Origin: Tabrizicola thermarum
GTDB lineage: Bacteria > Pseudomonadota > Alphaproteobacteria > Rhodobacterales > Rhodobacteraceae
Reading direction: 5' to 3'
Assembly (NCBI RefSeq): GCF_003574395.1
Contig: NZ_QMJY01000013.1
Location: 186,001-250,000, forward strand
Length of the DNA: 64,000 bases
Shown: positions 1 to 64,000 of the stretch, piece after piece
Layout of the letters: each line of letters begins with the position of its first letter
How positions within the stretch are numbered: position 1 is the first letter of the stretch
Position numbers and translations under genes: made by a program
Notes under the pieces: generated by a model
Database searches by the model: none
What the model saw: only the letters and a program-made list of their open reading frames with translations
Told to the model about the DNA's origin: nothing

Positions 1-2429
<2,429 letters not shown>

Positions 2430-2480
2430 TTATAGCGGCTTGGTGCGGCAATGTCACCCCTTGGCCACAAGATTTGGTGG

Positions 2481-3101
2481 TCAGAGGAAGGGGATGACCA
2501 GCCCGACGCCGATCAGCAGGATGCCCGAAGTGACGTTCAGCCGCCGCACGCTTTCCGGGCTCGACAACACCTGCCGCGCCCGGTCGAGGAACAGGGCCAG
2601 GCCAAGGTTTCCGACCATCGGGATGACCGCCGAGATTGCGATGATCGCGGCCATGTCGAGGGCGGTCAGGCGGTCGAGAGAGAAGAACCCCGGCAGCGCG
2701 CCCATGTAGAACAGGATCGCCTTCGGGTTGCCGATGACCGCCGCGACGCCGACCGAAAAGCCCGCCCACATGCCGGGACGGGTCAGGCGGCTTTCGGCAT
2801 TCAGCCTGGCGGCGGGCTTGCGGATCAGCATCACGCCCATGACCAGGAAGATCACCGCCGCGACCCAGCGCAGGACCTGCAGGAAATCGCCATAGGTGCT
2901 TTCGATCCAGGTCAGGCCCAGGATCGCGGCCAGGGGCCAGATCAGGTCTCCCAGCGCGACGCCCACGGCTAGAGGCCAGGCAGAGGCGAAGCCGCCTGAC
3001 AGCGCGCGGGTGGTCAGCGCGACCCAGACCGGACCGGGCACCGCCCAGAGGCCAGCCATGCCCAGCGCATAAAGAAAAAGCTGTTGGACAGAAACGCTCA
3101 T
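2481..3101 (-). CDS. LysE/RhtB-family amino-acid exporter
   Basis: A 206-residue integral membrane protein of the LysE/RhtB translocator family, which exports amino acids or small metabolites across the inner membrane. The length and N-terminal layout fit: a hydrophobic helix around residues 8-25 (QLFLYALGMAGLWAVPGP), the family-typical VPGPVWVALTTRALSGG segment, then several further hydrophobic helices including the C-terminal one (GILLIGVGLVIPFL). It lies 9 bp downstream of the GNAT gene and 81 bp upstream of gyrB on the same strand, so it is probably co-transcribed with the replication genes. The substrate cannot be told from sequence alone. Confidence 0.85.
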   Translation of the reverse strand: MSVSVQQLFLYALGMAGLWAVPGPVWVALTTRALSGGFASAWPLAVGVALGDLIWPLAAILGLTWIESTYGDFLQVLRWVAAVIFLVMGVMLIRKPAARLNAESRLTRPGMWAGFSVGVAAVIGNPKAILFYMGALPGFFSLDRLTALDMAAIIAISAVIPMVGNLGLALFLDRARQVLSSPESVRRLNVTSGILLIGVGLVIPFL

Positions 3102-3110
3102 CCGGCAGGC

Positions 3111-3641
3111 TTAGAACAGCCCGCCAAGAAGGTCGAGGGGCCTGGTTCCGTCCCATGGCTTTCCCGTCAAGGCAAGCACTTGCAGGTGATCGCTTGCCTC
3201 GGAGACGCACAGCGCCCGCGTGCGCGCTCCGGTCAGGTCAAGATAGGTCAGCGGATTGGCGGCCGGGCGAAAACCGGCTGCGGCGTAAAGTTTCGCGGTC
3301 CCGAACAGCAGCGCGAAACCTGCCGGGGAGGTCCGGGTGACAGAAAGGGCCGCTTGCAGAAGCGCGGCGGCGTGACCCTGCCCCCGGTGCGCGGGGTCGG
3401 TGGCCACGTCGGCAATTCCGGCAATGGTCAGCAGGTCGTCTCCCAGCCGGACGGCGCGCAGCTGAACCGCAAGATGGGCGACAATCGCGTCGTCGTGCCG
3501 GACGACATGGCGCCAGGAATGACGGGTCTGGAAAAAGCTGCGGCCACCGAAATCGGTGCGGAAGCAGCGTGCCAGAAGATCCGCGATCGCCCGACCCTCG
3601 GCATTTGTGAGCAGATGTTCGGGAATAAGGTCAGCGGTCAT
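3111..3641 (-). CDS. GNAT-family N-acetyltransferase
   Basis: A 176-residue protein of the GNAT superfamily, which transfers an acetyl group from acetyl-CoA to an amine. The acetyl-CoA pyrophosphate-binding motif is visible as VATDPAHRGQGHAAALLQAA around residues 97-116, followed by a typical last strand-loop (LFGTAKLYAAAGFRPA). Its ATG overlaps the recF stop by 4 bp (ATGA), so it is translationally coupled to recF. The substrate is unknown. Its position in the recF operon is a matter of neighbourhood and does not prove a role in replication. Confidence 0.8.
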   Translation of the reverse strand: MTADLIPEHLLTNAEGRAIADLLARCFRTDFGGRSFFQTRHSWRHVVRHDDAIVAHLAVQLRAVRLGDDLLTIAGIADVATDPAHRGQGHAAALLQAALSVTRTSPAGFALLFGTAKLYAAAGFRPAANPLTYLDLTGARTRALCVSEASDHLQVLALTGKPWDGTRPLDLLGGLF

Positions 3642-4729
3642 CCTGCCACCTGCGAGGTGCCGTCCCGTTCGGTGATCTTCACAGTCCGGCCCCGGTCGCC
3701 CAGGGCGATGAACAGATCGGCCTCGGTGCCGGTCATAAGAGCCTGGGCATCCAGCGCGCAGAGTTCGTCGTAAAGCGCCGCGCGACGGTGTTCGTCAAGA
3801 TGCGCGGCAACCTCGTCAAGAAGAAGGATCGGCGCGCGGCCGAGGTCCTGTCGCAGCGCACGGGCATTGGCAAGGATCAGACTGATGAGGAGCGCCTTCT
3901 GTTCGCCGGTGGAACATTGGTCGGCGGGTATGTCCTTGGCCGCATAGCGGGCCGAGAGATCGGCGCGATGCGGGCCGACCAGGGTGCGCCCGGCAGCGAT
4001 GTCGCGGCGGCGGCCCTCGGCCAGGGCCAGGGCAAGGTCCTGCGGCTCGTCGGTCCCCTCCGGGCCGGTCAGCGTGAGGTCGGCCGAGGGGAAGGCGCTG
4101 GCGGGATCGGCAGCGGCGGCAATGCGCGCGATGGCGGCGCGGCGGTTGCGGGTGACATGCCCGCCGGCCTCGGCCATCTGCGATTCCAGCGCAGCGTACC
4201 AATGCGCATCGGTCACCTGATCCTTGATAAGCCGGTTCCGGTCCCGCATCGCCTTGTCGTATATGAGCGTTTGTTCGGCATGGTCGGGGAAGAATGACAA
4301 AGTCATCCGATCCAGGAACCTGCGGCGGCCTTCGGCGGCTTCGATCCACAGCCGGTCCATTGCGGGCACCAACCAGAGTACGCGCAGGATACGTCCCAGA
4401 CTCGCCTGCGTGGCGGCCTTGCCGTCGATGCGCACCTGCCGAGGCTCTCCGGGTTCGGCCCAGGTCTCGACGTCATGCGCTGCGGAAAGGCCGTGGACCG
4501 TTGCGGCAATCTTCCAGCCCAGGCCGTCAGGTTTGCGGGCCAGATCCTCGGCGGCGGCGCGACGCAGGCCCCGACCGGGGGACAAGAGCGAGACGGCTTC
4601 CAGGATGTTCGTCTTGCCGGCCCCATTGGGACCGACGATGGCGACCGGGCGCCCGTCAAAGGCCAGCCGCGTGGCCCGGTGGCTGCGGAAATGCGCGAGC
4701 GTCAGGGTTTCGATCGCCAGACCGCCCAC
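3638..4729 (-). CDS. recF: DNA replication/repair protein RecF
   Basis: RecF is an SMC/ABC-like ATPase that loads RecA at gaps together with RecO and RecR. The 363-residue length is normal. Walker A GPNGAGKT is at residues 33-40, the ABC signature is in CSTGEQKALLISL near residue 270, and Walker B is PILLLDEVAAHLD. The start is a GTG at 4727-4729 with a good SD (AAGGGAAA) seven bases upstream. It lies 28 bp after dnaN and overlaps the GNAT gene by 4 bp, the classical dnaA-dnaN-recF order. Confidence 0.96.
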   Translation of the reverse strand: MGGLAIETLTLAHFRSHRATRLAFDGRPVAIVGPNGAGKTNILEAVSLLSPGRGLRRAAAEDLARKPDGLGWKIAATVHGLSAAHDVETWAEPGEPRQVRIDGKAATQASLGRILRVLWLVPAMDRLWIEAAEGRRRFLDRMTLSFFPDHAEQTLIYDKAMRDRNRLIKDQVTDAHWYAALESQMAEAGGHVTRNRRAAIARIAAAADPASAFPSADLTLTGPEGTDEPQDLALALAEGRRRDIAAGRTLVGPHRADLSARYAAKDIPADQCSTGEQKALLISLILANARALRQDLGRAPILLLDEVAAHLDEHRRAALYDELCALDAQALMTGTEADLFIALGDRGRTVKITERDGTSQVAG

Positions 4730-4757
4730 CGGATTTCCCTTTCAGTGCAAAGGGATG

Positions 4758-5876
4758 TCAGACCCGCATCGGCATGACGACATAGACCGCGGACGTGTCG
4801 TTGCCTTCGCGCATCAGGGTCGGATCGGCGGCAGAATTGAACAGGAAGACGGCGTTCTCACGGTCGACCTGGCTGGCGATCTCCAGCAGGTATTTCGCGT
4901 TGAAGCCGATCTCCAGCCGGTCGTCGCCGTAGGCCACGGCCAGTTCCTCCTCGGCGGCACCAGAATCGGGCGAGTTGACGGACAGGATCAGCCGGTCTTC
5001 CTCAAGCGACAGCTTCACCGCGCGCGAGCGTTCCGAGGACACGGTGGCCACGCGGTCGACCGCCTTGGCGAATTCGCTCGCATCGACCTCCAGCTTGCGG
5101 GTGTTGCCGGTGGGGATGACGCGGGTGTAGTCGGGGAAGGTCCCGTCGATGACCTTCGACGTCAGGGTGATGGCCGGGGTCGCAAAGCGAACCTTCGTTT
5201 CGGAAACCGAGACGGCGATGGTGGCATCGTCGTCATCCAGCAGTTTGCGCAGCTCTCCCACCGTCTTGCGCGGCACGATCACGCCAGGCATCCCCTCGGC
5301 GCCTTCGGGCAGGGGCGCGTCGATGCGGGCCAGACGATGGCCGTCGGTCGCCACACAGCGCAGCACCCGGCCGCCCTCGCCCTGCGCCACGTGCATGTAG
5401 ACGCCGTTCAGGTAATAGCGCGTCTCTTCGGTGGAGATCGCGAATTTCGCCTTGTCGAACAGCCGCCGCAGCACCGGCGCGGGGGCCGAGAAATTCGACG
5501 AATATTCCGACGAGGCCATCACCGGAAAGTCCTCTTTCGGCAGCGTCGCCAGGCTGAAGGTCGACCGGCCCGCAGTGATGGTCAGGCGGCCCGCAGCGGC
5601 GTCCTCGGACAGGTTGACCAGCGCGCCATCAGGCAGCTTGCGCACGATCTCGTGCAGCATCACCGCCGAGACGGTCGTGGCCCCGGCGCGTTCGACCATG
5701 GCGGGGGCGCGGTCCACAACCTCGATGTCCAGATCGGTCGCGCGGAAGGAAACCTGCGACCCTTCGGCCTCGATCAGCACGTTGGCAAGGATCGGGATCG
5801 TGTTGCGGCGTTCGACCACCGACTGCGCCTGCGCCAGCGCCTTCAGAAGCGTCGCGCGTTCGATCGAGAGTTTCAT
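4758..5876 (-). CDS. dnaN: DNA polymerase III sliding clamp (beta subunit)
   Basis: This is the beta clamp, a homodimeric ring that tethers DNA polymerase III to DNA. The protein is 372 residues, the usual length, with three repeated clamp folds. It opens MKLSIERATLLKALAQAQSV and ends with the conserved clamp tail AVYVVMPMRV. A GGGGGAAG SD precedes the ATG. It sits between dnaA (117 bp away) and recF. Confidence 0.98.
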   Translation of the reverse strand: MKLSIERATLLKALAQAQSVVERRNTIPILANVLIEAEGSQVSFRATDLDIEVVDRAPAMVERAGATTVSAVMLHEIVRKLPDGALVNLSEDAAAGRLTITAGRSTFSLATLPKEDFPVMASSEYSSNFSAPAPVLRRLFDKAKFAISTEETRYYLNGVYMHVAQGEGGRVLRCVATDGHRLARIDAPLPEGAEGMPGVIVPRKTVGELRKLLDDDDATIAVSVSETKVRFATPAITLTSKVIDGTFPDYTRVIPTGNTRKLEVDASEFAKAVDRVATVSSERSRAVKLSLEEDRLILSVNSPDSGAAEEELAVAYGDDRLEIGFNAKYLLEIASQVDRENAVFLFNSAADPTLMREGNDTSAVYVVMPMRV

Positions 5877-5966
5877 CTGGCTTCCCCCTGCCGACCCGTT
5901 GAAGGGACGACGAATTTATCCGGTTTCCACCGGCTCGCAAGTGTTGATGGGACTGTGCGGAGGTTT

Positions 5967-5990
5967 CCGGGGGCCGTCAAGGCCGCCCGG
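5967..5990 (-). other. GC-rich hairpin between dnaA and dnaN
   Basis: Immediately 3' of the dnaA stop codon is a nine-pair GC stem with one bulged base and a GTCAA loop. No U-tract follows on the minus strand, so it is not a standard intrinsic terminator. It may attenuate dnaA-to-dnaN read-through or stabilise the dnaA 3' end. The fold was done by eye. Confidence 0.35.
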
Positions 5991-5993
5991 AGG

Positions 5994-7373
5994 TCAACCC
6001 TGAAGCAAGCGGCGCAGAAGCTGCAGATCGTCGGCCAGCTGGCTGTCGGTCAGCATCAGTTCCTCGATCTTGCGCACGCCGTGCATGATCGTCGTGTGGT
6101 CGCGCCCCCCGAAACGGCGGCCGATTTCCGGCAGGGAGCGCGGGGTCAGCTGCTTGGCCAGATACATCGCCACCTGCCGAGGCCGGGCGATGGTGCGCAG
6201 CCGTTTCGGGCCGATCATGTCGGACAGGCGGATGTTGTAATGTTCCGCCACCTTGCGCTGGATTTCCTCGATGGTCAGCTTGCGGTCGGACGAACGCAGG
6301 ATGTCGGCCAGGCAGTCCTGTGCCAGGTCCAGCGTGATCTCGCGCCCGACCAGCGAGGCAAAGGCGAACAGCCGCGTCAGCGCGCCTTCCAGCACACGGA
6401 CGTTGGTCGTGATGCGATGGGCCAGGAATTCCAGCACGCCATCGGCCAGCACCAGCCCGCGATACTGGCTACGGTAGAATTCGACCTTCTGTTGCAGGAT
6501 ACCCAGCCGCAGTTCGTAATCGGTCGGATGCAGGTCGACGACCAGCCCGCATTGCAGACGCGACTTGATGCGGTCTTCCAGATCCTTGATCTCGCCGGGG
6601 GCGCGGTCGGCGGAAATCACGATCTGCTTGTTTGCATCCACCAGGGCGTTGAAGGTGTGGAAGAATTCCTCCTGCGTCGAATCCTTGCCGGCGATGAACT
6701 GGACGTCATCGACCATCAGCACGTCGACAGAGCGGAAAAGCTCCTTGAAATCCATCACCTGCCGGTCGCGCAGGGCCTGCACGAAGCGGTACATGAACTG
6801 TTCGGCCGACAGATACAGCACGCGCAATTCCGGGCGGCGGGCCTGCAGGTCATGGGCGATGGCATGCATCAGGTGCGTCTTGCCGAGGCCGACGCCGCCA
6901 TAGAGGAACAGCGGGTTGAAGGTGACCGGCCCGCCCTCGGCCACCCGGCGGGCGGCGGCATGGGCCAGCTCGTTCGGCTTGCCGACCACGAAGGTATCGA
7001 AGGTAAAGCGCGCATCCAGCGGCGCGCCGGGCAGCTCTTCCTCGGACACCCGGGCACGGACCGGACGTGCGGCAGATTTCGCCGTCTGCGGAAGCGCCGC
7101 GACGGGGGCGGCGGAGCCAACGGCGAATTCGAGGCGGTCGACCGGCTCTCCGGCGCTGGACAGCTGGGTGCGGATATGGTCGCCGTAATTGCGTTGGACC
7201 CAGTCGCCGAAGAAGGTCGTCGGCACTTCGAACCTGGCCACGCCGTTTTTCAGCTGCGACAGCTTCAGCGGCTCGATCCAGGTGGCATAGTTGTGCCGAC
7301 CAACCCGCTTGATCAACTCCTCCCGCACCTGCCCCCAGGTTTCATTCGTCATTCGCAAACCTGCCACTTCCAT
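5994..7373 (-). CDS. dnaA: Chromosomal replication initiator DnaA
   Basis: DnaA is the AAA+ initiator that binds DnaA boxes and melts oriC. Domain I (WGQVREELIKRVGRHNYATWIEPL) is at residues 12-36. Walker A GGVGLGKTH is at 159-168, Walker B VLMVDDVQF near 220, and the domain IV DnaA-box signature (GGRDHTTIMHGVRKI) is near 425-440. Total length is 459 residues. The first ATG (7371-7373) gives MEVAGLRMTN; an internal ATG at 7350-7352 gives MTNETWGQ, which aligns better with the usual N-terminus of relatives. Neither has a strong SD, so the start is uncertain by seven codons. It is the first gene of the minus-strand replication cluster. Confidence 0.97.
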   Translation of the reverse strand: MEVAGLRMTNETWGQVREELIKRVGRHNYATWIEPLKLSQLKNGVARFEVPTTFFGDWVQRNYGDHIRTQLSSAGEPVDRLEFAVGSAAPVAALPQTAKSAARPVRARVSEEELPGAPLDARFTFDTFVVGKPNELAHAAARRVAEGGPVTFNPLFLYGGVGLGKTHLMHAIAHDLQARRPELRVLYLSAEQFMYRFVQALRDRQVMDFKELFRSVDVLMVDDVQFIAGKDSTQEEFFHTFNALVDANKQIVISADRAPGEIKDLEDRIKSRLQCGLVVDLHPTDYELRLGILQQKVEFYRSQYRGLVLADGVLEFLAHRITTNVRVLEGALTRLFAFASLVGREITLDLAQDCLADILRSSDRKLTIEEIQRKVAEHYNIRLSDMIGPKRLRTIARPRQVAMYLAKQLTPRSLPEIGRRFGGRDHTTIMHGVRKIEELMLTDSQLADDLQLLRRLLQG

Positions 7374-7803
7374 GAACCCCGAGCCAAAGGCCCCGATCCT
7401 GCCCCGTTTCTTTTGAGCGAGTCAGTCCGACCAAGCCGCCAGCAAGCCCCGGACGGGCCGCAGCACAACGGTTTGACAGGGGGACGGAACAACGCAGGCA
7501 GCCTGCCGGATGTTCGGCGGCCACAGCGCAAGCAATGGGATGGCTTGAATGCCATCTCCAATCCATTGATCACAAACGAAAAACTCGGATTTCAGCGCAT
7601 AGGCGCGCCTTGTCCGTGCAGCAGCTTTTCGTTTGCGACCCGTTCATGTCCCCCAAGACGAAGTGAATCGCAGGGTCACGCTAGCAAGCCCGTCGCGGGC
7701 TCTGCAACCGAACAACGCGCTTGACAGGGATTCCCCAAAACCGAATCCGAAGGCTCTGGCAAATCGGCAACGGAGCGTCGGAAAGCCCGGTTCGGACGCT
7801 GCC
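7374..7803. other. dnaA 5' intergenic region with inverted repeats
   Basis: This stretch between the dnaA start and the rpsT terminator (7804-7838) has no convincing gene. It contains a perfect 10-bp inverted repeat, CAAACGAAAA at 7573-7582 and TTTTCGTTTG at 7626-7635, separated by 43 bp. A small hairpin, AGCCCG-tcg-CGGGCT, lies at 7687-7701. The dnaA promoter must lie here on the minus strand, but I cannot place it. I looked for DnaA boxes (TTATCCACA-like) on both strands and saw none, so there is no support for calling it oriC. Confidence 0.5.
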
Positions 7804-7838
7804 AAAGACAAAGGGGCGCGCCCGTTCAGGCACGCCCC
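7804..7838 (-). terminator. Intrinsic terminator of rpsT
   Basis: On the minus strand, GGGGCGTGCC (7838-7829) pairs with GGCGCGCCCC (7822-7813) across a six-base loop, with a single G-U wobble. The stem is followed by TTTGTCTTT. It is 56 bp downstream of the rpsT stop. Confidence 0.85.
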
Positions 7839-7893
7839 TGGTGTTTCGAAGTGTTCCGGAATCGGCCCGGCAGCGCAGCGGGACCGGGGTCGA

Positions 7894-8169
7894 TCAAGCC
7901 TTGGTGGTGGCGACGGCCTTCACGCGCGCGGCGAGGCGCGACATCTTGCGGGCCACGGTGTTCTTGTGCAGCACGCCCTTGGTCACGCCGCGGGCGAGTT
8001 CCGGCTGGGCGGCCTTCAGCGCGGCCTGGGCGGCGTCGGGATTGCCCGAGGCGATGGCTTCCTCGACCTTGCGCAGGAAGGTGCGGATGCGCGAGCGGCG
8101 TGCCTTGTTGATGGCGTAGCGGGCCTCGGACTGGCGGGCGCGTTTCTTGGACTGTTCAGTGTTTGCCAT
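7894..8169 (-). CDS. rpsT: 30S ribosomal protein S20
   Basis: S20 is a primary 16S rRNA-binding protein of the small ribosomal subunit. The 91-residue, lysine/arginine-rich helical sequence starts [20 protein letters not shown] and contains the typical [20 protein letters not shown] stretch near residues 61-80. It is monocistronic, with its own intrinsic terminator at 7804-7838 and the enoyl-CoA hydratase gene upstream on the same strand, separated by 214 bp. Position upstream of dnaA is common in alphaproteobacteria. Confidence 0.97.
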
Positions 8170-8313
8170 GCTTGGCTTCCTTGCGGTCTGTCGGTTTCAT
8201 TTCTGTCGCACGAAAGACCAGAAGGCACCGTCCCGAAGGGATGGATCTGATTCTTGCCTAAGCGGGCCCACGCGCATGTGGGGCGGCGTATAGGCGAAGT
8301 CGAGGGGAATGGA

Positions 8314-8376
8314 AAGCCCCCGCTCGTCGATGACGTCGTCACTCCTCGCTGGCGCACCGACGAGAAGCCGGGGGCG
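8314..8376 (-). terminator. Large hairpin 3' of the enoyl-CoA hydratase gene
   Basis: Two arms flank this stretch, GCCCCCG...CTCGTCG on the left and CGACGAG...CCGGGGGC on the right, and can form a long stem with a short asymmetric bulge. On the minus strand the stem is followed by a short CTTTCC. It starts 8 bp after the stop of the enoyl-CoA hydratase and probably separates that gene from rpsT. The pairing was judged by eye. Confidence 0.5.
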
Positions 8377-8383
8377 GCCCGGT

Positions 8384-9160
8384 CTAGCGGTCGCGGAACT
8401 GCGGCTGGCGTTTTTCCAGGAAGGCGGCCATGCCTTCCTTCTGGTCTTCGGTCGCGAACATCGCGTGGAACATGCGGCGTTCGAACAAGAGGCCCTCGGC
8501 CAGCGGCGTCTCTTGCGCGCGGTTCACGCATTCCTTGACCACCATCGCCGTCACCGCCGATTTCTCGACGATCTTCTGCGCGGCCTTCATCGCCTCTTCG
8601 ATCAGGGATTTCGCGGGCACGACCCGGCTGACCAGACCGCAACGCTCGGCCTCGGCGGCATCCATGAAGCGGCCGGTGAGGTGCATGTCCATCGACTTCG
8701 ACTTGCCCACCGCGCGGGTCAGGCGCTGGGTGCCGCCCATCCCGGCCACGATGCCGAGGTTGATCTCGGGCTGGCCGAACTTGGCGGTGTCGGCGGCGAT
8801 GATGAAATCGGCCAGCATCGCCAGCTCGCAGCCGCCGCCCAGGCAATAGCCGCCCACCGCCGCGATGATCGGCTTGCGGGCCTTGGCGATGATCGCCGCC
8901 TCGGGCCCGAACAGATCATCGAAATAGACGTCGATGAAGCTTTTCTCGGCCATCTCCTTCACGTCGGCCCCTGCGGCAAAGGCCTTGTCCGACCCGGTGA
9001 TGACGATGCAGCGCACGCGGTCGTTGGCTTCCGCCGCCGTCACCGCCGCCGCAAGCTCGCGCATCAGCGTCAGGTTCAGGGCATTCATGGCATCGGGGCG
9101 GTTCAGCCGGATCAGCGAGACATAGTCCTCGGTCTCGACGATCAGTGTTTCATAGGCCAT
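8384..9160 (-). CDS. Enoyl-CoA hydratase/isomerase family protein
   Basis: A crotonase-fold enzyme that most likely hydrates trans-2-enoyl-CoA to 3-hydroxyacyl-CoA in fatty-acid or amino-acid degradation. The protein is 258 residues. The oxyanion-hole and CoA-binding segment is [14 protein letters not shown] near residues 61-74. The region with both catalytic glutamates is [40 protein letters not shown], given here in pieces: [13 protein letters not shown], then GQPEINLG. An upstream in-frame ATG at 9175 exists, but the ATG at 9160 has a perfect AAGGAGG SD five bases upstream, which lies on top of that earlier ATG, so 9160 is the start. The gene is probably monocistronic. Confidence 0.9.
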
Positions 9161-9220
9161 CGCGGCCTCCTTCATGGCAGACTGGAGGGGACTCCTAGCA
9201 CCAAACGGCGCATTGGCAAG

Positions 9221-10072
9221 TCAACTCTGACAGGCGGGGCACCAGAAGGACGACCGGCCCGACTGCACCGTGCGGGTGATCCGGCCGCCGCAGCCTGAGG
9301 TCTCGCAAGGCTCGCCTTCGCGGTCATAAACCTGAAAATGCTTGGAAAAATAGCCAAGCTCGCCATTGGTCTGCCGGAAGTCGCGCAGACTGGATCCGCC
9401 CGCCTCGATCGCCTCGGCCAGGACCTCGCGGATCACGGGGACAAGACCATGCACCTGCGCTTCCGCAAGGTCACCGGCCAGCCGCAGGGGGCTGATCCGC
9501 GCGCGATACAGCGTTTCGGCCACATAGATGTTGCCCAGCCCCGCCACGATCCGCTGGTCCAGAAGCGCGGCCTTGATCGTGGTCCGCCGCCCGCGCAGCC
9601 GCCCGGCAAGATAGGGTGCGTTGAAGTCGTTGCCGAAGGGTTCCGGCCCCAGGTCGCGCAGCAGCATGTGCTCTGCGGCGCGGTCCGTCTGCATCAGGTC
9701 CATCGCCCCGAAGCGGCGCGCATCGTTGAACGTCACCCGCGCCCCGCCAGCCATATGCAGCACCACATGGTCATGTTTCTGCGGCGCCGGGTGGTCGTGG
9801 TAGAACGCCCCCAGCTGCGCGCCAGACACCAGCATCCGCCCGGACATGCCCAGATGCACCAGAAGCGTCTCGCCACTGTCGAGATCGGCGAGCAGGTATT
9901 TCGACCGCCGCCGCAGGGCCGTCACCCTCTGCCCGGTCAGCCTTTCCGCCATCCGCGCCGGCAAGGGCCAGCGCAGATCGGGACGGTTGACCTCGGCGCG
10001 CGCGATGACTGCGCCCTCCATCACGGGCAGCAGGCCGCGGCGGACGGTTTCGACTTCGGGCAGTTCCGGCAT
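9221..10072 (-). CDS. mutM: Formamidopyrimidine-DNA glycosylase (Fpg)
   Basis: MutM/Fpg removes 8-oxoguanine and formamidopyrimidines from DNA and nicks the abasic site. The start is fixed by chemistry: the mature protein must begin with the catalytic proline, and [14 protein letters not shown] starts at 10072. The C-terminal zinc finger is intact ([18 protein letters not shown], then WCPACQS), with four cysteines. Length is 283 residues. It is divergent from ubiE across 83 bp, which must carry both promoters. Confidence 0.97.
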
Positions 10073-10155
10073 TTCGGCTTTCGGACAGTTGGGCGCATTG
10101 CGGGCGCGCGGTGGCGCACTATAAGGAGGGGCTGGACCCAAGGATCGCAAGCCCG

Positions 10156-10902
10156 ATGAGCGAAGAAAAGACCACCCATTTCGGCTTTCAGGACGTGCCC
10201 GAGGCCGAAAAGGCCGGGCTGGTGCATGGCGTCTTTTCGCGGGTGGCGTCGAAATACGACATCATGAACGACGCGATGTCGCTGGGCATCCATCGGCTGT
10301 GGAAGGACGCGATGATGGACTGGCTGGCGCCCCGGCCCGGCCAGAGGCTCCTGGACGTGGCGGGCGGCACCGGCGACGTGGCCTTCCGCTTCCTGAAGCG
10401 CGCGCCGGGGGCCAGCGCGGTCGTCTGCGACATGACCGAGCCGATGCTGATCGAGGGGCGCAAGCGGGCCGAGGCGGAACGCCTGGCCGCCAGCCTCGAC
10501 TGGGTGGTGGGCGACGCGATGGCCCTGCCCTTCGCCGACAGCAGTTTCGACGTCTACACCATTTCGTTCGGCATCCGGAACGTGACCCGCATCCCGGACG
10601 CGCTGTCCGAGGCGTACCGGGTCCTGAAACCCGGCGGGCGGCTGATGGTGCTGGAGTTCAGCCAGATCCCGAACGACCTGATGCAGAAGGTCTATGACCT
10701 GTATTCCTTCAACGTGATCCCGGTCATGGGCCAGGTGATCGCGGGAGACCGGGCCTCTTACCAGTATCTCGTCGAATCGATCCGCCGCTTTCCGGATCAG
10801 GAGCGTTTCGCCGCCATGATCCGCGATGCGGGGTTCGAGCAGGTGAAATACCGCAACCTGACGATGGGCATCGCCGCGCTGCATTCGGGCTGGAAACTGT
10901 GA
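10156..10902 (+). CDS. ubiE: Demethylmenaquinone/2-methoxy-6-polyprenyl-1,4-benzoquinol methylase
   Basis: UbiE carries out the C-methylation step of ubiquinone synthesis, using SAM. The 248-residue protein starts [20 protein letters not shown]. The SAM-binding motif DVAGGTGD is at residues 67-74, and the family signatures [17 protein letters not shown] (34-50) and a GIRNVTR block near 139-145 are present. The chosen ATG matches family N-termini, although its SD is weak; the frame stays open for another 15 codons upstream. The stop overlaps the GTG start of ubiB (GTGA), giving a ubiE-ubiB operon. Confidence 0.96.
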
Positions 10903-12431
10903 AAGGCCCCCACAACATCATCCGTCTGATCCGCACTGGCGCCACGCTGGAACGCACCGGGGCGATGGACGTGGTGCTGGAGGCCTTCCGCGCGCCCCCG
11001 CGCCTGCGCTTTGCCGCGCGGATGCTGGGCTGGCCGTTCAAGTGGCTGGGCTTGCAGGGCGACCTTTCGTTGCCCCCGGCGACCCGCGCGCTGACTGCTC
11101 TGGGCCCCGCCTACATCAAGTTCGGCCAGGTCCTGTCCACCCGCCCGGATGTGGTGGGCGAGGAACTGGCGCAGCAGCTGAAGTATCTTCAGGACAAGCT
11201 GCCGCCCTTCCCGGTCGAAACCGCCAAGAAGATGATCGAGGCCGAGCTGGAACAGCCCGTCGCCACCCTGTTCAGCGAATTCTCCGACCCCGTCGCCGCC
11301 GCCTCCATCGCCCAGGTTCACCGCGCCCGGCTGGCCGAGACGGGCGAGGAGGTCGCGGTCAAGGTCCTGCGCCCCGGCATCGAACGCGCCTTCCGCAAGG
11401 ACATCGACGCCTTCTATCTGGCCGCGCGCTGGATCGAACGCCTTGCGCCCTTCTCGCGTCGCCTCCGCCCCGTCGAAGTCATCCGGCACTTCGAAGGCGT
11501 GGTGATGGGAGAGCTGGACCTGCGGCTGGAAAGCTCGAACGCGGCGGAGTTCGCCGCGAACACCGCGCAGGATGAAGGGTTCCAGGTGCCGAAGCCGCAC
11601 TGGTTCCTGTCCAGCCGCAATGTGATGACGCTGGGCTGGGCCGAAGGCATCGGGCTGAACGACATCGCGCTGATCGACGCGGCGGGTTTCGATCGGCGGG
11701 TGCTGGGCGCGCGGGTATTGCAGCTGTTCCTGAACCACGCTCTGCGCGACGGGTTCTTTCACGCCGACATGCATCAGGGCAACCTGAAGATCGCGGCGAA
11801 CGGCGACATCATCGCCTATGACTTCGGCATCATGGGCCGGATCGACGAATACACCCGCCGCGTCTATGCCGAGATCCTGATGGGCTTCATCCGCAAGGAT
11901 TACCGCCGCGTCGCCGAGGTGCATTTCGAGGCAGGCTATGTGCCGCCCGACCGCGACATCGACGAATTCGCCCGGGCGCTGCGGGCAGTGGGCGAGCCGA
12001 TCTTCGGCATGGACGCAAGCCGCATCTCGATGGCGCGTCTGCTGGCCTATCTCTTCGAGGTGACCGAACGCTTCGGGATGGAGACGCGGACCGAACTGAT
12101 CCTTCTGCAACGCACGATGGTCGTTGTCGAAGGCGTGGCGCGCAGCCTCGACCCGCACATCAACATCTGGCAGGTCGCCGGTCCCATTGTCGAACGCTAC
12201 ATCCGCGAGAACGTGGGACCAAAGGCCGTGCTGCGCGATCTGGTCAAGACCGCGCGGGTGCTTGGCCGTTTCGGCCCGAAGCTGCCCGCCCTGGTCGAGG
12301 CGCAACTGATCCGCGCCGGAAACCCCGCGACTCAGCCGCCGCGCCCGGAACGGTCGCTTGGCACTTTCCTCTGGCCCGCGCTGGCCGCCCTTGGCTTCGC
12401 GGCGGGATGGCTGGCGCGCGCTTACCTGTAG
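10899..12431 (+). CDS. ubiB: Ubiquinone biosynthesis protein UbiB (ABC1/ADCK ATPase)
   Basis: UbiB is an atypical kinase-like ATPase needed for ubiquinone synthesis, thought to help extract lipid intermediates from the membrane. The diagnostic KxGQ motif ([11 protein letters not shown]) is at residues 74-84. The alanine-rich nucleotide loop ([11 protein letters not shown]) is near 128, the catalytic HADMHQGN near 288, and the metal-binding YDFGIMG near 307. A hydrophobic C-terminal helix ([21 protein letters not shown]) anchors it in the inner membrane. The start is GTG, overlapping the ubiE stop. Length is 510 residues. Confidence 0.96.
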
Positions 12432-12450
12432 AAACGCCCGGACGACGGGA

Positions 12451-12579
12451 TCACGACACCTGTTGCCAGCGCCCCTCGCGGCTGGACTGGTGGATCGTCT
12501 CGACCAGCCGCCGGATGCGCAGTTCCTTGCGGAAGCCGATGGGCTCCGCCCCCTGGCAGAGGATGGTCTGTCCGCCGCC
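12451..12579 (-). pseudogene. C-terminal gene remnant downstream of the aldolase (possibly Gfo/Idh/MocA oxidoreductase)
   Basis: Directly after the aldolase TGA (12582-12580), the same frame stays open for 42 codons. It reads GGQTILCQGAEPIGFRK and then ELRIRRLVETIHQSSREGRW up to a TGA at 12453-12451. There is no start codon or SD. The tail (LRIRRLVETIHQSSREGRW) resembles the C-terminal end of Gfo/Idh/MocA-type NAD(P)-dependent oxidoreductases, so this may be the last piece of a gene that once followed the operon. That assignment is from memory of the family and is unverified. The rest of the gap (12432-12450) shows nothing. Confidence 0.35.
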
Positions 12580-13389
12580 TCAGTAGCCGCCCGGTTCCGC
12601 CGTGCCAGCCGTCCCGCCGGTCAGCTTGCGGAAGCCGGCGACAGCGGCCCCGGCGGCGCTGGCCAGGAACTTGGTGTCGCCGCCCACCGTCGTCATGTCG
12701 AACCCCCAGCCGATGGCGCGGGCGGCATAGTCGGGCGACCCGCAATGCAAGCCCGCGCGCAGGCCGTTGCGCTTGCAGGCGGCGAGGATCGTCTGCAAGG
12801 CGGCCAGGATCTCGGGCTCTTCCCGGTCCATGCCGGGGGCCAGCCTGCCCCCCGAAAGCGAGATCGACAGGTCCGCCGGGCCGACATAGATCCCGTCCAG
12901 CCCCGGCGTGGCGGTGATGGCGTCGAGGTTCGCCATGCCCTCGGCGGTCTCGATCATCGCAAAGGCCAGGATATTGGCATTGGCCTGCGCGGCATAATCC
13001 CCCCCGGCGGCAAAGGCCGCCCGGGTCGGGCCGAAACTGCGCACGCCCAGCGGCGGATAGCGCAGGTAGCTGACGAAGCGCGCGGCGTCCTCGGCGCTGT
13101 TCACCATCGGGCAGATGATGCCCTGCGCGCCCGCATCCAGCGCCTTCATGATGATCCCCGGCTCCAGCCAGGGCACGCGCGCCAGAAGCACCGCGCCCGA
13201 GGCGCGCATCGCCTGAAGCATGGGCAAAAGGTCGCTGTAGTCCAGCGCGCCGTGCTGCATGTCCACGGTCAGCGAATCGAAGCCCTGCGCCGCCATGATC
13301 TCGGCGGCGAAGGGGCTGGCGATGGACAACCAGCCGTTGATCGCGGGCCGCCCCTCGGCCCAGAGCGCCTTCAGACGGTTGGGAAACAT
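12580..13389 (-). CDS. HpcH/HpaI aldolase/citrate lyase family protein
   Basis: A 269-residue class II (metal-dependent) aldolase of the HpcH/HpaI family, which cleaves or forms C-C bonds between pyruvate and an aldehyde. Recognisable blocks are GFDSLTVDMQHGALDY (residues 36-51, with the base histidine), ILAFAMIETAEGMANLD (metal-binding Glu, near 140-156) and DGIYVGPADLSISLSG (metal-binding Asp, near 164-180). A GAGGAGGG SD precedes the ATG and overlaps the end of the moaD-like gene, so it is the last gene of the molybdenum hydroxylase operon. The operon suggests it acts on a product of the hydroxylase pathway, which is inference; the substrate is unknown. Confidence 0.88.
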   Translation of the reverse strand: MFPNRLKALWAEGRPAINGWLSIASPFAAEIMAAQGFDSLTVDMQHGALDYSDLLPMLQAMRASGAVLLARVPWLEPGIIMKALDAGAQGIICPMVNSAEDAARFVSYLRYPPLGVRSFGPTRAAFAAGGDYAAQANANILAFAMIETAEGMANLDAITATPGLDGIYVGPADLSISLSGGRLAPGMDREEPEILAALQTILAACKRNGLRAGLHCGSPDYAARAIGWGFDMTTVGGDTKFLASAAGAAVAGFRKLTGGTAGTAEPGGY

Positions 13390-13398
13390 GCGCCCTCC

Positions 13399-13644
13399 TC
13401 AGCCGCCCTTCAGGCGCTGCAACAGATAGACCTCGCTGTCGGGCTTGACCGGAGCCGCGCGGTTGTTGGCGATGACCTCGCCATCCACCGCCACCGACAG
13501 CCCCGCCTTGATCGCAGGCGCCAGACCCGGATGCGCCCGTTCCAGCGCATCCAGCATCTGGCCCACGGTCGCGGCCTCGACCTCCACCACCTCCTGCCCG
13601 TCGGCAAAGCGCCGCAGGCTGGCCCAGAGATGGACGCGCGCCAC
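13399..13644 (-). CDS. MoaD/ThiS-family sulfur-carrier-like protein
   Basis: An 81-residue ubiquitin-fold protein ending in the di-glycine tail LQRLKGG that MoaD/ThiS proteins need for adenylation and thiocarboxylation. Sequence blocks such as VGQMLDALERAHPGLAPAI and GEVIANNRAAPVKPDSEVYLL are typical. It has a GTG start with an AAGAAGGG SD and begins 3 bp after the Mo-subunit stop. In MoaD the tail delivers sulfur to molybdopterin. Its place in this operon suggests dedicated cofactor supply or maturation for the neighbouring hydroxylase, which is inference. Confidence 0.82.
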   Translation of the reverse strand: MARVHLWASLRRFADGQEVVEVEAATVGQMLDALERAHPGLAPAIKAGLSVAVDGEVIANNRAAPVKPDSEVYLLQRLKGG

Positions 13645-13647
13645 GCC

Positions 13648-15900
13648 TCAGCCCTTCTTCAGCGCCTTGATCGCCGCCAGCACCTTGGGCGGCGAACAGG
13701 GCAGGCTGCGGATCCGCGCCCCCGTGGCCCCGGCGATGGCCGAGGCAATCGCAGGCAGGGGCGGAGTGATCCCCGTCTCGCCCACACCGCGCACGCCGTA
13801 GGGGTGGCCGGGGTTCGGGACCTCGACGATCACCGTGTCGATCATCGGCAGGTCGGAGGCCACCGGGATCCGGTAGTCGAGGAACACCGGGTTCTGCAAC
13901 CGACCGTCGGGGCCGTAGACATATTCCTCGTTCAAGGCCCAGCCGATGCCCTGCGCGGCACCGCCCTGATACTGGCCCTCGACATAGGCCGGATGGATCG
14001 CGGTGCCCGCGTCCTGCACCACCAGATAGCGCAGGACCGTGGTCCGCCCCGTCTCCGGGTCCACCTCGACATCGACGACATGGGTGCCGAAGCTCGCGCC
14101 ATAGCCGCCCGCCGTCACCTCGTGGTGGCCAGAGATCGGCCCGCCGGTGGACCCCATCTTCGCCCCGATCTCGCCGATGGACATGGGCGGGAACTTGCCC
14201 GCGTTCGGCCCGGCGGGGTGCGCCGCGCCATCGCGCCATTCGACCGCCTCGGCGTCGATGCCCCACTCCGCCGCCGCACGCTTGCACATCTCGCGGATCG
14301 CGGCCTCGGCGGCGATCACCGCGGCCTTGCCGCTGGCAAAGGTCGCCCGGCTGCCATGGGTCGGCTCGTTCACCCCAAGCGCCCCGGTTTCGACCACGTT
14401 CACCCGCACGTCCTCGTAGGGGATGCCCAGCGTTTCCGCGACCATGAGGCCGATCGAGGCGCGGCTGCCGCCGATGTCGGGCGTGCCGATCGACACGGTG
14501 GCCGTCCCGTCCTCGCCGATGGCCAAGCTGACCGAGGTCTCGCCGCCGTGGTTGAACCAGAAGCCCGAGGCCACGCCCCGGCCCTGGTTCGGCCCCAGCG
14601 GGATGCTGTAGTTGGGATGCGCCTTCGCCGCCTCCAGCGTTTCCTGAAGGCCGATCACGTCATAGACCGGACCATAGGACGATTTCGACCCGTTCCGCGC
14701 CCCGTTCTTCAGCCGCACCTCGATGGGGTCGAGCCCCAGTTCCCGGCACAGCTCGTCGATCATGCTTTCCACCGCGAAGGCCGCCATGGGCGACCCCGGC
14801 GCGCGGTAGGCTGCGGCCTTCGGGCGGTTGGTGATGATCTCGATCCCCTCATGCTTCAGCGCGGGGATGTCATAGCAGGCAAAGGCGCAGGGCAGCGCCT
14901 CGCCGATGGGCGACATGCCGGGGAAGGCGCCGCCCTGCATGCGGAAATAGACCTGGCCGGCGGTGATCGTGCCGTCCTTCTTCATGCCGATCTTCACGTC
15001 CATCGAGGCGCTGGCCGTCGGCCCCGTCGCCCGCAGCACCTCCGACCGGCTCATCACCAGCTTGACCGGGCGCCCGCCCGCCTTCTTCGACAGGGCCAGC
15101 GTCAGCGGCTCCATGAAGATCGTGGTCTTGCCCCCGAAGCCGCCGCCGATTTCCGAAGGCGTCACGCGCAGGTTTGCCGCCTCGATGCCAAGGACGGCAG
15201 AGCACATCCGGCGGATGTACCAGTGCCCTTGCGTGCAGACCCACATCTCGCCGCGCCCGTCCTCGCCCAGCTGGCCCACGGCGGCATGGGGCTCGATATA
15301 GCCCTGATGCGTCGCCTCGGTGCGGTAGGTGTGTTCGCGCACCACATCGGCGGCGGCGAAGCCCGCCTCGACATCGCCATGCCCGAACTCCATGTAGCGC
15401 GCGACGTTGCCGTGCATCCCCTCGGGCACCGAGTAATCCGCCACGCCGGGCCGGATCACCGGGGCATCCGGCGCAATGGCCGCATCGACATCGGTCACAT
15501 GCGGCAGGACCTCATACTCCACCTCGATCAGCCGCGCCGCGTCCTGCGCCAGCAACGGAGTGGTCGCCGCGACCGCCGCCACCGCGTGGCCGTCATACAG
15601 AGCCCGATCCCCGGCCAGCGTGTTGTCCTGAAGGTTCAGGTCCTCTCCCGTCAGCCCCGTAGGCAGGTCGGCGCGCGTGACCACGGCCTTCACCCCCTCC
15701 AGCGCCAGGGCCTTGGACGCATCGATCCTCACGATCCGCGCGTGGGCATGGGGGCTGCGCACCACGGCGGCATGCAGCATCCCCGGCAGCGAGAAATCCG
15801 CGCCATACCGGGCGCGCCCCGTCACCTTGTCCAGCCCATCCGGGCGGTTGGGCCGGGTGCCGACGTACTTGTATCCGGTCTTCACATCATCCCGTGCCAT
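13648..15900 (-). CDS. Xanthine dehydrogenase-family molybdopterin-binding subunit
   Basis: The large catalytic subunit (750 residues) of a xanthine oxidase/CO dehydrogenase-type molybdenum hydroxylase. It begins MARDDVKTGYKYVGTRPNRP. The N-terminal a/b hammerhead domain includes VTGRARYGADFSLPGMLHA. Mo-cofactor binding blocks are SEIGGGFGGKTTIFMEP near residue 247 and GSRATFASGKA near 520. The catalytic glutamate is in GVRGVGETGITPPLPAIASA near residue 700. A longer in-frame opening upstream runs through the 2Fe-2S gene and is not used; the ATG at 15900 overlaps that gene's stop by one base. The substrate cannot be read from the sequence. Neighbours supply the FAD and iron-sulfur subunits. 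Confidence 0.93.
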   Translation of the reverse strand: MARDDVKTGYKYVGTRPNRPDGLDKVTGRARYGADFSLPGMLHAAVVRSPHAHARIVRIDASKALALEGVKAVVTRADLPTGLTGEDLNLQDNTLAGDRALYDGHAVAAVAATTPLLAQDAARLIEVEYEVLPHVTDVDAAIAPDAPVIRPGVADYSVPEGMHGNVARYMEFGHGDVEAGFAAADVVREHTYRTEATHQGYIEPHAAVGQLGEDGRGEMWVCTQGHWYIRRMCSAVLGIEAANLRVTPSEIGGGFGGKTTIFMEPLTLALSKKAGGRPVKLVMSRSEVLRATGPTASASMDVKIGMKKDGTITAGQVYFRMQGGAFPGMSPIGEALPCAFACYDIPALKHEGIEIITNRPKAAAYRAPGSPMAAFAVESMIDELCRELGLDPIEVRLKNGARNGSKSSYGPVYDVIGLQETLEAAKAHPNYSIPLGPNQGRGVASGFWFNHGGETSVSLAIGEDGTATVSIGTPDIGGSRASIGLMVAETLGIPYEDVRVNVVETGALGVNEPTHGSRATFASGKAAVIAAEAAIREMCKRAAAEWGIDAEAVEWRDGAAHPAGPNAGKFPPMSIGEIGAKMGSTGGPISGHHEVTAGGYGASFGTHVVDVEVDPETGRTTVLRYLVVQDAGTAIHPAYVEGQYQGGAAQGIGWALNEEYVYGPDGRLQNPVFLDYRIPVASDLPMIDTVIVEVPNPGHPYGVRGVGETGITPPLPAIASAIAGATGARIRSLPCSPPKVLAAIKALKKG

Positions 15901-16388
15901 CACGCAGCCCCCCTGTGGTCCTGACGCATTTCCGCCGCCGCGTCCTGCACCGCGCGGACGATCTTGTCGTATCCCGTGCAGCGGCAGAGGTTCCCGGCAA
16001 GCCAATAGCGGATCTCGGTCTCGCTCGGGTCCGGGTTCCGCTCCAGAAGGGCCTTCGCCGCGACCAGAATGCCCGGAGTGCAGAAGCCGCACTGCAAGGC
16101 CGCATGTTCGATGAACTTGCGCTGCAAGGGGTGCAACCCGTCCCTGGCCATGCCCTCGATGGTTTCCACCCGCTTGCCGTTGGCTTCCGCCGCCAGCATC
16201 AGGCAGGAACAGACCAGCGTGCCGTCCACAGTGACCGAACAGGCCCCGCAGTCGCCGGTGCCGCAGCCTTCCTTGGTGCCGGTCAGGTCCAGATGGTTCC
16301 GCAGCGCGTCCAGAAGCGTCTCGCGCGGGTCCGCCAGGAACTCCACCGGGTCGCCGTTGACGGTGGCGGTGACGTGAATCTTGCTCAT
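15900..16388 (-). CDS. (2Fe-2S)-binding subunit of molybdenum hydroxylase
   Basis: The small iron-sulfur subunit, 162 residues. Cluster motifs are complete: CGTGDCGACSVTVDGTLVCSC near residues 42-62 (plant-ferredoxin-type cluster) and CGFCTPG with NLCRCTGY near residues 99-105 and 132-139 (C-terminal cluster). It passes electrons from the Mo centre to the FAD subunit. It overlaps the FAD gene by 4 bp upstream and the Mo-subunit gene by 1 bp downstream, so all three are translationally coupled. Confidence 0.95.
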   Translation of the reverse strand: MSKIHVTATVNGDPVEFLADPRETLLDALRNHLDLTGTKEGCGTGDCGACSVTVDGTLVCSCLMLAAEANGKRVETIEGMARDGLHPLQRKFIEHAALQCGFCTPGILVAAKALLERNPDPSETEIRYWLAGNLCRCTGYDKIVRAVQDAAAEMRQDHRGAA

Positions 16389-17251
16389 GCTTTCATCCCT
16401 TTCGCCCGGTCATAGGCGATCTTCGCCGCCCGGCGAGCCAGCACGCCCGCCACTTCGATGCGGAACTCCTTCGTCCCGCGCTTGTCCGAAATCGGCTTCG
16501 CCTCGCCCTCTGCCGCCTTGGCCAGCGCAATCAGCGCCGCATCGTCCAGCGTGGTGCCGATGATCGCCCTTGCACAGGCATCGGACAACAGGACCGTCGG
16601 AGCGACCGCCCCCAGCGCGACGCGCGCCTCCACCACCTTGTCCCCGTCCAGCCGCAGGTTCACCGCACAACCCACGACCGCAATGTCCATCTCGGTCCGG
16701 GGGATGAAGCGCAGATAGGCGTCGCCCCCATTCTTTCCGCGCGGCGGCAGGGTGATCGCCGAGATCAACTCGCCCCTGGCCAGATTGGTCTTCCCCGGCC
16801 CCGCAGGCACCGCCTCGACCGGGATCTCGCGCGATCCGTTCGGCCCCGTCACCGTGACCGTCGCACCCGCAGCGATCAGGCCCGGCACCGAATCGGCGGC
16901 AGGCGAGCCATTGCACAGATTCCCCGCCAGGGTTGCCCGGCCCTGCACCTGCGTTGACCCCACAAGGTTCATCCCCTCGACGACCCCCGGCCAGTCCCGC
17001 ATCAGCTCTGCATGGCCGCCCAGCACGATCCCCGGCACCGCGATGCCGATCTTCCAGCCGCCTTCCGCTGTGCGTTCGATCCTGTCCACGCCCGGAATGT
17101 GCTTGAGGTCGATCAGATCGTCCGGCTGCACCATCCCGGCGCGCATCTGCACCAGCACATCGGTCCCCCCCGCCAGAAAGCGCAAGGTCCCGGAAGATGC
17201 CGCCGCAATGGCGGCTGCGTCGCTGAAGCTTGTTGGGGTGTGGTATCGCAT
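16385..17251 (-). CDS. FAD-binding medium subunit of molybdenum hydroxylase
   Basis: The CoxM/XdhA-like flavin subunit, 288 residues. FAD-binding motifs are FLAGGTDVLVQMRAG near residues 25-39 and the family signature TLAGNLCNGSPAADSVPGL near 107-125. It is the first gene of the five-gene minus-strand operon (FAD, 2Fe-2S, Mo, MoaD-like, aldolase). The 194 bp between its start and the terminator at 17446-17478 must hold the operon promoter; I see no gene and no clear operator there. Confidence 0.93.
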   Translation of the reverse strand: MRYHTPTSFSDAAAIAAASSGTLRFLAGGTDVLVQMRAGMVQPDDLIDLKHIPGVDRIERTAEGGWKIGIAVPGIVLGGHAELMRDWPGVVEGMNLVGSTQVQGRATLAGNLCNGSPAADSVPGLIAAGATVTVTGPNGSREIPVEAVPAGPGKTNLARGELISAITLPPRGKNGGDAYLRFIPRTEMDIAVVGCAVNLRLDGDKVVEARVALGAVAPTVLLSDACARAIIGTTLDDAALIALAKAAEGEAKPISDKRGTKEFRIEVAGVLARRAAKIAYDRAKGMKA

Positions 17252-17445
17252 AGCGCCTCCCTACCATCTGCGGGCGATCGCCTGTCGCCGTTCGCCGCCG
17301 ACTTTGCGGCACCCGAAGCGCGGCTGCAATGGCAGTCTGCGACGGCTTGGGTCTGTCGCCGACCTTTCGACGCGCAAATGCGGCAACCCGCCAGCGATGC
17401 GGGCCTCGCATCGGCAGGTCGGCACGGCGACCCGGCCGGCGACAT

Positions 17446-17478
17446 GAAAAACCCGCGCCGTCCGGCGGACGACGCGGG
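17446..17478 (-). terminator. Intrinsic terminator of the PRC-barrel gene
   Basis: On the minus strand a 12-pair stem (CCCGCGTCGTCC with GGACGGCGCGGG, one T-G pair) closes on a three-base loop and is followed by a run of five T. It begins 24 bp after the PRC-barrel stop and separates that gene from the molybdenum hydroxylase operon. Confidence 0.92.
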
Positions 17479-17501
17479 CCTCTTTCCCGACTGCCGAAGG
17501 C

Positions 17502-18347
17502 TCAGACCTTGTAGTCCGGCAAAGCCTCAAGCTCTTCCTTGGTCATGTCGACCCAGACGCGCACCGCGCCGCCTTCGGTCCTGGCCACCGTCAGACGATC
17601 CATCGGCAGAGCCACGGTCTTGACGCCCATCCCGAGAAAACCGCCGACGTCCAGAACCACGCCCGTCACCCGGCCTTCGGGCGAAAGCACCAGATCGGCG
17701 ACCTCGGCAATCGACGCATCGGTCGCATCGCGGACATCCGCACCGGTCAGGGTCTCGGCGGTCAGGGCGTCAAGGCCAATCGCGGTGTAGCCTTCGGGCA
17801 GCGTCATCGTGCCCTTGGCCGGGGCTGCTGCCATGCCGGTCCCGTCCGGGGCAACCATCGCCTCCGGAACAGTCTCCATGCCATTCCTGTCGGCGTCCGA
17901 GACGGCAGCGCGATCGCCCATCGCGGGTCGCAGATATGCCGGGGCGGCTTCCAGAGTGGCACGGTCAGTCTGCAACACCAGGAACCAGTCGTCGGCGTCG
18001 GTCGCATCGTCCTGCACGAACTTCAGCGCCGCCATGTCGACGGCAACCTGGCGCTCGCCGATCCCGAGGAACCCGCCGATGTCGACCAGCACTGCGTCAA
18101 CCGTGCCGTCGCGGCCCAGAAGCACGTCGTTCACTTCACCGATGTCGTCCCAGCCCTGCTGAACGCCGGCATAGGCATCCGCGTCCAGAGCGGCTTCGCT
18201 GACATAGACGCGCGCGCCGATGATGTCGGACGCATAGGCCGAAGGGCCGACAGGCTCGGCCTGGAACGGCGACATGGGGGCGTCCTGGGCGATGGCAGGC
18301 AGCACGAAACCGGCCGCCAGAGCGGTGGAAAGAAGCAGAGCTTTCAT
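17502..18347 (-). CDS. Secreted protein with two PRC-barrel domains
   Basis: A 281-residue exported protein. The signal peptide is MKALLLSTALAAGFVLPAIAQD, cleaved after AIAQ/A-type residues near 20. Two PRC-barrel repeats follow, one near residues 40-105 (GEVNDVLLGRDGTVDAVLVDIGGFLGIGE) and one near 205-270 (AEVADLVLSPEGRVTGVVLDVGGFLGMG), joined by an alanine- and proline-rich linker. An AGGAG SD precedes the ATG. The start was chosen for the signal peptide and SD; the frame stays open upstream. A perfect EcfG-type promoter lies 65 bp upstream. It is probably a periplasmic stress protein, but the ligand of the PRC domains is unknown. Confidence 0.88.
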   Translation of the reverse strand: MKALLLSTALAAGFVLPAIAQDAPMSPFQAEPVGPSAYASDIIGARVYVSEAALDADAYAGVQQGWDDIGEVNDVLLGRDGTVDAVLVDIGGFLGIGERQVAVDMAALKFVQDDATDADDWFLVLQTDRATLEAAPAYLRPAMGDRAAVSDADRNGMETVPEAMVAPDGTGMAAAPAKGTMTLPEGYTAIGLDALTAETLTGADVRDATDASIAEVADLVLSPEGRVTGVVLDVGGFLGMGVKTVALPMDRLTVARTEGGAVRVWVDMTKEELEALPDYKV

Positions 18348-18411
18348 GGAAATTCTCCTGATTTGTCTTGCGGTTATGGCGACATCTCCATGACGTCGCC
18401 TATGCCGGGAC

Positions 18412-18436
18412 AACGTTCCATGCCGCGGCGGGTTCC
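18412..18436 (-). promoter_or_regulatory. EcfG-type promoter of the PRC-barrel gene
   Basis: On the minus strand GGAAC (18436-18432) and CGTT (18415-18412) are separated by 16 bases, an exact match to the alphaproteobacterial general stress sigma factor pattern. The predicted 5' UTR is about 60 bases. It places the PRC-barrel gene under EcfG, encoded 1.4 kb away. Confidence 0.8.
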
Positions 18437-18633
18437 GACTTTTTTCGCGGTCAGGTTGCAGGTCCGGCACACTGGCGGAGTCTTGCCGGTCGCAAGGTGC
18501 CAGACCGTCTTGTCGGCAACGGACGGGAAGGCGCGGGCGAGGCCATCGCCCGCGGCCAGAACATTCTGCGCCCTGCGCCACAGGTCCGACGGCCAGGCGT
18601 TCATCAGCCGACCCGTTGGCGCCGACGATCAGG

Positions 18634-19443
18634 TCAGCGGTGCAACGTGTCGGTCGAAGAGAAGAACATCGCCTGGCTGACAGCCGAACGGACCTGTTCC
18701 TCGGTATAGGGCTTGTTGATCAGGAAGGCCGGTTCCGGTCGCGCGCCGGTCAGCAGTCGTTCGGGGAAGGCGGTGATGAAGATGACCGGGATGTCGCCGA
18801 ACTGGCCGAGGATGTCTTTCACCGCGTCGATGCCCGAAGAATTGTCCGCCAGCTGGATGTCGGCCAGGATCAGGTCCGGCCGCTCCGATGTCGCCATCCG
18901 CACCGCCTCGCGGTGGGTGCGCGCGGTCGCGGTCACGCGATGCCCCATGCCTTCGACGATCGCCGTGATGTCCATCGCGATGATCGCCTCGTCCTCGATC
19001 ACCAGGACCGACCCGCGCACCGACTGTTCCATCTCGCGCACGGCAATGTCGATCAGCCCGGCTGTCTCGTCGCCGGAAATCCCCATGATCGCCGCCACGT
19101 CCGCGGCCCCGAAGCCTTCGATCGTGGTCAGAAGCAACGCCTCGCGCGAATTGGGCGTCAGGGCGGCCAGATGCGCCTGCGCCTTGCCCGACAGATCGTC
19201 CTCCGCCTCGGCCACCGGCGCGCCCGAGGTCGTCCAGATCGAATGGAACACCGCAAACAGCGAAACCCGCGGGTCGCCATGCGCCGTCAGCAGGGCCGGA
19301 TCGGCAACGACGGCCTCCAGCACGGCCAGCGCATACTGGTCGCCGCTGGTCTGGTTTCCGGTCAGCGCCCGCGCATAGCGACGCAGATAGGGCAGCTGGC
19401 GCGCTACCGCCGCCGAGTGGTCGACCGCTTCCTGTGCGAGCAT
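18634..19443 (-). CDS. phyR: General stress response regulator PhyR
   Basis: PhyR is the anti-anti-sigma switch of the alphaproteobacterial general stress response: when phosphorylated, its sigma-like domain captures NepR and frees EcfG. The 269-residue protein has an N-terminal EcfG-like domain (residues 1-140; LPYLRRYARALTG at 17-29) and a C-terminal receiver domain (145-260) with acidic pocket IEDE (149-152), phospho-acceptor D195 in LILADIQLA, and the FxTAFPERLLTG motif characteristic of PhyR. The ATG at 19443 has a GGAG SD nine bases upstream; an in-frame ATG at 19458 has none. It is divergent from nepR-ecfG. Confidence 0.95.
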   Translation of the reverse strand: MLAQEAVDHSAAVARQLPYLRRYARALTGNQTSGDQYALAVLEAVVADPALLTAHGDPRVSLFAVFHSIWTTSGAPVAEAEDDLSGKAQAHLAALTPNSREALLLTTIEGFGAADVAAIMGISGDETAGLIDIAVREMEQSVRGSVLVIEDEAIIAMDITAIVEGMGHRVTATARTHREAVRMATSERPDLILADIQLADNSSGIDAVKDILGQFGDIPVIFITAFPERLLTGARPEPAFLINKPYTEEQVRSAVSQAMFFSSTDTLHR

Positions 19444-19489
19444 GACGACAGTCTCCATGTTTGGTCTGCAGTTTTTGTGTTTGATATCG

Positions 19490-19514
19490 GGAACCAAACG
19501 CCAGGCCCCACGTT
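19490..19514 (+). promoter_or_regulatory. EcfG-type promoter, upstream copy, for nepR-ecfG
   Basis: GGAAC at 19490-19494, 16 bases, then CGTT at 19511-19514: an exact match to the EcfG consensus on the plus strand. It overlaps the oppositely directed phyR promoter (19497-19521) almost completely. Confidence 0.8.
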
Positions 19515-19521
19515 CGGTTCC
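19497..19521 (-). promoter_or_regulatory. EcfG-type promoter of phyR
   Basis: On the minus strand GGAAC (19521-19517), 16 bases, CGTT (19500-19497). An exact consensus match; the predicted 5' UTR to the phyR ATG at 19443 is about 47 bases. It indicates that phyR transcription is fed back by EcfG. Confidence 0.82.
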
Positions 19522-19560
19522 CGACGCGATCTGAAAAAATCGCAAGGGGTGAAAATGTTC

Positions 19561-19585
19561 GGAACCAGAGGCGCCCAGGGGCGTT
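19561..19585 (+). promoter_or_regulatory. EcfG-type promoter, proximal copy, for nepR-ecfG
   Basis: GGAAC at 19561-19565, 16 bases, CGTT at 19582-19585, a second exact match on the plus strand, 71 bp downstream of the first. The nepR ATG (19614) lies about 22 bases after the expected transcription start. Confidence 0.82.
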
Positions 19586-19613
19586 GGGGGCCGAAAGAAG
19601 CGGGAAGCCAGCA

Positions 19614-19790
19614 ATGACGAAAGACAAGAACGAGGATGGTGTCGACCGCCGGGCCATCCGGGCGCAGATCGACGAAAACCTCAGGCTGGTCTACCGCGAG
19701 GCCCTGAGCGAGGAGTTGCCCGACCGCTTTCGCGATCTTCTTGCCCAGCTCAAGGCGAAGGACGGCAGCGGCAAGGGCGGCACGGAATGA
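19614..19790 (+). CDS. nepR: Anti-sigma factor NepR
   Basis: NepR binds and inhibits EcfG and is titrated away by phosphorylated PhyR. The 58-residue protein carries the conserved NepR helix, IRAQIDENLRLVYREALSEE followed by LPDRFRDLLAQL (residues 14-45). The start MTKDKNEDG has a GGGAAG SD; the frame is open ten codons further upstream without an SD. Its stop overlaps the ecfG ATG (ATGA), so inhibitor and sigma factor are made in step. Confidence 0.93.
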   Translation: MTKDKNEDGVDRRAIRAQIDENLRLVYREALSEELPDRFRDLLAQLKAKDGSGKGGTE

Positions 19791-20368
19791 GCGGCGGCGG
19801 CGTTCCCCCGGCACCCGCCGACCCGCGCGACCGCCTGGCCGGGGCCATTCCCAGGCTGCGCGCCTTCGCAATCAGCCTCACGCGGGATGTGTCGCGGGCC
19901 GATGACCTGGTGCAGGAAACCATCCTGAAGGCCTGGACCAACATCGACAAGTTCGACCCGGCGACCAATCTGGACGCCTGGCTGTTCACGATCCTGCGCA
20001 ACACCTTCTATTCCGGCCTGCGCAAGACCCGGCGCGAGGTGCAGGACAGCGATGGCGTCCACGCGGCCACGCTTTCGGTCAAGCCCGATCACGATGGCCG
20101 GTTGGCGCTGAAGGAATTCCAGCGCGCCTTCGACCAGCTTAGCCCCGAGCACCGCGAAGTGCTGATCCTGGTCGGCGCTTCGGGTTTTTCCTGCGAAGAG
20201 GCGGCGGCAATGATGGGCGTGGCGGTCGGCACCGTCAAAAGCCGCGCCAGCCGGGCCCGCAGCCGTCTGGCCGAGATGCTGCATCTCAAGGCGGGCGAAT
20301 CCCTGTTCTCGGGTAGTGATGGGGCGACACAGGCGGTCGTGCTGCGCTCGGCAGCGGCCGGATCTTGA
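19787..20368 (+). CDS. ecfG: General stress ECF sigma factor EcfG
   Basis: An ECF-family RNA polymerase sigma factor (group ECF15 by context), 193 residues. Region sigma-2 is SRADDLVQETILKAWTNIDKF (residues 36-56) followed by LDAWLFTILRNTFYS. Region sigma-4, with its helix-turn-helix, is LSPEHREVLILVGASGFSCEE and AAAMMGVAVGTVKSRASRAR (about 118-157). It is co-translated with nepR and overlaps the TTG start of the kinase gene. The exact EcfG-type promoters in front of its own operon imply positive autoregulation. Confidence 0.95.
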   Translation: MSGGGVPPAPADPRDRLAGAIPRLRAFAISLTRDVSRADDLVQETILKAWTNIDKFDPATNLDAWLFTILRNTFYSGLRKTRREVQDSDGVHAATLSVKPDHDGRLALKEFQRAFDQLSPEHREVLILVGASGFSCEEAAAMMGVAVGTVKSRASRARSRLAEMLHLKAGESLFSGSDGATQAVVLRSAAAGS

Positions 20369-22065
20369 TCGGACGCTGGAAATCCTTCCTGTCCAACAGC
20401 AGCCTTGGCGTCCGCCTCGGCTCGACCATCATCATCGCGCTCTTGCCGCTGGGAGCCCTGTCGATCCTCCAGACCCGCGATGCGCTGGATCAGATCGACC
20501 AGTCGACCCTGAAAGGGGTCGGCGGCGCTGCCCTGCAATCCGTCCGTGAGCAGATCGAGGTCATCAAGGAAGCGCAGGTTTCGGCGCGCGTCCTGGCATC
20601 GGTGCTGGCGCGGCCCTCGATCGGCGGCGGCCCATCCTGCATGGATCAGGTCACCGCCATTGCGCGCGACATTCCGCAGGCCACGCTTGTCGCCTATGTG
20701 CCGAAAAGCGGCCTTCTGACCTGTTCCTCCGACGGCCGGGTCCATGACCTGTCCGCCGATCCCGCGTTCCGGCAGATGATCTCGCTGCCGGTGCCGGGCC
20801 TCGTCTACGACCCGCACAGCAGCATTTCGAACCGTGCGATCCTTGGTGTGCGGCACCCGGTCTTCGACGCGGACGGCGTGCTGACAGGGTTCGTCGTCAT
20901 CTCGCTGGCCTACAGCACCATCTCGCCGTCCGCCTACGGAGACGGCGATTCGGTCGCCGAGTGGAACCCCGAATACCTTGCAACCCTGACGTCCGGCGGC
21001 GAGGTCCTGGTGTCCTCCGCCCCCGATGTCCGGCTGCAACAGGCCGTTCCCGGCATCGGCGAAGCGCCGGAGTTCAAGGGCATGACGGACACCGCGCGCT
21101 TTGTCGAGACGCCCGACGGTCGCCGCATCGTCTCGGTCGTGCCGATCGCCCGCGACCTGTTCCTCCTGTCCGTCTGGAAACAGGACAGCGCCAGCTTCTG
21201 GACGAACGCCGCCATTCCCTACACCATCCCCGCCCTGACCTGGATGGCAGCTCTCGCCGCCGCCGCCTTCGCCTCCAGCCGTCTCGTGGTTCGGCATGTC
21301 CGCGCCCTTGCCCGGTCGATGTCCGACTATGTCACGTCCCGCAAGCGGGTGCTCATTCCCGACATCAGCGGCGCGCCGCACGAGATTCAGCGACTGTACC
21401 ATGCCTACGAAAGCCTGATCCGGACCATCGAACAGGAAGAGGCCGAACTGCAGAACCTCTTGCTCGACAAGGACACCCTCCTGCGCGAGATCGACCATCG
21501 CAGCGGCAACAGCCTGCAGATCATGGCCTCGGTGATGCGGATGTACCGGCGCGAGACGACGGACCCCGAATTGCGCCGGGTGCTGGACGGCCTCATCAAC
21601 CGGGTGATCGCGCTGTCGTCCACCCATACCAGCCTTTACGCGATGGCGGGCCGGCAGGACATCGCGGTGGACATGGTGCTGAGCAACGTGGTCAAGCGGC
21701 TGAAGGAGATCCACGGCGTCGGACTCGGGGTTGCGAACAAGCAGTTCCAGCCGGTGCGGATGGATGCCCAATCCGCCGTGCCGCTTGCGCTTGCCCTGGC
21801 CGAGACGGTGGGCTGCTACTTCTCGCGGCCGGGGCTGACGGAACAGGCGGTTCTCGTGTCGCTGTCCGAAGCCGACGGCAAGGTGCATCTGCGCGTCGAA
21901 GGGCCGGTGGTGCCAGAGCTTCTGCCCGGCACGACCTCGGGCCTGTCGGCGCTGCCGCAACGGATGCTGCGCCAGTTCGCGGCGCAACTGGGCGGGACGG
22001 TGTCCCTGCGGCGGGATGGCGAGGTCATCACCGTCGAACTTGCCTTCCCGCGACAGCCGACCTGA
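20365..22065 (+). CDS. Membrane HWE/HisKA_2-type sensor kinase of the GSR locus (degenerate ATPase domain)
   Basis: A 566-residue sensor with a TTG start overlapping the ecfG stop. Transmembrane helices are at about 18-36 and 284-304, enclosing a ~245-residue periplasmic sensor region (Cache-like by layout). The dimerisation and phospho-acceptor segment REIDHRSGNSLQIMASVMRM keeps the histidine (H378). The ATPase part is unusual: the expected N-box Asn is Cys484 (LALALAETVGCYFSRPG) and the DxGxG box is replaced by RVEGPVVPELLPG (510-522), while the distal GLSALPQRMLRQFAAQLGG block is kept. By context it should control PhyR phosphorylation, either as kinase, as phosphatase or as a partner of another kinase. 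Confidence 0.85.
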   Translation: MIGRWKSFLSNSSLGVRLGSTIIIALLPLGALSILQTRDALDQIDQSTLKGVGGAALQSVREQIEVIKEAQVSARVLASVLARPSIGGGPSCMDQVTAIARDIPQATLVAYVPKSGLLTCSSDGRVHDLSADPAFRQMISLPVPGLVYDPHSSISNRAILGVRHPVFDADGVLTGFVVISLAYSTISPSAYGDGDSVAEWNPEYLATLTSGGEVLVSSAPDVRLQQAVPGIGEAPEFKGMTDTARFVETPDGRRIVSVVPIARDLFLLSVWKQDSASFWTNAAIPYTIPALTWMAALAAAAFASSRLVVRHVRALARSMSDYVTSRKRVLIPDISGAPHEIQRLYHAYESLIRTIEQEEAELQNLLLDKDTLLREIDHRSGNSLQIMASVMRMYRRETTDPELRRVLDGLINRVIALSSTHTSLYAMAGRQDIAVDMVLSNVVKRLKEIHGVGLGVANKQFQPVRMDAQSAVPLALALAETVGCYFSRPGLTEQAVLVSLSEADGKVHLRVEGPVVPELLPGTTSGLSALPQRMLRQFAAQLGGTVSLRRDGEVITVELAFPRQPT

Positions 22066-22110
22066 CCCCGCAAGGGCTGCCCGGCCCCCCGTGGGCAGCC
22101 GGGCAGGACG

Positions 22111-23019
22111 TCAGTGCGGGCGCGTCGGACGCTCGTCATCGCGGGACGCGGTGAAAAGGCCCGCCGCGCGGCTCAGGTCGCTCTGGAACGCCCGGCTCAG
22201 GCTGCGTGCCAGATCGCTGGCCTGCATCACCTCTTGCCGGGCCATCCGGGTCACGTCATCGGCCAGCCGATCCCGCGCCTTGCCGAAGAGGCGGTTCTCG
22301 GTTCGGGTCGGCGGCAGCAGGCATGCGACCAGCGCGCCCGCTGCCGCCACGACCGCCCCGACCATCAGCGGCCGCCCCTCGACCGCCTCGCGGCTCTTTT
22401 CTGCCACGCCGAACCGCACAGCATGGATCCGCTCGCGGGCCGCGATGGCCTCTGTCCGCGCGGCGTCGTCCAGACTGTCCAGCCCCTTGGCCAAAGCGGC
22501 GCGCATGTCGGCGGCAAGGGCTGCCAGAATCTCGGCGCGGTGCCGTGCCAGATCGGCGGCCGGCGCCAGCCCGCGCCGCGCCGCATCGTCGATCCGCGCC
22601 AGAAGTGCCTGAGCCCTCGCGCGAAGGCCCGTGGCTTCGACCATCCAGTCCTCGTCGGGCTCCACCGTCTCGGGCGCCGGAGGGCCGCCCTCGTCTTCCC
22701 AGCGGGTCAGCGCCTCGAACCTCGTCCCGGCCAGAGCCGGGGCCTCGGGCGCGGGGTCCGCCTCACGGGATGCCGTGCGGCGCCCCACCACAAGGGCCGC
22801 GACAGCCAGGCTGGCCACGGCCACCGCCACGGGACGGCTGCGCAGGCTCCGGTCCAGGTCCGCCACAAGCGGCGATGCCTTCGCCTTCACCGCCGCCTTG
22901 CCCTCCGAGATGAGGTTGGCCGGCCGCAACCGCTCTCTCAGGGCGGCAACCGATTGCGCCAGGGCCAGCCGGTCGCGTTCCAGCGACCGTTCGATGTCCT
23001 GGATGGATTGGCTAGACAT
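22111..23019 (-). CDS. DUF3618-domain membrane protein
   Basis: A 302-residue protein whose N-terminus (IQDIERSLERDRLALAQSVA, residues 6-25) matches the DUF3618 family. Hydrophobic segments are near 72-85 (VAVAVASLAVAALVVG) and near 222-240 (MVGAVVAAAGALVACLLPP). The middle is a long alanine/arginine-rich helical stretch. The ATG has a GGAAGGAAG SD and overlaps the upstream gene by 8 bp. It is the last gene of a three-gene operon of small envelope proteins under a putative EcfG promoter. Molecular function is not known for the family. Confidence 0.78.
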   Translation of the reverse strand: MSSQSIQDIERSLERDRLALAQSVAALRERLRPANLISEGKAAVKAKASPLVADLDRSLRSRPVAVAVASLAVAALVVGRRTASREADPAPEAPALAGTRFEALTRWEDEGGPPAPETVEPDEDWMVEATGLRARAQALLARIDDAARRGLAPAADLARHRAEILAALAADMRAALAKGLDSLDDAARTEAIAARERIHAVRFGVAEKSREAVEGRPLMVGAVVAAAGALVACLLPPTRTENRLFGKARDRLADDVTRMARQEVMQASDLARSLSRAFQSDLSRAAGLFTASRDDERPTRPH

Positions 23020-23434
23020 CCGGGCTTCCTTCCTGTCTGAAACCGGCCCGCACCGCCTGCGCATCGCGCCGAAGGCCATCGAGGAACCGGCGCGGTTTCC
23101 GCCCGCGCAGCTGCACTTCCGACCGCCCCGCCAGCCCCAGCAAAAGCGCGACCAGCGCAAGGACCAACCCGACCGCAAGCGCCGCGCCGACGGCGCCAAG
23201 GCCCGCCTCCACCAGCGCCGCGACCGCTGCCCCGGCAAGAAGGTTCAGCGCGACCAGCGCGATCACCCCTGCCGCCGCAAGCTTCGCCAGCCCCGCACCG
23301 ACCGAGCGCAGGCTGTCGGCCGCCTCGGCCCGGGCAAGCCGAAGCTCGCCCTGCACCAGACGCCCGACAGCCGCCAGGACCTCCGAGAACAGCCCGGCGA
23401 CGCCCGTGTCGCTTTCAGGCGACTGATCGCGCAT
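23012..23434 (-). CDS. Phage-holin-superfamily (DUF1469-like) membrane protein
   Basis: A 140-residue protein with two long hydrophobic helices (ALVALNLLAGAAVAALVEAG and GAALAVGLVLALVALLLGLAG, residues about 58-100), an acidic amphipathic N-terminal segment and a basic C-terminus. This is the layout of the chromosomal 'phage holin family' proteins. No phage genes are nearby, so it is not evidence of a prophage. It overlaps both neighbours (TGATG with the upstream gene), so the three are co-translated. Confidence 0.8.
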   Translation of the reverse strand: MRDQSPESDTGVAGLFSEVLAAVGRLVQGELRLARAEAADSLRSVGAGLAKLAAAGVIALVALNLLAGAAVAALVEAGLGAVGAALAVGLVLALVALLLGLAGRSEVQLRGRKPRRFLDGLRRDAQAVRAGFRQEGSPDV

Positions 23435-23976
23435 CAGAGACCGGGTCCCCGACCCGCTTCCTGCGACGACACACGGCGCGCACGCGCAGCAGACGACCGC
23501 ACGAAACGCGCGGCGGCAAAGCCCACGACGGCGGCGGCCGCCATGAAGGCACCCGGATGCCGCCTGGCCAGCGTCCTGATGTCGGCGGCCAGATCGCTTA
23601 CCGACCTGTCGCGCAGCGCATCCGACGCGCTGGTCAGACCCTGTGCCACCGAGGACAGCACCCGCGACCGCAGCGCATCGCCCTCCGCTTCGGCCGAGGC
23701 GCGCTCCAGCGTGGCCGCCAGCCGTTCGCCCGCATCCGACAGGCTTTCGCGCGCCGCATCGGCCTTTTCGACGGCCACGTCCTTCACGGTCTCGAAGGTC
23801 GACCCCGCGCCTGAAACGATGGCCGCCTTGGCGTCCGCCACCTTGCGCCTGATCGTATCGACACCGGACTCGACCGCATCGGTCGCCGTGTCGGTCATCT
23901 CGCGCGCGGTGTCGCCCGCAGTGTCAAGCGCGCGCATCACCTTGTCTTCCGAAGTCTGCTTGTAGATCTGGGTCAT
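23434..23976 (-). CDS. YtxH/apolipoprotein-like stress protein with C-terminal membrane segment
   Basis: A 180-residue, alanine- and charge-rich, mostly helical protein with repeated amphipathic segments (for example TAREMTDTATDAVESGVDTI) that resemble LEA/apolipoprotein-type and YtxH-like proteins. A hydrophobic segment (GAFMAAAAVVGFAAARFV, about 142-159) follows ADIRTLARRHP. It is the first gene of the DUF3618/holin-like operon, with an AGGAG SD and a putative EcfG promoter at 24044-24068. Function unknown; a role in envelope stress protection is inferred from context. Confidence 0.72.
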   Translation of the reverse strand: MTQIYKQTSEDKVMRALDTAGDTAREMTDTATDAVESGVDTIRRKVADAKAAIVSGAGSTFETVKDVAVEKADAARESLSDAGERLAATLERASAEAEGDALRSRVLSSVAQGLTSASDALRDRSVSDLAADIRTLARRHPGAFMAAAAVVGFAAARFVRSSAARARRVSSQEAGRGPGL

Positions 23977-24043
23977 GGCCCTTGTCTCCTGATTTCCGCA
24001 CGGGGATTTGCCTGCGCCCTCACGGCGCGTTCACTGACCTGAC

Positions 24044-24068
24044 AACCCCGCGCAGGCGATCCGGTTCC
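24044..24068 (-). promoter_or_regulatory. Candidate EcfG-type promoter of the envelope-stress operon
   Basis: On the minus strand GGAAC (24068-24064), 16 bases, then GGTT (24047-24044). It differs from the consensus CGTT at one position. The predicted 5' UTR is about 65 bases. Confidence 0.5.
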
Positions 24069-24123
24069 CGAACCGCTCCAGACGGCGCGGATTAAGCCCG
24101 CGATCCCGACGCCGCATCCGCCG

Positions 24124-24148
24124 GGAACCAAAGCCCGTCGGCCGAGTT
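24124..24148 (+). promoter_or_regulatory. Candidate EcfG-type promoter of the DUF1328 gene
   Basis: GGAAC at 24124-24128, 16 bases, AGTT at 24145-24148, one mismatch to CGTT. It lies about 53 bases before the predicted 5' end of the coding region and is divergent from the candidate promoter at 24044-24068. Confidence 0.55.
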
Positions 24149-24207
24149 GTCGACCAGATACGCAATCCGGCTCCTGACGAGCCACCCCTGACCAAAGGAG
24201 ACCTCAC

Positions 24208-24369
24208 ATGCTCGGCTGGGCTGTTACCTTCCTCATCATCGCGATCATCGCCGGTGTCCTCGGCTTCGGCGGCATCGCCGGCACCTCTGCGGGCATCGCG
24301 CAGATCCTCTTCGTCGTGTTCCTCATCCTGTTCGTCATCTCGCTCGTGCGCGGCGCGATGACGCGCTGA
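24208..24369 (+). CDS. DUF1328 (UPF0391) small membrane protein
   Basis: A 53-residue peptide, [20 protein letters not shown] then [20 protein letters not shown] and [13 protein letters not shown]. It has two hydrophobic helices separated by a glycine-rich turn, the complete UPF0391/DUF1328 pattern. An AAAGGAG SD is well placed. It has its own promoter candidate and a strong terminator, so it is a one-gene unit. Members of the family are small inner-membrane proteins often induced by stress; function is unknown. Confidence 0.9.
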
Positions 24370-24418
24370 CACTCTGTCCCCAGGGAAGCGGTCCATCCCT
24401 CCCGTCTTCCTGTCCCCT

Positions 24419-24446
24419 GGGCCGCGACACTGTCGCGGCCCTTTTT
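24419..24446 (+). terminator. Intrinsic terminator of the DUF1328 gene
   Basis: GGGCCGCGA (24419-24427) pairs perfectly with TCGCGGCCC (24433-24441) around a five-base loop, followed by five T. Confidence 0.93.
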
Positions 24447-24491
24447 CATGCGCGGCCCGCAAGCCGGGCCACTGTCGGACGATCCGTCAGG

Positions 24492-24989
24492 TCAGTTGGC
24501 AACGGCGGTCAAGACCACCAGCCTCACGTCGATGTTCTGGCGGTCCATCGTCGGCTGCATCCGGCGCAGGAACTGACGCAGCGCGCCGACCGAGGCGCCG
24601 GGCCGAACGGCAAGGTGGATGCTGCCGCCCGGCGCGCTGCGCAGCGCTGGCACGAAGGCCACGATCACCCGCATCAGCGCAAAGATCGCCGCACTGTCGG
24701 CACCGTCCCCTGCAAGCACCAGCCGGTCAAGCCGTCCCATCGCGCGCAGCTTGTCCTCCAGCATGGCCAGCGCCGCGCTTTGACCCGGATCGGCGCAGAC
24801 CAGCTCGGCCTCGGGAAAGGCTACCTCGGCCAGCGCCATGCGCAGGGGCGAGGTCCCGACAACGACCAGCCGGGTTGCGTCCGGCACCAGGTCCTGCCGG
24901 GACAGCAGCGACAGGGCCGCATCATTCGCCAGGGTCAAGGTCGGCGTCACGGTCGGCGTTCCTGTCGGGGTCTTGCCTCTGTCGGCCAT
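24492..24989 (-). CDS. Hypothetical 165-residue protein, Rossmann-like
   Basis: I do not recognise the family. The protein begins MADRGKTPTGTPTVTPTLTL, with a threonine/proline repeat, then shows an alternating strand/helix pattern: RLVVVGTSPLRMALAEVAFP (strand-turn-helix near 38-57), ELVCADPGQSAAL with an acidic residue after the second strand (58-70), DRLVLAGDGADSAAIFALMR, and SIHLAVRPGASVGALRQFLR. This resembles a SAM- or NAD-binding Rossmann fold without the usual glycine-rich motif. The start at 24989 has a GGAGAGGA SD. An exact EcfG promoter lies about 40 bp upstream, divergent from the AI-2E-type permease. Confidence 0.6.
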   Translation of the reverse strand: MADRGKTPTGTPTVTPTLTLANDAALSLLSRQDLVPDATRLVVVGTSPLRMALAEVAFPEAELVCADPGQSAALAMLEDKLRAMGRLDRLVLAGDGADSAAIFALMRVIVAFVPALRSAPGGSIHLAVRPGASVGALRQFLRRMQPTMDRQNIDVRLVVLTAVAN

Positions 24990-25029
24990 GCGTCCTCTCC
25001 GGCGGCACCCCACGCGGCGCCTGCAATCC

Positions 25030-25055
25030 AACGCCTCTGCCGGGCCGCCGGTTCC
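25030..25055 (-). promoter_or_regulatory. EcfG-type promoter of the 165-aa protein gene
   Basis: On the minus strand GGAAC (25055-25051), 17 bases, CGTT (25033-25030). Exact core match with the 17-base spacer also accepted by EcfG-type sigma factors. Confidence 0.72.
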
Positions 25056-25082
25056 CGCCCGGGGACAGGGGTCGCCGGTCAG

Positions 25083-25108
25083 GGAACCGGACCCACCCGC
25101 CGTGCGTT
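25083..25108 (+). promoter_or_regulatory. EcfG-type promoter of the AI-2E-family permease gene
   Basis: GGAAC at 25083-25087, 17 bases, CGTT at 25105-25108, about 30 bp before the ATG at 25139. Back-to-back with the opposite promoter at 25030-25055. Confidence 0.72.
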
Positions 25109-25138
25109 GGGCCTTCAGACCAGGGGCCGGGGGACACC

Positions 25139-27013
25139 ATGACCGAGACAGATGCAACCGCCGTTCCCGGGCGGGACCGCTTTGCCGATACGACGGAAAG
25201 CGGACATGCCATCGTCTCGCTGACCACCCTGGCCACCATCACCGTCGTCGTCGGCATCCTGTATGTCGCCAAGGACCTGTTCCTGCCGCTGATCCTCGGG
25301 ATGCTGTTCGCCTTCATCCTGAACCCGGTCGTGAACGCCCTGCGCAAGCGCGGCCTGCGCGACCTGCCTGCGGTCGTTCTGACGGTGATGACCGCCGCAG
25401 CGATGATGGCGGCCTTCGTCCTGATCCTGGCCTACCAGGTCAGCGTGATCGGCGCGAACCTGCCCCAGTATCAGGGCAATGTGCTGACCAAGGTCGACAC
25501 GATCCTCGACGCCGGCACCGACAACAGGATCATCTCGCACCTGCGCGGCATGGTCTCGGACATCTCCGAACGGGTGGCCACCCAGTCCGATTCCCCCGAG
25601 ACCCGGACAATGAAGGTCGAGGTCGTCGAGGTTGCCGGGCTCAAGGGCTGGCTGAACGACGTGATCCTGCCCGCCCTTGCCCCGGTGGGCATCTTCGGGC
25701 TGATCTTCGTCGTCGTCGTCTTCGCGCTGCTGGAACGCGCCACGCTGCGCGACCGGCTGGTCCAGCTGATCGGCGGCTCGAACATCCTCGCCACCTCGCG
25801 CCTTCTGGCCGAAGCCGGTTCGCGCGTCTCCACCTACCTGCTGGCCCAGCTGGTGGTGAACATCATCTATGCCGTGCCGATCTGGCTGGGCCTCTGGCTG
25901 ATCGGCGTGCCGAACGCGCTGTTCTTCGGCCTTGTCACGCTGGTCCTGCGCTTTGTCCCCTATATCGGCTCGGCGATCTCGGCGATCCTGCCGCTCCTCA
26001 TGGCCTTCGCCGTCTCGCCCGGCTGGTCGCTGGTGCTGTGGACCGCCGCGCTGTTCCTGGTCGTGGAACTTGTCACCTCGAACGTGATCGAGCCCTGGTT
26101 CTACGGCCAGCGCACCGGGGTCTCGCCGCTGGCCGTGATCGTCTCGGCCATGTTCTGGACCTGGCTCTGGGGGCCGATGGGGCTCATCATCGCCACGCCG
26201 CTGACCGTCTGTCTGGTGGTGATCGGCCATCACGTCCCCAGCCTGCGCCTGTTCCCGATCCTGTTCGGCGACAAGCCCGTCCTGGCCGACTCGGCGCGGC
26301 TTTACGACCGTCTGCTCACCGGCCGGTCGTTCGAGTTCACCGAGGCAGCCACCTCCTCGACCGCCAAGAACTATCTTGCCGATTACTACGACAGGACCGC
26401 CCTGCCCGCGCTGGCGCTGGCCCAGTCCGACAGCGCGGCGGGGCTTCTGTCCGACCATCAGGTCAACCGCATCGCCAATGCCGCATGGACCCTGACCGAA
26501 GAGCTGGAAACCGTCGTCGAGGATGAACTGGCGCTCGCCGCCGCCGGGCCCGATGAAACCGCCGGGCCGGGGGCCGACGCCAGCCTCGTGTCGAACGGCA
26601 TCCTGGACGGCATCGACCGCCGGATCGTCGTGATCGGGGCGCAGACCCGGCTGGACGAGGCCGCCGCACGGATGGTCGCACAGGCCATGCGTGCCGAAGG
26701 GGCCGAAGCGGTGGCCCTGCCGCCCCGCGCCCCTCTGCCCCGCGCCATCGGAGACTTTCAGCCGGAAACCGTGATCGTGGTCACCCTCGACGCGACCGAA
26801 GGCACCGCGACCGATCTGTCGATCCGCCAGATCCGCCGCCGCCTGCCCGGTGTCCGCATCGGCAAGGCGACCTGGCATGGCAAGGGAACCGGAGCCCCGG
26901 CACCGCGCGGCAAGGCGCTTGCCGATTTCGAGACCGATTCGATGGAGACACTGTTCCGGAACGCCTTCACCCCACCGCCCCGGTCCGCTTCCGCGCGGGC
27001 CGGGGAAGGATGA
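25139..27013 (+). CDS. AI-2E family (PerM-type) permease with long cytosolic C-terminus
   Basis: A 624-residue membrane protein. Residues about 28-370 form the AI-2E/PerM transporter domain: a first hairpin (VGILYVAKDLFLPLILGMLF), a lumenal amphipathic part, then a bundle including LFFGLVTLVLRFVPYIGSAI and the family-typical PYIGS and EPWFYG motifs. From about residue 370 to 624 there is a hydrophilic extension containing EETEL-type helices and a strand pattern RIVVIGAQTRLDEAAARMVA and ETVIVVTLDATEG, suggestive of an extra a/b domain. Start chosen at ATG 25139, just after the promoter; the frame is open further upstream. Substrate unknown; family members range from AI-2 export to Na+(Li+)/H+ exchange. 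Confidence 0.85.
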   Translation: MTETDATAVPGRDRFADTTESGHAIVSLTTLATITVVVGILYVAKDLFLPLILGMLFAFILNPVVNALRKRGLRDLPAVVLTVMTAAAMMAAFVLILAYQVSVIGANLPQYQGNVLTKVDTILDAGTDNRIISHLRGMVSDISERVATQSDSPETRTMKVEVVEVAGLKGWLNDVILPALAPVGIFGLIFVVVVFALLERATLRDRLVQLIGGSNILATSRLLAEAGSRVSTYLLAQLVVNIIYAVPIWLGLWLIGVPNALFFGLVTLVLRFVPYIGSAISAILPLLMAFAVSPGWSLVLWTAALFLVVELVTSNVIEPWFYGQRTGVSPLAVIVSAMFWTWLWGPMGLIIATPLTVCLVVIGHHVPSLRLFPILFGDKPVLADSARLYDRLLTGRSFEFTEAATSSTAKNYLADYYDRTALPALALAQSDSAAGLLSDHQVNRIANAAWTLTEELETVVEDELALAAAGPDETAGPGADASLVSNGILDGIDRRIVVIGAQTRLDEAAARMVAQAMRAEGAEAVALPPRAPLPRAIGDFQPETVIVVTLDATEGTATDLSIRQIRRRLPGVRIGKATWHGKGTGAPAPRGKALADFETDSMETLFRNAFTPPPRSASARAGEG

Positions 27014-27050
27014 TCCACAGGCACTCCAATGCCGGATCGCAGCGCGGTCG

Positions 27051-27446
27051 TCAGGTAAGGTCGCGGGGCACCACCCGCACACCCTGCAACCGCCGGGCCG
27101 TCAGCCGGATGAACAGCGCCCGCACGGGCGGGATCAACAACAGGATGCCTAGCGTATCGGTAAAGAAGCCCGGCAGGATCAACAGGATCGCCGCCACCGC
27201 GACCAGCCCCTGCTGCACGATTGGCGACAGCGGGTCCTCGACCATCCGGCCACGGAACCCTTCGACAAGATCGCCTTGCGCCGTGCCCATCCCCGACGCT
27301 GCCAGCGACCGCAGGATCAGAACCCCGCCGAAGGCCGTCAAAAGCACCCAGGCCAGGGTCAGCCACAGGCCCAGCCGCGCCCCGAGCGTCACGAAAAGCG
27401 CAATCTCCACAAGCGGAAGCGCCAATATGCCAAGGATGATCCACAT
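27051..27446 (-). CDS. fxsA: FxsA family membrane protein
   Basis: A 131-residue inner-membrane protein. The sequence opens MWIILGILALPLVEIALFVT and includes the conserved PGFFTDTLGILLLIPPVR block (about 93-110), both FxsA hallmarks. In E. coli FxsA suppresses phage T7 exclusion by the F plasmid; the physiological role is unknown. A GGAGG SD fixes the start at 27446; the frame is open another 28 codons upstream without one. It is divergent from the Tim44-like gene. Confidence 0.9.
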   Translation of the reverse strand: MWIILGILALPLVEIALFVTLGARLGLWLTLAWVLLTAFGGVLILRSLAASGMGTAQGDLVEGFRGRMVEDPLSPIVQQGLVAVAAILLILPGFFTDTLGILLLIPPVRALFIRLTARRLQGVRVVPRDLT

Positions 27447-27563
27447 CGCCGTCCTCCATCCGTCCGTTCTTCCGCCCGCATGGTAGACTTCGGCAGGCCC
27501 CCACCCTACATAACGACAAACCGTGTTCAATCCAACGGAACACCCAAGGCTCAGAGGTCACAT

Positions 27564-28223
27564 ATGAACGGCTCCTTGATCCAGCTCCTGGTCCTTGCCG
27601 GGATCGCGATCTTCCTCATCCTCAAGCTGCGTTCCGTTCTGGGCACCCGCGACGGCTTCGAGAAACCGCCGATTCCGCTGGACGAGGTGCGCCCGCGCCT
27701 GCGCCGCGACTTCGAGGTGATCGAGGGAGGGCCCGACCGCGACATTATCGACCATGTCCCCGAAGGCTCCGACGCCGCCCGGGCCCTGGCCGAGATGAAG
27801 AAGGCCGAACCCGGCTTTTCCGTCGGCACCTTCCTGCAAGGCGCGCGCGGCGCCTACGAGATGATCCTGACCGCCTTCGAGAAGGGCGAACTTGACCGCA
27901 TCCGTCCCTTCCTGTCCGATGAAGTCGAAGCCAGCTTTGCCGAGGCGATCAACCGGCGCGAGGCGGACGGCCTGACCATCGAGGCCAATTTCCTGGGTAT
28001 CAAGGAACTGGCCCTGCACGACGCGACCTACTCCCCGGAAACCCGCTTTGGCGAAATCGCCGTGCGCTTCGTCGCCGACCAGACCTATGTCGTGCGCAAC
28101 AAGGCGGGCGAGATCGTCGAAGGCTCTCCGCGCGAAGTCAGGAAAACCCGCGACATCTGGACCTTCGCCCGCCAGATGGGGTCGGACGACCCGAACTGGC
28201 AGCTGGTCGCCACCGGCGACTGA
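27564..28223 (+). CDS. Tim44/TimA family membrane-anchored protein
   Basis: A 219-residue protein with an N-terminal transmembrane helix (IQLLVLAGIAIFLILKLRSV, residues 5-24) and a C-terminal Tim44-like domain (about 75-217; FLQGARGAYEMILTAFEKGE, then TRDIWTFARQMGSDDPNWQL). It is the alphaproteobacterial relative of the mitochondrial import-motor adaptor Tim44. It lies 9 bp upstream of mltA, a pairing often seen in this order near secB/dnaQ. The bacterial role is probably membrane-protein or lipid related but not established. Confidence 0.88.
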   Translation: MNGSLIQLLVLAGIAIFLILKLRSVLGTRDGFEKPPIPLDEVRPRLRRDFEVIEGGPDRDIIDHVPEGSDAARALAEMKKAEPGFSVGTFLQGARGAYEMILTAFEKGELDRIRPFLSDEVEASFAEAINRREADGLTIEANFLGIKELALHDATYSPETRFGEIAVRFVADQTYVVRNKAGEIVEGSPREVRKTRDIWTFARQMGSDDPNWQLVATGD

Positions 28224-28232
28224 TCCCTTGGG

Positions 28233-29258
28233 ATGCGCGCCTCGCTTGTCCTCCTCTCGGTTGCGGCGGCGCTGATGACCGCAGCGCCCTCCCGCGCCGA
28301 GGTGCTGGACTTCGAGGCGCTCGACGGCTGGCTAAAGGACGATCATCTGGCCGCCCTCACCTCGTTCCTGCGGACCTGCGACCTGATCGACCAGCCCGAC
28401 TGGAAACCGATCTGTGCCCTGGCCGCCGATGTCCCGAAGGACGACGCCTCGGCCCGCAGCTTCTTCGAGCTGTTCTTCAAGCCGGTCGTCGTCGGTAAGC
28501 CTCCGGCCCTCTTCACCGGCTATTTCGAGCCAGAGCTTGAAGGCTCGCCGGTCCGCACCTCTCGCTTCAGGTATCCGATCTACCGCCGCCCGCCCGAATT
28601 GACCGACGGCGTCGCCTACCACACCCGCGCCGCGATCGAAGGGGGCGCGATTGCGGGCCGCGGGCTGGAGCTTGCCTGGCTGGACGATCCGGTGGATGTC
28701 TATTTCCTGCATGTTCAAGGCTCGGGCCGGATCCGGATGACCGACGGCTCGGTGATCCGCGTCGGCTATGCCGGAAAGAACGGCCACAGCTATCGGTCGG
28801 TCGGGCAGGAAATGGTCCGGCGTGGCACCCATACGCTGGATCAGGTCTCGGCGCCCGAGATCGCCAACTATGTCCGCAGCAATCCCGGCACCGGGCGCGC
28901 GCTTCTGGACACCAACCCCTCCTACGTCTTCTTCCGCAAGATCGGCACCCTCAGGCCCGAGGACGGCCCCATCGGCGCGATGGGCCGGTCGATCACTGCC
29001 CTGCGGTCCGTTGCCATCGACCCCAGGTTCACGCCGCTGGGTGCCCCGGTCTGGATCGAAAAGGACGGCCGCCGCCCGATCCGCAGCCTGATGGTCGCTC
29101 AGGATACCGGCGGGGCGATCAAGGGGATGCAGCGCGCCGACATCTTCTACGGCACCGGCAAGGACGCGGGCGATGCCGCGGGCAGCGTCAAGGACCCGGG
29201 CCGGATGGTCCTCCTGCTGCCCATCGACCGCGCCTTCGCGATGCTGGACGACGAATAG
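28233..29258 (+). CDS. mltA: Membrane-bound lytic murein transglycosylase A
   Basis: MltA cleaves the glycan strands of peptidoglycan, forming 1,6-anhydromuramyl ends. The 341-residue precursor has a signal peptide (MRASLVLLSVAAALMTAAPS) but no lipobox cysteine. Typical blocks are LFTGYFEPELEGS near 88-100, YFLHVQGSGRIRMTDG near 155, GHSYRSVGQEMVRRG, and the 3D (three-Asp) domain LMVAQDTGGAIKGMQRADIF near 288 with the catalytic Asp. It is 9 bp from the Tim44-like gene and 5 bp from the Smr gene. Confidence 0.94.
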   Translation: MRASLVLLSVAAALMTAAPSRAEVLDFEALDGWLKDDHLAALTSFLRTCDLIDQPDWKPICALAADVPKDDASARSFFELFFKPVVVGKPPALFTGYFEPELEGSPVRTSRFRYPIYRRPPELTDGVAYHTRAAIEGGAIAGRGLELAWLDDPVDVYFLHVQGSGRIRMTDGSVIRVGYAGKNGHSYRSVGQEMVRRGTHTLDQVSAPEIANYVRSNPGTGRALLDTNPSYVFFRKIGTLRPEDGPIGAMGRSITALRSVAIDPRFTPLGAPVWIEKDGRRPIRSLMVAQDTGGAIKGMQRADIFYGTGKDAGDAAGSVKDPGRMVLLLPIDRAFAMLDDE

Positions 29259-29263
29259 CCGCC

Positions 29264-29848
29264 ATGGCCCGCCGCCGTCACCTCTCGCCCGAGGAAGCCG
29301 ACCTCTGGCGGTCTGTCGCCCGGACCGCGCGGCCGCTGCACAACCAGCCCCTGCACCTGCCCGACCCGCCCGCAGCACCCGAACCGCCGCCGCTCGCCCA
29401 TGCCAGGCCCCGCCTGTCGCCGTTCACCCTGGGCGAAAAGCACCGCGCGCCCGAACGCCGCGACCTGGCACCCACGCTGCCGCAGCTTCTGGACCAGGCC
29501 CCCCTGCGGATGGATGCCGGCACCCATGCCAGGATGACCCGCGGCAAGCTGCAACCCGAGGCGCGGATCGACCTGCACGGGATGACCCTGGCCGAGGCGC
29601 ATCCCGAACTGATCCGCTTCATCCTGAACGCCCATTCCGCCGGGTTGCGGCTGGTGCTGGTCATCACCGGCAAGGGCAAGCGGCGCGAGGATACCGGCCC
29701 GATCCCGCAGCGCGTCGGCGCACTACGCCACCAGGTGCCGCACTGGCTGCACCTGCCGCCCCTCGGGCCTGTTGTGCTTCAGGTCTCCGAGGCGCATCTG
29801 AAACACGGCGGCAGCGGCGCCTACTACGTCTATCTCAGACGCCGCTAG
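29264..29848 (+). CDS. Smr/MutS2-type domain protein
   Basis: A 194-residue protein with a proline-rich N-terminal region (residues 1-90) and a C-terminal Smr domain. The Smr motifs are DLHGMTLAEAHPEL near 105, the glycine loop LVLVITGKGKRR near 128-139, and HGGSGAYYVYLRR at the end. Smr domains are DNA or RNA endonucleases or nucleic-acid binders. It is the third gene of the Tim44-mltA-smr operon, and in Rhodobacterales this order is conserved. Confidence 0.9.
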   Translation: MARRRHLSPEEADLWRSVARTARPLHNQPLHLPDPPAAPEPPPLAHARPRLSPFTLGEKHRAPERRDLAPTLPQLLDQAPLRMDAGTHARMTRGKLQPEARIDLHGMTLAEAHPELIRFILNAHSAGLRLVLVITGKGKRREDTGPIPQRVGALRHQVPHWLHLPPLGPVVLQVSEAHLKHGGSGAYYVYLRRR

Positions 29849-29874
29849 ACCCTCCGCCCCCGATCCCGTCTTGC

Positions 29875-29930
29875 CCTTTTCGAAATACTCCACAGGGGGT
29901 CCGGGGGATGTGAAATCCCCCGGGGGTGCG
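29875..29930. repeat. REP-like intergenic palindrome
   Basis: After the smr stop comes an element with CCGGGGGAT (29901-29909) and ATCCCCCGG (29915-29923), a perfect nine-pair stem around GTGAA, preceded by TTTTCGAAATACTCC and AGGGGGT. I recognise this layout as a type of dispersed intergenic palindrome common in Rhodobacteraceae. It lies between two convergent genes and may act as a two-way terminator. Confidence 0.55.
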
Positions 29931-29945
29931 GCTGGGAACGACCTG

Positions 29946-31052
29946 TCAGGGCGCAGCGCGCCCTTCGGCAATCGCCCCGACGGGCGCCAGCACGATCTCG
30001 GTCGCATTGCGCACCGTCAGCACCAGCCCGGGGAGAAGACCCACCCGGCCCCGCGCATCCGCCGTGAACGCATCCGCGATCCCCACCAGCCCGCCGAACA
30101 GCTTCAGCAGCGCAGGGTTCTCGCCCAGGTTCAGATGTCCCGTCCCCGTCGTATAGGCTGCCGTGTCCAGATAGATCACGTTCAGGTCGGCGATCTGCGC
30201 CACGCTGCCCATGCTGCCCAGCCGCTCACCCGTGCCCGACAGCCTGGCCGAGATGTTCAGGATCCGGTCCTTCGAGCTGCCGAAGATCACGAAGGGCTCC
30301 GGCAGCTTGCCGATGTCCTTCGCCTGCGACCGGAACACGTCGAGGTCGAGGTCGGGCGAGATCAGCACCACGCCCTTGATATGGTCCAGCGCCTTCGGCC
30401 CGTCCTTCAGCACCATTTGCCGCAGGCCCTCCATCGTCAGGAACGCCCCCATCGAATGCGCGACGATGACGATGTCCTTCGCGCCCGCGTCCTCGACCTC
30501 GTCCAGAAGCGTCACAAGTCCCGACCGGGCGAACAGCGCGGAATCGCGGTCATAGACATAGCCCAGCGCCGACCCGCGCGAGGGCCAGGCGTAATGCACC
30601 GCCACCCCTGGCACCTGAAGGTCATGGTGCATCTGCGCCACCCGATAGACGCCTTCGGCCATGGTGTTGTTGAAGCCGTGGACATAGACCACCGCATCGG
30701 TCTGCCCACGCAGCTTCAGCGCCGCGCGCAGGGCCGCGCTGAAGGCGTCCGCCGAGCCGAAGTCGCGCTGATCCAGCGTCAGGAAATCGCGCCTTCCGTC
30801 CGGCTTCCGCGTTCTGGGTGGCCAGTTCACCTTGCCCGGCTCGCGGTCGGGCGGGATGGCGATGTCATAGCGCAGAAAGGACGGCTCGCCCGACCGGCCG
30901 AAGCCGTAGGCCTCGCCGTCCTTCATCCGGGTCGTGCCGACGAAGATCGTCTCGGGCGTGCCCCCCGACAATCCGGCGGGCGCCATGGTGAAATCCCCGC
31001 GCGCCGCACAGCCCGCCAAAGCCAGAACGATCAGCAACTTGCGCACGCGCAT
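29946..31052 (-). CDS. Alpha/beta hydrolase (DUF900-type) lipoprotein
   Basis: A 368-residue predicted lipoprotein: the signal peptide MRVRKLLIVLALAGCAAR contains the lipobox LALAGC with Cys15. The a/b-hydrolase domain of the DUF900 family follows, with DAVVYVHGFNNTMAEGVYR near residues 118-136, VAVHYAWPSRGSALGYVYDR, the nucleophile elbow IVIVAHSMGAFLTMEGL (Ser near 197), and LISPDLDLDVFR with the acidic residue. It probably acts on esters or lipids at the envelope; substrate unknown. It is divergent from the SDR gene. Confidence 0.85.
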   Translation of the reverse strand: MRVRKLLIVLALAGCAARGDFTMAPAGLSGGTPETIFVGTTRMKDGEAYGFGRSGEPSFLRYDIAIPPDREPGKVNWPPRTRKPDGRRDFLTLDQRDFGSADAFSAALRAALKLRGQTDAVVYVHGFNNTMAEGVYRVAQMHHDLQVPGVAVHYAWPSRGSALGYVYDRDSALFARSGLVTLLDEVEDAGAKDIVIVAHSMGAFLTMEGLRQMVLKDGPKALDHIKGVVLISPDLDLDVFRSQAKDIGKLPEPFVIFGSSKDRILNISARLSGTGERLGSMGSVAQIADLNVIYLDTAAYTTGTGHLNLGENPALLKLFGGLVGIADAFTADARGRVGLLPGLVLTVRNATEIVLAPVGAIAEGRAAP

Positions 31053-31164
31053 CTCCCTTTTCCCGCACCGTCGCCTGCCCTTTCGGCATCGTCAACACGA
31101 CCTGCCCGGTGGACAGCGGAGCCCCGCCACCGCTACCCTGCGCCGGTCACGAAAGGAGCCCGGA

Positions 31165-31908
31165 ATGAAACTTGTCGGCAAGACCGCCCTCGTCACCGGC
31201 GGCAACCGCGGCATCGGCCTTGCAACCGTCCGCGCTCTGGCCGCAGCGGGGGCGGAGGTCCACTTCACCGCCCGCAGCGCCGCAAACCTTGCCGCCGCCC
31301 GGCGCGCGCTTGGCGATATCCAGGCCACCGGCCACCTTGCGAACATGACCGACCGCATCGCCATGGCAACCGTGCTGGACCACGGCTTCGACATCCTGGT
31401 GAACAACGCCGCCGTGATCGGCCCCATCGGGCGCATCCTCGACGTCCCGGTCGAAGACTGGGCCCTCAGCATCGACATCAACCTCACCTCGGCATTCCAC
31501 GCAACCCAACGCGCACTGGCCGGAATGGTTGCAAGGGGCGGCGGCACGATCGTCAACATCTCCTCCGGTGCGGCCCATCGGCCACAGGAGGGTTGGTCGG
31601 CCTATTGCGCGGGGAAAGCGGGCCTCGCCATGCTGACCCGTTCGGTGCACCTGGAATATGCCGATCAGGGCATCCGCATCTTCGGCTTCGCGCCGGGGGT
31701 CGTTGACACCGACATGCAGGGCGCGATCCGCGCCTCGGGCATCAACCCGGTGTCGAAACTGCCCCGCGAAAGCCTGGCCCCCGCCGAACACCCGGCCCGC
31801 GCCATCGCCTGGCTCTGCACCCCGGATGCCGACGCACTGACGGGGCAAGAGCTTGACATCCGCGCCCCCGACCTCCGCGCCGCCGTGGGCCTGCCGCCGC
31901 TGGGCTAG
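31165..31908 (+). CDS. Short-chain dehydrogenase/reductase
   Basis: An NAD(P)-dependent SDR oxidoreductase of 247 residues. The cofactor motif is TGGNRGIGLA (residues 11-20), NNAAVIG follows near 81-87, catalytic serine in IVNISSGAAH near 131, and the YxxxK pair in WSAYCAGKAG near 145-154. An AAAGGAG SD precedes the ATG. The substrate is not predictable. It is convergent with msrA and the two genes overlap by 4 bp at their stops. Confidence 0.9.
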   Translation: MKLVGKTALVTGGNRGIGLATVRALAAAGAEVHFTARSAANLAAARRALGDIQATGHLANMTDRIAMATVLDHGFDILVNNAAVIGPIGRILDVPVEDWALSIDINLTSAFHATQRALAGMVARGGGTIVNISSGAAHRPQEGWSAYCAGKAGLAMLTRSVHLEYADQGIRIFGFAPGVVDTDMQGAIRASGINPVSKLPRESLAPAEHPARAIAWLCTPDADALTGQELDIRAPDLRAAVGLPPLG

Positions 31909-32507
31909 TGCGACAGCGCCTGCGCGCCCCACAACTCCCGCACCCGCGCATCCCGCCCGCAGGCCTTGCGGTAGAAGGCATAGGCGTTCGACTGCTTCTT
32001 CGGACCCGCGCGGGTCAGGATGATGTCGGTGCCCTTGTAGTAATCCTGATGATAGTCCTCGGCGATCCAGAACCGCCCGGCGTCCAGAACCGGAGTCACG
32101 ATCTTCCGGCCCAGCACCGCCTCCGCCTCGGCCACCGCCGCCTCGGCCGCCTTCCGCTGCGCCTTGTCCTTCACGAAGATCGCCGTCCGGTAGGCATCGC
32201 CCCGGTCGCAGAACTGCCCACCCGCGTCCAGCACGTCGACCGAGCGCAGGAACTTGGCGATCAGCTCGCCATAGCTGATGACGGCAGGATCGAAGGTGAT
32301 CTCCACCGCCTCGTAGTGGCCCGCGTGGTTCTTGTAGGTCGGGTCCTTCATGTCGCCGCCGGTATAGCCCGAGACGACCTCGCTGACCCCCTTCACCTTC
32401 TCGAAATCCGATTCCACGCACCAGAAGCAGCCCCCGGCGACAATCGCCGTCTCGGCCTGCGCTGCCCCCGCAAGGCCCGCCATCAGCGCCAGCACCAGTC
32501 TCAGCAT
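31905..32507 (-). CDS. msrA: Secreted peptide-methionine (S)-S-oxide reductase
   Basis: MsrA reduces methionine-S-sulfoxide in proteins. The 200-residue precursor has a signal peptide (MLRLVLALMAGLAGAAQAET), so the enzyme is periplasmic. The catalytic motif is GGCFWCVESDFEKVKGV (residues 25-41), followed by the family blocks EVVSGYTGGDMKDPTYKN, HYEAVEITFDP and FWIAEDYHQDYY. The start has a GGGAGG SD. It is probably a repair enzyme for oxidised exported proteins. No msrB or msrPQ partner is next to it. Confidence 0.93.
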   Translation of the reverse strand: MLRLVLALMAGLAGAAQAETAIVAGGCFWCVESDFEKVKGVSEVVSGYTGGDMKDPTYKNHAGHYEAVEITFDPAVISYGELIAKFLRSVDVLDAGGQFCDRGDAYRTAIFVKDKAQRKAAEAAVAEAEAVLGRKIVTPVLDAGRFWIAEDYHQDYYKGTDIILTRAGPKKQSNAYAFYRKACGRDARVRELWGAQALSH

Positions 32508-32718
32508 GTCCGCCTCCCATGTCCGTGTCGCGATCCGTATCTCGGGCAGGCTTGGCCCTGCACCCGCCTCGGGTCCAATCACCGATCCGTGCATCACCGC
32601 ATGGTGAAGCGCCTGTAACCGCCTGCGCCCCCTTGGCCAAAGCACGCTGCCGCACTAGCCTGCACCCGCCACCGGCCGCGACCTGCCGCCGAATCCCTGC
32701 GCCGACGGAAAGGCCCTC

Positions 32719-34629
32719 ATGCGTCACGCCGTTCTTGCCCTGGGCCTGCTTGCCGGACCCGCCCTCGCCGATGTGTCGCTGCAAGACGCGGTCTCCGGCC
32801 TTGACCTCTTTCCCTGCGATGTCAGCAACCTGTCCTGCACTTCGCTGACGGTGCCGCTGGACCACCGCGCCAACGATCCGTCCCGGACCATCGAGATCAC
32901 CTTCGCCCTCTCCTTCGCCAGCAAGGAAAGCCGGGGAATCCTGTTCTACTTCGTCGGAGGTCCCGGCGGCTCGGGCATCGCCTCGGCGGATTCCTACCTC
33001 TCCGCCTTCGACCCCAGCCTGGTCGAGAACATGGACATCGTCTTCGTCGACCAGCGCGGCATCGGCTCGGCGCATGGCCTCTCCTGCCCGGCGGCGCAGG
33101 CCCGGTTCGACACCGCCCCGGCCTCGCTGGACGACCCCGACGCGATCATCGCCACCGCCCGGACCTATGTCACGGCCTGCACCGAAGAGCTTGACGCCGA
33201 CGCCCTGCTGCCTGTGGTGACCACCGATCAGGCAATCCGCGATTCCGAGCTTTTCCGCCAGGCCATCGGCGCGCCCAAGGTCTGGCTTTACGGCGAAAGC
33301 TACGGCACGCAACTGGTGCAGGCCTATGCCACCCGGTTTCCGCAGGCGGTGCGCGGGGTGATCCTTGACGGCGTGGTCGACCTGACCCTGTCGGCCGAAG
33401 GCTTCTACCGCCGCTACACCCTCGCCGCCGAGGCGCTGCTGGCGGAAACCTTCACGCTCTGCGACGCGATGCCTGCCTGCGCGCAGGACTTCCCCGGCGG
33501 CGCGGCGGCGGCCTACGACGACCTCGCCGCCCGCGTGGCCCAGGCGCCGGTGCCCGTCGCCTATCCGCTGGCCGACGGGACCACGGTCACCCGCCTCCTG
33601 ACCTCGGGCCTGCTGGAGACGAACGCCTTCTATGCGCTCTACTCGCCCGAGGGCCGGGCCGCGTTCCTGCGCACCCTCGCCGCTGCACGGCAGGGCAATC
33701 TCGTGCCGATCCTGCAACTGGGCTATGTGAACGCCTACATCGACCCGGAAACCGAGGTCGGCATCGAAGACCCCGGCTGGTTCGGCGCGGCCTATTACGC
33801 GATCACCTGCACCGATTACGACAGCGGAGAGGGCACACCCGACGAACGGGCAAGGCGGATCATCGACGAAGCCCGCGCCTTCGCGCCCCAGGCACCGCGG
33901 CTCCTCCGGGCCTATTACCTCGAACGCGTCGCCTGCGCGCTCTGGCCGCAACAGGGCGAACATGAACGTCCGGCGCCCTATGCCGGGGGGCCCTGGCCGA
34001 CCCTGGTGCTGAACGGCGACCACGATCCGATCACGCCGATCTCGATGGCCTATTCCGTCCTGGACAATGCCGCCAACGCCTACGGCGTGTTCATGCGCGG
34101 CGGACCGCATGTGATCTGGGGGCGCGGTCTTGCCTGCCCCGACACCATCGTGCAGGCGCTGCTTTACGACGGCACCCTGCCTGCGGCCCGCGAACAGCTG
34201 TGCGAACAGGACCCGATCGCCCCTTACCAGCCGCTGACCCTCACCGATCCTGTCCAGGCGACCGATCCCCTGACTGTCGCCCGCGCGGTGGAAACCGAAC
34301 TGTCCAACCACATCCCGCTGACCGGCTGGGACGGCCAGCACCCGACGACCTATGGCTGCCCCTTCGGCGGCACGCTGTCGGCCTCGCCGGGGGACGAGGG
34401 CACCGATTACCAGTTCGCCGCCTGCGCCTTCTGGCCCGCGCTCCGGGTCGATGGCAGCGGGGCCGATGTCGCAACCGAGGATGGGCCGGACCGGCTGACG
34501 CTGGACATCACCGTCTCGGGCAGCCAGAGCGGGCAGCTGAACTACCGCCACAGCCGCGCTGACGAGGCGTTCAGCCTGACCGGCACCTGGAACGGCCAGC
34601 CCGCCCACCTGCCGCGCAGCGCACTATAG
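32719..34629 (+). CDS. Secreted alpha/beta hydrolase of the tripeptidyl-aminopeptidase (SlpD/E) type
   Basis: A 636-residue exported serine hydrolase. The signal peptide is MRHAVLALGLLAGPALAD. The oxyanion region FVGGPGGSGIASADSYLSAF is at about 78-97, followed by VFVDQRGIGSAHG. The nucleophile elbow GESYGTQLVQAYATRFPQ contains Ser near residue 195. The late acid and base are in VLNGDHDPITPISMAYSVLD near 433-452 and HVIWGR near 466. Many cysteines suggest disulfides in the periplasm. The C-terminal ~100 residues form an extra b-rich region. Family enzymes release N-terminal peptides. Likely a periplasmic peptidase; specificity unknown. Confidence 0.83.
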   Translation: MRHAVLALGLLAGPALADVSLQDAVSGLDLFPCDVSNLSCTSLTVPLDHRANDPSRTIEITFALSFASKESRGILFYFVGGPGGSGIASADSYLSAFDPSLVENMDIVFVDQRGIGSAHGLSCPAAQARFDTAPASLDDPDAIIATARTYVTACTEELDADALLPVVTTDQAIRDSELFRQAIGAPKVWLYGESYGTQLVQAYATRFPQAVRGVILDGVVDLTLSAEGFYRRYTLAAEALLAETFTLCDAMPACAQDFPGGAAAAYDDLAARVAQAPVPVAYPLADGTTVTRLLTSGLLETNAFYALYSPEGRAAFLRTLAAARQGNLVPILQLGYVNAYIDPETEVGIEDPGWFGAAYYAITCTDYDSGEGTPDERARRIIDEARAFAPQAPRLLRAYYLERVACALWPQQGEHERPAPYAGGPWPTLVLNGDHDPITPISMAYSVLDNAANAYGVFMRGGPHVIWGRGLACPDTIVQALLYDGTLPAAREQLCEQDPIAPYQPLTLTDPVQATDPLTVARAVETELSNHIPLTGWDGQHPTTYGCPFGGTLSASPGDEGTDYQFAACAFWPALRVDGSGADVATEDGPDRLTLDITVSGSQSGQLNYRHSRADEAFSLTGTWNGQPAHLPRSAL

Positions 34630-34742
34630 GCGCCGGACCCAGTCGACGGGGGACACCTCCTCGTGCGCCTTCGGCTTCTCGTCGGTGGGGCCGAAGCGAG
34701 GCGTGACGAAGTCCTAGACGAGCGGTTTTTCGCACTGCGCCA

Positions 34743-34771
34743 AAAGTAAAGGGCGCGTAAATACGCGCCCT
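34743..34771 (-). terminator. Intrinsic terminator of argG
   Basis: GGGCGCGTA (34751-34759) and TACGCGCCC (34762-34770) form a perfect stem with a two-base loop, extended by one A-T pair. On the minus strand TTTACTTTTG follows. It is 49 bp after the argG stop. The rest of the 190-bp gap to the upstream plus-strand gene shows no gene. Confidence 0.88.
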
Positions 34772-34803
34772 CAACCCCTTGATTTTGCGTGGTCCGAAGA
34801 ACC

Positions 34804-34822
34804 CGCCGCGCGCGGCGCCCTA
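34804..34822. repeat. 19-bp GC palindromic repeat at the argG 3' end, copy 1
   Basis: CGCCGCGCGCGGCGCCCTA, which includes the reverse complement of the argG stop codon TAG (34820-34822). An identical 19-mer with the same relation to the stop codon is at the hemH 3' end (51607-51625). Its core is self-complementary and can form a strong hairpin directly after translation ends. Confidence 0.7.
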
Positions 34823-36046
34823 TTTCGCCACCCGCGCATTCCGGGCCGCGATCAGCCGCAGCCGCAGCGCGTTCAGCCGGATGAAGCCCTCGGCGTCCTT
34901 CTGGTCGTAGGCCCCGGCATCCTCCTCGAAGGTGACATGCTTTTCCGAATACAGGCTGTGATCCGACCACCGCGCCACCGTCCGGGCCGACCCCTTGTAC
35001 AGCTTGACCCGCACCGTCCCGGTGACATGCTCCTGCGTCTTGTCGATCAGCGCCTGCAACGCCTCCCGCTCGGGGCTGAACCAGAAGCCGTTGTAGATCA
35101 GTTCGGCATAGCGCGGCATGATACTGTCCTTCAGATGCCCGGCGCCCGCGTCCAGCGTGATCTGCTCGATCCCCCGGTGCGCCTCCAGAAGGATCGTCCC
35201 GCCCGGAGTCTCATAGACCCCGCGGCTCTTCATCCCCACGAACCGGTTCTCCACCAGGTCCAGCACGCCCACCCCATGCTTGCCCCCCAGCTCGTTCAGC
35301 CGGGTCAGGATCGTCGCCGGGCTCATCGCCTCGCCATTGATGGCAACCGCATCGCCCTTCTCGAAGGTGATCTCCACCATCTCCGCCTGGTCGGGCGCCT
35401 GCTCCACCGGCACCACCCGCTGCAGGACATATTCCGGGAACTCCTCCGCCGGGTTTTCCAGCACGCGGCCCTCCGACGAGGTGTGCAGCAGGTTCGCATC
35501 GACCGAGAACGGCGCTTCTCCGCGCTTGTCCTTGGCAATCGGGATCTGGTTCGCCTCGGCGAATTCCAGCAGCCTGGTCCGCGACGTCAGGTCCCACAGC
35601 CGCCACGGCGCGATCACCTTGATCGCGGGATCCAGCGCCGCAGCCGACAGCTCGAACCGCACCTGGTCGTTGCCCTTGCCCGTCGCGCCATGCGCCACCG
35701 CATCCGCGCCGGTCTCATGCGCGATCCGCACCAGATGCTGCGAGATCAGCGGCCTGGCGATGGAGGTGCCCAGCAGATACAGCCCCTCATACAGCGCATT
35801 TGCCCGGAACATCGGGAACACGAAGTCACGGACGAATTCCTCGCGCACATCGACGATGTGGATGTTCTCGGGCTTGATCCCCATCAGAAGGGCCTTCTGC
35901 CGAGCCGGTTCCAGCTCTTCGCCCTGGCCCAGATCGGCGGTGAAGGTCACCACTTCACAGCCATATTCCGTCTGCAGCCACTTCAGGATGATCGAGGTAT
36001 CGAGGCCGCCCGAATAGGCAAGGACGACTTTCTTGGGCTTCAGCAT
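34820..36046 (-). CDS. argG: Argininosuccinate synthase
   Basis: ArgG joins citrulline and aspartate with ATP to argininosuccinate, the penultimate step of arginine synthesis. The 408-residue protein starts [20 protein letters not shown] with the ATP pyrophosphatase P-loop YSGGLDTS (residues 10-17). Citrulline/aspartate-site blocks are [14 protein letters not shown] near 115-128 and [15 protein letters not shown] near 270. A GGGAG SD precedes the ATG. It stands alone on the minus strand, divergent from ilvA across 137 bp. Confidence 0.97.
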
Positions 36047-36183
36047 AGGTCAGGCTCCCCAGCGGTTTTGCTGGCGCTTAGAACGAAAACTCCCCAAGGG
36101 CAAGGACAGCCCCTGTGCGGGGCACAATTCGGCATGCGAAGGCATTCCTTGCCATGGGCCCGCCCTTCCGGCATGTGAAGCGG

Positions 36184-37431
36184 ATGACCGACTTTCCCGC
36201 CCTTGCCCGCGCCGCCACGACCGCCCTTCGGGACCTGTTCCCCGAAACGCCCTTGCAGCGCAACGACTTCCTGTCCGCCCGCCATGACGCCGAGATCTGG
36301 CTCAAGCGCGAGGATCTGACCCCGGTCCGCAGCTACAAGCTGCGCGGCGCCTTCAACGCGATGCGCAAGATCCGTGCCAAGAACCCCGACCAGCACCAGT
36401 TCGTCTGCGCCAGTGCCGGGAACCACGCACAGGGTGTTGCCTTCGCCTGCCGCCATTTCGGCGTGCGGGGGGTGATCTTCATGCCCGTCACCACGCCGCA
36501 GCAGAAGATCGACAAGACCCGCGTCTTCGGCGGGGACTGCATCGAGATCGTGCTGACGGGCGACTATTTCGACCAGACCCTCGCCGCCGCCCAGGCCTAT
36601 TGCGCCGAACGGCAGGCGCATTTCCTGTCGCCCTTCGACGATCCCGACGTGATCGAGGGTCAGGCCTCGGTCGCCGTCGAGCTTCTGGAACAGCTGGGCC
36701 GCGCGCCTGATCTTGTCGTCCTGCCGGTGGGCGGAGGAGGACTGGCCTCGGGCGTCACGGGCTATCTGCGCGAGGTCGCGCCGCAGACCGACTACCGCTT
36801 TGTCGAACCCCTGGGCGGGGCCAGCCTTGCCGCCGCGCTGCAGGAAGGCGCGCCGACAAAGCTCAAGCAGATCAACAGCTTTGTCGACGGGGCCGCCGTG
36901 GCGCGTCTGGGCGACATCACATTCCGGATGCTGTCCTGGATCGACCGCAACGATGTGCTGCTGGCGCCCGAGGACCGGATCTGCGTCACCATGCTCGAAA
37001 TGCTGAACCACGAAGGCATCGTGCTGGAACCCGCAGGCGCCCTTTCCATCGACGTCCTGCCCGAACTGGCCGAAGAGATTCGCGGCAAGACCGTGGTCTG
37101 CGTCACCTCGGGCGGGAACTTCGATTTCGAACGCCTGCCCGAAGTCAAGGAACGCGCCCAGCGCCATGCAGGTCTGAAAAAGTATTTCATCCTGCGCATG
37201 CCGCAGCGCCCCGGCGCCCTGCGCGAATTTCTGAACCTGCTTGGGCCGGATGACGACATCACCCGGTTCGAATACCTGAAGAAATCGGCCCGCAACTTCG
37301 GCTCGGTGCTGATCGGGATCGAAACCCGGTCCGCCGAGGGTTTTCCGGGCCTCACCGCCCGCATGGACGCCGCCGGCCTGGCCTTCCGCGACATCACCGC
37401 AGACGAGGCGCTGTCCGAGTTCCTGATCTGA
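36184..37431 (+). CDS. ilvA: Threonine ammonia-lyase (threonine dehydratase)
   Basis: IlvA deaminates threonine to 2-oxobutanoate, the first step of isoleucine synthesis. The 415-residue protein has the PLP lysine in PVRSYKLRGAFNAMRK (Lys near residue 50), the PLP-phosphate loop VGGGGLASG near 185, and TSGGNFDF near 310. A C-terminal ACT-like domain (residues about 330-415; YFILRMPQRPGALREFLNLL) provides feedback control. The start at 36184 matches family N-termini; the SD is weak and the frame is open 23 codons further upstream. A small CCTGAT-ctg-ATCAGG hairpin spans the stop. Confidence 0.95.
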   Translation: MTDFPALARAATTALRDLFPETPLQRNDFLSARHDAEIWLKREDLTPVRSYKLRGAFNAMRKIRAKNPDQHQFVCASAGNHAQGVAFACRHFGVRGVIFMPVTTPQQKIDKTRVFGGDCIEIVLTGDYFDQTLAAAQAYCAERQAHFLSPFDDPDVIEGQASVAVELLEQLGRAPDLVVLPVGGGGLASGVTGYLREVAPQTDYRFVEPLGGASLAAALQEGAPTKLKQINSFVDGAAVARLGDITFRMLSWIDRNDVLLAPEDRICVTMLEMLNHEGIVLEPAGALSIDVLPELAEEIRGKTVVCVTSGGNFDFERLPEVKERAQRHAGLKKYFILRMPQRPGALREFLNLLGPDDDITRFEYLKKSARNFGSVLIGIETRSAEGFPGLTARMDAAGLAFRDITADEALSEFLI

Positions 37432-37453
37432 TCAGGTCTGCTGCGGCGCGACC

Positions 37454-37519
37454 GCGCCCGGGTCTGCCCCGCCCCAGGTCTGCCCCGCGCCCGGGTCTGC
37501 CCCGCCCCAGGCCTGCCCG
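37454..37519. repeat. Two tandem 33-bp repeats between ilvA and the HPt gene
   Basis: Unit 1 is 37454-37486 and unit 2 is 37487-37519, with a single base difference (T in unit 1, C in unit 2, in CCAGGTCTG versus CCAGGCCTG). Each unit is itself two diverged halves of the type GCCCGGGTCTGCCCC and GCCCCAGGTCTGCCCC. Unit 2 ends 2 bp before the HPt stop. No gene is encoded. Confidence 0.85.
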
Positions 37520-37521
37520 CG

Positions 37522-37860
37522 TCAGGCCGCGCCGGCCCTGTCCGTGGCCAACCCGCCCAGAAGGCTTGCACGCGAGGCCCGCCAGACCGAGGCGACCAGC
37601 GTCACATCGACCAGCGCGCCCTCGCCCGCTGCGGCCATCCGTTCGCCGTCCTGGCAGATCGCCGCCAGTTCCGACAGGCCAAGGTTCAGCGCGCTGCCCT
37701 TCAGAAAGTGCAATTGTCCTTCCACCTCTTCCGCCGGAATCCCGCGCAGAAGCGCCTTCACGGCCCCTTCCGCCTCATCCAGGAACATGTCGGCCACCTC
37801 GGCAAAACCGTCGGCCCCGATCTCGTCCCTCAATTCGTCAACCCGTTTCCAGTCGATCAT
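37522..37860 (-). CDS. HPt-domain phosphotransfer protein
   Basis: A 112-residue single-domain histidine phosphotransfer protein. The phospho-acceptor motif is QLHFLKGSALNLGLSEL with His51, the classical HxxKG(S/A) pattern. The start MIDWKRVDEL is preferred; a GTG nine codons upstream is also in frame. It is divergent from the response regulator-PP2C gene, with 189 bp between. It could relay phosphate to the neighbouring receiver domain, which is inference from position. Confidence 0.85.
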   Translation of the reverse strand: MIDWKRVDELRDEIGADGFAEVADMFLDEAEGAVKALLRGIPAEEVEGQLHFLKGSALNLGLSELAAICQDGERMAAAGEGALVDVTLVASVWRASRASLLGGLATDRAGAA

Positions 37861-38049
37861 CGCACACCACCCGCAGGCAAGTCCCACCGGCCGAGTGTCG
37901 CGCGCAGAATGTTAACAAATGGTCGCCAGGTCCCTTTGAAATCCCGCGCATTTTAGCATTCACCGGGCGTTAAGGGCCGTCGCGCAGGGTGCCGTGCAAA
38001 GCGGGAAAGGTGCCCATTGTTTGCCGGTGCGATAAAGGTAGAGACAGCG

Positions 38050-39345
38050 ATGCAGGCGGGGGAAGAACCGCGGCATGTGCTGGTTGTCGATGACAGCCGG
38101 GCACAGCGCCAACTGGTTTCGATGCAGCTCAAACGCTGGGGCTATCGGGTCAGCGAATGCGATTCGGGTCAGGCGGCGCTGGATCTCTGCCGGGCGCAGA
38201 ACTTTGACATCATCCTCAGCGACTGGATGATGCCCGGCATGACGGGGCTGGATTTCTGTCGGGAATTCCGGGCCTTGGGGCGTGAGGCCTATGGATATTT
38301 CATCCTGCTCACCTCCAAGTCCGAAAAGACCGAGATCGCCGACGGGCTGGAGGCCGGGGCCGATGACTTCCTGACCAAGCCGGTCGCCTCGAACGAACTG
38401 CGTGCCCGGTTGCGGGCCGGGGAACGCATGCTCGCCATGCAGGCCGAGGTGCTGGCCAAGAACAAGGTCATCGTGGCGACCCTGGTCGAATTGCAGAAAC
38501 TTTACGATTCGCTCGACCGCGACCTGATCGAGGCGCGAAAGCTGCAGCAGACGCTGGTGCGCGACCGGGTGCGCGATTGCGGCTGGGCCAGGGTGTCGCT
38601 GCTCTTGCGCAACTCGGGCCGCGTGGGCGGCGATCTGGTCGGCAGCTTCCGCGTCGACGAAGACCGCTTTGTCGCTTATTCGATCGACGTCTCGGGTCAC
38701 GGCGTCGCCTCGGCGATGATGACCGCGCGGCTTGCGGGGTTCCTGACCGGATCGGCGCCCGAACAGAATCTGGCCTTCGGCAAGGGACCGGACGGCAGCC
38801 ATGTCCTTCTGCCGCCCGAAGTCGTCGTCGAACGCTTCAACCGGCTCATGCTGGATGAAATCCAGGCCGAACAATACTTTACCATGGCCTTCGCGGTGGT
38901 TGACCGGGTGCGGGGCCGTCTGTGGCTGGTCCAGGCCGGGCATCCTCACCCGATCCTCATCCGCGCCGATGGCCGGATCGAACAGCTGGGGCAGGGCGGG
39001 CTGCCTGTCGGCCTCTTGCCCGAAGCCACCTTCGAACGGCAGGAATTCGCCATCGGCCCGGGCGACCGGCTCCTGCTCTTCTCGGACGGTTTCACCGAAT
39101 GTCCCCTGCCCTCGGGTCAGGATTTCGGTCAGGAGGGGTTGATCGAAAGCCTGCGCCGGTCTGCGCATCTCTCGGGTGCCGACCTCTTGGAGGCGCTGGT
39201 CTGGGATCTGGCCCGGCAGGCGGGCAGCGATTCGTTTCCCGATGACGTCTCGGGCGTGGTCATCGACCTTCTACCGCAAGAGGCTGGCCAGCATCCCCCG
39301 GTCCCCCTCGTTGCCCAGAAGGCTCAGCCCTTCCTCGACGGGTAG
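38050..39345 (+). CDS. Response regulator with PP2C-type (SpoIIE/RsbU-like) phosphatase domain
   Basis: A 431-residue protein with an N-terminal receiver domain (VLVVDDSRAQRQLVS at 10-24, phospho-acceptor D58 in IILSDWMMPGMTG, conserved Lys in FLTKPVA near 110) and a C-terminal PP2C/SpoIIE phosphatase domain (RVGGDLVGSFRVD near 195, YSIDVSGHGVASAMMTARLA near 215, AGHPHPILIRADG near 300, LLFSDGFTECP near 345, DDVSGVVIDLL at the end) joined by a coiled-coil-like linker. This matches RbaY of Rhodobacter capsulatus, which works with the anti-anti-sigma RbaV and anti-sigma RbaW. Neither partner is in this window. Start at ATG 38050; a TTG 11 codons upstream is less likely. It overlaps the NUDIX gene tail to tail by 75 bp. 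Confidence 0.88.
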   Translation: MQAGEEPRHVLVVDDSRAQRQLVSMQLKRWGYRVSECDSGQAALDLCRAQNFDIILSDWMMPGMTGLDFCREFRALGREAYGYFILLTSKSEKTEIADGLEAGADDFLTKPVASNELRARLRAGERMLAMQAEVLAKNKVIVATLVELQKLYDSLDRDLIEARKLQQTLVRDRVRDCGWARVSLLLRNSGRVGGDLVGSFRVDEDRFVAYSIDVSGHGVASAMMTARLAGFLTGSAPEQNLAFGKGPDGSHVLLPPEVVVERFNRLMLDEIQAEQYFTMAFAVVDRVRGRLWLVQAGHPHPILIRADGRIEQLGQGGLPVGLLPEATFERQEFAIGPGDRLLLFSDGFTECPLPSGQDFGQEGLIESLRRSAHLSGADLLEALVWDLARQAGSDSFPDDVSGVVIDLLPQEAGQHPPVPLVAQKAQPFLDG

Positions 39346-39708
39346 CCACGCCGCAGTGTGCCCCGCCTCGCTCGGCGGACCCAGCCGCCGCACCGGGCGC
39401 GCGAGGTAGACCGAGCAGACCTTCTCGGCCCAGAGGTCGTATTCCGGCATGTAGGTGAACCGCCTGAAGGCCCCCAGCCGCCGGATCACCGCGATCTTCC
39501 AGCCCGTTTCCTCGAACACCTCGCGGTGGAGCGCGGCAATCGGCTGCTCGCCCTTGTCGATTCCGCCGCCGGGCAGCTGGAACTCGGGGGTGGGCGCGGC
39601 CTGGTGGGTGACAAGGATATGGTCGCCCTGCAACAGCACCGCATAAACCCCTGCGCGACGGGTGTATCGTTGCCCCCGCTTCACCGGCTCGCCATAGCGT
39701 CGGATCAT
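39271..39708 (-). CDS. NUDIX hydrolase
   Basis: A 145-residue pyrophosphohydrolase. The NUDIX box is complete: GGGIDKGEQPIAALHREVFE followed by ETGW (residues about 47-70). Its substrate is unknown; relatives hydrolyse nucleotide or dinucleotide pyrophosphates. An AAGGGGG SD precedes the ATG. It is divergent from hslO and its last 75 bp overlap the end of the response regulator-phosphatase gene on the other strand. Confidence 0.9.
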   Translation of the reverse strand: MIRRYGEPVKRGQRYTRRAGVYAVLLQGDHILVTHQAAPTPEFQLPGGGIDKGEQPIAALHREVFEETGWKIAVIRRLGAFRRFTYMPEYDLWAEKVCSVYLARPVRRLGPPSEAGHTAAWLPVEEGLSLLGNEGDRGMLASLLR

Positions 39709-39797
39709 CTTGCCCCCTTGGACCTGCGGTTGCCCTGCCTATATAGGCGCGGTATGCCAGCACTGGCACCATCGGGAAACCCCCCAGGAACTTCCAC

Positions 39798-40784
39798 ATG
39801 ACCACCGGTTCGCAAATCGCCTGGGACGATACCGTCCTGCCGTTTCAACTTGACGCCTCGGGCATCCGCGGCCGCGTCGCACGTCTTGACGGCGTCCTGG
39901 ATCAGGTGCTGAAGCAGCACGCCTACCCGTCCGTGATCGAGGCGCTGGTGGCCGAGACCGCGCTTCTCACCGCGCTGATCGGCCAGGCGATCAAGCTGCG
40001 CTGGAAGCTGTCGCTTCAGGTCCGCGGCAAGGGCCCCGCCCGGCTGATCGCAACCGACTACTACGGTCCGACGGCCGAGGGCGAACCCGCCCGCATCCGC
40101 GCCTATGCCAGCTATGACGCCGAAAGGCTGGACCTGAACGCCGACCCCTTCAGCCAGATCGGCGAGGGGTATTTCGCCGTGATGATCGACCAGGGCGAAG
40201 GCATGCTGCCCTACCAGGGCTTCACCCCCATCGCCGGGAAAAGCCTGTCCGACTGCGCGCAGACCTACTTCGCCCAGTCCGAACAGATCCCTACCCGCTT
40301 TCAGCTGGCTTACGGCGAAAGCACCGAACCCGGCCGCCCGCTGCACTGGCGCGCGGGGGGCATCATGCTGCAACACATGCCGACCTCGGGCGGGGTCGCC
40401 GCCGAGCAGGGCTCGGGCGAGGGCGGGCTTCTGACCCATGCCGACATCCTTGGCGGGGCGGAATCGGAAAACTGGAACCGCGCCAACCTTCTTCTCGACA
40501 CTGTCGAGACGCTGGAGATGATCGGCCCTTCGGTCCCCCCGACCGACCTTCTCGTCCGCCTCTTCCACGAGGAAGGCCCCCGCGTGTTCGACGCCCAGCC
40601 CGTGCGCTTCGGCTGTTCCTGCTCCGAGGAAAAGGTGCGCAACACCATGTCGATCTACAGTCAGAAGGACATCGCGCGGATGACCACCGAAGCCGGGGTC
40701 GTCACCGCCGACTGCCAGTTCTGCGGCGCGCATTACGAGCTGGACCCAAAGACCCTCGGCTTCGAAGCGGTCAAGCCGGAATGA
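39798..40784 (+). CDS. hslO: Redox-regulated chaperone Hsp33
   Basis: Hsp33 is a cytosolic holdase activated by oxidation of a zinc-bound cysteine cluster. The 328-residue protein has the conserved N-terminal binding domain and the C-terminal redox switch FGCSCSEEKVRNTM with the second pair ADCQFCGAHYELD (CxC and CxxC). It starts an operon with the CoA pyrophosphatase and the CCA-adding enzyme, coupled by 4-bp overlaps. Confidence 0.94.
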   Translation: MTTGSQIAWDDTVLPFQLDASGIRGRVARLDGVLDQVLKQHAYPSVIEALVAETALLTALIGQAIKLRWKLSLQVRGKGPARLIATDYYGPTAEGEPARIRAYASYDAERLDLNADPFSQIGEGYFAVMIDQGEGMLPYQGFTPIAGKSLSDCAQTYFAQSEQIPTRFQLAYGESTEPGRPLHWRAGGIMLQHMPTSGGVAAEQGSGEGGLLTHADILGGAESENWNRANLLLDTVETLEMIGPSVPPTDLLVRLFHEEGPRVFDAQPVRFGCSCSEEKVRNTMSIYSQKDIARMTTEAGVVTADCQFCGAHYELDPKTLGFEAVKPE

Positions 40785-41377
40785 TGGATGCCGAGACGGC
40801 CCTGCGCGCGGCGCTTGCCCGCCCCGCCGGGCCGTCCTCGGATTTCGACCTCAACCCCGGCCTCCGCCCGCCCGCCGACAAGCCCCTGCGCCCGGCCGCC
40901 GTGCTGGTCCCCGTCTGGCTGCGCGAGGATGGCCCGCGTCTGATCCTGACCAAACGCTCCTCGCACCTGAAGCACCACCCCGGCCAGATCGCCTTCCCGG
41001 GGGGCAAGGTCGATGCCACCGACGCCAGCGCGCAGGCCGCCGCGCTGCGCGAGACGCGCGAGGAAATCGGCCTTCCCGAAACCCGCGTGGAAATCCTCGG
41101 CACGCTGCCCCTCCACGAAACCGTCACCGGCTTCGCCATCACCCCCTTCGTCGGCCTGATCCGCGGCGCCTTCGCGCCCGTCCCCGAGGCGGGCGAGGTG
41201 GAAGAGATTTTCACCGTCCCGCTCTCCCATGTCCTGTCCCCCGCCCGCTTTGCCATCGAACGGCGGCGCTGGATGGGCGTCTGGCGCCGCTACTACGCCG
41301 TCCCCTACGGCCCCTATTACATCTGGGGCGCCACCGCGCGTATCCTGCGGGGGTTGGCGGACCGGGTGGGGCAATGA
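40781..41377 (+). CDS. NUDIX CoA pyrophosphatase
   Basis: A 198-residue NUDIX enzyme of the CoA/acyl-CoA diphosphatase type (NudL/NUDT7-like). The UPF0035-type signature LTKRSSHLKHHPGQIAFPGG (residues about 56-75) precedes the NUDIX box GGKVDATDASAQAAALRETR and EEIGL. It would split CoA to 3',5'-ADP and 4'-phosphopantetheine. Its ATG overlaps the hslO stop and its stop overlaps the next start. Confidence 0.9.
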   Translation: MMDAETALRAALARPAGPSSDFDLNPGLRPPADKPLRPAAVLVPVWLREDGPRLILTKRSSHLKHHPGQIAFPGGKVDATDASAQAAALRETREEIGLPETRVEILGTLPLHETVTGFAITPFVGLIRGAFAPVPEAGEVEEIFTVPLSHVLSPARFAIERRRWMGVWRRYYAVPYGPYYIWGATARILRGLADRVGQ

Positions 41378-42531
41378 ACGTGGCAGGCGACTGGCTGGAC
41401 CATCCGGGCACCCAGGCCCTGATGCAGGCGCTGGAGGCCGCCGGCCATCAGGCCCTGCTGGTCGGCGGCTGTGTCCGAAATGCGCTCTTGCGCGAACCCG
41501 TCAGCGACATCGACCTTGCCACCGACGCGACGCCGCAAACGGTGTCGGACCTCGCCGAGGCCGCAGGCTTCAAGGTGGTCCCCACCGGCATCGACCACGG
41601 CACCGTCACCGTGATTGCCCGGGGCAAGCCGCACGAAGTCACAACCTTCCGCCGCGACGTTGAAACCGACGGTCGCCGTGCCGTGGTGGCCTATTCCACT
41701 GACATCGCCGAGGACGCCCGACGCCGCGACTTCACGATGAACGCGCTTTACGCCGACCGCCACGGAACCGTCATCGACCCGCTGGGCGGCCTGCCCGACC
41801 TGCAAGCCCGCCGCGTCCGCTTTGTCGGCGACCCCGAGACCCGCATCCGCGAGGACTACCTCCGCATCCTGCGCTTCTTCCGCTTTCACGCCGCCTATGG
41901 CGACCCGGAGCAGGGCATCGACCCCGACGGCCTCGCCGCCTGCGCCGCTCTGGCCGAAGGCCTCGACGGCATCTCCCGCGAACGGATCCATGCCGAACTC
42001 CGCAAGCTCCTTTCCGCCCGTGACCCCGCCCCCGCCGTCGCCGCCATGTCCCGGGCGGGTGTGCTTGCGCGCGTCCTGCCCGGCGCCGACCCGTGCGCCC
42101 TTGCCCCGCTCGTCCATCTCGAAGGGGCGCACCTCGACGCCGGCCACCCTCCCCGCTGGCTCCGCCGCCTTGCCGTCCTCGGCGGCGACACGTCCGACCT
42201 CCGCCTGTCCAGGGCCGAGGCGCGGGACCTCGCCGCCCTCCACGCCGCCATCGGTTCCACCGATACCCCCGCCGCGCTTGGCTGGCGGCTGGGTGAAGAC
42301 CTCGCCACCGACGCCATCCTGGCCCGCGCCGCCAGCTTTGGCACACCACCCCCGCAGGACTGGCGGGCCGAGGCCCGTCGCGGCGCAACCGCCCGCTTCC
42401 CCGTGACCGCCGCCGACCTGATGCCCGGGCTGCAAGGCGAGATCCTGGGCGCGCGGCTGCAAGCACTCGAAGCACGCTGGCTCGCCTCCGACCTCACCCT
42501 CTCGCGCGAGGCGCTCTTGAAAGGGGCGTGA
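41374..42531 (+). CDS. CCA tRNA nucleotidyltransferase
   Basis: A class II nucleotidyltransferase that adds or repairs the 3' CCA end of tRNAs (or a poly(A) polymerase of the same family). In 385 residues it shows the active-site motif LLVGGCVRNALLREPVSDID (residues about 26-45) followed by LATDATP, the motif RRDFTMNALYAD near 117-128, and RFVGDPETRIREDYLRILRF near 149-168. It is the last gene of the hslO operon. Relatives in this order are annotated as CCA-adding enzymes. Confidence 0.9.
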   Translation: MNVAGDWLDHPGTQALMQALEAAGHQALLVGGCVRNALLREPVSDIDLATDATPQTVSDLAEAAGFKVVPTGIDHGTVTVIARGKPHEVTTFRRDVETDGRRAVVAYSTDIAEDARRRDFTMNALYADRHGTVIDPLGGLPDLQARRVRFVGDPETRIREDYLRILRFFRFHAAYGDPEQGIDPDGLAACAALAEGLDGISRERIHAELRKLLSARDPAPAVAAMSRAGVLARVLPGADPCALAPLVHLEGAHLDAGHPPRWLRRLAVLGGDTSDLRLSRAEARDLAALHAAIGSTDTPAALGWRLGEDLATDAILARAASFGTPPPQDWRAEARRGATARFPVTAADLMPGLQGEILGARLQALEARWLASDLTLSREALLKGA

Positions 42532-42581
42532 CAATCCGCCGCGACTCGGCTACGAACGGCGCACCCAAGAAGGAGACCAGC

Positions 42582-42614
42582 ATGGAAAACGGGATCTCGT
42601 TTCGACTCGCCTGA
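42582..42614 (+). CDS. Possible 10-codon leader peptide upstream of the ABC exporter
   Basis: An ATG with an almost ideal SD (AAGGAG, six bases upstream) opens a tiny frame, MENGISFRLA, then TGA. It ends 78 bp before the ABC exporter ATG (42693), which itself has no clear SD. A hairpin can form between them (GCGGT and ACCGC around 42634-42654). The arrangement resembles translational attenuators that control drug exporters. It may also be an accidental short frame; only conservation can tell. Confidence 0.4.
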   Translation: MENGISFRLA

Positions 42615-42692
42615 GTTGACCGGTCCCGTCGTGGCGGTCGCTTGCAGGCACCGCTTCACCCCATCGCTGCACTTCTTTCGGGCCTTCCCATC

Positions 42693-44540
42693 ATGTTCCG
42701 TTTCCTCGAAAACCTCGTCGATCCCTATCAGCCCTATGCTGAACAGGACGCCCCGCCCCGCAGGCTCTGGCCCTTCCTGAAGGATTACATCCGCCCGTTC
42801 CGCGCGGTCTTTGCAGTCACGGCCGTCTTCTCGGTCGGCAACGCGGTGCTGGATGTCGGCATGATCTGGTATCTCAGCCGCCTGGTCGATCTGATGACCG
42901 GCCAGACGCCGCAGGCCTTTCTGGAAAACCACTGGACCGAGATCATGATCGCCGCCCTGGTGATCCTGATCGTCCGGCCTCTGGTCGCCGGGGGGGCCGT
43001 GGGCCTTCTGCACAACACGATCCTCACGAACTTCGGCACGATGATGCGGTGGCGGGCGCACCGCCATGTCCTGCGCCAGCCCGTCGGCTGGTTCGAAAGC
43101 GATTTCGCGGGCCGGATCGCGAACCGCATCATGCAGGCCCCGCCCGCCGCCGGCGACGCGGTGTTCCAGGTCTTCGACATGGCCGCCTTCGCCGCCGCCA
43201 CCTTCCTTGGCGCACTGCTGATGCTGGCCAACTCCGACCCGCGCCTGATGGTGCCGCTTCTGCTCTGGCTGGTCGCCTACCTTGCGCTCATGCGCTGGAC
43301 GATCCGCCGGGCGGGGCCTGCCGCTACCGCCTCATCGGACGCGCGCAGCGCCGTCACGGGCCGGGTGGTGGACAGCTACACCAATATCCATTCGGTCAAG
43401 CTCTTCGCCCACCAGTCCAGCGAAGAGAACTACGCCCGCGAAGCCATCGAACACGCCCGCACCATGTTCCAGAAGGAAATGCGGATCGTGACCAGGATGG
43501 ACATGGCGCTGACCTTCATCAACGGGCTGATGATCCTTGGCGTCTCCAGCCTCGCCATGTGGCTCTGGACCCATGATCTTGCCACCGTCGGCGTCGTCGC
43601 CGGGGCCGTTGCGCTGGTCCTCAGGCTGCATTCGATGACCTACTGGATCATGTGGGCATCGACCCAGCTGGTGCAGAACCTCGGCACCCTCGCCGAAGGG
43701 ATGGAGACGATCGCCCAGCCCGTCACCCTGGTGGACAAACCCGGCGCCAGGCCTCTGGACTTCCGGCAAGGCCTCCTTGAACTGAAAAACGTCTCGCACC
43801 ACTACGGCCGCGGCTTCGGGGGCCTCAGGAACGTCAGCCTGACCATCCGCCCGGGCGAGAAGATCGGCGTCGTCGGCCGTTCCGGCGCGGGGAAATCCAC
43901 GCTGGTCAAGCTGATCCTGCGCTTCTACGACACCGAATCGGGCGAGATCCTGATCGACGGTCAGAACATCGCCGACGTCACGCAGGAAAGCCTGCGCCGC
44001 CAGATCGGCATGGTGCAGCAGGACTCGTCGCTCCTCCACCGTTCCGTTCGTGACAACATCCTCTACGGCCGCCCCGACGCCAGCGAGGAGGAGATGATCG
44101 CCGCCGCGAAGAAGGCCGAGGCGCATGATTTCATCCTCACGCTCGAGGACCCGCAGGGCCGCAAGGGCTATGACGCCCATGTCGGCGAACGCGGGGTGAA
44201 GCTGTCGGGAGGCCAGCGCCAGCGCGTCGCCATCGCGCGGGTGATCCTGAAGGACGCGCCGATCCTGATCCTGGACGAAGCCACCAGCGCCCTGGACTCC
44301 GAGGCCGAAGCCGCCATCCAGGGCGCGCTTTACGGCGTGATGGAGGGGAAAACCGTGATCGCCATCGCCCACCGCCTCTCCACCATCGCCGCGATGGACC
44401 GGATCGTGGTGCTGGAGGACGGCGAAGTGGTCGAGGACGGCCCCCACGCCGAGCTTTTGCGCAAGGGCGGCCTCTACGCCCGCTTCTGGGCGCGGCAGTC
44501 GGGCGGCTTCATCGGGCTGGACGAGGAAGCCGCCGAATAG
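42693..44540 (+). CDS. ABC exporter half-transporter (ATP-binding/permease), first copy
   Basis: A 615-residue type I ABC exporter (MsbA/multidrug type) with an N-terminal six-helix membrane domain (about residues 30-330) and a C-terminal ATPase. Walker A is GRSGAGKSTLVKL (near residue 400), the Q-loop follows, the signature is LSGGQRQRVAIARV (near 507), Walker B with catalytic Glu is PILILDEATSALDSE, and the switch His is in AIAHRLSTIAAMD. The start MFRFLENLVDPYQPY matches relatives; a TTG 17 codons upstream is in frame. It is followed by a second paralogous half-transporter, so a heterodimer is likely. Substrate unknown. Confidence 0.9.
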   Translation: MFRFLENLVDPYQPYAEQDAPPRRLWPFLKDYIRPFRAVFAVTAVFSVGNAVLDVGMIWYLSRLVDLMTGQTPQAFLENHWTEIMIAALVILIVRPLVAGGAVGLLHNTILTNFGTMMRWRAHRHVLRQPVGWFESDFAGRIANRIMQAPPAAGDAVFQVFDMAAFAAATFLGALLMLANSDPRLMVPLLLWLVAYLALMRWTIRRAGPAATASSDARSAVTGRVVDSYTNIHSVKLFAHQSSEENYAREAIEHARTMFQKEMRIVTRMDMALTFINGLMILGVSSLAMWLWTHDLATVGVVAGAVALVLRLHSMTYWIMWASTQLVQNLGTLAEGMETIAQPVTLVDKPGARPLDFRQGLLELKNVSHHYGRGFGGLRNVSLTIRPGEKIGVVGRSGAGKSTLVKLILRFYDTESGEILIDGQNIADVTQESLRRQIGMVQQDSSLLHRSVRDNILYGRPDASEEEMIAAAKKAEAHDFILTLEDPQGRKGYDAHVGERGVKLSGGQRQRVAIARVILKDAPILILDEATSALDSEAEAAIQGALYGVMEGKTVIAIAHRLSTIAAMDRIVVLEDGEVVEDGPHAELLRKGGLYARFWARQSGGFIGLDEEAAE

Positions 44541-44548
44541 AGACCCTG

Positions 44549-44608
44549 CCCCGGACTTGATCCGGGGCCTCCCGAAACCCGGGGAGGTCCCGGATCAAGT
44601 CCGGGACG
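44549..44608. repeat. Large inverted repeat between the two ABC exporter genes
   Basis: Two arms of about 25 bp, CCCGGACTTGATCCGGGGCC... on the left (44549-44573) and its near-perfect complement (44581-44607) on the right, form a long hairpin in the transcript. The core CCCGGATCAAGTCCGGG recurs in both orientations. I recognise it as a dispersed palindrome type of alphaproteobacterial intergenic DNA. It may adjust read-through or mRNA stability between the two exporter genes. Confidence 0.8.
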
Positions 44609-44696
44609 GGAATTCACGGCACTCACAAAGGGAACTGAGCACCCCCGCACAGCGTAATCCCTTGCTTCCCCCCAAGGACCGGCCTACCTCTGCCGC

Positions 44697-46550
44697 ATGA
44701 GCGCGCTTCAAAGCCTCGGCTCCCTCATCGACGCCTTCCGCCCCGCCGACGGCCCCCCGCCGCAAAGGCTCGGCCCCTTCATGCGCTGGTCGCTGGCCGG
44801 GTCCTGGCCGATGCTTGTCATCGCCGGGCTCCTCTCCTCCCTCGCCGGCGTCACGGAAGTGGTCAGCGCCCTCATCCTCGGCTGGGTGATCGACGCCGCC
44901 GTGAACTCCGGCCCGACCGACTTCTTCACCGCCCACTGGTCCCTCGTCCTCTGGTTCATCGGCTTCTACCTCGTCCTCCGCCCGCTCGCCTTCGCCGTCT
45001 CCTCGGCATCGAACAGCATCATCATCGGCCCCAACGTGATGCCGCTGGTGCTCTCGCGCCTCCATCGCTGGACGCTGGGCCAGGCCGTCACCTTCTTCGA
45101 CAACGACTTCGCCGGGCGCATCGCGCAGAAACAGATGCAGGCCGCCCGCGCCGTCACCGATGTGGCGACCGAAGTCATCAACACCGTCTGCTTCGCGCTG
45201 GCCTCCGTCATCGGCTCCGTCGCCTTCCTGATCGCCGTCGACTACCGCGCCGCCATCGCGCTTGCGGTCTGGCTGGTCGCCTACGCCTTCCTGATCCGCT
45301 TCTTCCTGCCGCTGATCCGCGTGAACTCCGCCGCCCGCGCCTCCTCTCGCGCCATGGTCTCGGGCCAGGTCGTGGACACGATCACCAACATCAAGACGGT
45401 GAAGCTCTTCGCCCATGCCGCCTTCGAGGACCGCGTCGCCATCGACGCGATGGAGGTGTTCCGCGACCGCTCCCTCGAATTCGGCGTCATCTCCACCTGG
45501 TTCCGCCTTGCCCTGATGCTCCTGGCCGGGGTCCTCCCCGTCCTCCTGATCGGCGGGACGGTGATGCTCTGGCAACAGGGCGCCGCCACCGCAGGCGACA
45601 TCGCCGCCGCCGGGGCCATCGCCCTTCGCATCGCGCAGATGTCCGGCTGGGTCAGCTTCACCCTCATGTCGATCTACACCAGCGTCGGTGAAGTCGAGGA
45701 TGGGATGCGCACCCTCTCCGTCCCCCACACCCTCGCCGACGCGCCCGACGCCAGGCCCCTGCCCCGCGTCAAGGGCGAGATCAGGTTCGACAACGTCACC
45801 TTCGCCTATGGCCGCGAACGGGGCGGGGTCCGTGACATCGACCTGACCATCCGCGCCGGGGAAAAGCTGGGCATCGTCGGCGCCAGCGGGGCAGGGAAAT
45901 CCTCGCTCGTCTCGCTCCTCCTGCGGCTCTACGACCCCGAACAGGGCCGCATCACCATCGACGGCACCGACGTGCGGGCGGTCACGCAGGAATCCCTGCG
46001 CCGCCAGATCGGCATGGTCACGCAGGAAACCGCGATGTTCAACCGATCCGCCCGCGACAACATCGCCTATGGCCGGCCCGAGGCGACCGAGGCCGAAATC
46101 ATCGCCGCAGCGAAGGCCGCCGAAGCCGATGAGTTCATCGCCAACATGCTCGACCACCAGGGCCGCCGCGGCTATGACGCCTTCCTTGGCGAACGCGGGG
46201 TGAAACTGTCCGGCGGCCAGCGCCAGCGCATCGCGCTTGCCCGCGCCTTCCTGAAGGACGCGCCGATCCTGGTGCTGGACGAGGCGACCAGCGCCCTCGA
46301 TTCGGAAGTCGAAGCCTCGATCCAGGAAGCCCTTGGCCGGGTCATGGAAGGCAAGACCGTGCTGGCCATCGCGCATCGGCTGTCCACCATCGCCGCGATG
46401 GACCGGATCATCGTCCTCGACCGTGGCCGGATCGTCGAGGTCGGCAGCCATGACGAGCTTCTGGCCAGGAACGGGCTTTACGCGCGCTACTGGAAACGGC
46501 AATCAGGCGGCTTCATCGGCACCGAAGACGAACAGGAAGCGGCTGAGTGA
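44697..46550 (+). CDS. ABC exporter half-transporter (ATP-binding/permease), second copy
   Basis: A 617-residue type I ABC exporter closely related to the preceding gene. The membrane domain covers about 30-330 and has several paralogous segments (SVDTITNIKTVKLFAHAAFE-like). The ATPase has Walker A GASGAGKSSLVSL, signature LSGGQRQRIALARA, Walker B PILVLDEATSALDSE with catalytic Glu, and AIAHRLSTIAAMD. Both halves keep complete catalytic motifs, so homodimers are also possible. Its SD is weak. It overlaps the following methyltransferase gene by 4 bp (GTGA). Confidence 0.9.
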   Translation: MSALQSLGSLIDAFRPADGPPPQRLGPFMRWSLAGSWPMLVIAGLLSSLAGVTEVVSALILGWVIDAAVNSGPTDFFTAHWSLVLWFIGFYLVLRPLAFAVSSASNSIIIGPNVMPLVLSRLHRWTLGQAVTFFDNDFAGRIAQKQMQAARAVTDVATEVINTVCFALASVIGSVAFLIAVDYRAAIALAVWLVAYAFLIRFFLPLIRVNSAARASSRAMVSGQVVDTITNIKTVKLFAHAAFEDRVAIDAMEVFRDRSLEFGVISTWFRLALMLLAGVLPVLLIGGTVMLWQQGAATAGDIAAAGAIALRIAQMSGWVSFTLMSIYTSVGEVEDGMRTLSVPHTLADAPDARPLPRVKGEIRFDNVTFAYGRERGGVRDIDLTIRAGEKLGIVGASGAGKSSLVSLLLRLYDPEQGRITIDGTDVRAVTQESLRRQIGMVTQETAMFNRSARDNIAYGRPEATEAEIIAAAKAAEADEFIANMLDHQGRRGYDAFLGERGVKLSGGQRQRIALARAFLKDAPILVLDEATSALDSEVEASIQEALGRVMEGKTVLAIAHRLSTIAAMDRIIVLDRGRIVEVGSHDELLARNGLYARYWKRQSGGFIGTEDEQEAAE

Positions 46551-47776
46551 TCGTCACCATCGAACGGCTTGGGCACCTTGGGCACGGCATAGCCCCCGGG
46601 CCAGTCTATGTGCCCGGCGCCCTGCCCGGAGAGGTCGTCGAAGGCACCCCCGACGGCGACCGCCTGACCGATCCGAAGATCGTCACCCCCTCGCCCGACC
46701 GCGTCAGACCGCCCTGCCGCCACGCCCGCGCCTGCGGCGGCTGCCAGCTGCAACACGCCTCCGACAGCTTCGTGGCCGGGTGGAAGCAAGAGGTCGTGGC
46801 AAATGCCCTTGCGGCCCAGGGCCTGAGCGCCGACTTCCTGCCGCTGGTGACATCTCCCCCGAACTCCCGTCGCCGCGCCACCCTGTCCGCCCGACGCACC
46901 AGGGGCGGAGCCCTCATCGGTTTCCACGCCCGCGCCTCCGACACGATCGTGGAGATCCCCGACTGCCGGCTTCTCCACCCCGGCATCCTTGCGGCCTGGC
47001 CCGGCCTCCGGGCGCTGGTGATGGCCGGCGGCTCGCGGACCACGGAGCTTTCGCTGCAAGTTACCCTCACCAAAGGCGGCCCCGATGTCGTCGTCACCGG
47101 CGGCAAACCGCTGGACAGCGCGCTGCGGATGGATCTGGCCCGCCTCGTCGAGGCCCACGCCTTCTCCCGCCTGACCTGGGACGGCGAAACCGTCGCCCTC
47201 CGCGACCGCCCCGCGCTCACCATGGGCCAGGCCACAGTCGTCCCCCCGCCCGGCGCCTTCCTCCAGGCGACCCGGGAAGGCGAAGCCGCCCTCCTTGCGG
47301 CCGTCAGACAAGCCCTCGGCCCGCAAAGGCGCATCGCCGACCTCTTCTCCGGCGTTGGCACCTTCACCCTGCCCCTGGCCGAAGCCATGGAGGTTCACGC
47401 TGTCGAAGGCGACTCAGCGATGACCAGGGCCCTCGACCTCGCCGCCCGGAACACCCCCAACCTCCACCGGATCAGCGTGGAAACCCGCGACCTTTTCCGC
47501 CGCCCGCTGGAACCGGACGAACTGGACAGCTTCACCGGTGCCGTCATCGACCCTCCGCGCGCCGGGGCCGAGGCGCAGACCGACCGCCTTGCCGCGAGCC
47601 GGATCCCGGTCATCGCCGCCGTCTCCTGCAACCCCGTCACCTTCGCCCGCGACGCCAGGGTGCTGACTGCCGCGGGCTACCGGCTCGACTGGCTTCAGGT
47701 CGTCGACCAGTTCCGCTGGTCCACCCATATCGAGCTTGTCGCCCGGTTCAGCCGCTCTGCCAGCCCCGCGACCTGA
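46547..47776 (+). CDS. RlmD/TrmA-type 23S rRNA (uracil-5-)-methyltransferase
   Basis: A SAM-dependent RNA m5U methyltransferase of the RumA/RlmD/TrmA family, 409 residues. The N-terminal TRAM-like region (VTIERLGHLGHGIA...PGALPGEVV) is followed by cysteines of a [4Fe-4S] cluster (PPCRHARACGGCQLQH, near 56-71). The SAM-binding FSGVGTFTLPLAEAM is near residue 268. The IDPPRAGA block is near 327-334 and the catalytic cysteine sits in AAVSCNPVTFARD near 365. It starts at GTG overlapping the stop of the ABC gene. Exact target uridine not determined. Confidence 0.92.
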   Translation: MIVTIERLGHLGHGIAPGPVYVPGALPGEVVEGTPDGDRLTDPKIVTPSPDRVRPPCRHARACGGCQLQHASDSFVAGWKQEVVANALAAQGLSADFLPLVTSPPNSRRRATLSARRTRGGALIGFHARASDTIVEIPDCRLLHPGILAAWPGLRALVMAGGSRTTELSLQVTLTKGGPDVVVTGGKPLDSALRMDLARLVEAHAFSRLTWDGETVALRDRPALTMGQATVVPPPGAFLQATREGEAALLAAVRQALGPQRRIADLFSGVGTFTLPLAEAMEVHAVEGDSAMTRALDLAARNTPNLHRISVETRDLFRRPLEPDELDSFTGAVIDPPRAGAEAQTDRLAASRIPVIAAVSCNPVTFARDARVLTAAGYRLDWLQVVDQFRWSTHIELVARFSRSASPAT

Positions 47777-47867
47777 CGGTTCCGTGATCCCGACACGGGA
47801 CTGATTGGCTAGGCAGCGTCCGCCCTTTTCGGTAGACTGATCGAAAAAAGGGGCAGCGGGCAACGAC

Positions 47868-48365
47868 ATGCGCGGTTTCGGACTTATTCTTTTCCTGGTG
47901 GTCGCACTGGGTCTGGCGGCCTGCGCGCCGAAGACCAAGTTTCTCAAATACCGCGGGCCCGAGGTGACGCAGATCCAGGTCCACAAGTCCGCCCGGAAGA
48001 TGTATCTTCTGCACAACGAAAAGGTCCTGAAAGCCTACGACGTCTCGCTCGGCTTCGCGCCGGAAGGCCACAAGCAGTTCGAAGGCGACGGCAAGACCCC
48101 CGAAGGCGCCTACACGATCAGCCACAAGAACCCCAACTCGCGCTTTCACCTGTCGCTGCGGATCGACTACCCGAACGCCAACGACATCGCCTTTGCCGAG
48201 GCGCAGGGCAAGCAGCCGGGCGGCGACATCTTCATCCATGGCGGTCCCAGGCGGCCGATGTCGGTGCGCGACTGGACGGAAGGCTGCATCGCGCTCACCG
48301 ACAAGGAGATGGAGGTCGTCTACTCCATGGTGAACCCCGGAACGCCGATCTACATCCTGCCATGA
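47868..48365 (+). CDS. L,D-transpeptidase family lipoprotein
   Basis: A 165-residue YkuD-fold enzyme that forms or breaks L,D-peptide bonds in peptidoglycan or attaches proteins to it. The signal peptide MRGFGLILFLVVALGLAACA has the lipobox LGLAAC (Cys19), so it is a lipoprotein. YkuD motifs are KSARKMYLLHNEKVLKAYDV near 41-60 and the catalytic IFIHGGPRRP followed by DWTEGCIALTDKEME (Cys near 142). It is transcribed convergently with the CAP lipoprotein gene. Confidence 0.9.
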   Translation: MRGFGLILFLVVALGLAACAPKTKFLKYRGPEVTQIQVHKSARKMYLLHNEKVLKAYDVSLGFAPEGHKQFEGDGKTPEGAYTISHKNPNSRFHLSLRIDYPNANDIAFAEAQGKQPGGDIFIHGGPRRPMSVRDWTEGCIALTDKEMEVVYSMVNPGTPIYILP

Positions 48366-48390
48366 AGAAGGGGGCCCGCAGGCCCCCGAT
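48366..48390. terminator. Two-way hairpin between L,D-transpeptidase and CAP genes
   Basis: GGGGGCC (48370-48376) and GGCCCCC (48381-48387) form a seven-pair stem with a four-base loop. On the minus strand CTTCTTC follows; on the plus strand GATCTCTC. It lies between convergent genes and probably serves both. Confidence 0.6.
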
Positions 48391-48409
48391 CTCTCTGATC
48401 CGTCCGCCC

Positions 48410-48916
48410 TCAGGCCCCGGTCAGCATGGTCCACCAGATCTTGCCGCTCGGCTCCTGAAACCAGGCGAACCCCAGCCGCGTCGCAAGCGGGTCCATGATG
48501 ACGGCCCGCGTGTCGGGCTGCGCCATCCAGGACGACAGCGTCTCCAGCTCGGTCTCATAGGTCTCCGAGATGTTCTCGCCCAGGAAGCGCCCGGCATAGC
48601 CGCTGCGCTGCACCCGGACCAGCGGCGACGACCCATCCGACCCGAAATGCCAGGGCCGGTTCTGCACCGCCATGTCGCGCGAATGCGTCTCGGCCGCGGC
48701 GTTCAGGCTGGCGTCAAAGCTCACCTGCGGCAGACCCTTGGCCGCCCGCAGCGTGTTCATCGCATCCAGAAACCGGTACGACACTTCCCGCGCGTCGGTG
48801 ATCCTGTAGACCTTCGGCAACGGCCTCCCGTCCGCGCCCAGTTGCGGTGCGCTTGCGGTGCTGCATGCAGCCAAGGTCAAGCCGGCGCCAGCCAGCAGGA
48901 AAATACGTCTGTTCAT
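48410..48916 (-). CDS. CAP (SCP/PR-1)-domain lipoprotein
   Basis: A 168-residue predicted lipoprotein. The signal peptide MNRRIFLLAGAGLTLAACST carries the lipobox LTLAAC (Cys18). A CAP-domain core follows: AMNTLRAAKGLPQVSFDASL, AAAETHSRDMAVQNRPWH, and GYAGRFLGENISETYETELE, typical of bacterial CAP/YkwD proteins, with a helical histidine in HSRDM and GENI. The ATG at 48916 was chosen for the signal peptide; an ATG 38 codons upstream is in frame. It sits between two L,D-transpeptidase genes, so a role at the cell wall is plausible. Function not established. Confidence 0.85.
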   Translation of the reverse strand: MNRRIFLLAGAGLTLAACSTASAPQLGADGRPLPKVYRITDAREVSYRFLDAMNTLRAAKGLPQVSFDASLNAAAETHSRDMAVQNRPWHFGSDGSSPLVRVQRSGYAGRFLGENISETYETELETLSSWMAQPDTRAVIMDPLATRLGFAWFQEPSGKIWWTMLTGA

Positions 48917-49117
48917 TCGGTCCACCAGAAATCTGCCGCGTCGCGCGGCGGTTCGGCTCTCCTTAGCGGAAGCGCGCGTCAGGTTCAAACGGGCTTGTTC
49001 ATTTCGGCGGAGGGCGACCACCCGCGCCATCCGCCGCCGCTGACAGGTCTTTGATTTGCGGCCCTGTCACAAAGCGGCTATATGCGCACCGAATGCAGTC
49101 TTTCAGGAGTATCGACC

Positions 49118-49711
49118 ATGGCAAACGGTAAAGTCAGCCGTCGCGCAGTTCTGGGCGGGGCTGTCGGCATGGCCGGTCTTGCGGCGCTCCCGGCTTTCGC
49201 GCAGGACGGCAGCACCGAGTTCTCGCAGCCTGCCTCGGCCTCGATCCGGCACAATATCTCCAGCTTCCGGATGCTGAAGTGGCAGGACTATTTCGACAAC
49301 ACCCGCAACGGGGTGATCCTCGCCGACACCACCTCGCGCGCGCTGCACTTCTGGTCCGAGGATGAATCCATCTATCGCCTCTACCCGACCTCGGTTCCCC
49401 TGACCGAGGAACTGACCCGCCGCGGCATGACCTCGGTCATCCAGAAGGTCGTGAACCCGACCTGGCGCCCGACCGCCAGCATGTTGCAGCGTCACCCCGA
49501 ATGGCCTCCCGTCGTCGAAGGCGGTGCCCCGGACAATCCGCTCGGCACCCGCGCCCTCTATCTGGGCTGGCCTGCCTACCGCATCCACGGCACGCACGAC
49601 ACCCGCAAGATCGGCCGCCGCTCGTCCTCGGGATGCATCGGCCTTTACAACGAACACATCGAAGAGCTGTTCGAGTTGGCAAAGGTCGGGACGCAGGTCC
49701 GCCTGATCTGA
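49118..49711 (+). CDS. Tat-exported L,D-transpeptidase (YkuD)
   Basis: A 197-residue YkuD-fold peptidoglycan L,D-transpeptidase. The N-terminus MANGKVSRRAVLGGAVGMAG contains the twin-arginine motif SRRAVLG and a following hydrophobic stretch, so export is by Tat. The catalytic motif is YRIHGTHDTRKIGRRSSSGC and IGL (residues about 160-182), with active-site Cys. The start at 49118 follows a CAGGAGT SD. It is convergent with the aconitase X gene and closes with a strong terminator. Confidence 0.92.
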   Translation: MANGKVSRRAVLGGAVGMAGLAALPAFAQDGSTEFSQPASASIRHNISSFRMLKWQDYFDNTRNGVILADTTSRALHFWSEDESIYRLYPTSVPLTEELTRRGMTSVIQKVVNPTWRPTASMLQRHPEWPPVVEGGAPDNPLGTRALYLGWPAYRIHGTHDTRKIGRRSSSGCIGLYNEHIEELFELAKVGTQVRLI

Positions 49712-49735
49712 CGCATCGGCACCGCTGACAGGATC

Positions 49736-49770
49736 GGACCGCGCGGCTGAAATGCCCCGCGGTCCTTTCC
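49736..49770 (+). terminator. Intrinsic terminator of the Tat-exported L,D-transpeptidase gene
   Basis: GGACCGCG (49736-49743) and CGCGGTCC (49758-49765) pair perfectly, with an inner GGC-tgaaat-GCC stem, followed by TTTCCTT. It lies 25 bp after the stop. Confidence 0.92.
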
Positions 49771-49778
49771 TTCTGACC

Positions 49779-51509
49779 TCAACCCTCCCGGCACCAGGCG
49801 GGCAAGGTCCTGTCCATCCGGCCCGTGCAGGCGGCATCGACGCAGGCGGCAAGGCTGGCGAAATGAAACGCCTTGCCCACTGCGGCCGGCCCGTAATGCG
49901 CGTATTTCCCTGAATTGGTGGCCATGTTGCGCACCGACGCAGGCACCACCGGCGCGCCGATGAAGCACCAGCAGGTGTCGTTCAGCACCTCGCCCCCGAA
50001 GGCCCGGACCTTGTCGATGAAGCCCTCCGCCCTGGCCCGCGCAAAGACATCCCGCCCGCAGGTGACGACCAGCCGCACCCCCTCGGCCTTGCGCCGCCCC
50101 TCGCACAGCCGCGCCAGCGCCGCCATCTCGGTCAGCGAGAAATGCGGATTGCCCAGGGCCACCATGTCCACATCGGCGGTCTGCGCGATGTTCAACTCCC
50201 GCCATGTCGCGGCCAGCTCGGCCCGCGTCACCCGCACGACCCGGACATCTTCACCGCTTGCCAGGTCAGCGGTCGTCGCTTCCGGCGTCACCCCCAGCAT
50301 GTGAAACATCGGCGCGGCCGAGGTCGTGGCAAAGGCCGCCCCGAACGCCTTCAGGTCGTCATGGCTGACCGCACGTCCCTCCAGCCCGCAGATCAGGGGG
50401 ATCCCGTTCGGGACGATCTTGCCGATATGATAGCCCAGAAGCGGGAAGAACAAATCGTCCACTTCGCCCAGATGCGGCAGCTCGACCCGGACCGAGGCCC
50501 GCCGCCCCTCTGCCAGATAGCAATCCGCCGCCGGGGCGCGGCCGGTCAGGGCCACCAGAATGTCCAGATAATCCGGGTATTTCAGCGTCCGCGCGCCCAG
50601 GACCGAATTGGCAAAGACCACCGCGTTCGATTCCCCCCAGGCGATCATCTGCCCGGCCTTCGGGGGGCGCTCCAGCAGATACGGCGCGCAGGTATAGGTC
50701 GGCTGCGCCCCCATCTCGACATAGGCCTCGGCCAGCGCGTCCGAGGCCTCGCCAAGCCCCCGATCCACGCCCAAGGCCCGCCATTGCCGCCGATCCACAC
50801 AGATCGCGTTCATCGTCGTCGGCACCCGGACCCTGGCCCCCAGATCGCACAGCTTGCGCGCAAACCTCAGCCCCGCCGGACCCTGGTAGAAGACCCCGTC
50901 CAGATGCGCCATGTCCACATCGACCAGCCCCGTCGCGCCCTCGATCCGCGCGGTCTGAAGGACGATCCGCATGGCGATCCTGGCAGCCTCGCCGAACTCT
51001 CCGGCCAGGAGGCGGCGGTCAAGGTCGGTCAGCGTGAAGTCCGCCGGGTCGGGCGTCGGCAGCACGAAAGTCGGGGCCGGATCGACCGGTCCCTCCACCG
51101 CCTCAACCCGGTTCCCGTCGATCCGCGCATGGCCTGCCCCCGCCAGCGCCGCAAACCCCGCCTCGTCCAGTTGCAGCACCGGAATGCCGCGCTGGAACAG
51201 CTCGCCGGCGATCAGCACGCCCAAGGTCAGGATCGTCTCCTTGTGCCGGAAGACCAGGGCCGCCGGGGCATGGCCGTTCATCAGCAGCTCGAAGATCACC
51301 AGACTGCCGGAACAGGACCCCCGCCCGCTGGGGAGGCACAACACCTTCCCCGCAACCGACTGCCCGCACAGCGGATGGTGCACGTCGATGACCCGCCCCG
51401 TCGCGGCATCGACCCCGCCCATGAAGCTTAGCCCGGTGTCCGCATGCAGCACCGCGCCGCTTGCCTGCCCGGCGATCACCGCTTTCCCGTGCAGGACGCG
51501 TGCCATCAT
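49779..51509 (-). CDS. Aconitase X (swivel and catalytic domains fused)
   Basis: A 576-residue aconitase-superfamily protein of the AcnX type. The N-terminal ~130 residues are the swivel domain (DUF126: GQASGAVLHADTGLSFMGGV, PLCGQSVAGKVLCLPSGRGS with CSGS) and the rest is the catalytic domain (DUF521), fused in one chain as in bacterial AcnX. Cysteines that could hold an iron-sulfur centre are in TMNAICVDRRQ and LICGLEG. In other proteobacteria AcnX is a cis-3-hydroxy-L-proline dehydratase or a related dehydratase; the substrate here is not proven. The start is MM at 51509 or 51506. No proline-catabolic gene is adjacent. Confidence 0.88.
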   Translation of the reverse strand: MMARVLHGKAVIAGQASGAVLHADTGLSFMGGVDAATGRVIDVHHPLCGQSVAGKVLCLPSGRGSCSGSLVIFELLMNGHAPAALVFRHKETILTLGVLIAGELFQRGIPVLQLDEAGFAALAGAGHARIDGNRVEAVEGPVDPAPTFVLPTPDPADFTLTDLDRRLLAGEFGEAARIAMRIVLQTARIEGATGLVDVDMAHLDGVFYQGPAGLRFARKLCDLGARVRVPTTMNAICVDRRQWRALGVDRGLGEASDALAEAYVEMGAQPTYTCAPYLLERPPKAGQMIAWGESNAVVFANSVLGARTLKYPDYLDILVALTGRAPAADCYLAEGRRASVRVELPHLGEVDDLFFPLLGYHIGKIVPNGIPLICGLEGRAVSHDDLKAFGAAFATTSAAPMFHMLGVTPEATTADLASGEDVRVVRVTRAELAATWRELNIAQTADVDMVALGNPHFSLTEMAALARLCEGRRKAEGVRLVVTCGRDVFARARAEGFIDKVRAFGGEVLNDTCWCFIGAPVVPASVRNMATNSGKYAHYGPAAVGKAFHFASLAACVDAACTGRMDRTLPAWCREG

Positions 51510-51606
51510 CCGATCGCCCCCATGCCCCGCCGGGGGCTCCTGCCAAAGGTTAAGTCCACACTAACGAGGCATGGCAAGTTGTTGAAATCATTGATACCGA
51601 ACATCG

Positions 51607-51625
51607 CGCCGCGCGCGGCGCCCTA
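51607..51625. repeat. 19-bp GC palindromic repeat at the hemH 3' end, copy 2
   Basis: CGCCGCGCGCGGCGCCCTA, identical to 34804-34822 and likewise containing the complement of the gene's stop codon TAG (51623-51625). The palindromic core lies directly after hemH. Confidence 0.7.
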
Positions 51626-52723
51626 CCCCTTCCGGGGCAGCCACCCGCCCAGGTTCTCCTCGATCACCGCGACCAGCGCCTCGATATGGGCGGGCTCGTC
51701 GTTCAGGCAGGGGATATAGGTGAACTCCTCTCCCCCCGCATGTTCGAAGGCCTCCCGGATCTCCCCGTTGATCTCTTCCAGCGTCTCGATGCAGTCGGCA
51801 CTGAAGGCCGGGGCCATCACCGCGATCCGCTTCTTGCCCTGCTTCGCCAGCTCCGCCACATGCTCGACCGTATAGGGCCGCAGCCACTCTTCCCGCCCGA
51901 AGACGGACTGGAAGGTCGTGTCGATCGACCCCTTCTCCCACCCCAGCCTTTCCCGCAGCAGGCGCGAGGTTTTCTGGCACTGACAGTGGTAGGGGTCGCC
52001 CTCCATCAGATAGCGTTTCGGCATGCCGTGATAGCTGGCCACCAGCACGTCGGGCCGGTGATCAAGGGCCGCATAGGCCGTCTCCACCGACTTCGCCAGC
52101 GCGTCGATATACAAGGGGTGGTCGAAATACTCCGCCACGGTCCGCACCGCAGGCTGCCGCTTCTCCTTCATCAGGGCACGGAAGAACTGGTCGTTCGCGG
52201 TGGCCGAGGTCGCCCCGGCGTAGTGGGGATACAGCGGGAAGAACAGCACCTTTTCGCACCCCGCCGCCACCATCGCCTTGACCTTCGCCTCGGTCGAGGG
52301 GTTGCCGTAGCGCATGCAGAAGTCGACCATTATGTCGGCCCCGTGCCGGTCCGCGATCGTCTTCGCAATCGCGGCGGTCTGCGCCTTGGTGATGGTCAGA
52401 AGCGGGCTTTCGTTCAGCTCTTCGTTCCAGATCAGCTTGTAGTTCGCGCCCGATGTGAAGGGCCGTTTCGACAGGATGATAAGCTGCAGCAGCGGCTGCC
52501 ACTTCCACGACGGGATATCGACCACCCGCTTGTCGGACAGAAACTCGTTCAGATAGCGGCGCATCGACCAGTAGTCGTAGGCGTCGGGCGTGCCGAGGTT
52601 GGCCAGAAGCACCCCGATCCGCGCCTTGCGGACGGTGGGGTGGTCGGCGGGGGCGTGGGCAAGGCGCCCTTCGCCGGGTGGCACGTCGGTCCCTGTCGCT
52701 GCTCCGGTCCGGGCATCCAGCAT
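51623..52723 (-). CDS. hemH: Ferrochelatase
   Basis: HemH inserts ferrous iron into protoporphyrin IX, the last step of heme synthesis. The 366-residue protein has the conserved GVLLANLGTPDAYDYWSMRR near 36-55, CMRYGNPSTEAKV near 131, FFPLYPHYAGATSATAND near 154, SYHGMPKRYL near 222 (catalytic His), and APAFSADCIETLEEI near 311 with the catalytic Glu. The CQCQKTSRLL cysteines may hold a 2Fe-2S cluster. A ~30-residue N-terminal extension precedes the core. A GGAAGAA SD precedes the ATG at 52723; a further in-frame ATG upstream is less likely. Confidence 0.94.
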   Translation of the reverse strand: MLDARTGAATGTDVPPGEGRLAHAPADHPTVRKARIGVLLANLGTPDAYDYWSMRRYLNEFLSDKRVVDIPSWKWQPLLQLIILSKRPFTSGANYKLIWNEELNESPLLTITKAQTAAIAKTIADRHGADIMVDFCMRYGNPSTEAKVKAMVAAGCEKVLFFPLYPHYAGATSATANDQFFRALMKEKRQPAVRTVAEYFDHPLYIDALAKSVETAYAALDHRPDVLVASYHGMPKRYLMEGDPYHCQCQKTSRLLRERLGWEKGSIDTTFQSVFGREEWLRPYTVEHVAELAKQGKKRIAVMAPAFSADCIETLEEINGEIREAFEHAGGEEFTYIPCLNDEPAHIEALVAVIEENLGGWLPRKG

Positions 52724-52775
52724 GTCGGTTCTTCCCAAAGGTTCACGGTGGGACATAAGGGATGGGCGGGCAGGG

Positions 52776-53615
52776 TCAACCGTCTTCGGGCAAGGGCGAC
52801 TCGGGCACGCCCAGCGCATCGGCGAGCCTTGCCTTGGCCGACCCGGGGCGCAAGGGCTGCTGCTGGCTGTCATGCGGAGCCCAGCCGGTGAGGAACACAA
52901 GCTCTGCTGTCGCGGGCAGACGCCCCTCCGGCGTGCCGAAACTTTCCGCATAGATCGCCCCTGCCGTTGCCAGCACATCCCGCCCTGTGGGGCGACGCAG
53001 ACGGGCAGCCAGCGCGTTCGTCTCTCCCGCAGCCCGCAGGTCGGCCAGCAGCGCCGGAAAGCTCTGATACTCGACGGTCTGCTGCCAGCTGTCCGCCACC
53101 GGCAGGGCAAAGCCTGCCCGCTGCATCAGCCCGCCCAGGTCGCGGATTTCCGCCATGGGCAGGACGCGGGGCGACAGTCCGCCGGTGACCCGCGTCTCGG
53201 CCTCGGCCAGCGCGGTCCGCAGCTGATGCAGACTGCGCCCGCCCGGCAGGACCGCGATCATCAGCCCATCGGGCCGCAGCGCCCTTCGGCACTGGACAAG
53301 CTGTCCCAAGGGATCGTTCGCCCAATGCAGGGCCATGGCGTGCACGACCAGATCATGCGCGCCGGGTTCCAGCGCCAGAACGTCCTCATCCGGGACCAGC
53401 ACCGCACCGGGCCGCAGATCCTGCCACAAATCGGGAAAACCGCTGACGACGGCGGGCGCCGTAAAGGTTCTGTTAACCTCGGTGAGTCTTTCCTGAATGT
53501 CGGTCATGGCAAGGCGATGCAGGAACATCGCTGCGTCGTGACCGGGCAGTCTGCGGGCGCGGTCCCGGTGTCGGATCAGCGCGTTTCGGTCGGTCAGGAT
53601 CGGGGTTTCGGCCAT
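52776..53615 (-). CDS. Class I SAM-dependent methyltransferase (BioC/NDUFAF5-like)
   Basis: A 279-residue methyltransferase-fold protein. It starts MAETPILTDRNALIRHRDRA and has the late motifs of the family (LEPGAHDLVVHAMALHWAND, then CRRALRPDGLMIAVLPGGRS, near 85-125), which resemble BioC and the mitochondrial assembly factor NDUFAF5. The glycine-rich SAM-binding motif I is not obvious, as in many NDUFAF5 homologues. The catalytic or assembly role is unknown. It is divergent from comF with only 22 bp between the start codons. Confidence 0.82.
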   Translation of the reverse strand: MAETPILTDRNALIRHRDRARRLPGHDAAMFLHRLAMTDIQERLTEVNRTFTAPAVVSGFPDLWQDLRPGAVLVPDEDVLALEPGAHDLVVHAMALHWANDPLGQLVQCRRALRPDGLMIAVLPGGRSLHQLRTALAEAETRVTGGLSPRVLPMAEIRDLGGLMQRAGFALPVADSWQQTVEYQSFPALLADLRAAGETNALAARLRRPTGRDVLATAGAIYAESFGTPEGRLPATAELVFLTGWAPHDSQQQPLRPGSAKARLADALGVPESPLPEDG

Positions 53616-53637
53616 GGCCGGACATTAGGAGGACGGA

Positions 53638-54360
53638 ATGGGATTGCAAGGCGCGCTGCAACTGCTTTACCCGCCGCAGTGCATTTCCTGCTCGGCCCCG
53701 GTGCAATCCGACTTCGGCCTCTGCGCAGACTGCTGGCGCGAGACGCCCTTCGTCTCGGGTCTGGTCTGCGATCAGTGCGGCGTGCCCCTGCCGGGATCGG
53801 ACCCGACGGAACGGGCCTTGTGCGACGACTGCATGACCATCGCCCGCCCCTGGGACCGGGGACGGGCCGCTCTCCTCTATCAGGGCAATGCCCGCAACCT
53901 GGTGCTGGCGTTGAAGCACGGCGACCGGATGGATCTGGCCCGACCGGCCTCGGCCTGGATGGCCAGGGCGGCCGCACCGATCCTGACGCCGGGGATGATG
54001 GTGGTGCCGGTGCCGCTGCACTGGATGCGGCTGTTCCGGCGGCGCTACAATCAGGCGGCACTTCTGTCGCGCGCCATCGCGGCCCTGGCACGGCTGGAGC
54101 ATTGCCCGGACGCGATCCTGCGCAAACGATCCACCGGCAATCAGGACGGCAAGACCCGCGACGCGCGGTTCGCCAATCTGGTTGGCGCCTTCACCGTCCC
54201 GAAAAGCCGCGAGGCGCGGGTGCGCGACCGCGACATCCTGCTGGTGGATGACGTGATGACCTCGGGCGCGACCTTTGCGGCGGCGACCGAGGCGCTTTTT
54301 TCGGCAGGGGCGCGATCCGTCTCGGTGCTGGCGCTGGCGCGCGTTGCGAAGGACGGCTGA
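53638..54360 (+). CDS. comF: ComF family protein (double zinc ribbon and phosphoribosyltransferase)
   Basis: A 240-residue ComF-type protein. The N-terminal double zinc ribbon has four CxxC pairs or half-pairs (CISCSAP, CADCWRET, CDQCGVP, CDDCMT). The C-terminal type I phosphoribosyltransferase core shows ILLVDDVMTSGATFAAATEA near 200-219, the PRPP-binding loop. Homologues take part in DNA uptake (ComF, GntX); the present role is unknown. An AGGAGG SD precedes the ATG. It is followed 33 bp later by grxC. Confidence 0.9.
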   Translation: MGLQGALQLLYPPQCISCSAPVQSDFGLCADCWRETPFVSGLVCDQCGVPLPGSDPTERALCDDCMTIARPWDRGRAALLYQGNARNLVLALKHGDRMDLARPASAWMARAAAPILTPGMMVVPVPLHWMRLFRRRYNQAALLSRAIAALARLEHCPDAILRKRSTGNQDGKTRDARFANLVGAFTVPKSREARVRDRDILLVDDVMTSGATFAAATEALFSAGARSVSVLALARVAKDG

Positions 54361-54393
54361 ATCCTTATATTCGGGCGCGAAAGAGGTGCCCCG

Positions 54394-54651
54394 ATGCGTC
54401 CCGTCGAAATCTACACCACCCCCATCTGCCCCTACTGCCACGCCGCCAAGCGGCTGTTGCAGAAGAAGGGCGTCGCCTTTGCCGAGATCGACGTCAGCCG
54501 CGACCCCGCCTTGCGAGAGGCGATGATCCAGCGCGCCAAGGGCCGGCGCACCGTGCCGCAGATCTTTGTCGGTGACACCCATGTCGGCGGCTGCGACGAC
54601 CTTTATGCGCTGGAGGATGCGGGCAAACTTGATCTGCTTCTGGCAGCGTGA
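54394..54651 (+). CDS. grxC: Glutaredoxin 3
   Basis: An 85-residue dithiol glutaredoxin that reduces disulfides and glutathionylated proteins with glutathione. The active site is CPYC (residues 10-13, in TTPICPYCHAAKRLLQKKGV), followed by the TVPQIFVG cis-proline motif and the VGGCDDLYALEDAG glutathione-binding region. An AGAGGTG SD precedes the ATG. Its stop overlaps the start of the nitrilase-family gene. Confidence 0.95.
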   Translation: MRPVEIYTTPICPYCHAAKRLLQKKGVAFAEIDVSRDPALREAMIQRAKGRRTVPQIFVGDTHVGGCDDLYALEDAGKLDLLLAA

Positions 54652-55481
54652 TGCGGGCCGCGCTGGTTCAGCTGACCGTTTCCGACGATCCGGCGGCGAA
54701 CCTGCCCGTCACGCTGGGCCATGTCCGCGATGCGGTGGCGCAGGGGGCCGGGTTTGTCCTGACGCCCGAGCTGACGAACGGGTTGTCCTCCAGCCGCGCA
54801 CATCAGCGCAGCGTGTTCCGGCATGAGGAGGACGACCCGACGCTGGCCGCCCTGCGGGCCGAGGCGAAGGCGGCGGGCATCTGGCTGCTGATCGGCTCAT
54901 TGGGTCTTCTCACCCATGACGCCGACGGGCGCTTTGCCAACCGCAGCTTCCTGATCGCGCCGGACGGCGGTATCGCGGCGCGCTATGACAAGATCCACAT
55001 GTTCGACGTGAACGTCTCGGCGACCGAGGTCTACCGGGAAAGCGAAGGCTATCGGCCCGGGGCGCGGGCGGTGGTCGCGGACACGCCCTTTGCCAGGGTG
55101 GGGATGACGGTCTGCTATGACGTGCGGTTTCCGGCCCTTTATCGGCGGCTGGCGCAGGGCGGCGCGCAGATCATCACGGTGCCCGCGGCCTTCAACCACA
55201 TCACCGGCGCGGCGCATTGGGAGACGCTGCTGCGCGCCCGCGCGATCGAGACGGGATGCTTCATCCTGGCCCCGGCGCAGACCGGCTTTCATCCCGAAAC
55301 CAACGGCAAGGGACGCCGCACGCATGGCCATTCGCTGGCCATTGCCCCCTGGGGCGAGGTGCTGGCCGACGCAGGCACCGAGCCGGGGGTGACGCTGGTC
55401 GATCTGGACCTGGCCGAGGTGGATCGGGCCCGCAGCCGGGTACCCTCGCTGTCGCATGACCGGGGCTTTGACGGGCCATGA
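54651..55481 (+). CDS. Carbon-nitrogen hydrolase (nitrilase superfamily)
   Basis: A 276-residue amidase-type enzyme of the nitrilase superfamily (Nit2/deaminated glutathione amidase-like). The catalytic triad is visible: Glu in LTPELTNGLSS (near 42), Lys in ARYDKIHMFDVN (near 112), Cys in GMTVCYDVRFP (near 150). The ATG at 54651 follows a GTG one codon upstream; the GTG/ATG overlap the grxC stop. The position next to glutaredoxin 3 is often seen for deaminated-glutathione amidases, so this activity is plausible. The MarR gene overlaps its stop by 4 bp. Confidence 0.9.
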   Translation: MRAALVQLTVSDDPAANLPVTLGHVRDAVAQGAGFVLTPELTNGLSSSRAHQRSVFRHEEDDPTLAALRAEAKAAGIWLLIGSLGLLTHDADGRFANRSFLIAPDGGIAARYDKIHMFDVNVSATEVYRESEGYRPGARAVVADTPFARVGMTVCYDVRFPALYRRLAQGGAQIITVPAAFNHITGAAHWETLLRARAIETGCFILAPAQTGFHPETNGKGRRTHGHSLAIAPWGEVLADAGTEPGVTLVDLDLAEVDRARSRVPSLSHDRGFDGP

Positions 55482-55927
55482 GCAGCGAAAAGGCGGACGA
55501 CATCGCGGTGGCCTTGTTCAGCGAGCTGTTCATGGCCGACCAGCTGGCGCGCAACCGGATCTCCAAGGTCCTGCCCAAGGGGATGGAGCTGTCGCATTTC
55601 AGCGTGCTGAACCACCTGGCGCGGGTGGGCGACGAACGCACCCCGGCGCAGCTGGCGCGGTCGTTCCATGTGACGCGCGGCGCGATGACGAACACCCTGA
55701 CCAAGCTGGAATGGGCCGGTCACGTCCATATCCGCCCCGACTGGGAGGACGCTCGGCAGAAGTTCGTGGCCATCAGCCCCAGCGGCCGGGCGGCGCGCGA
55801 CAGCGCCGTGGCCAGCGTGGTGCCCCTGATTGCCGAAGTGGTGCAGTCCATCGGGCACGATAGGGTCAGGGCTCTGTTGTCCGTGCTGCGCGAACTGCGC
55901 ATCAGCCTGGAGGGCGATGGCGGCTGA
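55478..55927 (+). CDS. MarR family transcriptional regulator
   Basis: A 149-residue winged-helix regulator of the MarR type. The helix-turn-helix region is RTPAQLARSFHVTRGAMTNT followed by LTKLEWAGHVHIRPDWEDAR (near 54-93), the wing with acidic tip. It overlaps the amidase gene (ATGA) and is probably co-transcribed with comF-grxC-amidase. Ligand and target are unknown. Confidence 0.88.
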   Translation: MSSEKADDIAVALFSELFMADQLARNRISKVLPKGMELSHFSVLNHLARVGDERTPAQLARSFHVTRGAMTNTLTKLEWAGHVHIRPDWEDARQKFVAISPSGRAARDSAVASVVPLIAEVVQSIGHDRVRALLSVLRELRISLEGDGG

Positions 55928-56053
55928 CACAGCCGGGCCGTGGCGTCCATTCGGCCACAAGCGGTGGATAGCAGGCGCTCCCATGCCCAAAGCCTCTTGC
56001 CCTGCGCGGGTTATCTCCTCATAGACTGTGACGACACCTCGGGCCCGGTCAAA

Positions 56054-58156
56054 ATGCACAGTTCGTCTCGTTTCCTGCTTGCGTTCCTTGCTGCCTCGAC
56101 GGCCCTGTCCGTGGCCCCGGCCTTTGCCGAGAGCACCGGCACGCTGAACATCAACGGTGCGACCGGCCTGATCGACATGCCCTCGGGCGAGGCGCAGAAG
56201 GATGCGACGTTTTCGTTCAGCACTTCGGTCGTGGGTCCGATCAGCCGCACCACGCTCAGCTTCCAGATGAGCGAGCGGCTGTCGGGGTCGTTCCGGTTCC
56301 AGACCTGGCGCGACTGGGACACGATCATTCCGGGCGATGCCAAGGAATCCGACCGCAGCATCGACCTGCGCTATCAGGTTCTGAAGGAAGGCAGGATCCG
56401 CCCGGCCCTGACCATCGGCCTGCAGGACATGACCGGCCAGGGCCTTTTTGCGTCGGAATACATTGCGGCCACCAAGAGCTTCGGCGACCGGCTGAAGGTG
56501 ACGGCGGGTCTGGGCTGGGGCCGTCTGGGCAGCTACGGCAGCATCGGCGCGCCGTTCGGCAACCGCCCGGCGGTCAGCCCCAAGGGCACACCCAACGTCG
56601 ACCAGTGGTTCCGGGGCGACGCGGCCCCCTTCGCCGGGGTCGAATACAGGATCAGCGACACCTGGACCTTCAAGGGCGAATATTCCTCGGACGCCTATGT
56701 TCTTGAGGACGACACCCGCGGCCTGATCGAACGGGACAGCCCGTTCAACTTCGGCTTCGAATACCAGAAGAACCCGAACATGCGATTCGGGGTCTACTCG
56801 CTGTACGGGTCCGAAGTCGGGCTGACCTTCCACCTGATCCTCGATCCGAAGAACCGGCTTGCGGGCGGGGTGACCGGCCCGGCCCCGGCGCCCGTGAAGG
56901 CGCGCCCGGCTCGGTCGGTCGACCCCGAGGCCTATGATGCCGGCTGGGTGACGCAACCCGACGCGGGCCCGATCCTGCGCAAGAACCTGGCCAAGCGGCT
57001 TGCCGCCGACGGGATCGCCATCGAGGACCTCGCCTATACCGCGACGACGGTGCAGATCCGCATCCGCAACGGCCGCATCGACGCCGGATCGCAGGCCATC
57101 GGCCGGACGGCCCGCGCGCTCAGCCATGTGATGCCCGCCTCGGTCGAGGTGTTCGAGATCGTGCCCGTGGTCAACGGCATCGGCGCATCGAAGATCACCA
57201 TCCGCCGCAGCGACCTTGAGGGGCTGGAATATTCCGCCGACAACGCCACGCTGCTGCGCCAACGCATCACCGTGACGGATGCCGGGCCGACCCCGGCCTA
57301 TTCGCTGGGCGACGAGGGCCTGTATCCGAAGTTCACCTGGAGCCTGCGCCCCACCTTGCGCCTTTCCGAGCCGAGCAAGGGCGACATCGGCCTGCGTCTT
57401 TCGGCAAACTACGACATCGCCCCGGGCTTTGTGCTGAGCGGCTCGATCTACAAGCAGCTGGCCAGCAACACGGATCTTGGCAGTCCGTCGACCTCGCCGT
57501 TGCAGCATGTCCGCACCGACGGGTCGCGCTATACGGAATTCGGCGACCCGGCGCTGGAGCGCCTGACGCTGGCCTGGTACGCCCGCCCGGCGCCGGACGT
57601 CTATTCCCGCGTGACCGTGGGCTATCTGGAACGGATGCACGCCGGTGTCTCGGGCGAGCTGTTGTGGAAGCCGGTCGACAGCCAGCTCGCCCTTGGCGCG
57701 GAACTGAACTACACCCGCCAGCGCGATACCGACGGTGGCCTGGGGTTCAACGAATACGACTATGACGTCGTGACAGGATACCTGTCCGCCTACTACGATT
57801 TCGGCAACGGTTTCCTGGGCCAGCTGGATGTCGGCAAGTATCTGGCGGGCGATGTCGGGGCGACCATCTCGGTCGACCGGGTCTTTGCGAACGGCTGGAA
57901 GGTGGGCGCCTTCGCCACCGTCACCGACGTCAGCGCCGCAGACTTCGGCGAATCGGGCTTTGACAAGGGCATCCGCTTTACCATCCCGTTCACCTGGGCG
58001 CTTGGCACCGAAACCCGCAGGGGTTTCAGCATGACGCTGCGGCCGGGCTCTGGCGACGGCGGGGCGCGGGTCGATGTGGCCGGACGGCTCTACGAATCCA
58101 TCCGGGACTACCATACCGATGGCCTTGATCCCGATTGGGGAAGGGTCTGGCGGTGA
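56054..58156 (+). CDS. YjbH domain-containing outer-membrane protein
   Basis: A 700-residue exported b-rich protein. The signal peptide is SSSRFLLAFLAASTALSVAP with cleavage after AFA (residues about 1-25); no lipobox. YjbH-type repeats cover most of the protein (GTLNINGATGLIDMPSGEAQ, then the barrel strands with FRFQTWRDWDT and LGWGRLG). It belongs to the family whose members serve extracellular polysaccharide export (yjbEFGH, gfcABCD). The C-terminal residues end in a typical aromatic-rich b-strand. The stop overlaps the GTG of the yjbF-like gene. The start is preferred at ATG 56054 for the signal peptide. Confidence 0.88.
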   Translation: MHSSSRFLLAFLAASTALSVAPAFAESTGTLNINGATGLIDMPSGEAQKDATFSFSTSVVGPISRTTLSFQMSERLSGSFRFQTWRDWDTIIPGDAKESDRSIDLRYQVLKEGRIRPALTIGLQDMTGQGLFASEYIAATKSFGDRLKVTAGLGWGRLGSYGSIGAPFGNRPAVSPKGTPNVDQWFRGDAAPFAGVEYRISDTWTFKGEYSSDAYVLEDDTRGLIERDSPFNFGFEYQKNPNMRFGVYSLYGSEVGLTFHLILDPKNRLAGGVTGPAPAPVKARPARSVDPEAYDAGWVTQPDAGPILRKNLAKRLAADGIAIEDLAYTATTVQIRIRNGRIDAGSQAIGRTARALSHVMPASVEVFEIVPVVNGIGASKITIRRSDLEGLEYSADNATLLRQRITVTDAGPTPAYSLGDEGLYPKFTWSLRPTLRLSEPSKGDIGLRLSANYDIAPGFVLSGSIYKQLASNTDLGSPSTSPLQHVRTDGSRYTEFGDPALERLTLAWYARPAPDVYSRVTVGYLERMHAGVSGELLWKPVDSQLALGAELNYTRQRDTDGGLGFNEYDYDVVTGYLSAYYDFGNGFLGQLDVGKYLAGDVGATISVDRVFANGWKVGAFATVTDVSAADFGESGFDKGIRFTIPFTWALGTETRRGFSMTLRPGSGDGGARVDVAGRLYESIRDYHTDGLDPDWGRVWR

Positions 58157-58830
58157 GGATTTCGGCACGTCTGGTCGCGGTCGCCGCCGCAGTGTCGCTG
58201 CTTGCGGCCTGCGGCAACGACAAGGGCGGCGCCAATCCTGTCGTCGCCGCCGTGGGCCAGATGGCCAAGGCAGCCCTGCCCAAGGGCAAGAAGGGCGGCA
58301 CCGCACCGACAGCCGAGCCGGCAGCACCCGTGGGGCGCGCCGAGCTTGAGGCCTATGGCAAGCCGGTCCTGCGAATCAGGGCCAAGGCCCTTGGTCAGGA
58401 TGCCTTCCTGACGATCCTCGACACCAAGGACAACGTCGTGACCTGGACCGCCCAGCGGCAGGCCAACTTCTCGTTGCGCGATGGCGTGCTGATCCAGACC
58501 CGCGGCGTCGGCGCCGACCTCATGTCGGCCCAGGTGCCGACGCTCGCCCAGCTCAAAGGTGGGGCAAGCTACGGGCGCATCTACTACTTCCTCGGCGCCG
58601 ACGACGTCGGGACCCGGCGGACCTACGACTGCACCGCGGCAACCGTGGGGCAAGAAACGATCGAGATCGTCGGCAAGTCGCACGCCACCACGCATGTCAC
58701 AGAGACCTGCACCCGCCCCAATGGCAAGGTGACGAACGACTACTGGATCGAAGGCAACATGATTCGGAAATCGCGGCAATGGGCCAGCAACCTGGCCGGT
58801 TACCTGGAGTTCGAGAAGGTCATCGACTGA
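58153..58830 (+). CDS. YjbF family lipoprotein
   Basis: A 225-residue lipoprotein of the YjbF/GfcB family. The GTG start overlaps the yjbH stop and gives the signal peptide MRISARLVAVAAAVSLLAAC with lipobox LLAAC. The mature part contains the conserved YGRIYYFLGADDVGTRRTYDC region and ends with YLEFEKVID. With yjbH it is probably part of a polysaccharide or cell-surface export function. The other yjb genes (yjbE, yjbG) are absent here. Confidence 0.88.
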   Translation: MRISARLVAVAAAVSLLAACGNDKGGANPVVAAVGQMAKAALPKGKKGGTAPTAEPAAPVGRAELEAYGKPVLRIRAKALGQDAFLTILDTKDNVVTWTAQRQANFSLRDGVLIQTRGVGADLMSAQVPTLAQLKGGASYGRIYYFLGADDVGTRRTYDCTAATVGQETIEIVGKSHATTHVTETCTRPNGKVTNDYWIEGNMIRKSRQWASNLAGYLEFEKVID

Positions 58831-59001
58831 CCTGCCGGACGTTTTGCGGCCAAGACCGGCCCGAAGACCCTCTGACCGCGCGAATCTGATGCGGAATCTG
58901 CTCGGGTGCGGGTAGACTGGTCCCGTGGGTGTCCCGATGACTACGGTGCGCCCGCTGTCGGCCAGAACTGGACGAAGGACGCCCCCGTCTGCGAGGTTTC
59001 C

Positions 59002-59196
59002 GTGAAACAGCTGTTGGCCAGTCTGCTGTGTGCCGCCTGCCTTGCGTCATCGACGCAGGCCGGGGGTCCCATCGTGGTGGTCGAGGACCCGGAGCCCGAA
59101 GTCACGGAGAGGTCGCCGTCCAGCAAGGGCTGGCTGCCCTGGCTGGTGATTCCGTTGTTCCTTTGCGTGGTGATGTGCGGCCCGGAGGACAAGTGA
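59002..59196 (+). CDS. Small exported membrane protein (64 aa)
   Basis: A 64-residue frame with GTG start, SD GAGG six bases upstream. It begins MKQLLASLLCAACLASSTQA as a signal peptide, then GGPIVVVEDPEPEVTERSP, then a hydrophobic helix (WLPWLVIPLFLCVVMCG) near the end. This pattern of short protein is common in Rhodobacterales. No function is known. It lies between yjbF and tamB, with 171 bp upstream in which I see no gene. Confidence 0.65.
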   Translation: MKQLLASLLCAACLASSTQAGGPIVVVEDPEPEVTERSPSSKGWLPWLVIPLFLCVVMCGPEDK

Positions 59197-59221
59197 CCCG
59201 GCCCCGACGCCCCGGGCGCGG

Positions 59222-62200
59222 TCAGTAGTCCCTTTGCAGATAGACGCCGATCCCGGTCTGACCATCCGCGCCCAGGCGGCCCTTGACCGTCAGCCCCTTG
59301 CGCAGGTCGAGGTTCAGGTTGATGCGGCTCTTGCCCTCCTGGTCGACCTCGACCTCGGTGTAGACGTTCTCGGCGATGTATTTCCCGGCTTTCAGCGCTG
59401 CCGAACCGTCCTCGGCGGTGGTGACGTCCAGATCATCCAGACCGAAATTTCGGCGGAGGTTGCCGACCAGGCCCAGACCGCCGCGCCCGGCCAGAACCGC
59501 GACCGCATTGGCCAGTTGCGCCGCCTGGAGGGCCGAGATCCTGTCGAGACCCCGCCCGAACAGGAGCCGCGCCAGCACTTCCTCCTGCGGCAGGTCGGGC
59601 GAAGAGCGGAAGGTCACCGCCGGATCGTCCGCCGGCCCCTCGACAACGACCGTGCTGGTGATTCCGTCGCTTTCGCTGTCCGCCGCGATGCTGATCTGCG
59701 GGACAAGGCTGCCCTCCAGCACCAGATCGGCGCGCGACAGGGTCAGGCGGCGACCCAGGATGTCGATGCGTCCCCGGATCAGGCTGAAGCCCCCCGATGG
59801 GCGGACAGCCGCCGTGGTCCCCAGAAGCCGCAGCTCGCCGCCCAGTTCCGCGTCGATGCCGCGCCCGCGGACAAAGACGCGCGACGGTGCCGAGATCGTC
59901 ACATCCAGACCGATGTCCCGGCCTGACCCCTTGACCCCGGCCGCTCCTGCCAAGGCGGCCAGCAACCCGGCCTTGCGCCGGGTATCGCGCACCGTGGCTG
60001 TGTCGCGGACGTGGCGGATGTCCAGCAGAGCGTCCGCCGAACTGAGGCCCGAGGCAGGCACCCGCACTTCGGTTTCGCCCAGTTGCAGCCTGCCCGAGAT
60101 CAGCGCCCCGCCTGCCAACGGCCCGCGCAGGGCCAGAGAGCCGCTGATCCTCGTCTCGTAAAGTTCGGGATCGTAAAGCCGCAGGTTGTCCAGCGTGATC
60201 GCAAGGTCGGCGTCCCGGCCACCGTCCAGCCGGATCGGCCCGTCCACCCGCAGCCTGCCCCCCGAGGACAGGCCCGAGGTGGCCGACAGTTGCAGGCTCC
60301 CGTTGCTCAGCTGGCCGATGGCCTGCACGTCCTGCAAGGACAGGCCGAGGTCAGGATCGGCGATGCGGCCGTTCGACAGGGTGACCCGGCCCGAAAGCGA
60401 CCGCAGCGCGAACGGGCCGGACAGTTGCAGGTCATAGCCGACGTTTCCCGAAACCGACCGGGGCGAGATGAACAGGTTGGCCAGCCCCGCTTCGCCCGAG
60501 CCGGTGATTCCAAGGTCGCCCCGGCGAAAATCACTCGCCACGCTGCCCTCGACCCGCGCGGCAACCTGCCCCGGCCCGCTGGCGCTCAGCGCCAGCTGAT
60601 ATCCGGCACCGTCCTGCACCGCCTTGCCGGTGACGGTCAGCGGACCGGACACTTCGGGGACGATCAGGCCCAGGTTGGCCAGCCGGGCGTCCAGGTCGAT
60701 CGACCGGATGTCCTCTGCGATCTGGCCGGTGGCACTGGCCGTCAGCTGCGGGTTCTGCACCCGGGCCGAGCGGATCTCGACCACGCCGTCGCGCAGCCCA
60801 AGCTCAAGGTCCACCTCGCTTTGCCCCGCCAGCAGCCGATCCGCCTCGCGGTTGCCGATCCGCAGCGACTGACCCCGGCCGGTCAGCCGGATCGCGCCCG
60901 TCTCGGGCGTTCCGGTGAAGGCGCCGTCCAGCGCCACCGCGCCGCCGTAGCCCGCGCCAAGCACCGACAGGTCGTCAAGCCGGATCGTCCCGGTCAGGTC
61001 AGAACCGCCGGTGGCTATCCTGCCGCTGGCCTGCGCCGTCAGACTGTCCGCCGCGACGTCCAGTCGGCGCAGGAGGGTGCCGGTCTCGTCGCGCCGGACC
61101 GAGGCCTTCAGGGTAGACCGCCCCGCAAGCAGCCGGTCCGCCTCGGCCTGTCCGATGGCAAGCCCGGACCCCTCAAAGCTGATGTCGGCATCGAACACCC
61201 CCGACAGCCGGCTGGCCGAGCCGCTGATCTCCAGCCGCCCCGCCCCACCCAGATCGCGCCCGGCAAGCCGCGAAAAGCGGGCGAAGTCGGAGGCCTCGAC
61301 CAACAGCCTGCCGCTGGTCAACAGGGCGGCGTCCAGGCCCTCGATCTGCACCGCCCCGGTTCCGGTCATCCCGGCCCCTTCAAGCCGGATGTCCGTCACC
61401 CGCAGGGCACCCGACCCTTCCTGCGCGTAGAACTTCAGGGCTGCGCTGATCTCGCGGCCAAGCGCATCGGCCAGAGCCGGGTCTGTCGGGGCAAGTCCCG
61501 TCGCCCTGGCCGTGAGCGTGCCTCCAAGGCTCTTCCCCGCCGCGCTGCGCCCGATCCGGCCCGAGCCGTTCAGCGCCAGTTGCGCGATCTTCACGTCAGC
61601 GCGGTCCAGCCCGGCGACCGACACCGACCCCGACCAGCCGTTCTCTTGTTTCTGAATCGATGTCAGCTGGAAGTCTGCCCTGGTCACGCGCGTGCCTTCG
61701 ACGAAGGGCAGCGCCAGCGGCTGACCATCGGGCGCGGCCAGAGTGCCGGTGACATCGACCCGTTCCGGCAATCCGTCCGCCGCAATCTCGGCCGAGCCGG
61801 ACAGTGCCAGCGACCGGGCGGACAGATCGAAATGGTCCACGACCACCCGCCCGACCGCAGTGCGCCGGGCATCAAGTTTCAGCCCCACTTCGGTGCCGAA
61901 GAAATCCACCATGTCCGGGACCAGCACGGGGGCCAGATCGCCCGCAAGCTGTGCCGCGAACCTCTGGCCATCGTCATCAGCCTTGACGGTCACAACGCCC
62001 TGCAACCGTTCGGCCCCGTCGGTCGCAAGCCGGATGTCGGCCTGAAAGTCGTCAATCGGCCCCTCGCCCACCACCTCCAGCCGCGCCGAAGGGGCCCCCG
62101 GAACCGAGAGAGCCTGCACGACCAGCCCCCCTGCGTCTTCTTCCGCGATCAGCGAAAGTTTCAGGTCGCGCGTCACGTTGGCATAGGATGCCTCCAGCCG

Positions 62201-62743
62201 GATATCCCCGGCAGGTCCCTCCCCGGTACGGATCAGGTCCAGCACCGCCTGCCCCTCGCCCCCCGCCAGTTGCAGCGAGGCCTCCAGCGTCCCCGTCACC
62301 TCCTGCCCCAGCACCTCCGGCGCCAGTTCGATGCGTTCCGCCGCGACCCGGTCGATATTGATCGACACCGGCAGTTCAGGCAGGCTGAAGCCCTGCGCCT
62401 CGGGCGAGGGAGTGGAGCCTTCGGCCGCCACCGGGGTCCGCGCCACGATGATTTCCTTGGCCGAAAGTTCGCTGACCTCGACGGCACCGGACAGAAGGGC
62501 GGAACGGCTCCAGTCCAGGACGACGCCGTTCAGCGTGATCCAGACGCCCTGATCGTCGGCAATCGTCAGCTGTTCGATCGTGGCCTGCGACGACAGGGCA
62601 CCCGAAAAGCCCGTCACCGTCACCTGACGCCCGGCGTCGGACAGCGTGTCCTCAAGGAACGCGGTCAGATAGTCGCGGTCGTCGGTCTGCGCCCAGGCCG
62701 CGCCCGCCACGAGACATCCGGCAATGACCCAGGCGCGCCGCAT
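59222..62743 (-). CDS. tamB: Translocation and assembly module protein TamB
   Basis: TamB is a large periplasm-spanning protein that works with TamA in autotransporter and outer-membrane assembly or in phospholipid transport. The 1173-residue protein has an N-terminal signal/anchor (MRRAWVIAGCLVAGAAWAQ), a long b-helical AsmA-like repeat body and a C-terminal TamB (DUF490) domain (about 830-1173: LGLSLQDVQAIGQLSNGSLQ, RVFVRGRGIDAELGGELRLL, ILGRRLTLSRADLVLEGSLV, and the end INLNLDLRKGLTVKGRLGAD). Its ATG overlaps the stop of tamA (ATGA), the standard tamAB order. Confidence 0.93.
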   Translation of the reverse strand: MRRAWVIAGCLVAGAAWAQTDDRDYLTAFLEDTLSDAGRQVTVTGFSGALSSQATIEQLTIADDQGVWITLNGVVLDWSRSALLSGAVEVSELSAKEIIVARTPVAAEGSTPSPEAQGFSLPELPVSINIDRVAAERIELAPEVLGQEVTGTLEASLQLAGGEGQAVLDLIRTGEGPAGDIRLEASYANVTRDLKLSLIAEEDAGGLVVQALSVPGAPSARLEVVGEGPIDDFQADIRLATDGAERLQGVVTVKADDDGQRFAAQLAGDLAPVLVPDMVDFFGTEVGLKLDARRTAVGRVVVDHFDLSARSLALSGSAEIAADGLPERVDVTGTLAAPDGQPLALPFVEGTRVTRADFQLTSIQKQENGWSGSVSVAGLDRADVKIAQLALNGSGRIGRSAAGKSLGGTLTARATGLAPTDPALADALGREISAALKFYAQEGSGALRVTDIRLEGAGMTGTGAVQIEGLDAALLTSGRLLVEASDFARFSRLAGRDLGGAGRLEISGSASRLSGVFDADISFEGSGLAIGQAEADRLLAGRSTLKASVRRDETGTLLRRLDVAADSLTAQASGRIATGGSDLTGTIRLDDLSVLGAGYGGAVALDGAFTGTPETGAIRLTGRGQSLRIGNREADRLLAGQSEVDLELGLRDGVVEIRSARVQNPQLTASATGQIAEDIRSIDLDARLANLGLIVPEVSGPLTVTGKAVQDGAGYQLALSASGPGQVAARVEGSVASDFRRGDLGITGSGEAGLANLFISPRSVSGNVGYDLQLSGPFALRSLSGRVTLSNGRIADPDLGLSLQDVQAIGQLSNGSLQLSATSGLSSGGRLRVDGPIRLDGGRDADLAITLDNLRLYDPELYETRISGSLALRGPLAGGALISGRLQLGETEVRVPASGLSSADALLDIRHVRDTATVRDTRRKAGLLAALAGAAGVKGSGRDIGLDVTISAPSRVFVRGRGIDAELGGELRLLGTTAAVRPSGGFSLIRGRIDILGRRLTLSRADLVLEGSLVPQISIAADSESDGITSTVVVEGPADDPAVTFRSSPDLPQEEVLARLLFGRGLDRISALQAAQLANAVAVLAGRGGLGLVGNLRRNFGLDDLDVTTAEDGSAALKAGKYIAENVYTEVEVDQEGKSRINLNLDLRKGLTVKGRLGADGQTGIGVYLQRDY

Positions 62744-64000
62744 CAGAAGGACTGCCCCAGGCCGACGTAGAACTGCACCCCGTCCCCGGTCGTGCCGCTG
62801 ATCGGGGCGGCGACGTCGACGCGGATCGGCCCCAGCCCGGTGTCATAGCGCAGACCAAGGCCCGCCCCGGCATGAGAGTTGGCAAGGTCACCGCCGAAGC
62901 CGTCGATGCCGATGCTGCCCCAGTCCACAAAGCCCACAACCCCGATCCGGTCGCTGACCTTGGCGCGCAGCTCCAGCGATCCGGCCAGGAAATATTTGCC
63001 ACCGATCAGGAACTGAGGCCCGAACCCCCGCGCCACGGCGACCCCCAGCGAGCGGTAGGGCTGACCGCGCACCGTGCCTCCACCGCCCGAGAAGAACAGG
63101 TCGCTTCGCGGCGTCTCGAGCAGCGTCGAGCCGAACACTGCCCCGGCCTGGGCCCGCGCGGCGATCACCAGGCGCCCGGGCGCCCCGAGCGAGCGATAGA
63201 CCCGCCCGTCAACCGTAGCGCGCAGTCCCGACCCCGTGGTGCCGAAGCCAAGAAAGGGCTTGGCGGTCGCATCCAGGTAGAACCCCCGTGTCGGATCCTT
63301 CGCCTCGTCGCGCCTGTCCCAGGTCAGGCCCGCAGGCAGGGACATGTTGCGGAAATCGAACCGCCCCCCGGGATCGCGCCCGCGCATCGTGTCGTAGGTC
63401 AGCCCCAGCCGCGCCGTCAGCCTGTCGGAAAAGACATGGCTGAACCGCAGACCGAAGCTGAGGGCATCCAGATTGTAGTCGATCTCGTCTTCATGCGCAT
63501 AGCTCAGCAGCAGCCCCGCCGTCGTGTCGGGCGACAGGGTGGCGGGGCGGTCCAGCGTCACCTCCAGCCCGTAGTCGATGCCGCTGAGGCTGGCACCGAT
63601 ATTGGTCATCTCGCCCTTCAGACCCAGCCGCTCTCCCCCGCCCAGCAGGTTGCGATGCAGCCATGAGGCCTGCAGCGCGACGCCGTCCAGGCTTGCGACC
63701 TCTACCCCCAGCGCATAGCGGCGGGGTTTCTGTTCGACCACGGTCGCGGTGACGCCCAGAAGGTCGGGCGCGGTGATCCGCTCGTCTTCGGTCAGCGCGA
63801 CCGAGGCGAAGATGCCGGTCCGCCGCAGCCGGTTCTCCGCCCGGCGCAGTTCGGTTTCGCTGAAGGTCTCGCCTTCGGGCAGACCGGCGATCTTGCGGAT
63901 ACGCGCCTCGCGCATCCGTTGCTCGCCGGTGATCTCCAGCCGGCCAAATCGCAAGCGCGGGCCGGGGTCCAGCCGGATATCTGCGTCGATCCTTCGGGCG
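62743..64000 (-). CDS. tamA: TamA, Omp85-family outer-membrane assembly protein (5' end outside window)
   Basis: The C-terminal part, 419 codons, of a BamA/TamA family outer-membrane protein. The POTRA domain 3 region is LRFGRLEITGEQRMREARIR and the barrel ends with GDGVQFYVGLGQSF (terminal Phe). Barrel strands include the conserved GGGGTVRGQPYRSLGVAVAR block (VRGY-type L6 motif) near the middle. The frame continues past the right edge (reading DADIRLDPGPRLRFGR), so an apparent TTG start at 63954 is not real. It is coupled to tamB by a 4-bp overlap. Confidence 0.93.
   Translation of the reverse strand, partial: ARRIDADIRLDPGPRLRFGRLEITGEQRMREARIRKIAGLPEGETFSETELRRAENRLRRTGIFASVALTEDERITAPDLLGVTATVVEQKPRRYALGVEVASLDGVALQASWLHRNLLGGGERLGLKGEMTNIGASLSGIDYGLEVTLDRPATLSPDTTAGLLLSYAHEDEIDYNLDALSFGLRFSHVFSDRLTARLGLTYDTMRGRDPGGRFDFRNMSLPAGLTWDRRDEAKDPTRGFYLDATAKPFLGFGTTGSGLRATVDGRVYRSLGAPGRLVIAARAQAGAVFGSTLLETPRSDLFFSGGGGTVRGQPYRSLGVAVARGFGPQFLIGGKYFLAGSLELRAKVSDRIGVVGFVDWGSIGIDGFGGDLANSHAGAGLGLRYDTGLGPIRVDVAAPISGTTGDGVQFYVGLGQSF

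Follow-up and report, generated by a model that had tools for sequence, protein, structure and literature searches.

An interlocked pair of divergent EcfG-type promoters between phyR and nepR-ecfG, conserved across most of the Rhodobacterales

The window, that is, the whole stretch of 64,000 nucleotides of Tabrizicola thermarum DNA that was analysed, carries the alphaproteobacterial PhyR-NepR-EcfG module at one locus and in divergent order. On the minus strand, phyR (18634-19443) encodes a PhyR-type anti-anti-sigma response regulator with sigma-like and receiver domains (PF22029, 1.6e-24; PF22233; Response_reg; NF006623, 353 bits), and its start codon at 19443 has a GGAG ahead of it. On the plus strand, nepR (19614-19790; PF18557, 53.6 bits), encoding the anti-sigma factor, is followed by ecfG (19787-20368), encoding an ECF15-type sigma factor (sigma-70 r2 and r4_2; NF009198, 294.9 bits, cut-off 270), and by the gene of a PhyK-like histidine kinase of the HisKA_2/HWE type (20365-22065; PF07568, 53.2 bits; NF051872, 119 bits, under the cut-off of 750), the start of ecfG overlapping the nepR stop and the start of the kinase gene the ecfG stop. 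The divergent arrangement of phyR and nepR-ecfG is the standard layout of the alphaproteobacterial general stress response locus, and it is textbook knowledge that both units are under EcfG control. The response depends on the proportions in which PhyR, NepR and EcfG are present, and its known feedback is the autoregulation of sigma-EcfG.

Between the two units, direct reading and a pattern search found three exact matches to the EcfG-type (ECF15) promoter, GGAAC-N16/17-CGTT, all with a 16-nucleotide spacer. The first, P1(+), faces nepR-ecfG on the plus strand (19490-19514; GGAAC at 19490-19494, CGTT at 19511-19514), and the second, P(-), faces phyR on the minus strand (19497-19521; GGAAC at 19521-19517, CGTT at 19500-19497). 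The two have 18 bp in common (19497-19514), and the –10 box of each lies 2 bp from the –35 box of the other, so that together they form a single interlocked element of 32 bp (19490-19521, GGAACCAAACGCCAGGCCCCACGTTCGGTTCC), laid out as GGAACC-A-AACG-N10-CGTT-C-GGTTCC and readable as the inverted repeat GGAACCAAACG-N10-CGTTCGGTTCC. The third match, P2(+) (19561-19585; GGAAC at 19561-19565, CGTT at 19582-19585), stands in tandem 71 bp downstream of P1 and overlaps neither. Transcripts are predicted to start near 19522 from P1, near 19489 from P(-) and near 19593 from P2, with leaders of about 92, 46 and 21 nt, respectively, and EcfG itself would be expected to drive both interlocked promoters. 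A preliminary description of this DNA had reported opposite EcfG promoters sharing 18 bp and a free second plus-strand copy, and each of these points is exact. It had also held that RNA polymerase cannot occupy both overlapping promoters at once; this is a geometrically sound prediction from the overlap of the promoter cores, since with each –10 box two bases from the opposite –35 box the two orientations should be mutually exclusive.

By chance, a stretch with the length (155 bp) and base composition of this intergenic DNA would contain about 0.001 matches per strand and about 4e-7 overlapping pairs. Over the whole window, six exact matches to GGAAC-N16/17-CGTT were counted against 0.80 expected, a number reached by none of 100 shuffles. 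Across the genome as a whole there is no enrichment of the motif (53 occurrences vs 77 for the reversed control), and single matches elsewhere therefore mean little; the case rests on the locus and on its conservation. One other divergent exact pair occurs in the window, at 25055-25030 (–) and 25083-25108 (+), with a gap of 27 bp between the two promoters, which gives no support to a general rule of interlocking for divergent EcfG targets. This pair lies between a gene for an AI-2E family transporter (start 25139, +) and a gene at 24492-24989 (–) for which no Pfam match was found.

Conservation was followed in two sets of loci. The first comprises 80 Rhodobacterales phyR loci from one search together with the window (81 in all) and is biased to close relatives. 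An inverted pair of –35 boxes, with exact GGAAC and GTTCC 21 to 23 bp apart, is present in 80 of the 81. The –10 box is CGTT in 61 loci on the nepR side and in 66 on the phyR side, and the other boxes are mostly single-base variants (AGTT, TGTT, CATT or GGTT, for example), so that both promoter directions are conserved about equally. Comparison of the spacing across the order, as the preliminary description had proposed, was made on the best promoter pair of each locus, with at most two mismatches in all; the two promoters are offset by 7 bp in 60 loci and by 5-6 bp in 18. Within the former group the spacers of the two promoters are 16/16 (n = 28), 17/17 (n = 22) or mixed (n = 10).

Because of the bias of this set, a second, order-wide draw was made from the phyR loci of 293 genomes of the order. 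Ninety loci from 62 genera were examined, hand-picked among the matches listed and mostly one per genus, so that the resulting fraction is an estimate. The interlock is present in 78 of them, 37 in strict form, 38 near consensus (–35 boxes exact, –10 boxes differing at one or two positions) and three weak, while 12 are without it; in 57 of the 62 genera at least one locus shows it. Absence from close relatives had been named in the preliminary description as one finding that would speak against its reading, and the arrangement proved instead to be widespread in the order. Taken with the 4e-7 expected pairs, this order-wide conservation rules out a chance origin. When 45 dyads of the N22 class were aligned, the pairwise identity was 87% in the promoter elements, 35% in the central 10 bp and 35% in the flanks; both sets of promoter elements are thus retained while the DNA between them has diverged as much as the surroundings. 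The exact dyad pattern occurs in 52 of the 293 genomes, in one copy each, and in none of the reversed controls, and all eight exact matches that were opened (L081-L088) lie between phyR and nepR-ecfG. A search of the whole class for the exact interlock returned, apart from the window's own genome, a single genome (G495), which belongs to another family. Its dyad (L089, 1501-1532) lies between the gene of a single-domain response regulator, upstream of which it stands, and a gluconolactonase-like gene; both neighbours are on one strand, and this is therefore not a phyR/nepR-ecfG locus.

The overlap varies among lineages in several ways. It is tighter in the genera g8 and g13, while several of the 12 loci without the interlock have a promoter on the nepR side only, so that the interlock is dispensable. 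A nepR-side match alone was found in all sampled loci of g7 and g12 and in one g24 locus, and a phyR-side match alone in one g61 locus. In L003 and G175, both of the window's genus, the overlapping nepR-side promoter is gone while the phyR-side promoter and P2 are retained (in L003 P2 stands at the corresponding place), which indicates that the interlock can be lost once a free promoter is present. P2 is itself restricted to a Tabrizicola-like group (the window, L001-L007, L009 and L011); it lies 70-72 bp from P1 in the window, L001, L002, L004-L007, L009 and L011, and its –10 box is AGTT in L007 and L009. L019 has a separate second promoter copy at +95, and P2 is missing from L046 (C. johrii). 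P2 would thus be a later acquisition of the Tabrizicola-like clade, which could give nepR-ecfG a start outside the competition. Natural variants in which the overlap is absent or tighter, one side has been lost or a free promoter has been added are thus available in related genomes.

The lineages that keep the nepR side alone raise the question of whether only that direction matters, the phyR-side match being weak or unused and preserved merely by the near-palindromic shape of the site. In Rhodobacter sphaeroides the locus (RSP_1274 to RSP_1271) has the same gene order and bears on this. In the accessible part of the published study, differential RNA-seq maps a transcript start ahead of the nepR homologue, and the text mentions none for phyR; under membrane stress ecfG mRNA rises, which requires PhyR, but phyR mRNA does not, the two mRNAs respond to different stresses, and promoter overlap is not discussed there (PMC5830050). 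Expression of phyR and ecfG, as described in that text, is thus uncoordinated and speaks against simple co-induction in this species, unless another phyR promoter masks it. The sister species C. johrii (L046) carries an intact, exact interlock. Against a single working direction stand the –10 box of the phyR side, as well conserved as that of the nepR side although the nepR-side promoter needs no base of it, and the loci that retain the phyR-side match without an overlapping nepR-side one (L003, G175 and the g61 locus). We therefore consider a one-way element quite improbable, and take from R. sphaeroides that the phyR side of a bidirectional promoter may be weak there or masked by another promoter.

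Outside the Rhodobacterales the two promoters usually point away from each other and share no sequence. The –35 boxes are 6-9 bp apart in five loci of other orders (L098, L099, L103, L108 and L115) and farther apart in two more (L095 and L097). With the non-overlapping pair in the window, these arrangements show that overlap is no automatic result of divergence. Two loci of family f42 (L117 and L118) have an overlapping pair of different geometry, with –10 boxes CATT and CGTT. The strong dyad symmetry of the interlock (GGAACC-n-AACG...CGTT-n-GGTTCC) could also suggest the operator of a dimeric regulator instead of a pair of promoters. We judged this reading very improbable indeed: each half fits the –35 and –10 elements of EcfG at promoter spacing, there is a single copy per genome, and in the seven loci of other orders listed above the same elements are split into two promoters that do not overlap. 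In three of those loci (L103, L108 and L115) a run of T follows the –35 box, for example GGAACTTTTTTTT, a feature missing from the interlocked elements of the Rhodobacterales.

EcfG-type promoters on both the phyR and the nepR-ecfG units have been reported for Alphaproteobacteria, and the accessible parts of these reports describe an EcfG-dependent, autoregulated locus with the same genes, the same divergent order and one such promoter per unit, but as two promoters and not as one interlocked element (PMC4814048; PMC8103513). The literature searched, in which few subscription journals were covered, contains no description of overlapping or bidirectional EcfG promoters or of the geometry and conservation of the interlock; the geometry is real and conserved and, within that coverage, apparently undescribed in a well-known regulatory locus. 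The interlock would also resemble the bidirectional promoters of Escherichia coli and other prokaryotes studied by Warman, Grainger and colleagues, in which pseudo-symmetric DNA accepts RNA polymerase in two exclusive orientations and yields divergent mRNAs. Promoters of that type use the housekeeping sigma factor and have one symmetric –10 element in common, and their starts mostly lie 10-23 bp from each other (PMC12825309). The interlock differs in that its two CGTT boxes are separate elements, 10 bp apart and each beside the –35 box of the other promoter, that its starts are predicted to lie about 33 bp apart, and that it would be read by an ECF sigma factor encoded in one of the units under its control.

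With its sequence, conservation and distribution among lineages established, the interlock is probably a bidirectional promoter, conserved in the order, that is used by EcfG, the sigma factor of the general stress response; its sigma specificity, its activity in both directions and the exclusion with its consequences are what we infer. Free EcfG would bring RNA polymerase onto the one 32-bp site facing either phyR or nepR-ecfG, and an open complex on one promoter would melt the –35 region of the other, leaving room for one polymerase at a time. Activation of EcfG would then raise expression both of phyR, the gene of the activator, and of the nepR-ecfG(-kinase) operon. At low EcfG activity the exclusion would have little effect, whereas at very high activity it would mainly cap the output and hold the division between phyR and nepR-ecfG constant. 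The stress response is little studied in the Rhodobacterales, and a single conserved element serving the two halves of the switch would offer a clean natural test of regulatory polymerase exclusion at bidirectional promoters.

Whether competition is more than a by-product of this architecture is less certain. That promoter competition balances PhyR against NepR-EcfG, as the preliminary description had proposed, is possible; stated as the cause of the balance it is not supported, because at their basal strength five E. coli bidirectional promoters are too weak for competition (PMC12825309), because in the accessible text on R. sphaeroides phyR mRNA is not raised with ecfG mRNA (PMC5830050), and because P2, free of overlap, would loosen any fixed ratio. 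Nor does the label of feedback suit it: a fixed ratio is no feedback, and the actual feedback lies in the autoregulation of sigma-EcfG mentioned at the outset. It seems rather unlikely that competition is the selected function, whether by fixing the ratio of PhyR to NepR-EcfG or by allowing repression of one unit by the other, across the range in which the stress response works. Points in its favour are the conservation of the interlock across most of the order, the recurrence of overlap in other forms (the different geometry in f42, the tighter one in g8 and g13), the competition demonstrated in E. coli once one side of a bidirectional promoter is strongly activated (PMC12825309), and an occupancy model in which the ratio of mutually exclusive promoters does not change with the EcfG level, whereas that of independent promoters of unequal strength does. 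Adding P2 to that model makes the ratio variable once more, running from 2 to 3 when the strengths are equal, and single-promoter lineages break a fixed ratio as well; the uncoordinated R. sphaeroides mRNAs point the same way, and conservation could also reflect lock-in, as a substitution or indel within the 18 bp in common can affect both promoters. Unlikely, too, is the broader idea that one site of a self-controlled sigma factor, with its two exclusive orientations, serves as a ratio setter, holding the split between PhyR and NepR-EcfG constant at any active EcfG level and the partner switch within its range, while lineages tune it by a weaker –10 box or by a free promoter such as P2.

Further matches to the EcfG-type motif were seen in and around the locus. 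In L001, L002, L004 and L006 an exact match on the phyR strand lies inside nepR, at a distance of about 250-290 bp from the start of phyR; it does not occur in the window and may reflect no more than the coding sequence of a conserved part of nepR. In the window, a near-consensus match with GGTT (24044-24068, –) stands upstream of a gene of 180 aa (23434-23976, –), whose only Pfam match is apolipoprotein-like and sub-threshold. Just beyond the end of phyR, an exact match (18412-18436, –) precedes a gene with a PRC-barrel domain (17502-18338, –), which suggests that targets of the stress response are clustered around the phyR locus.
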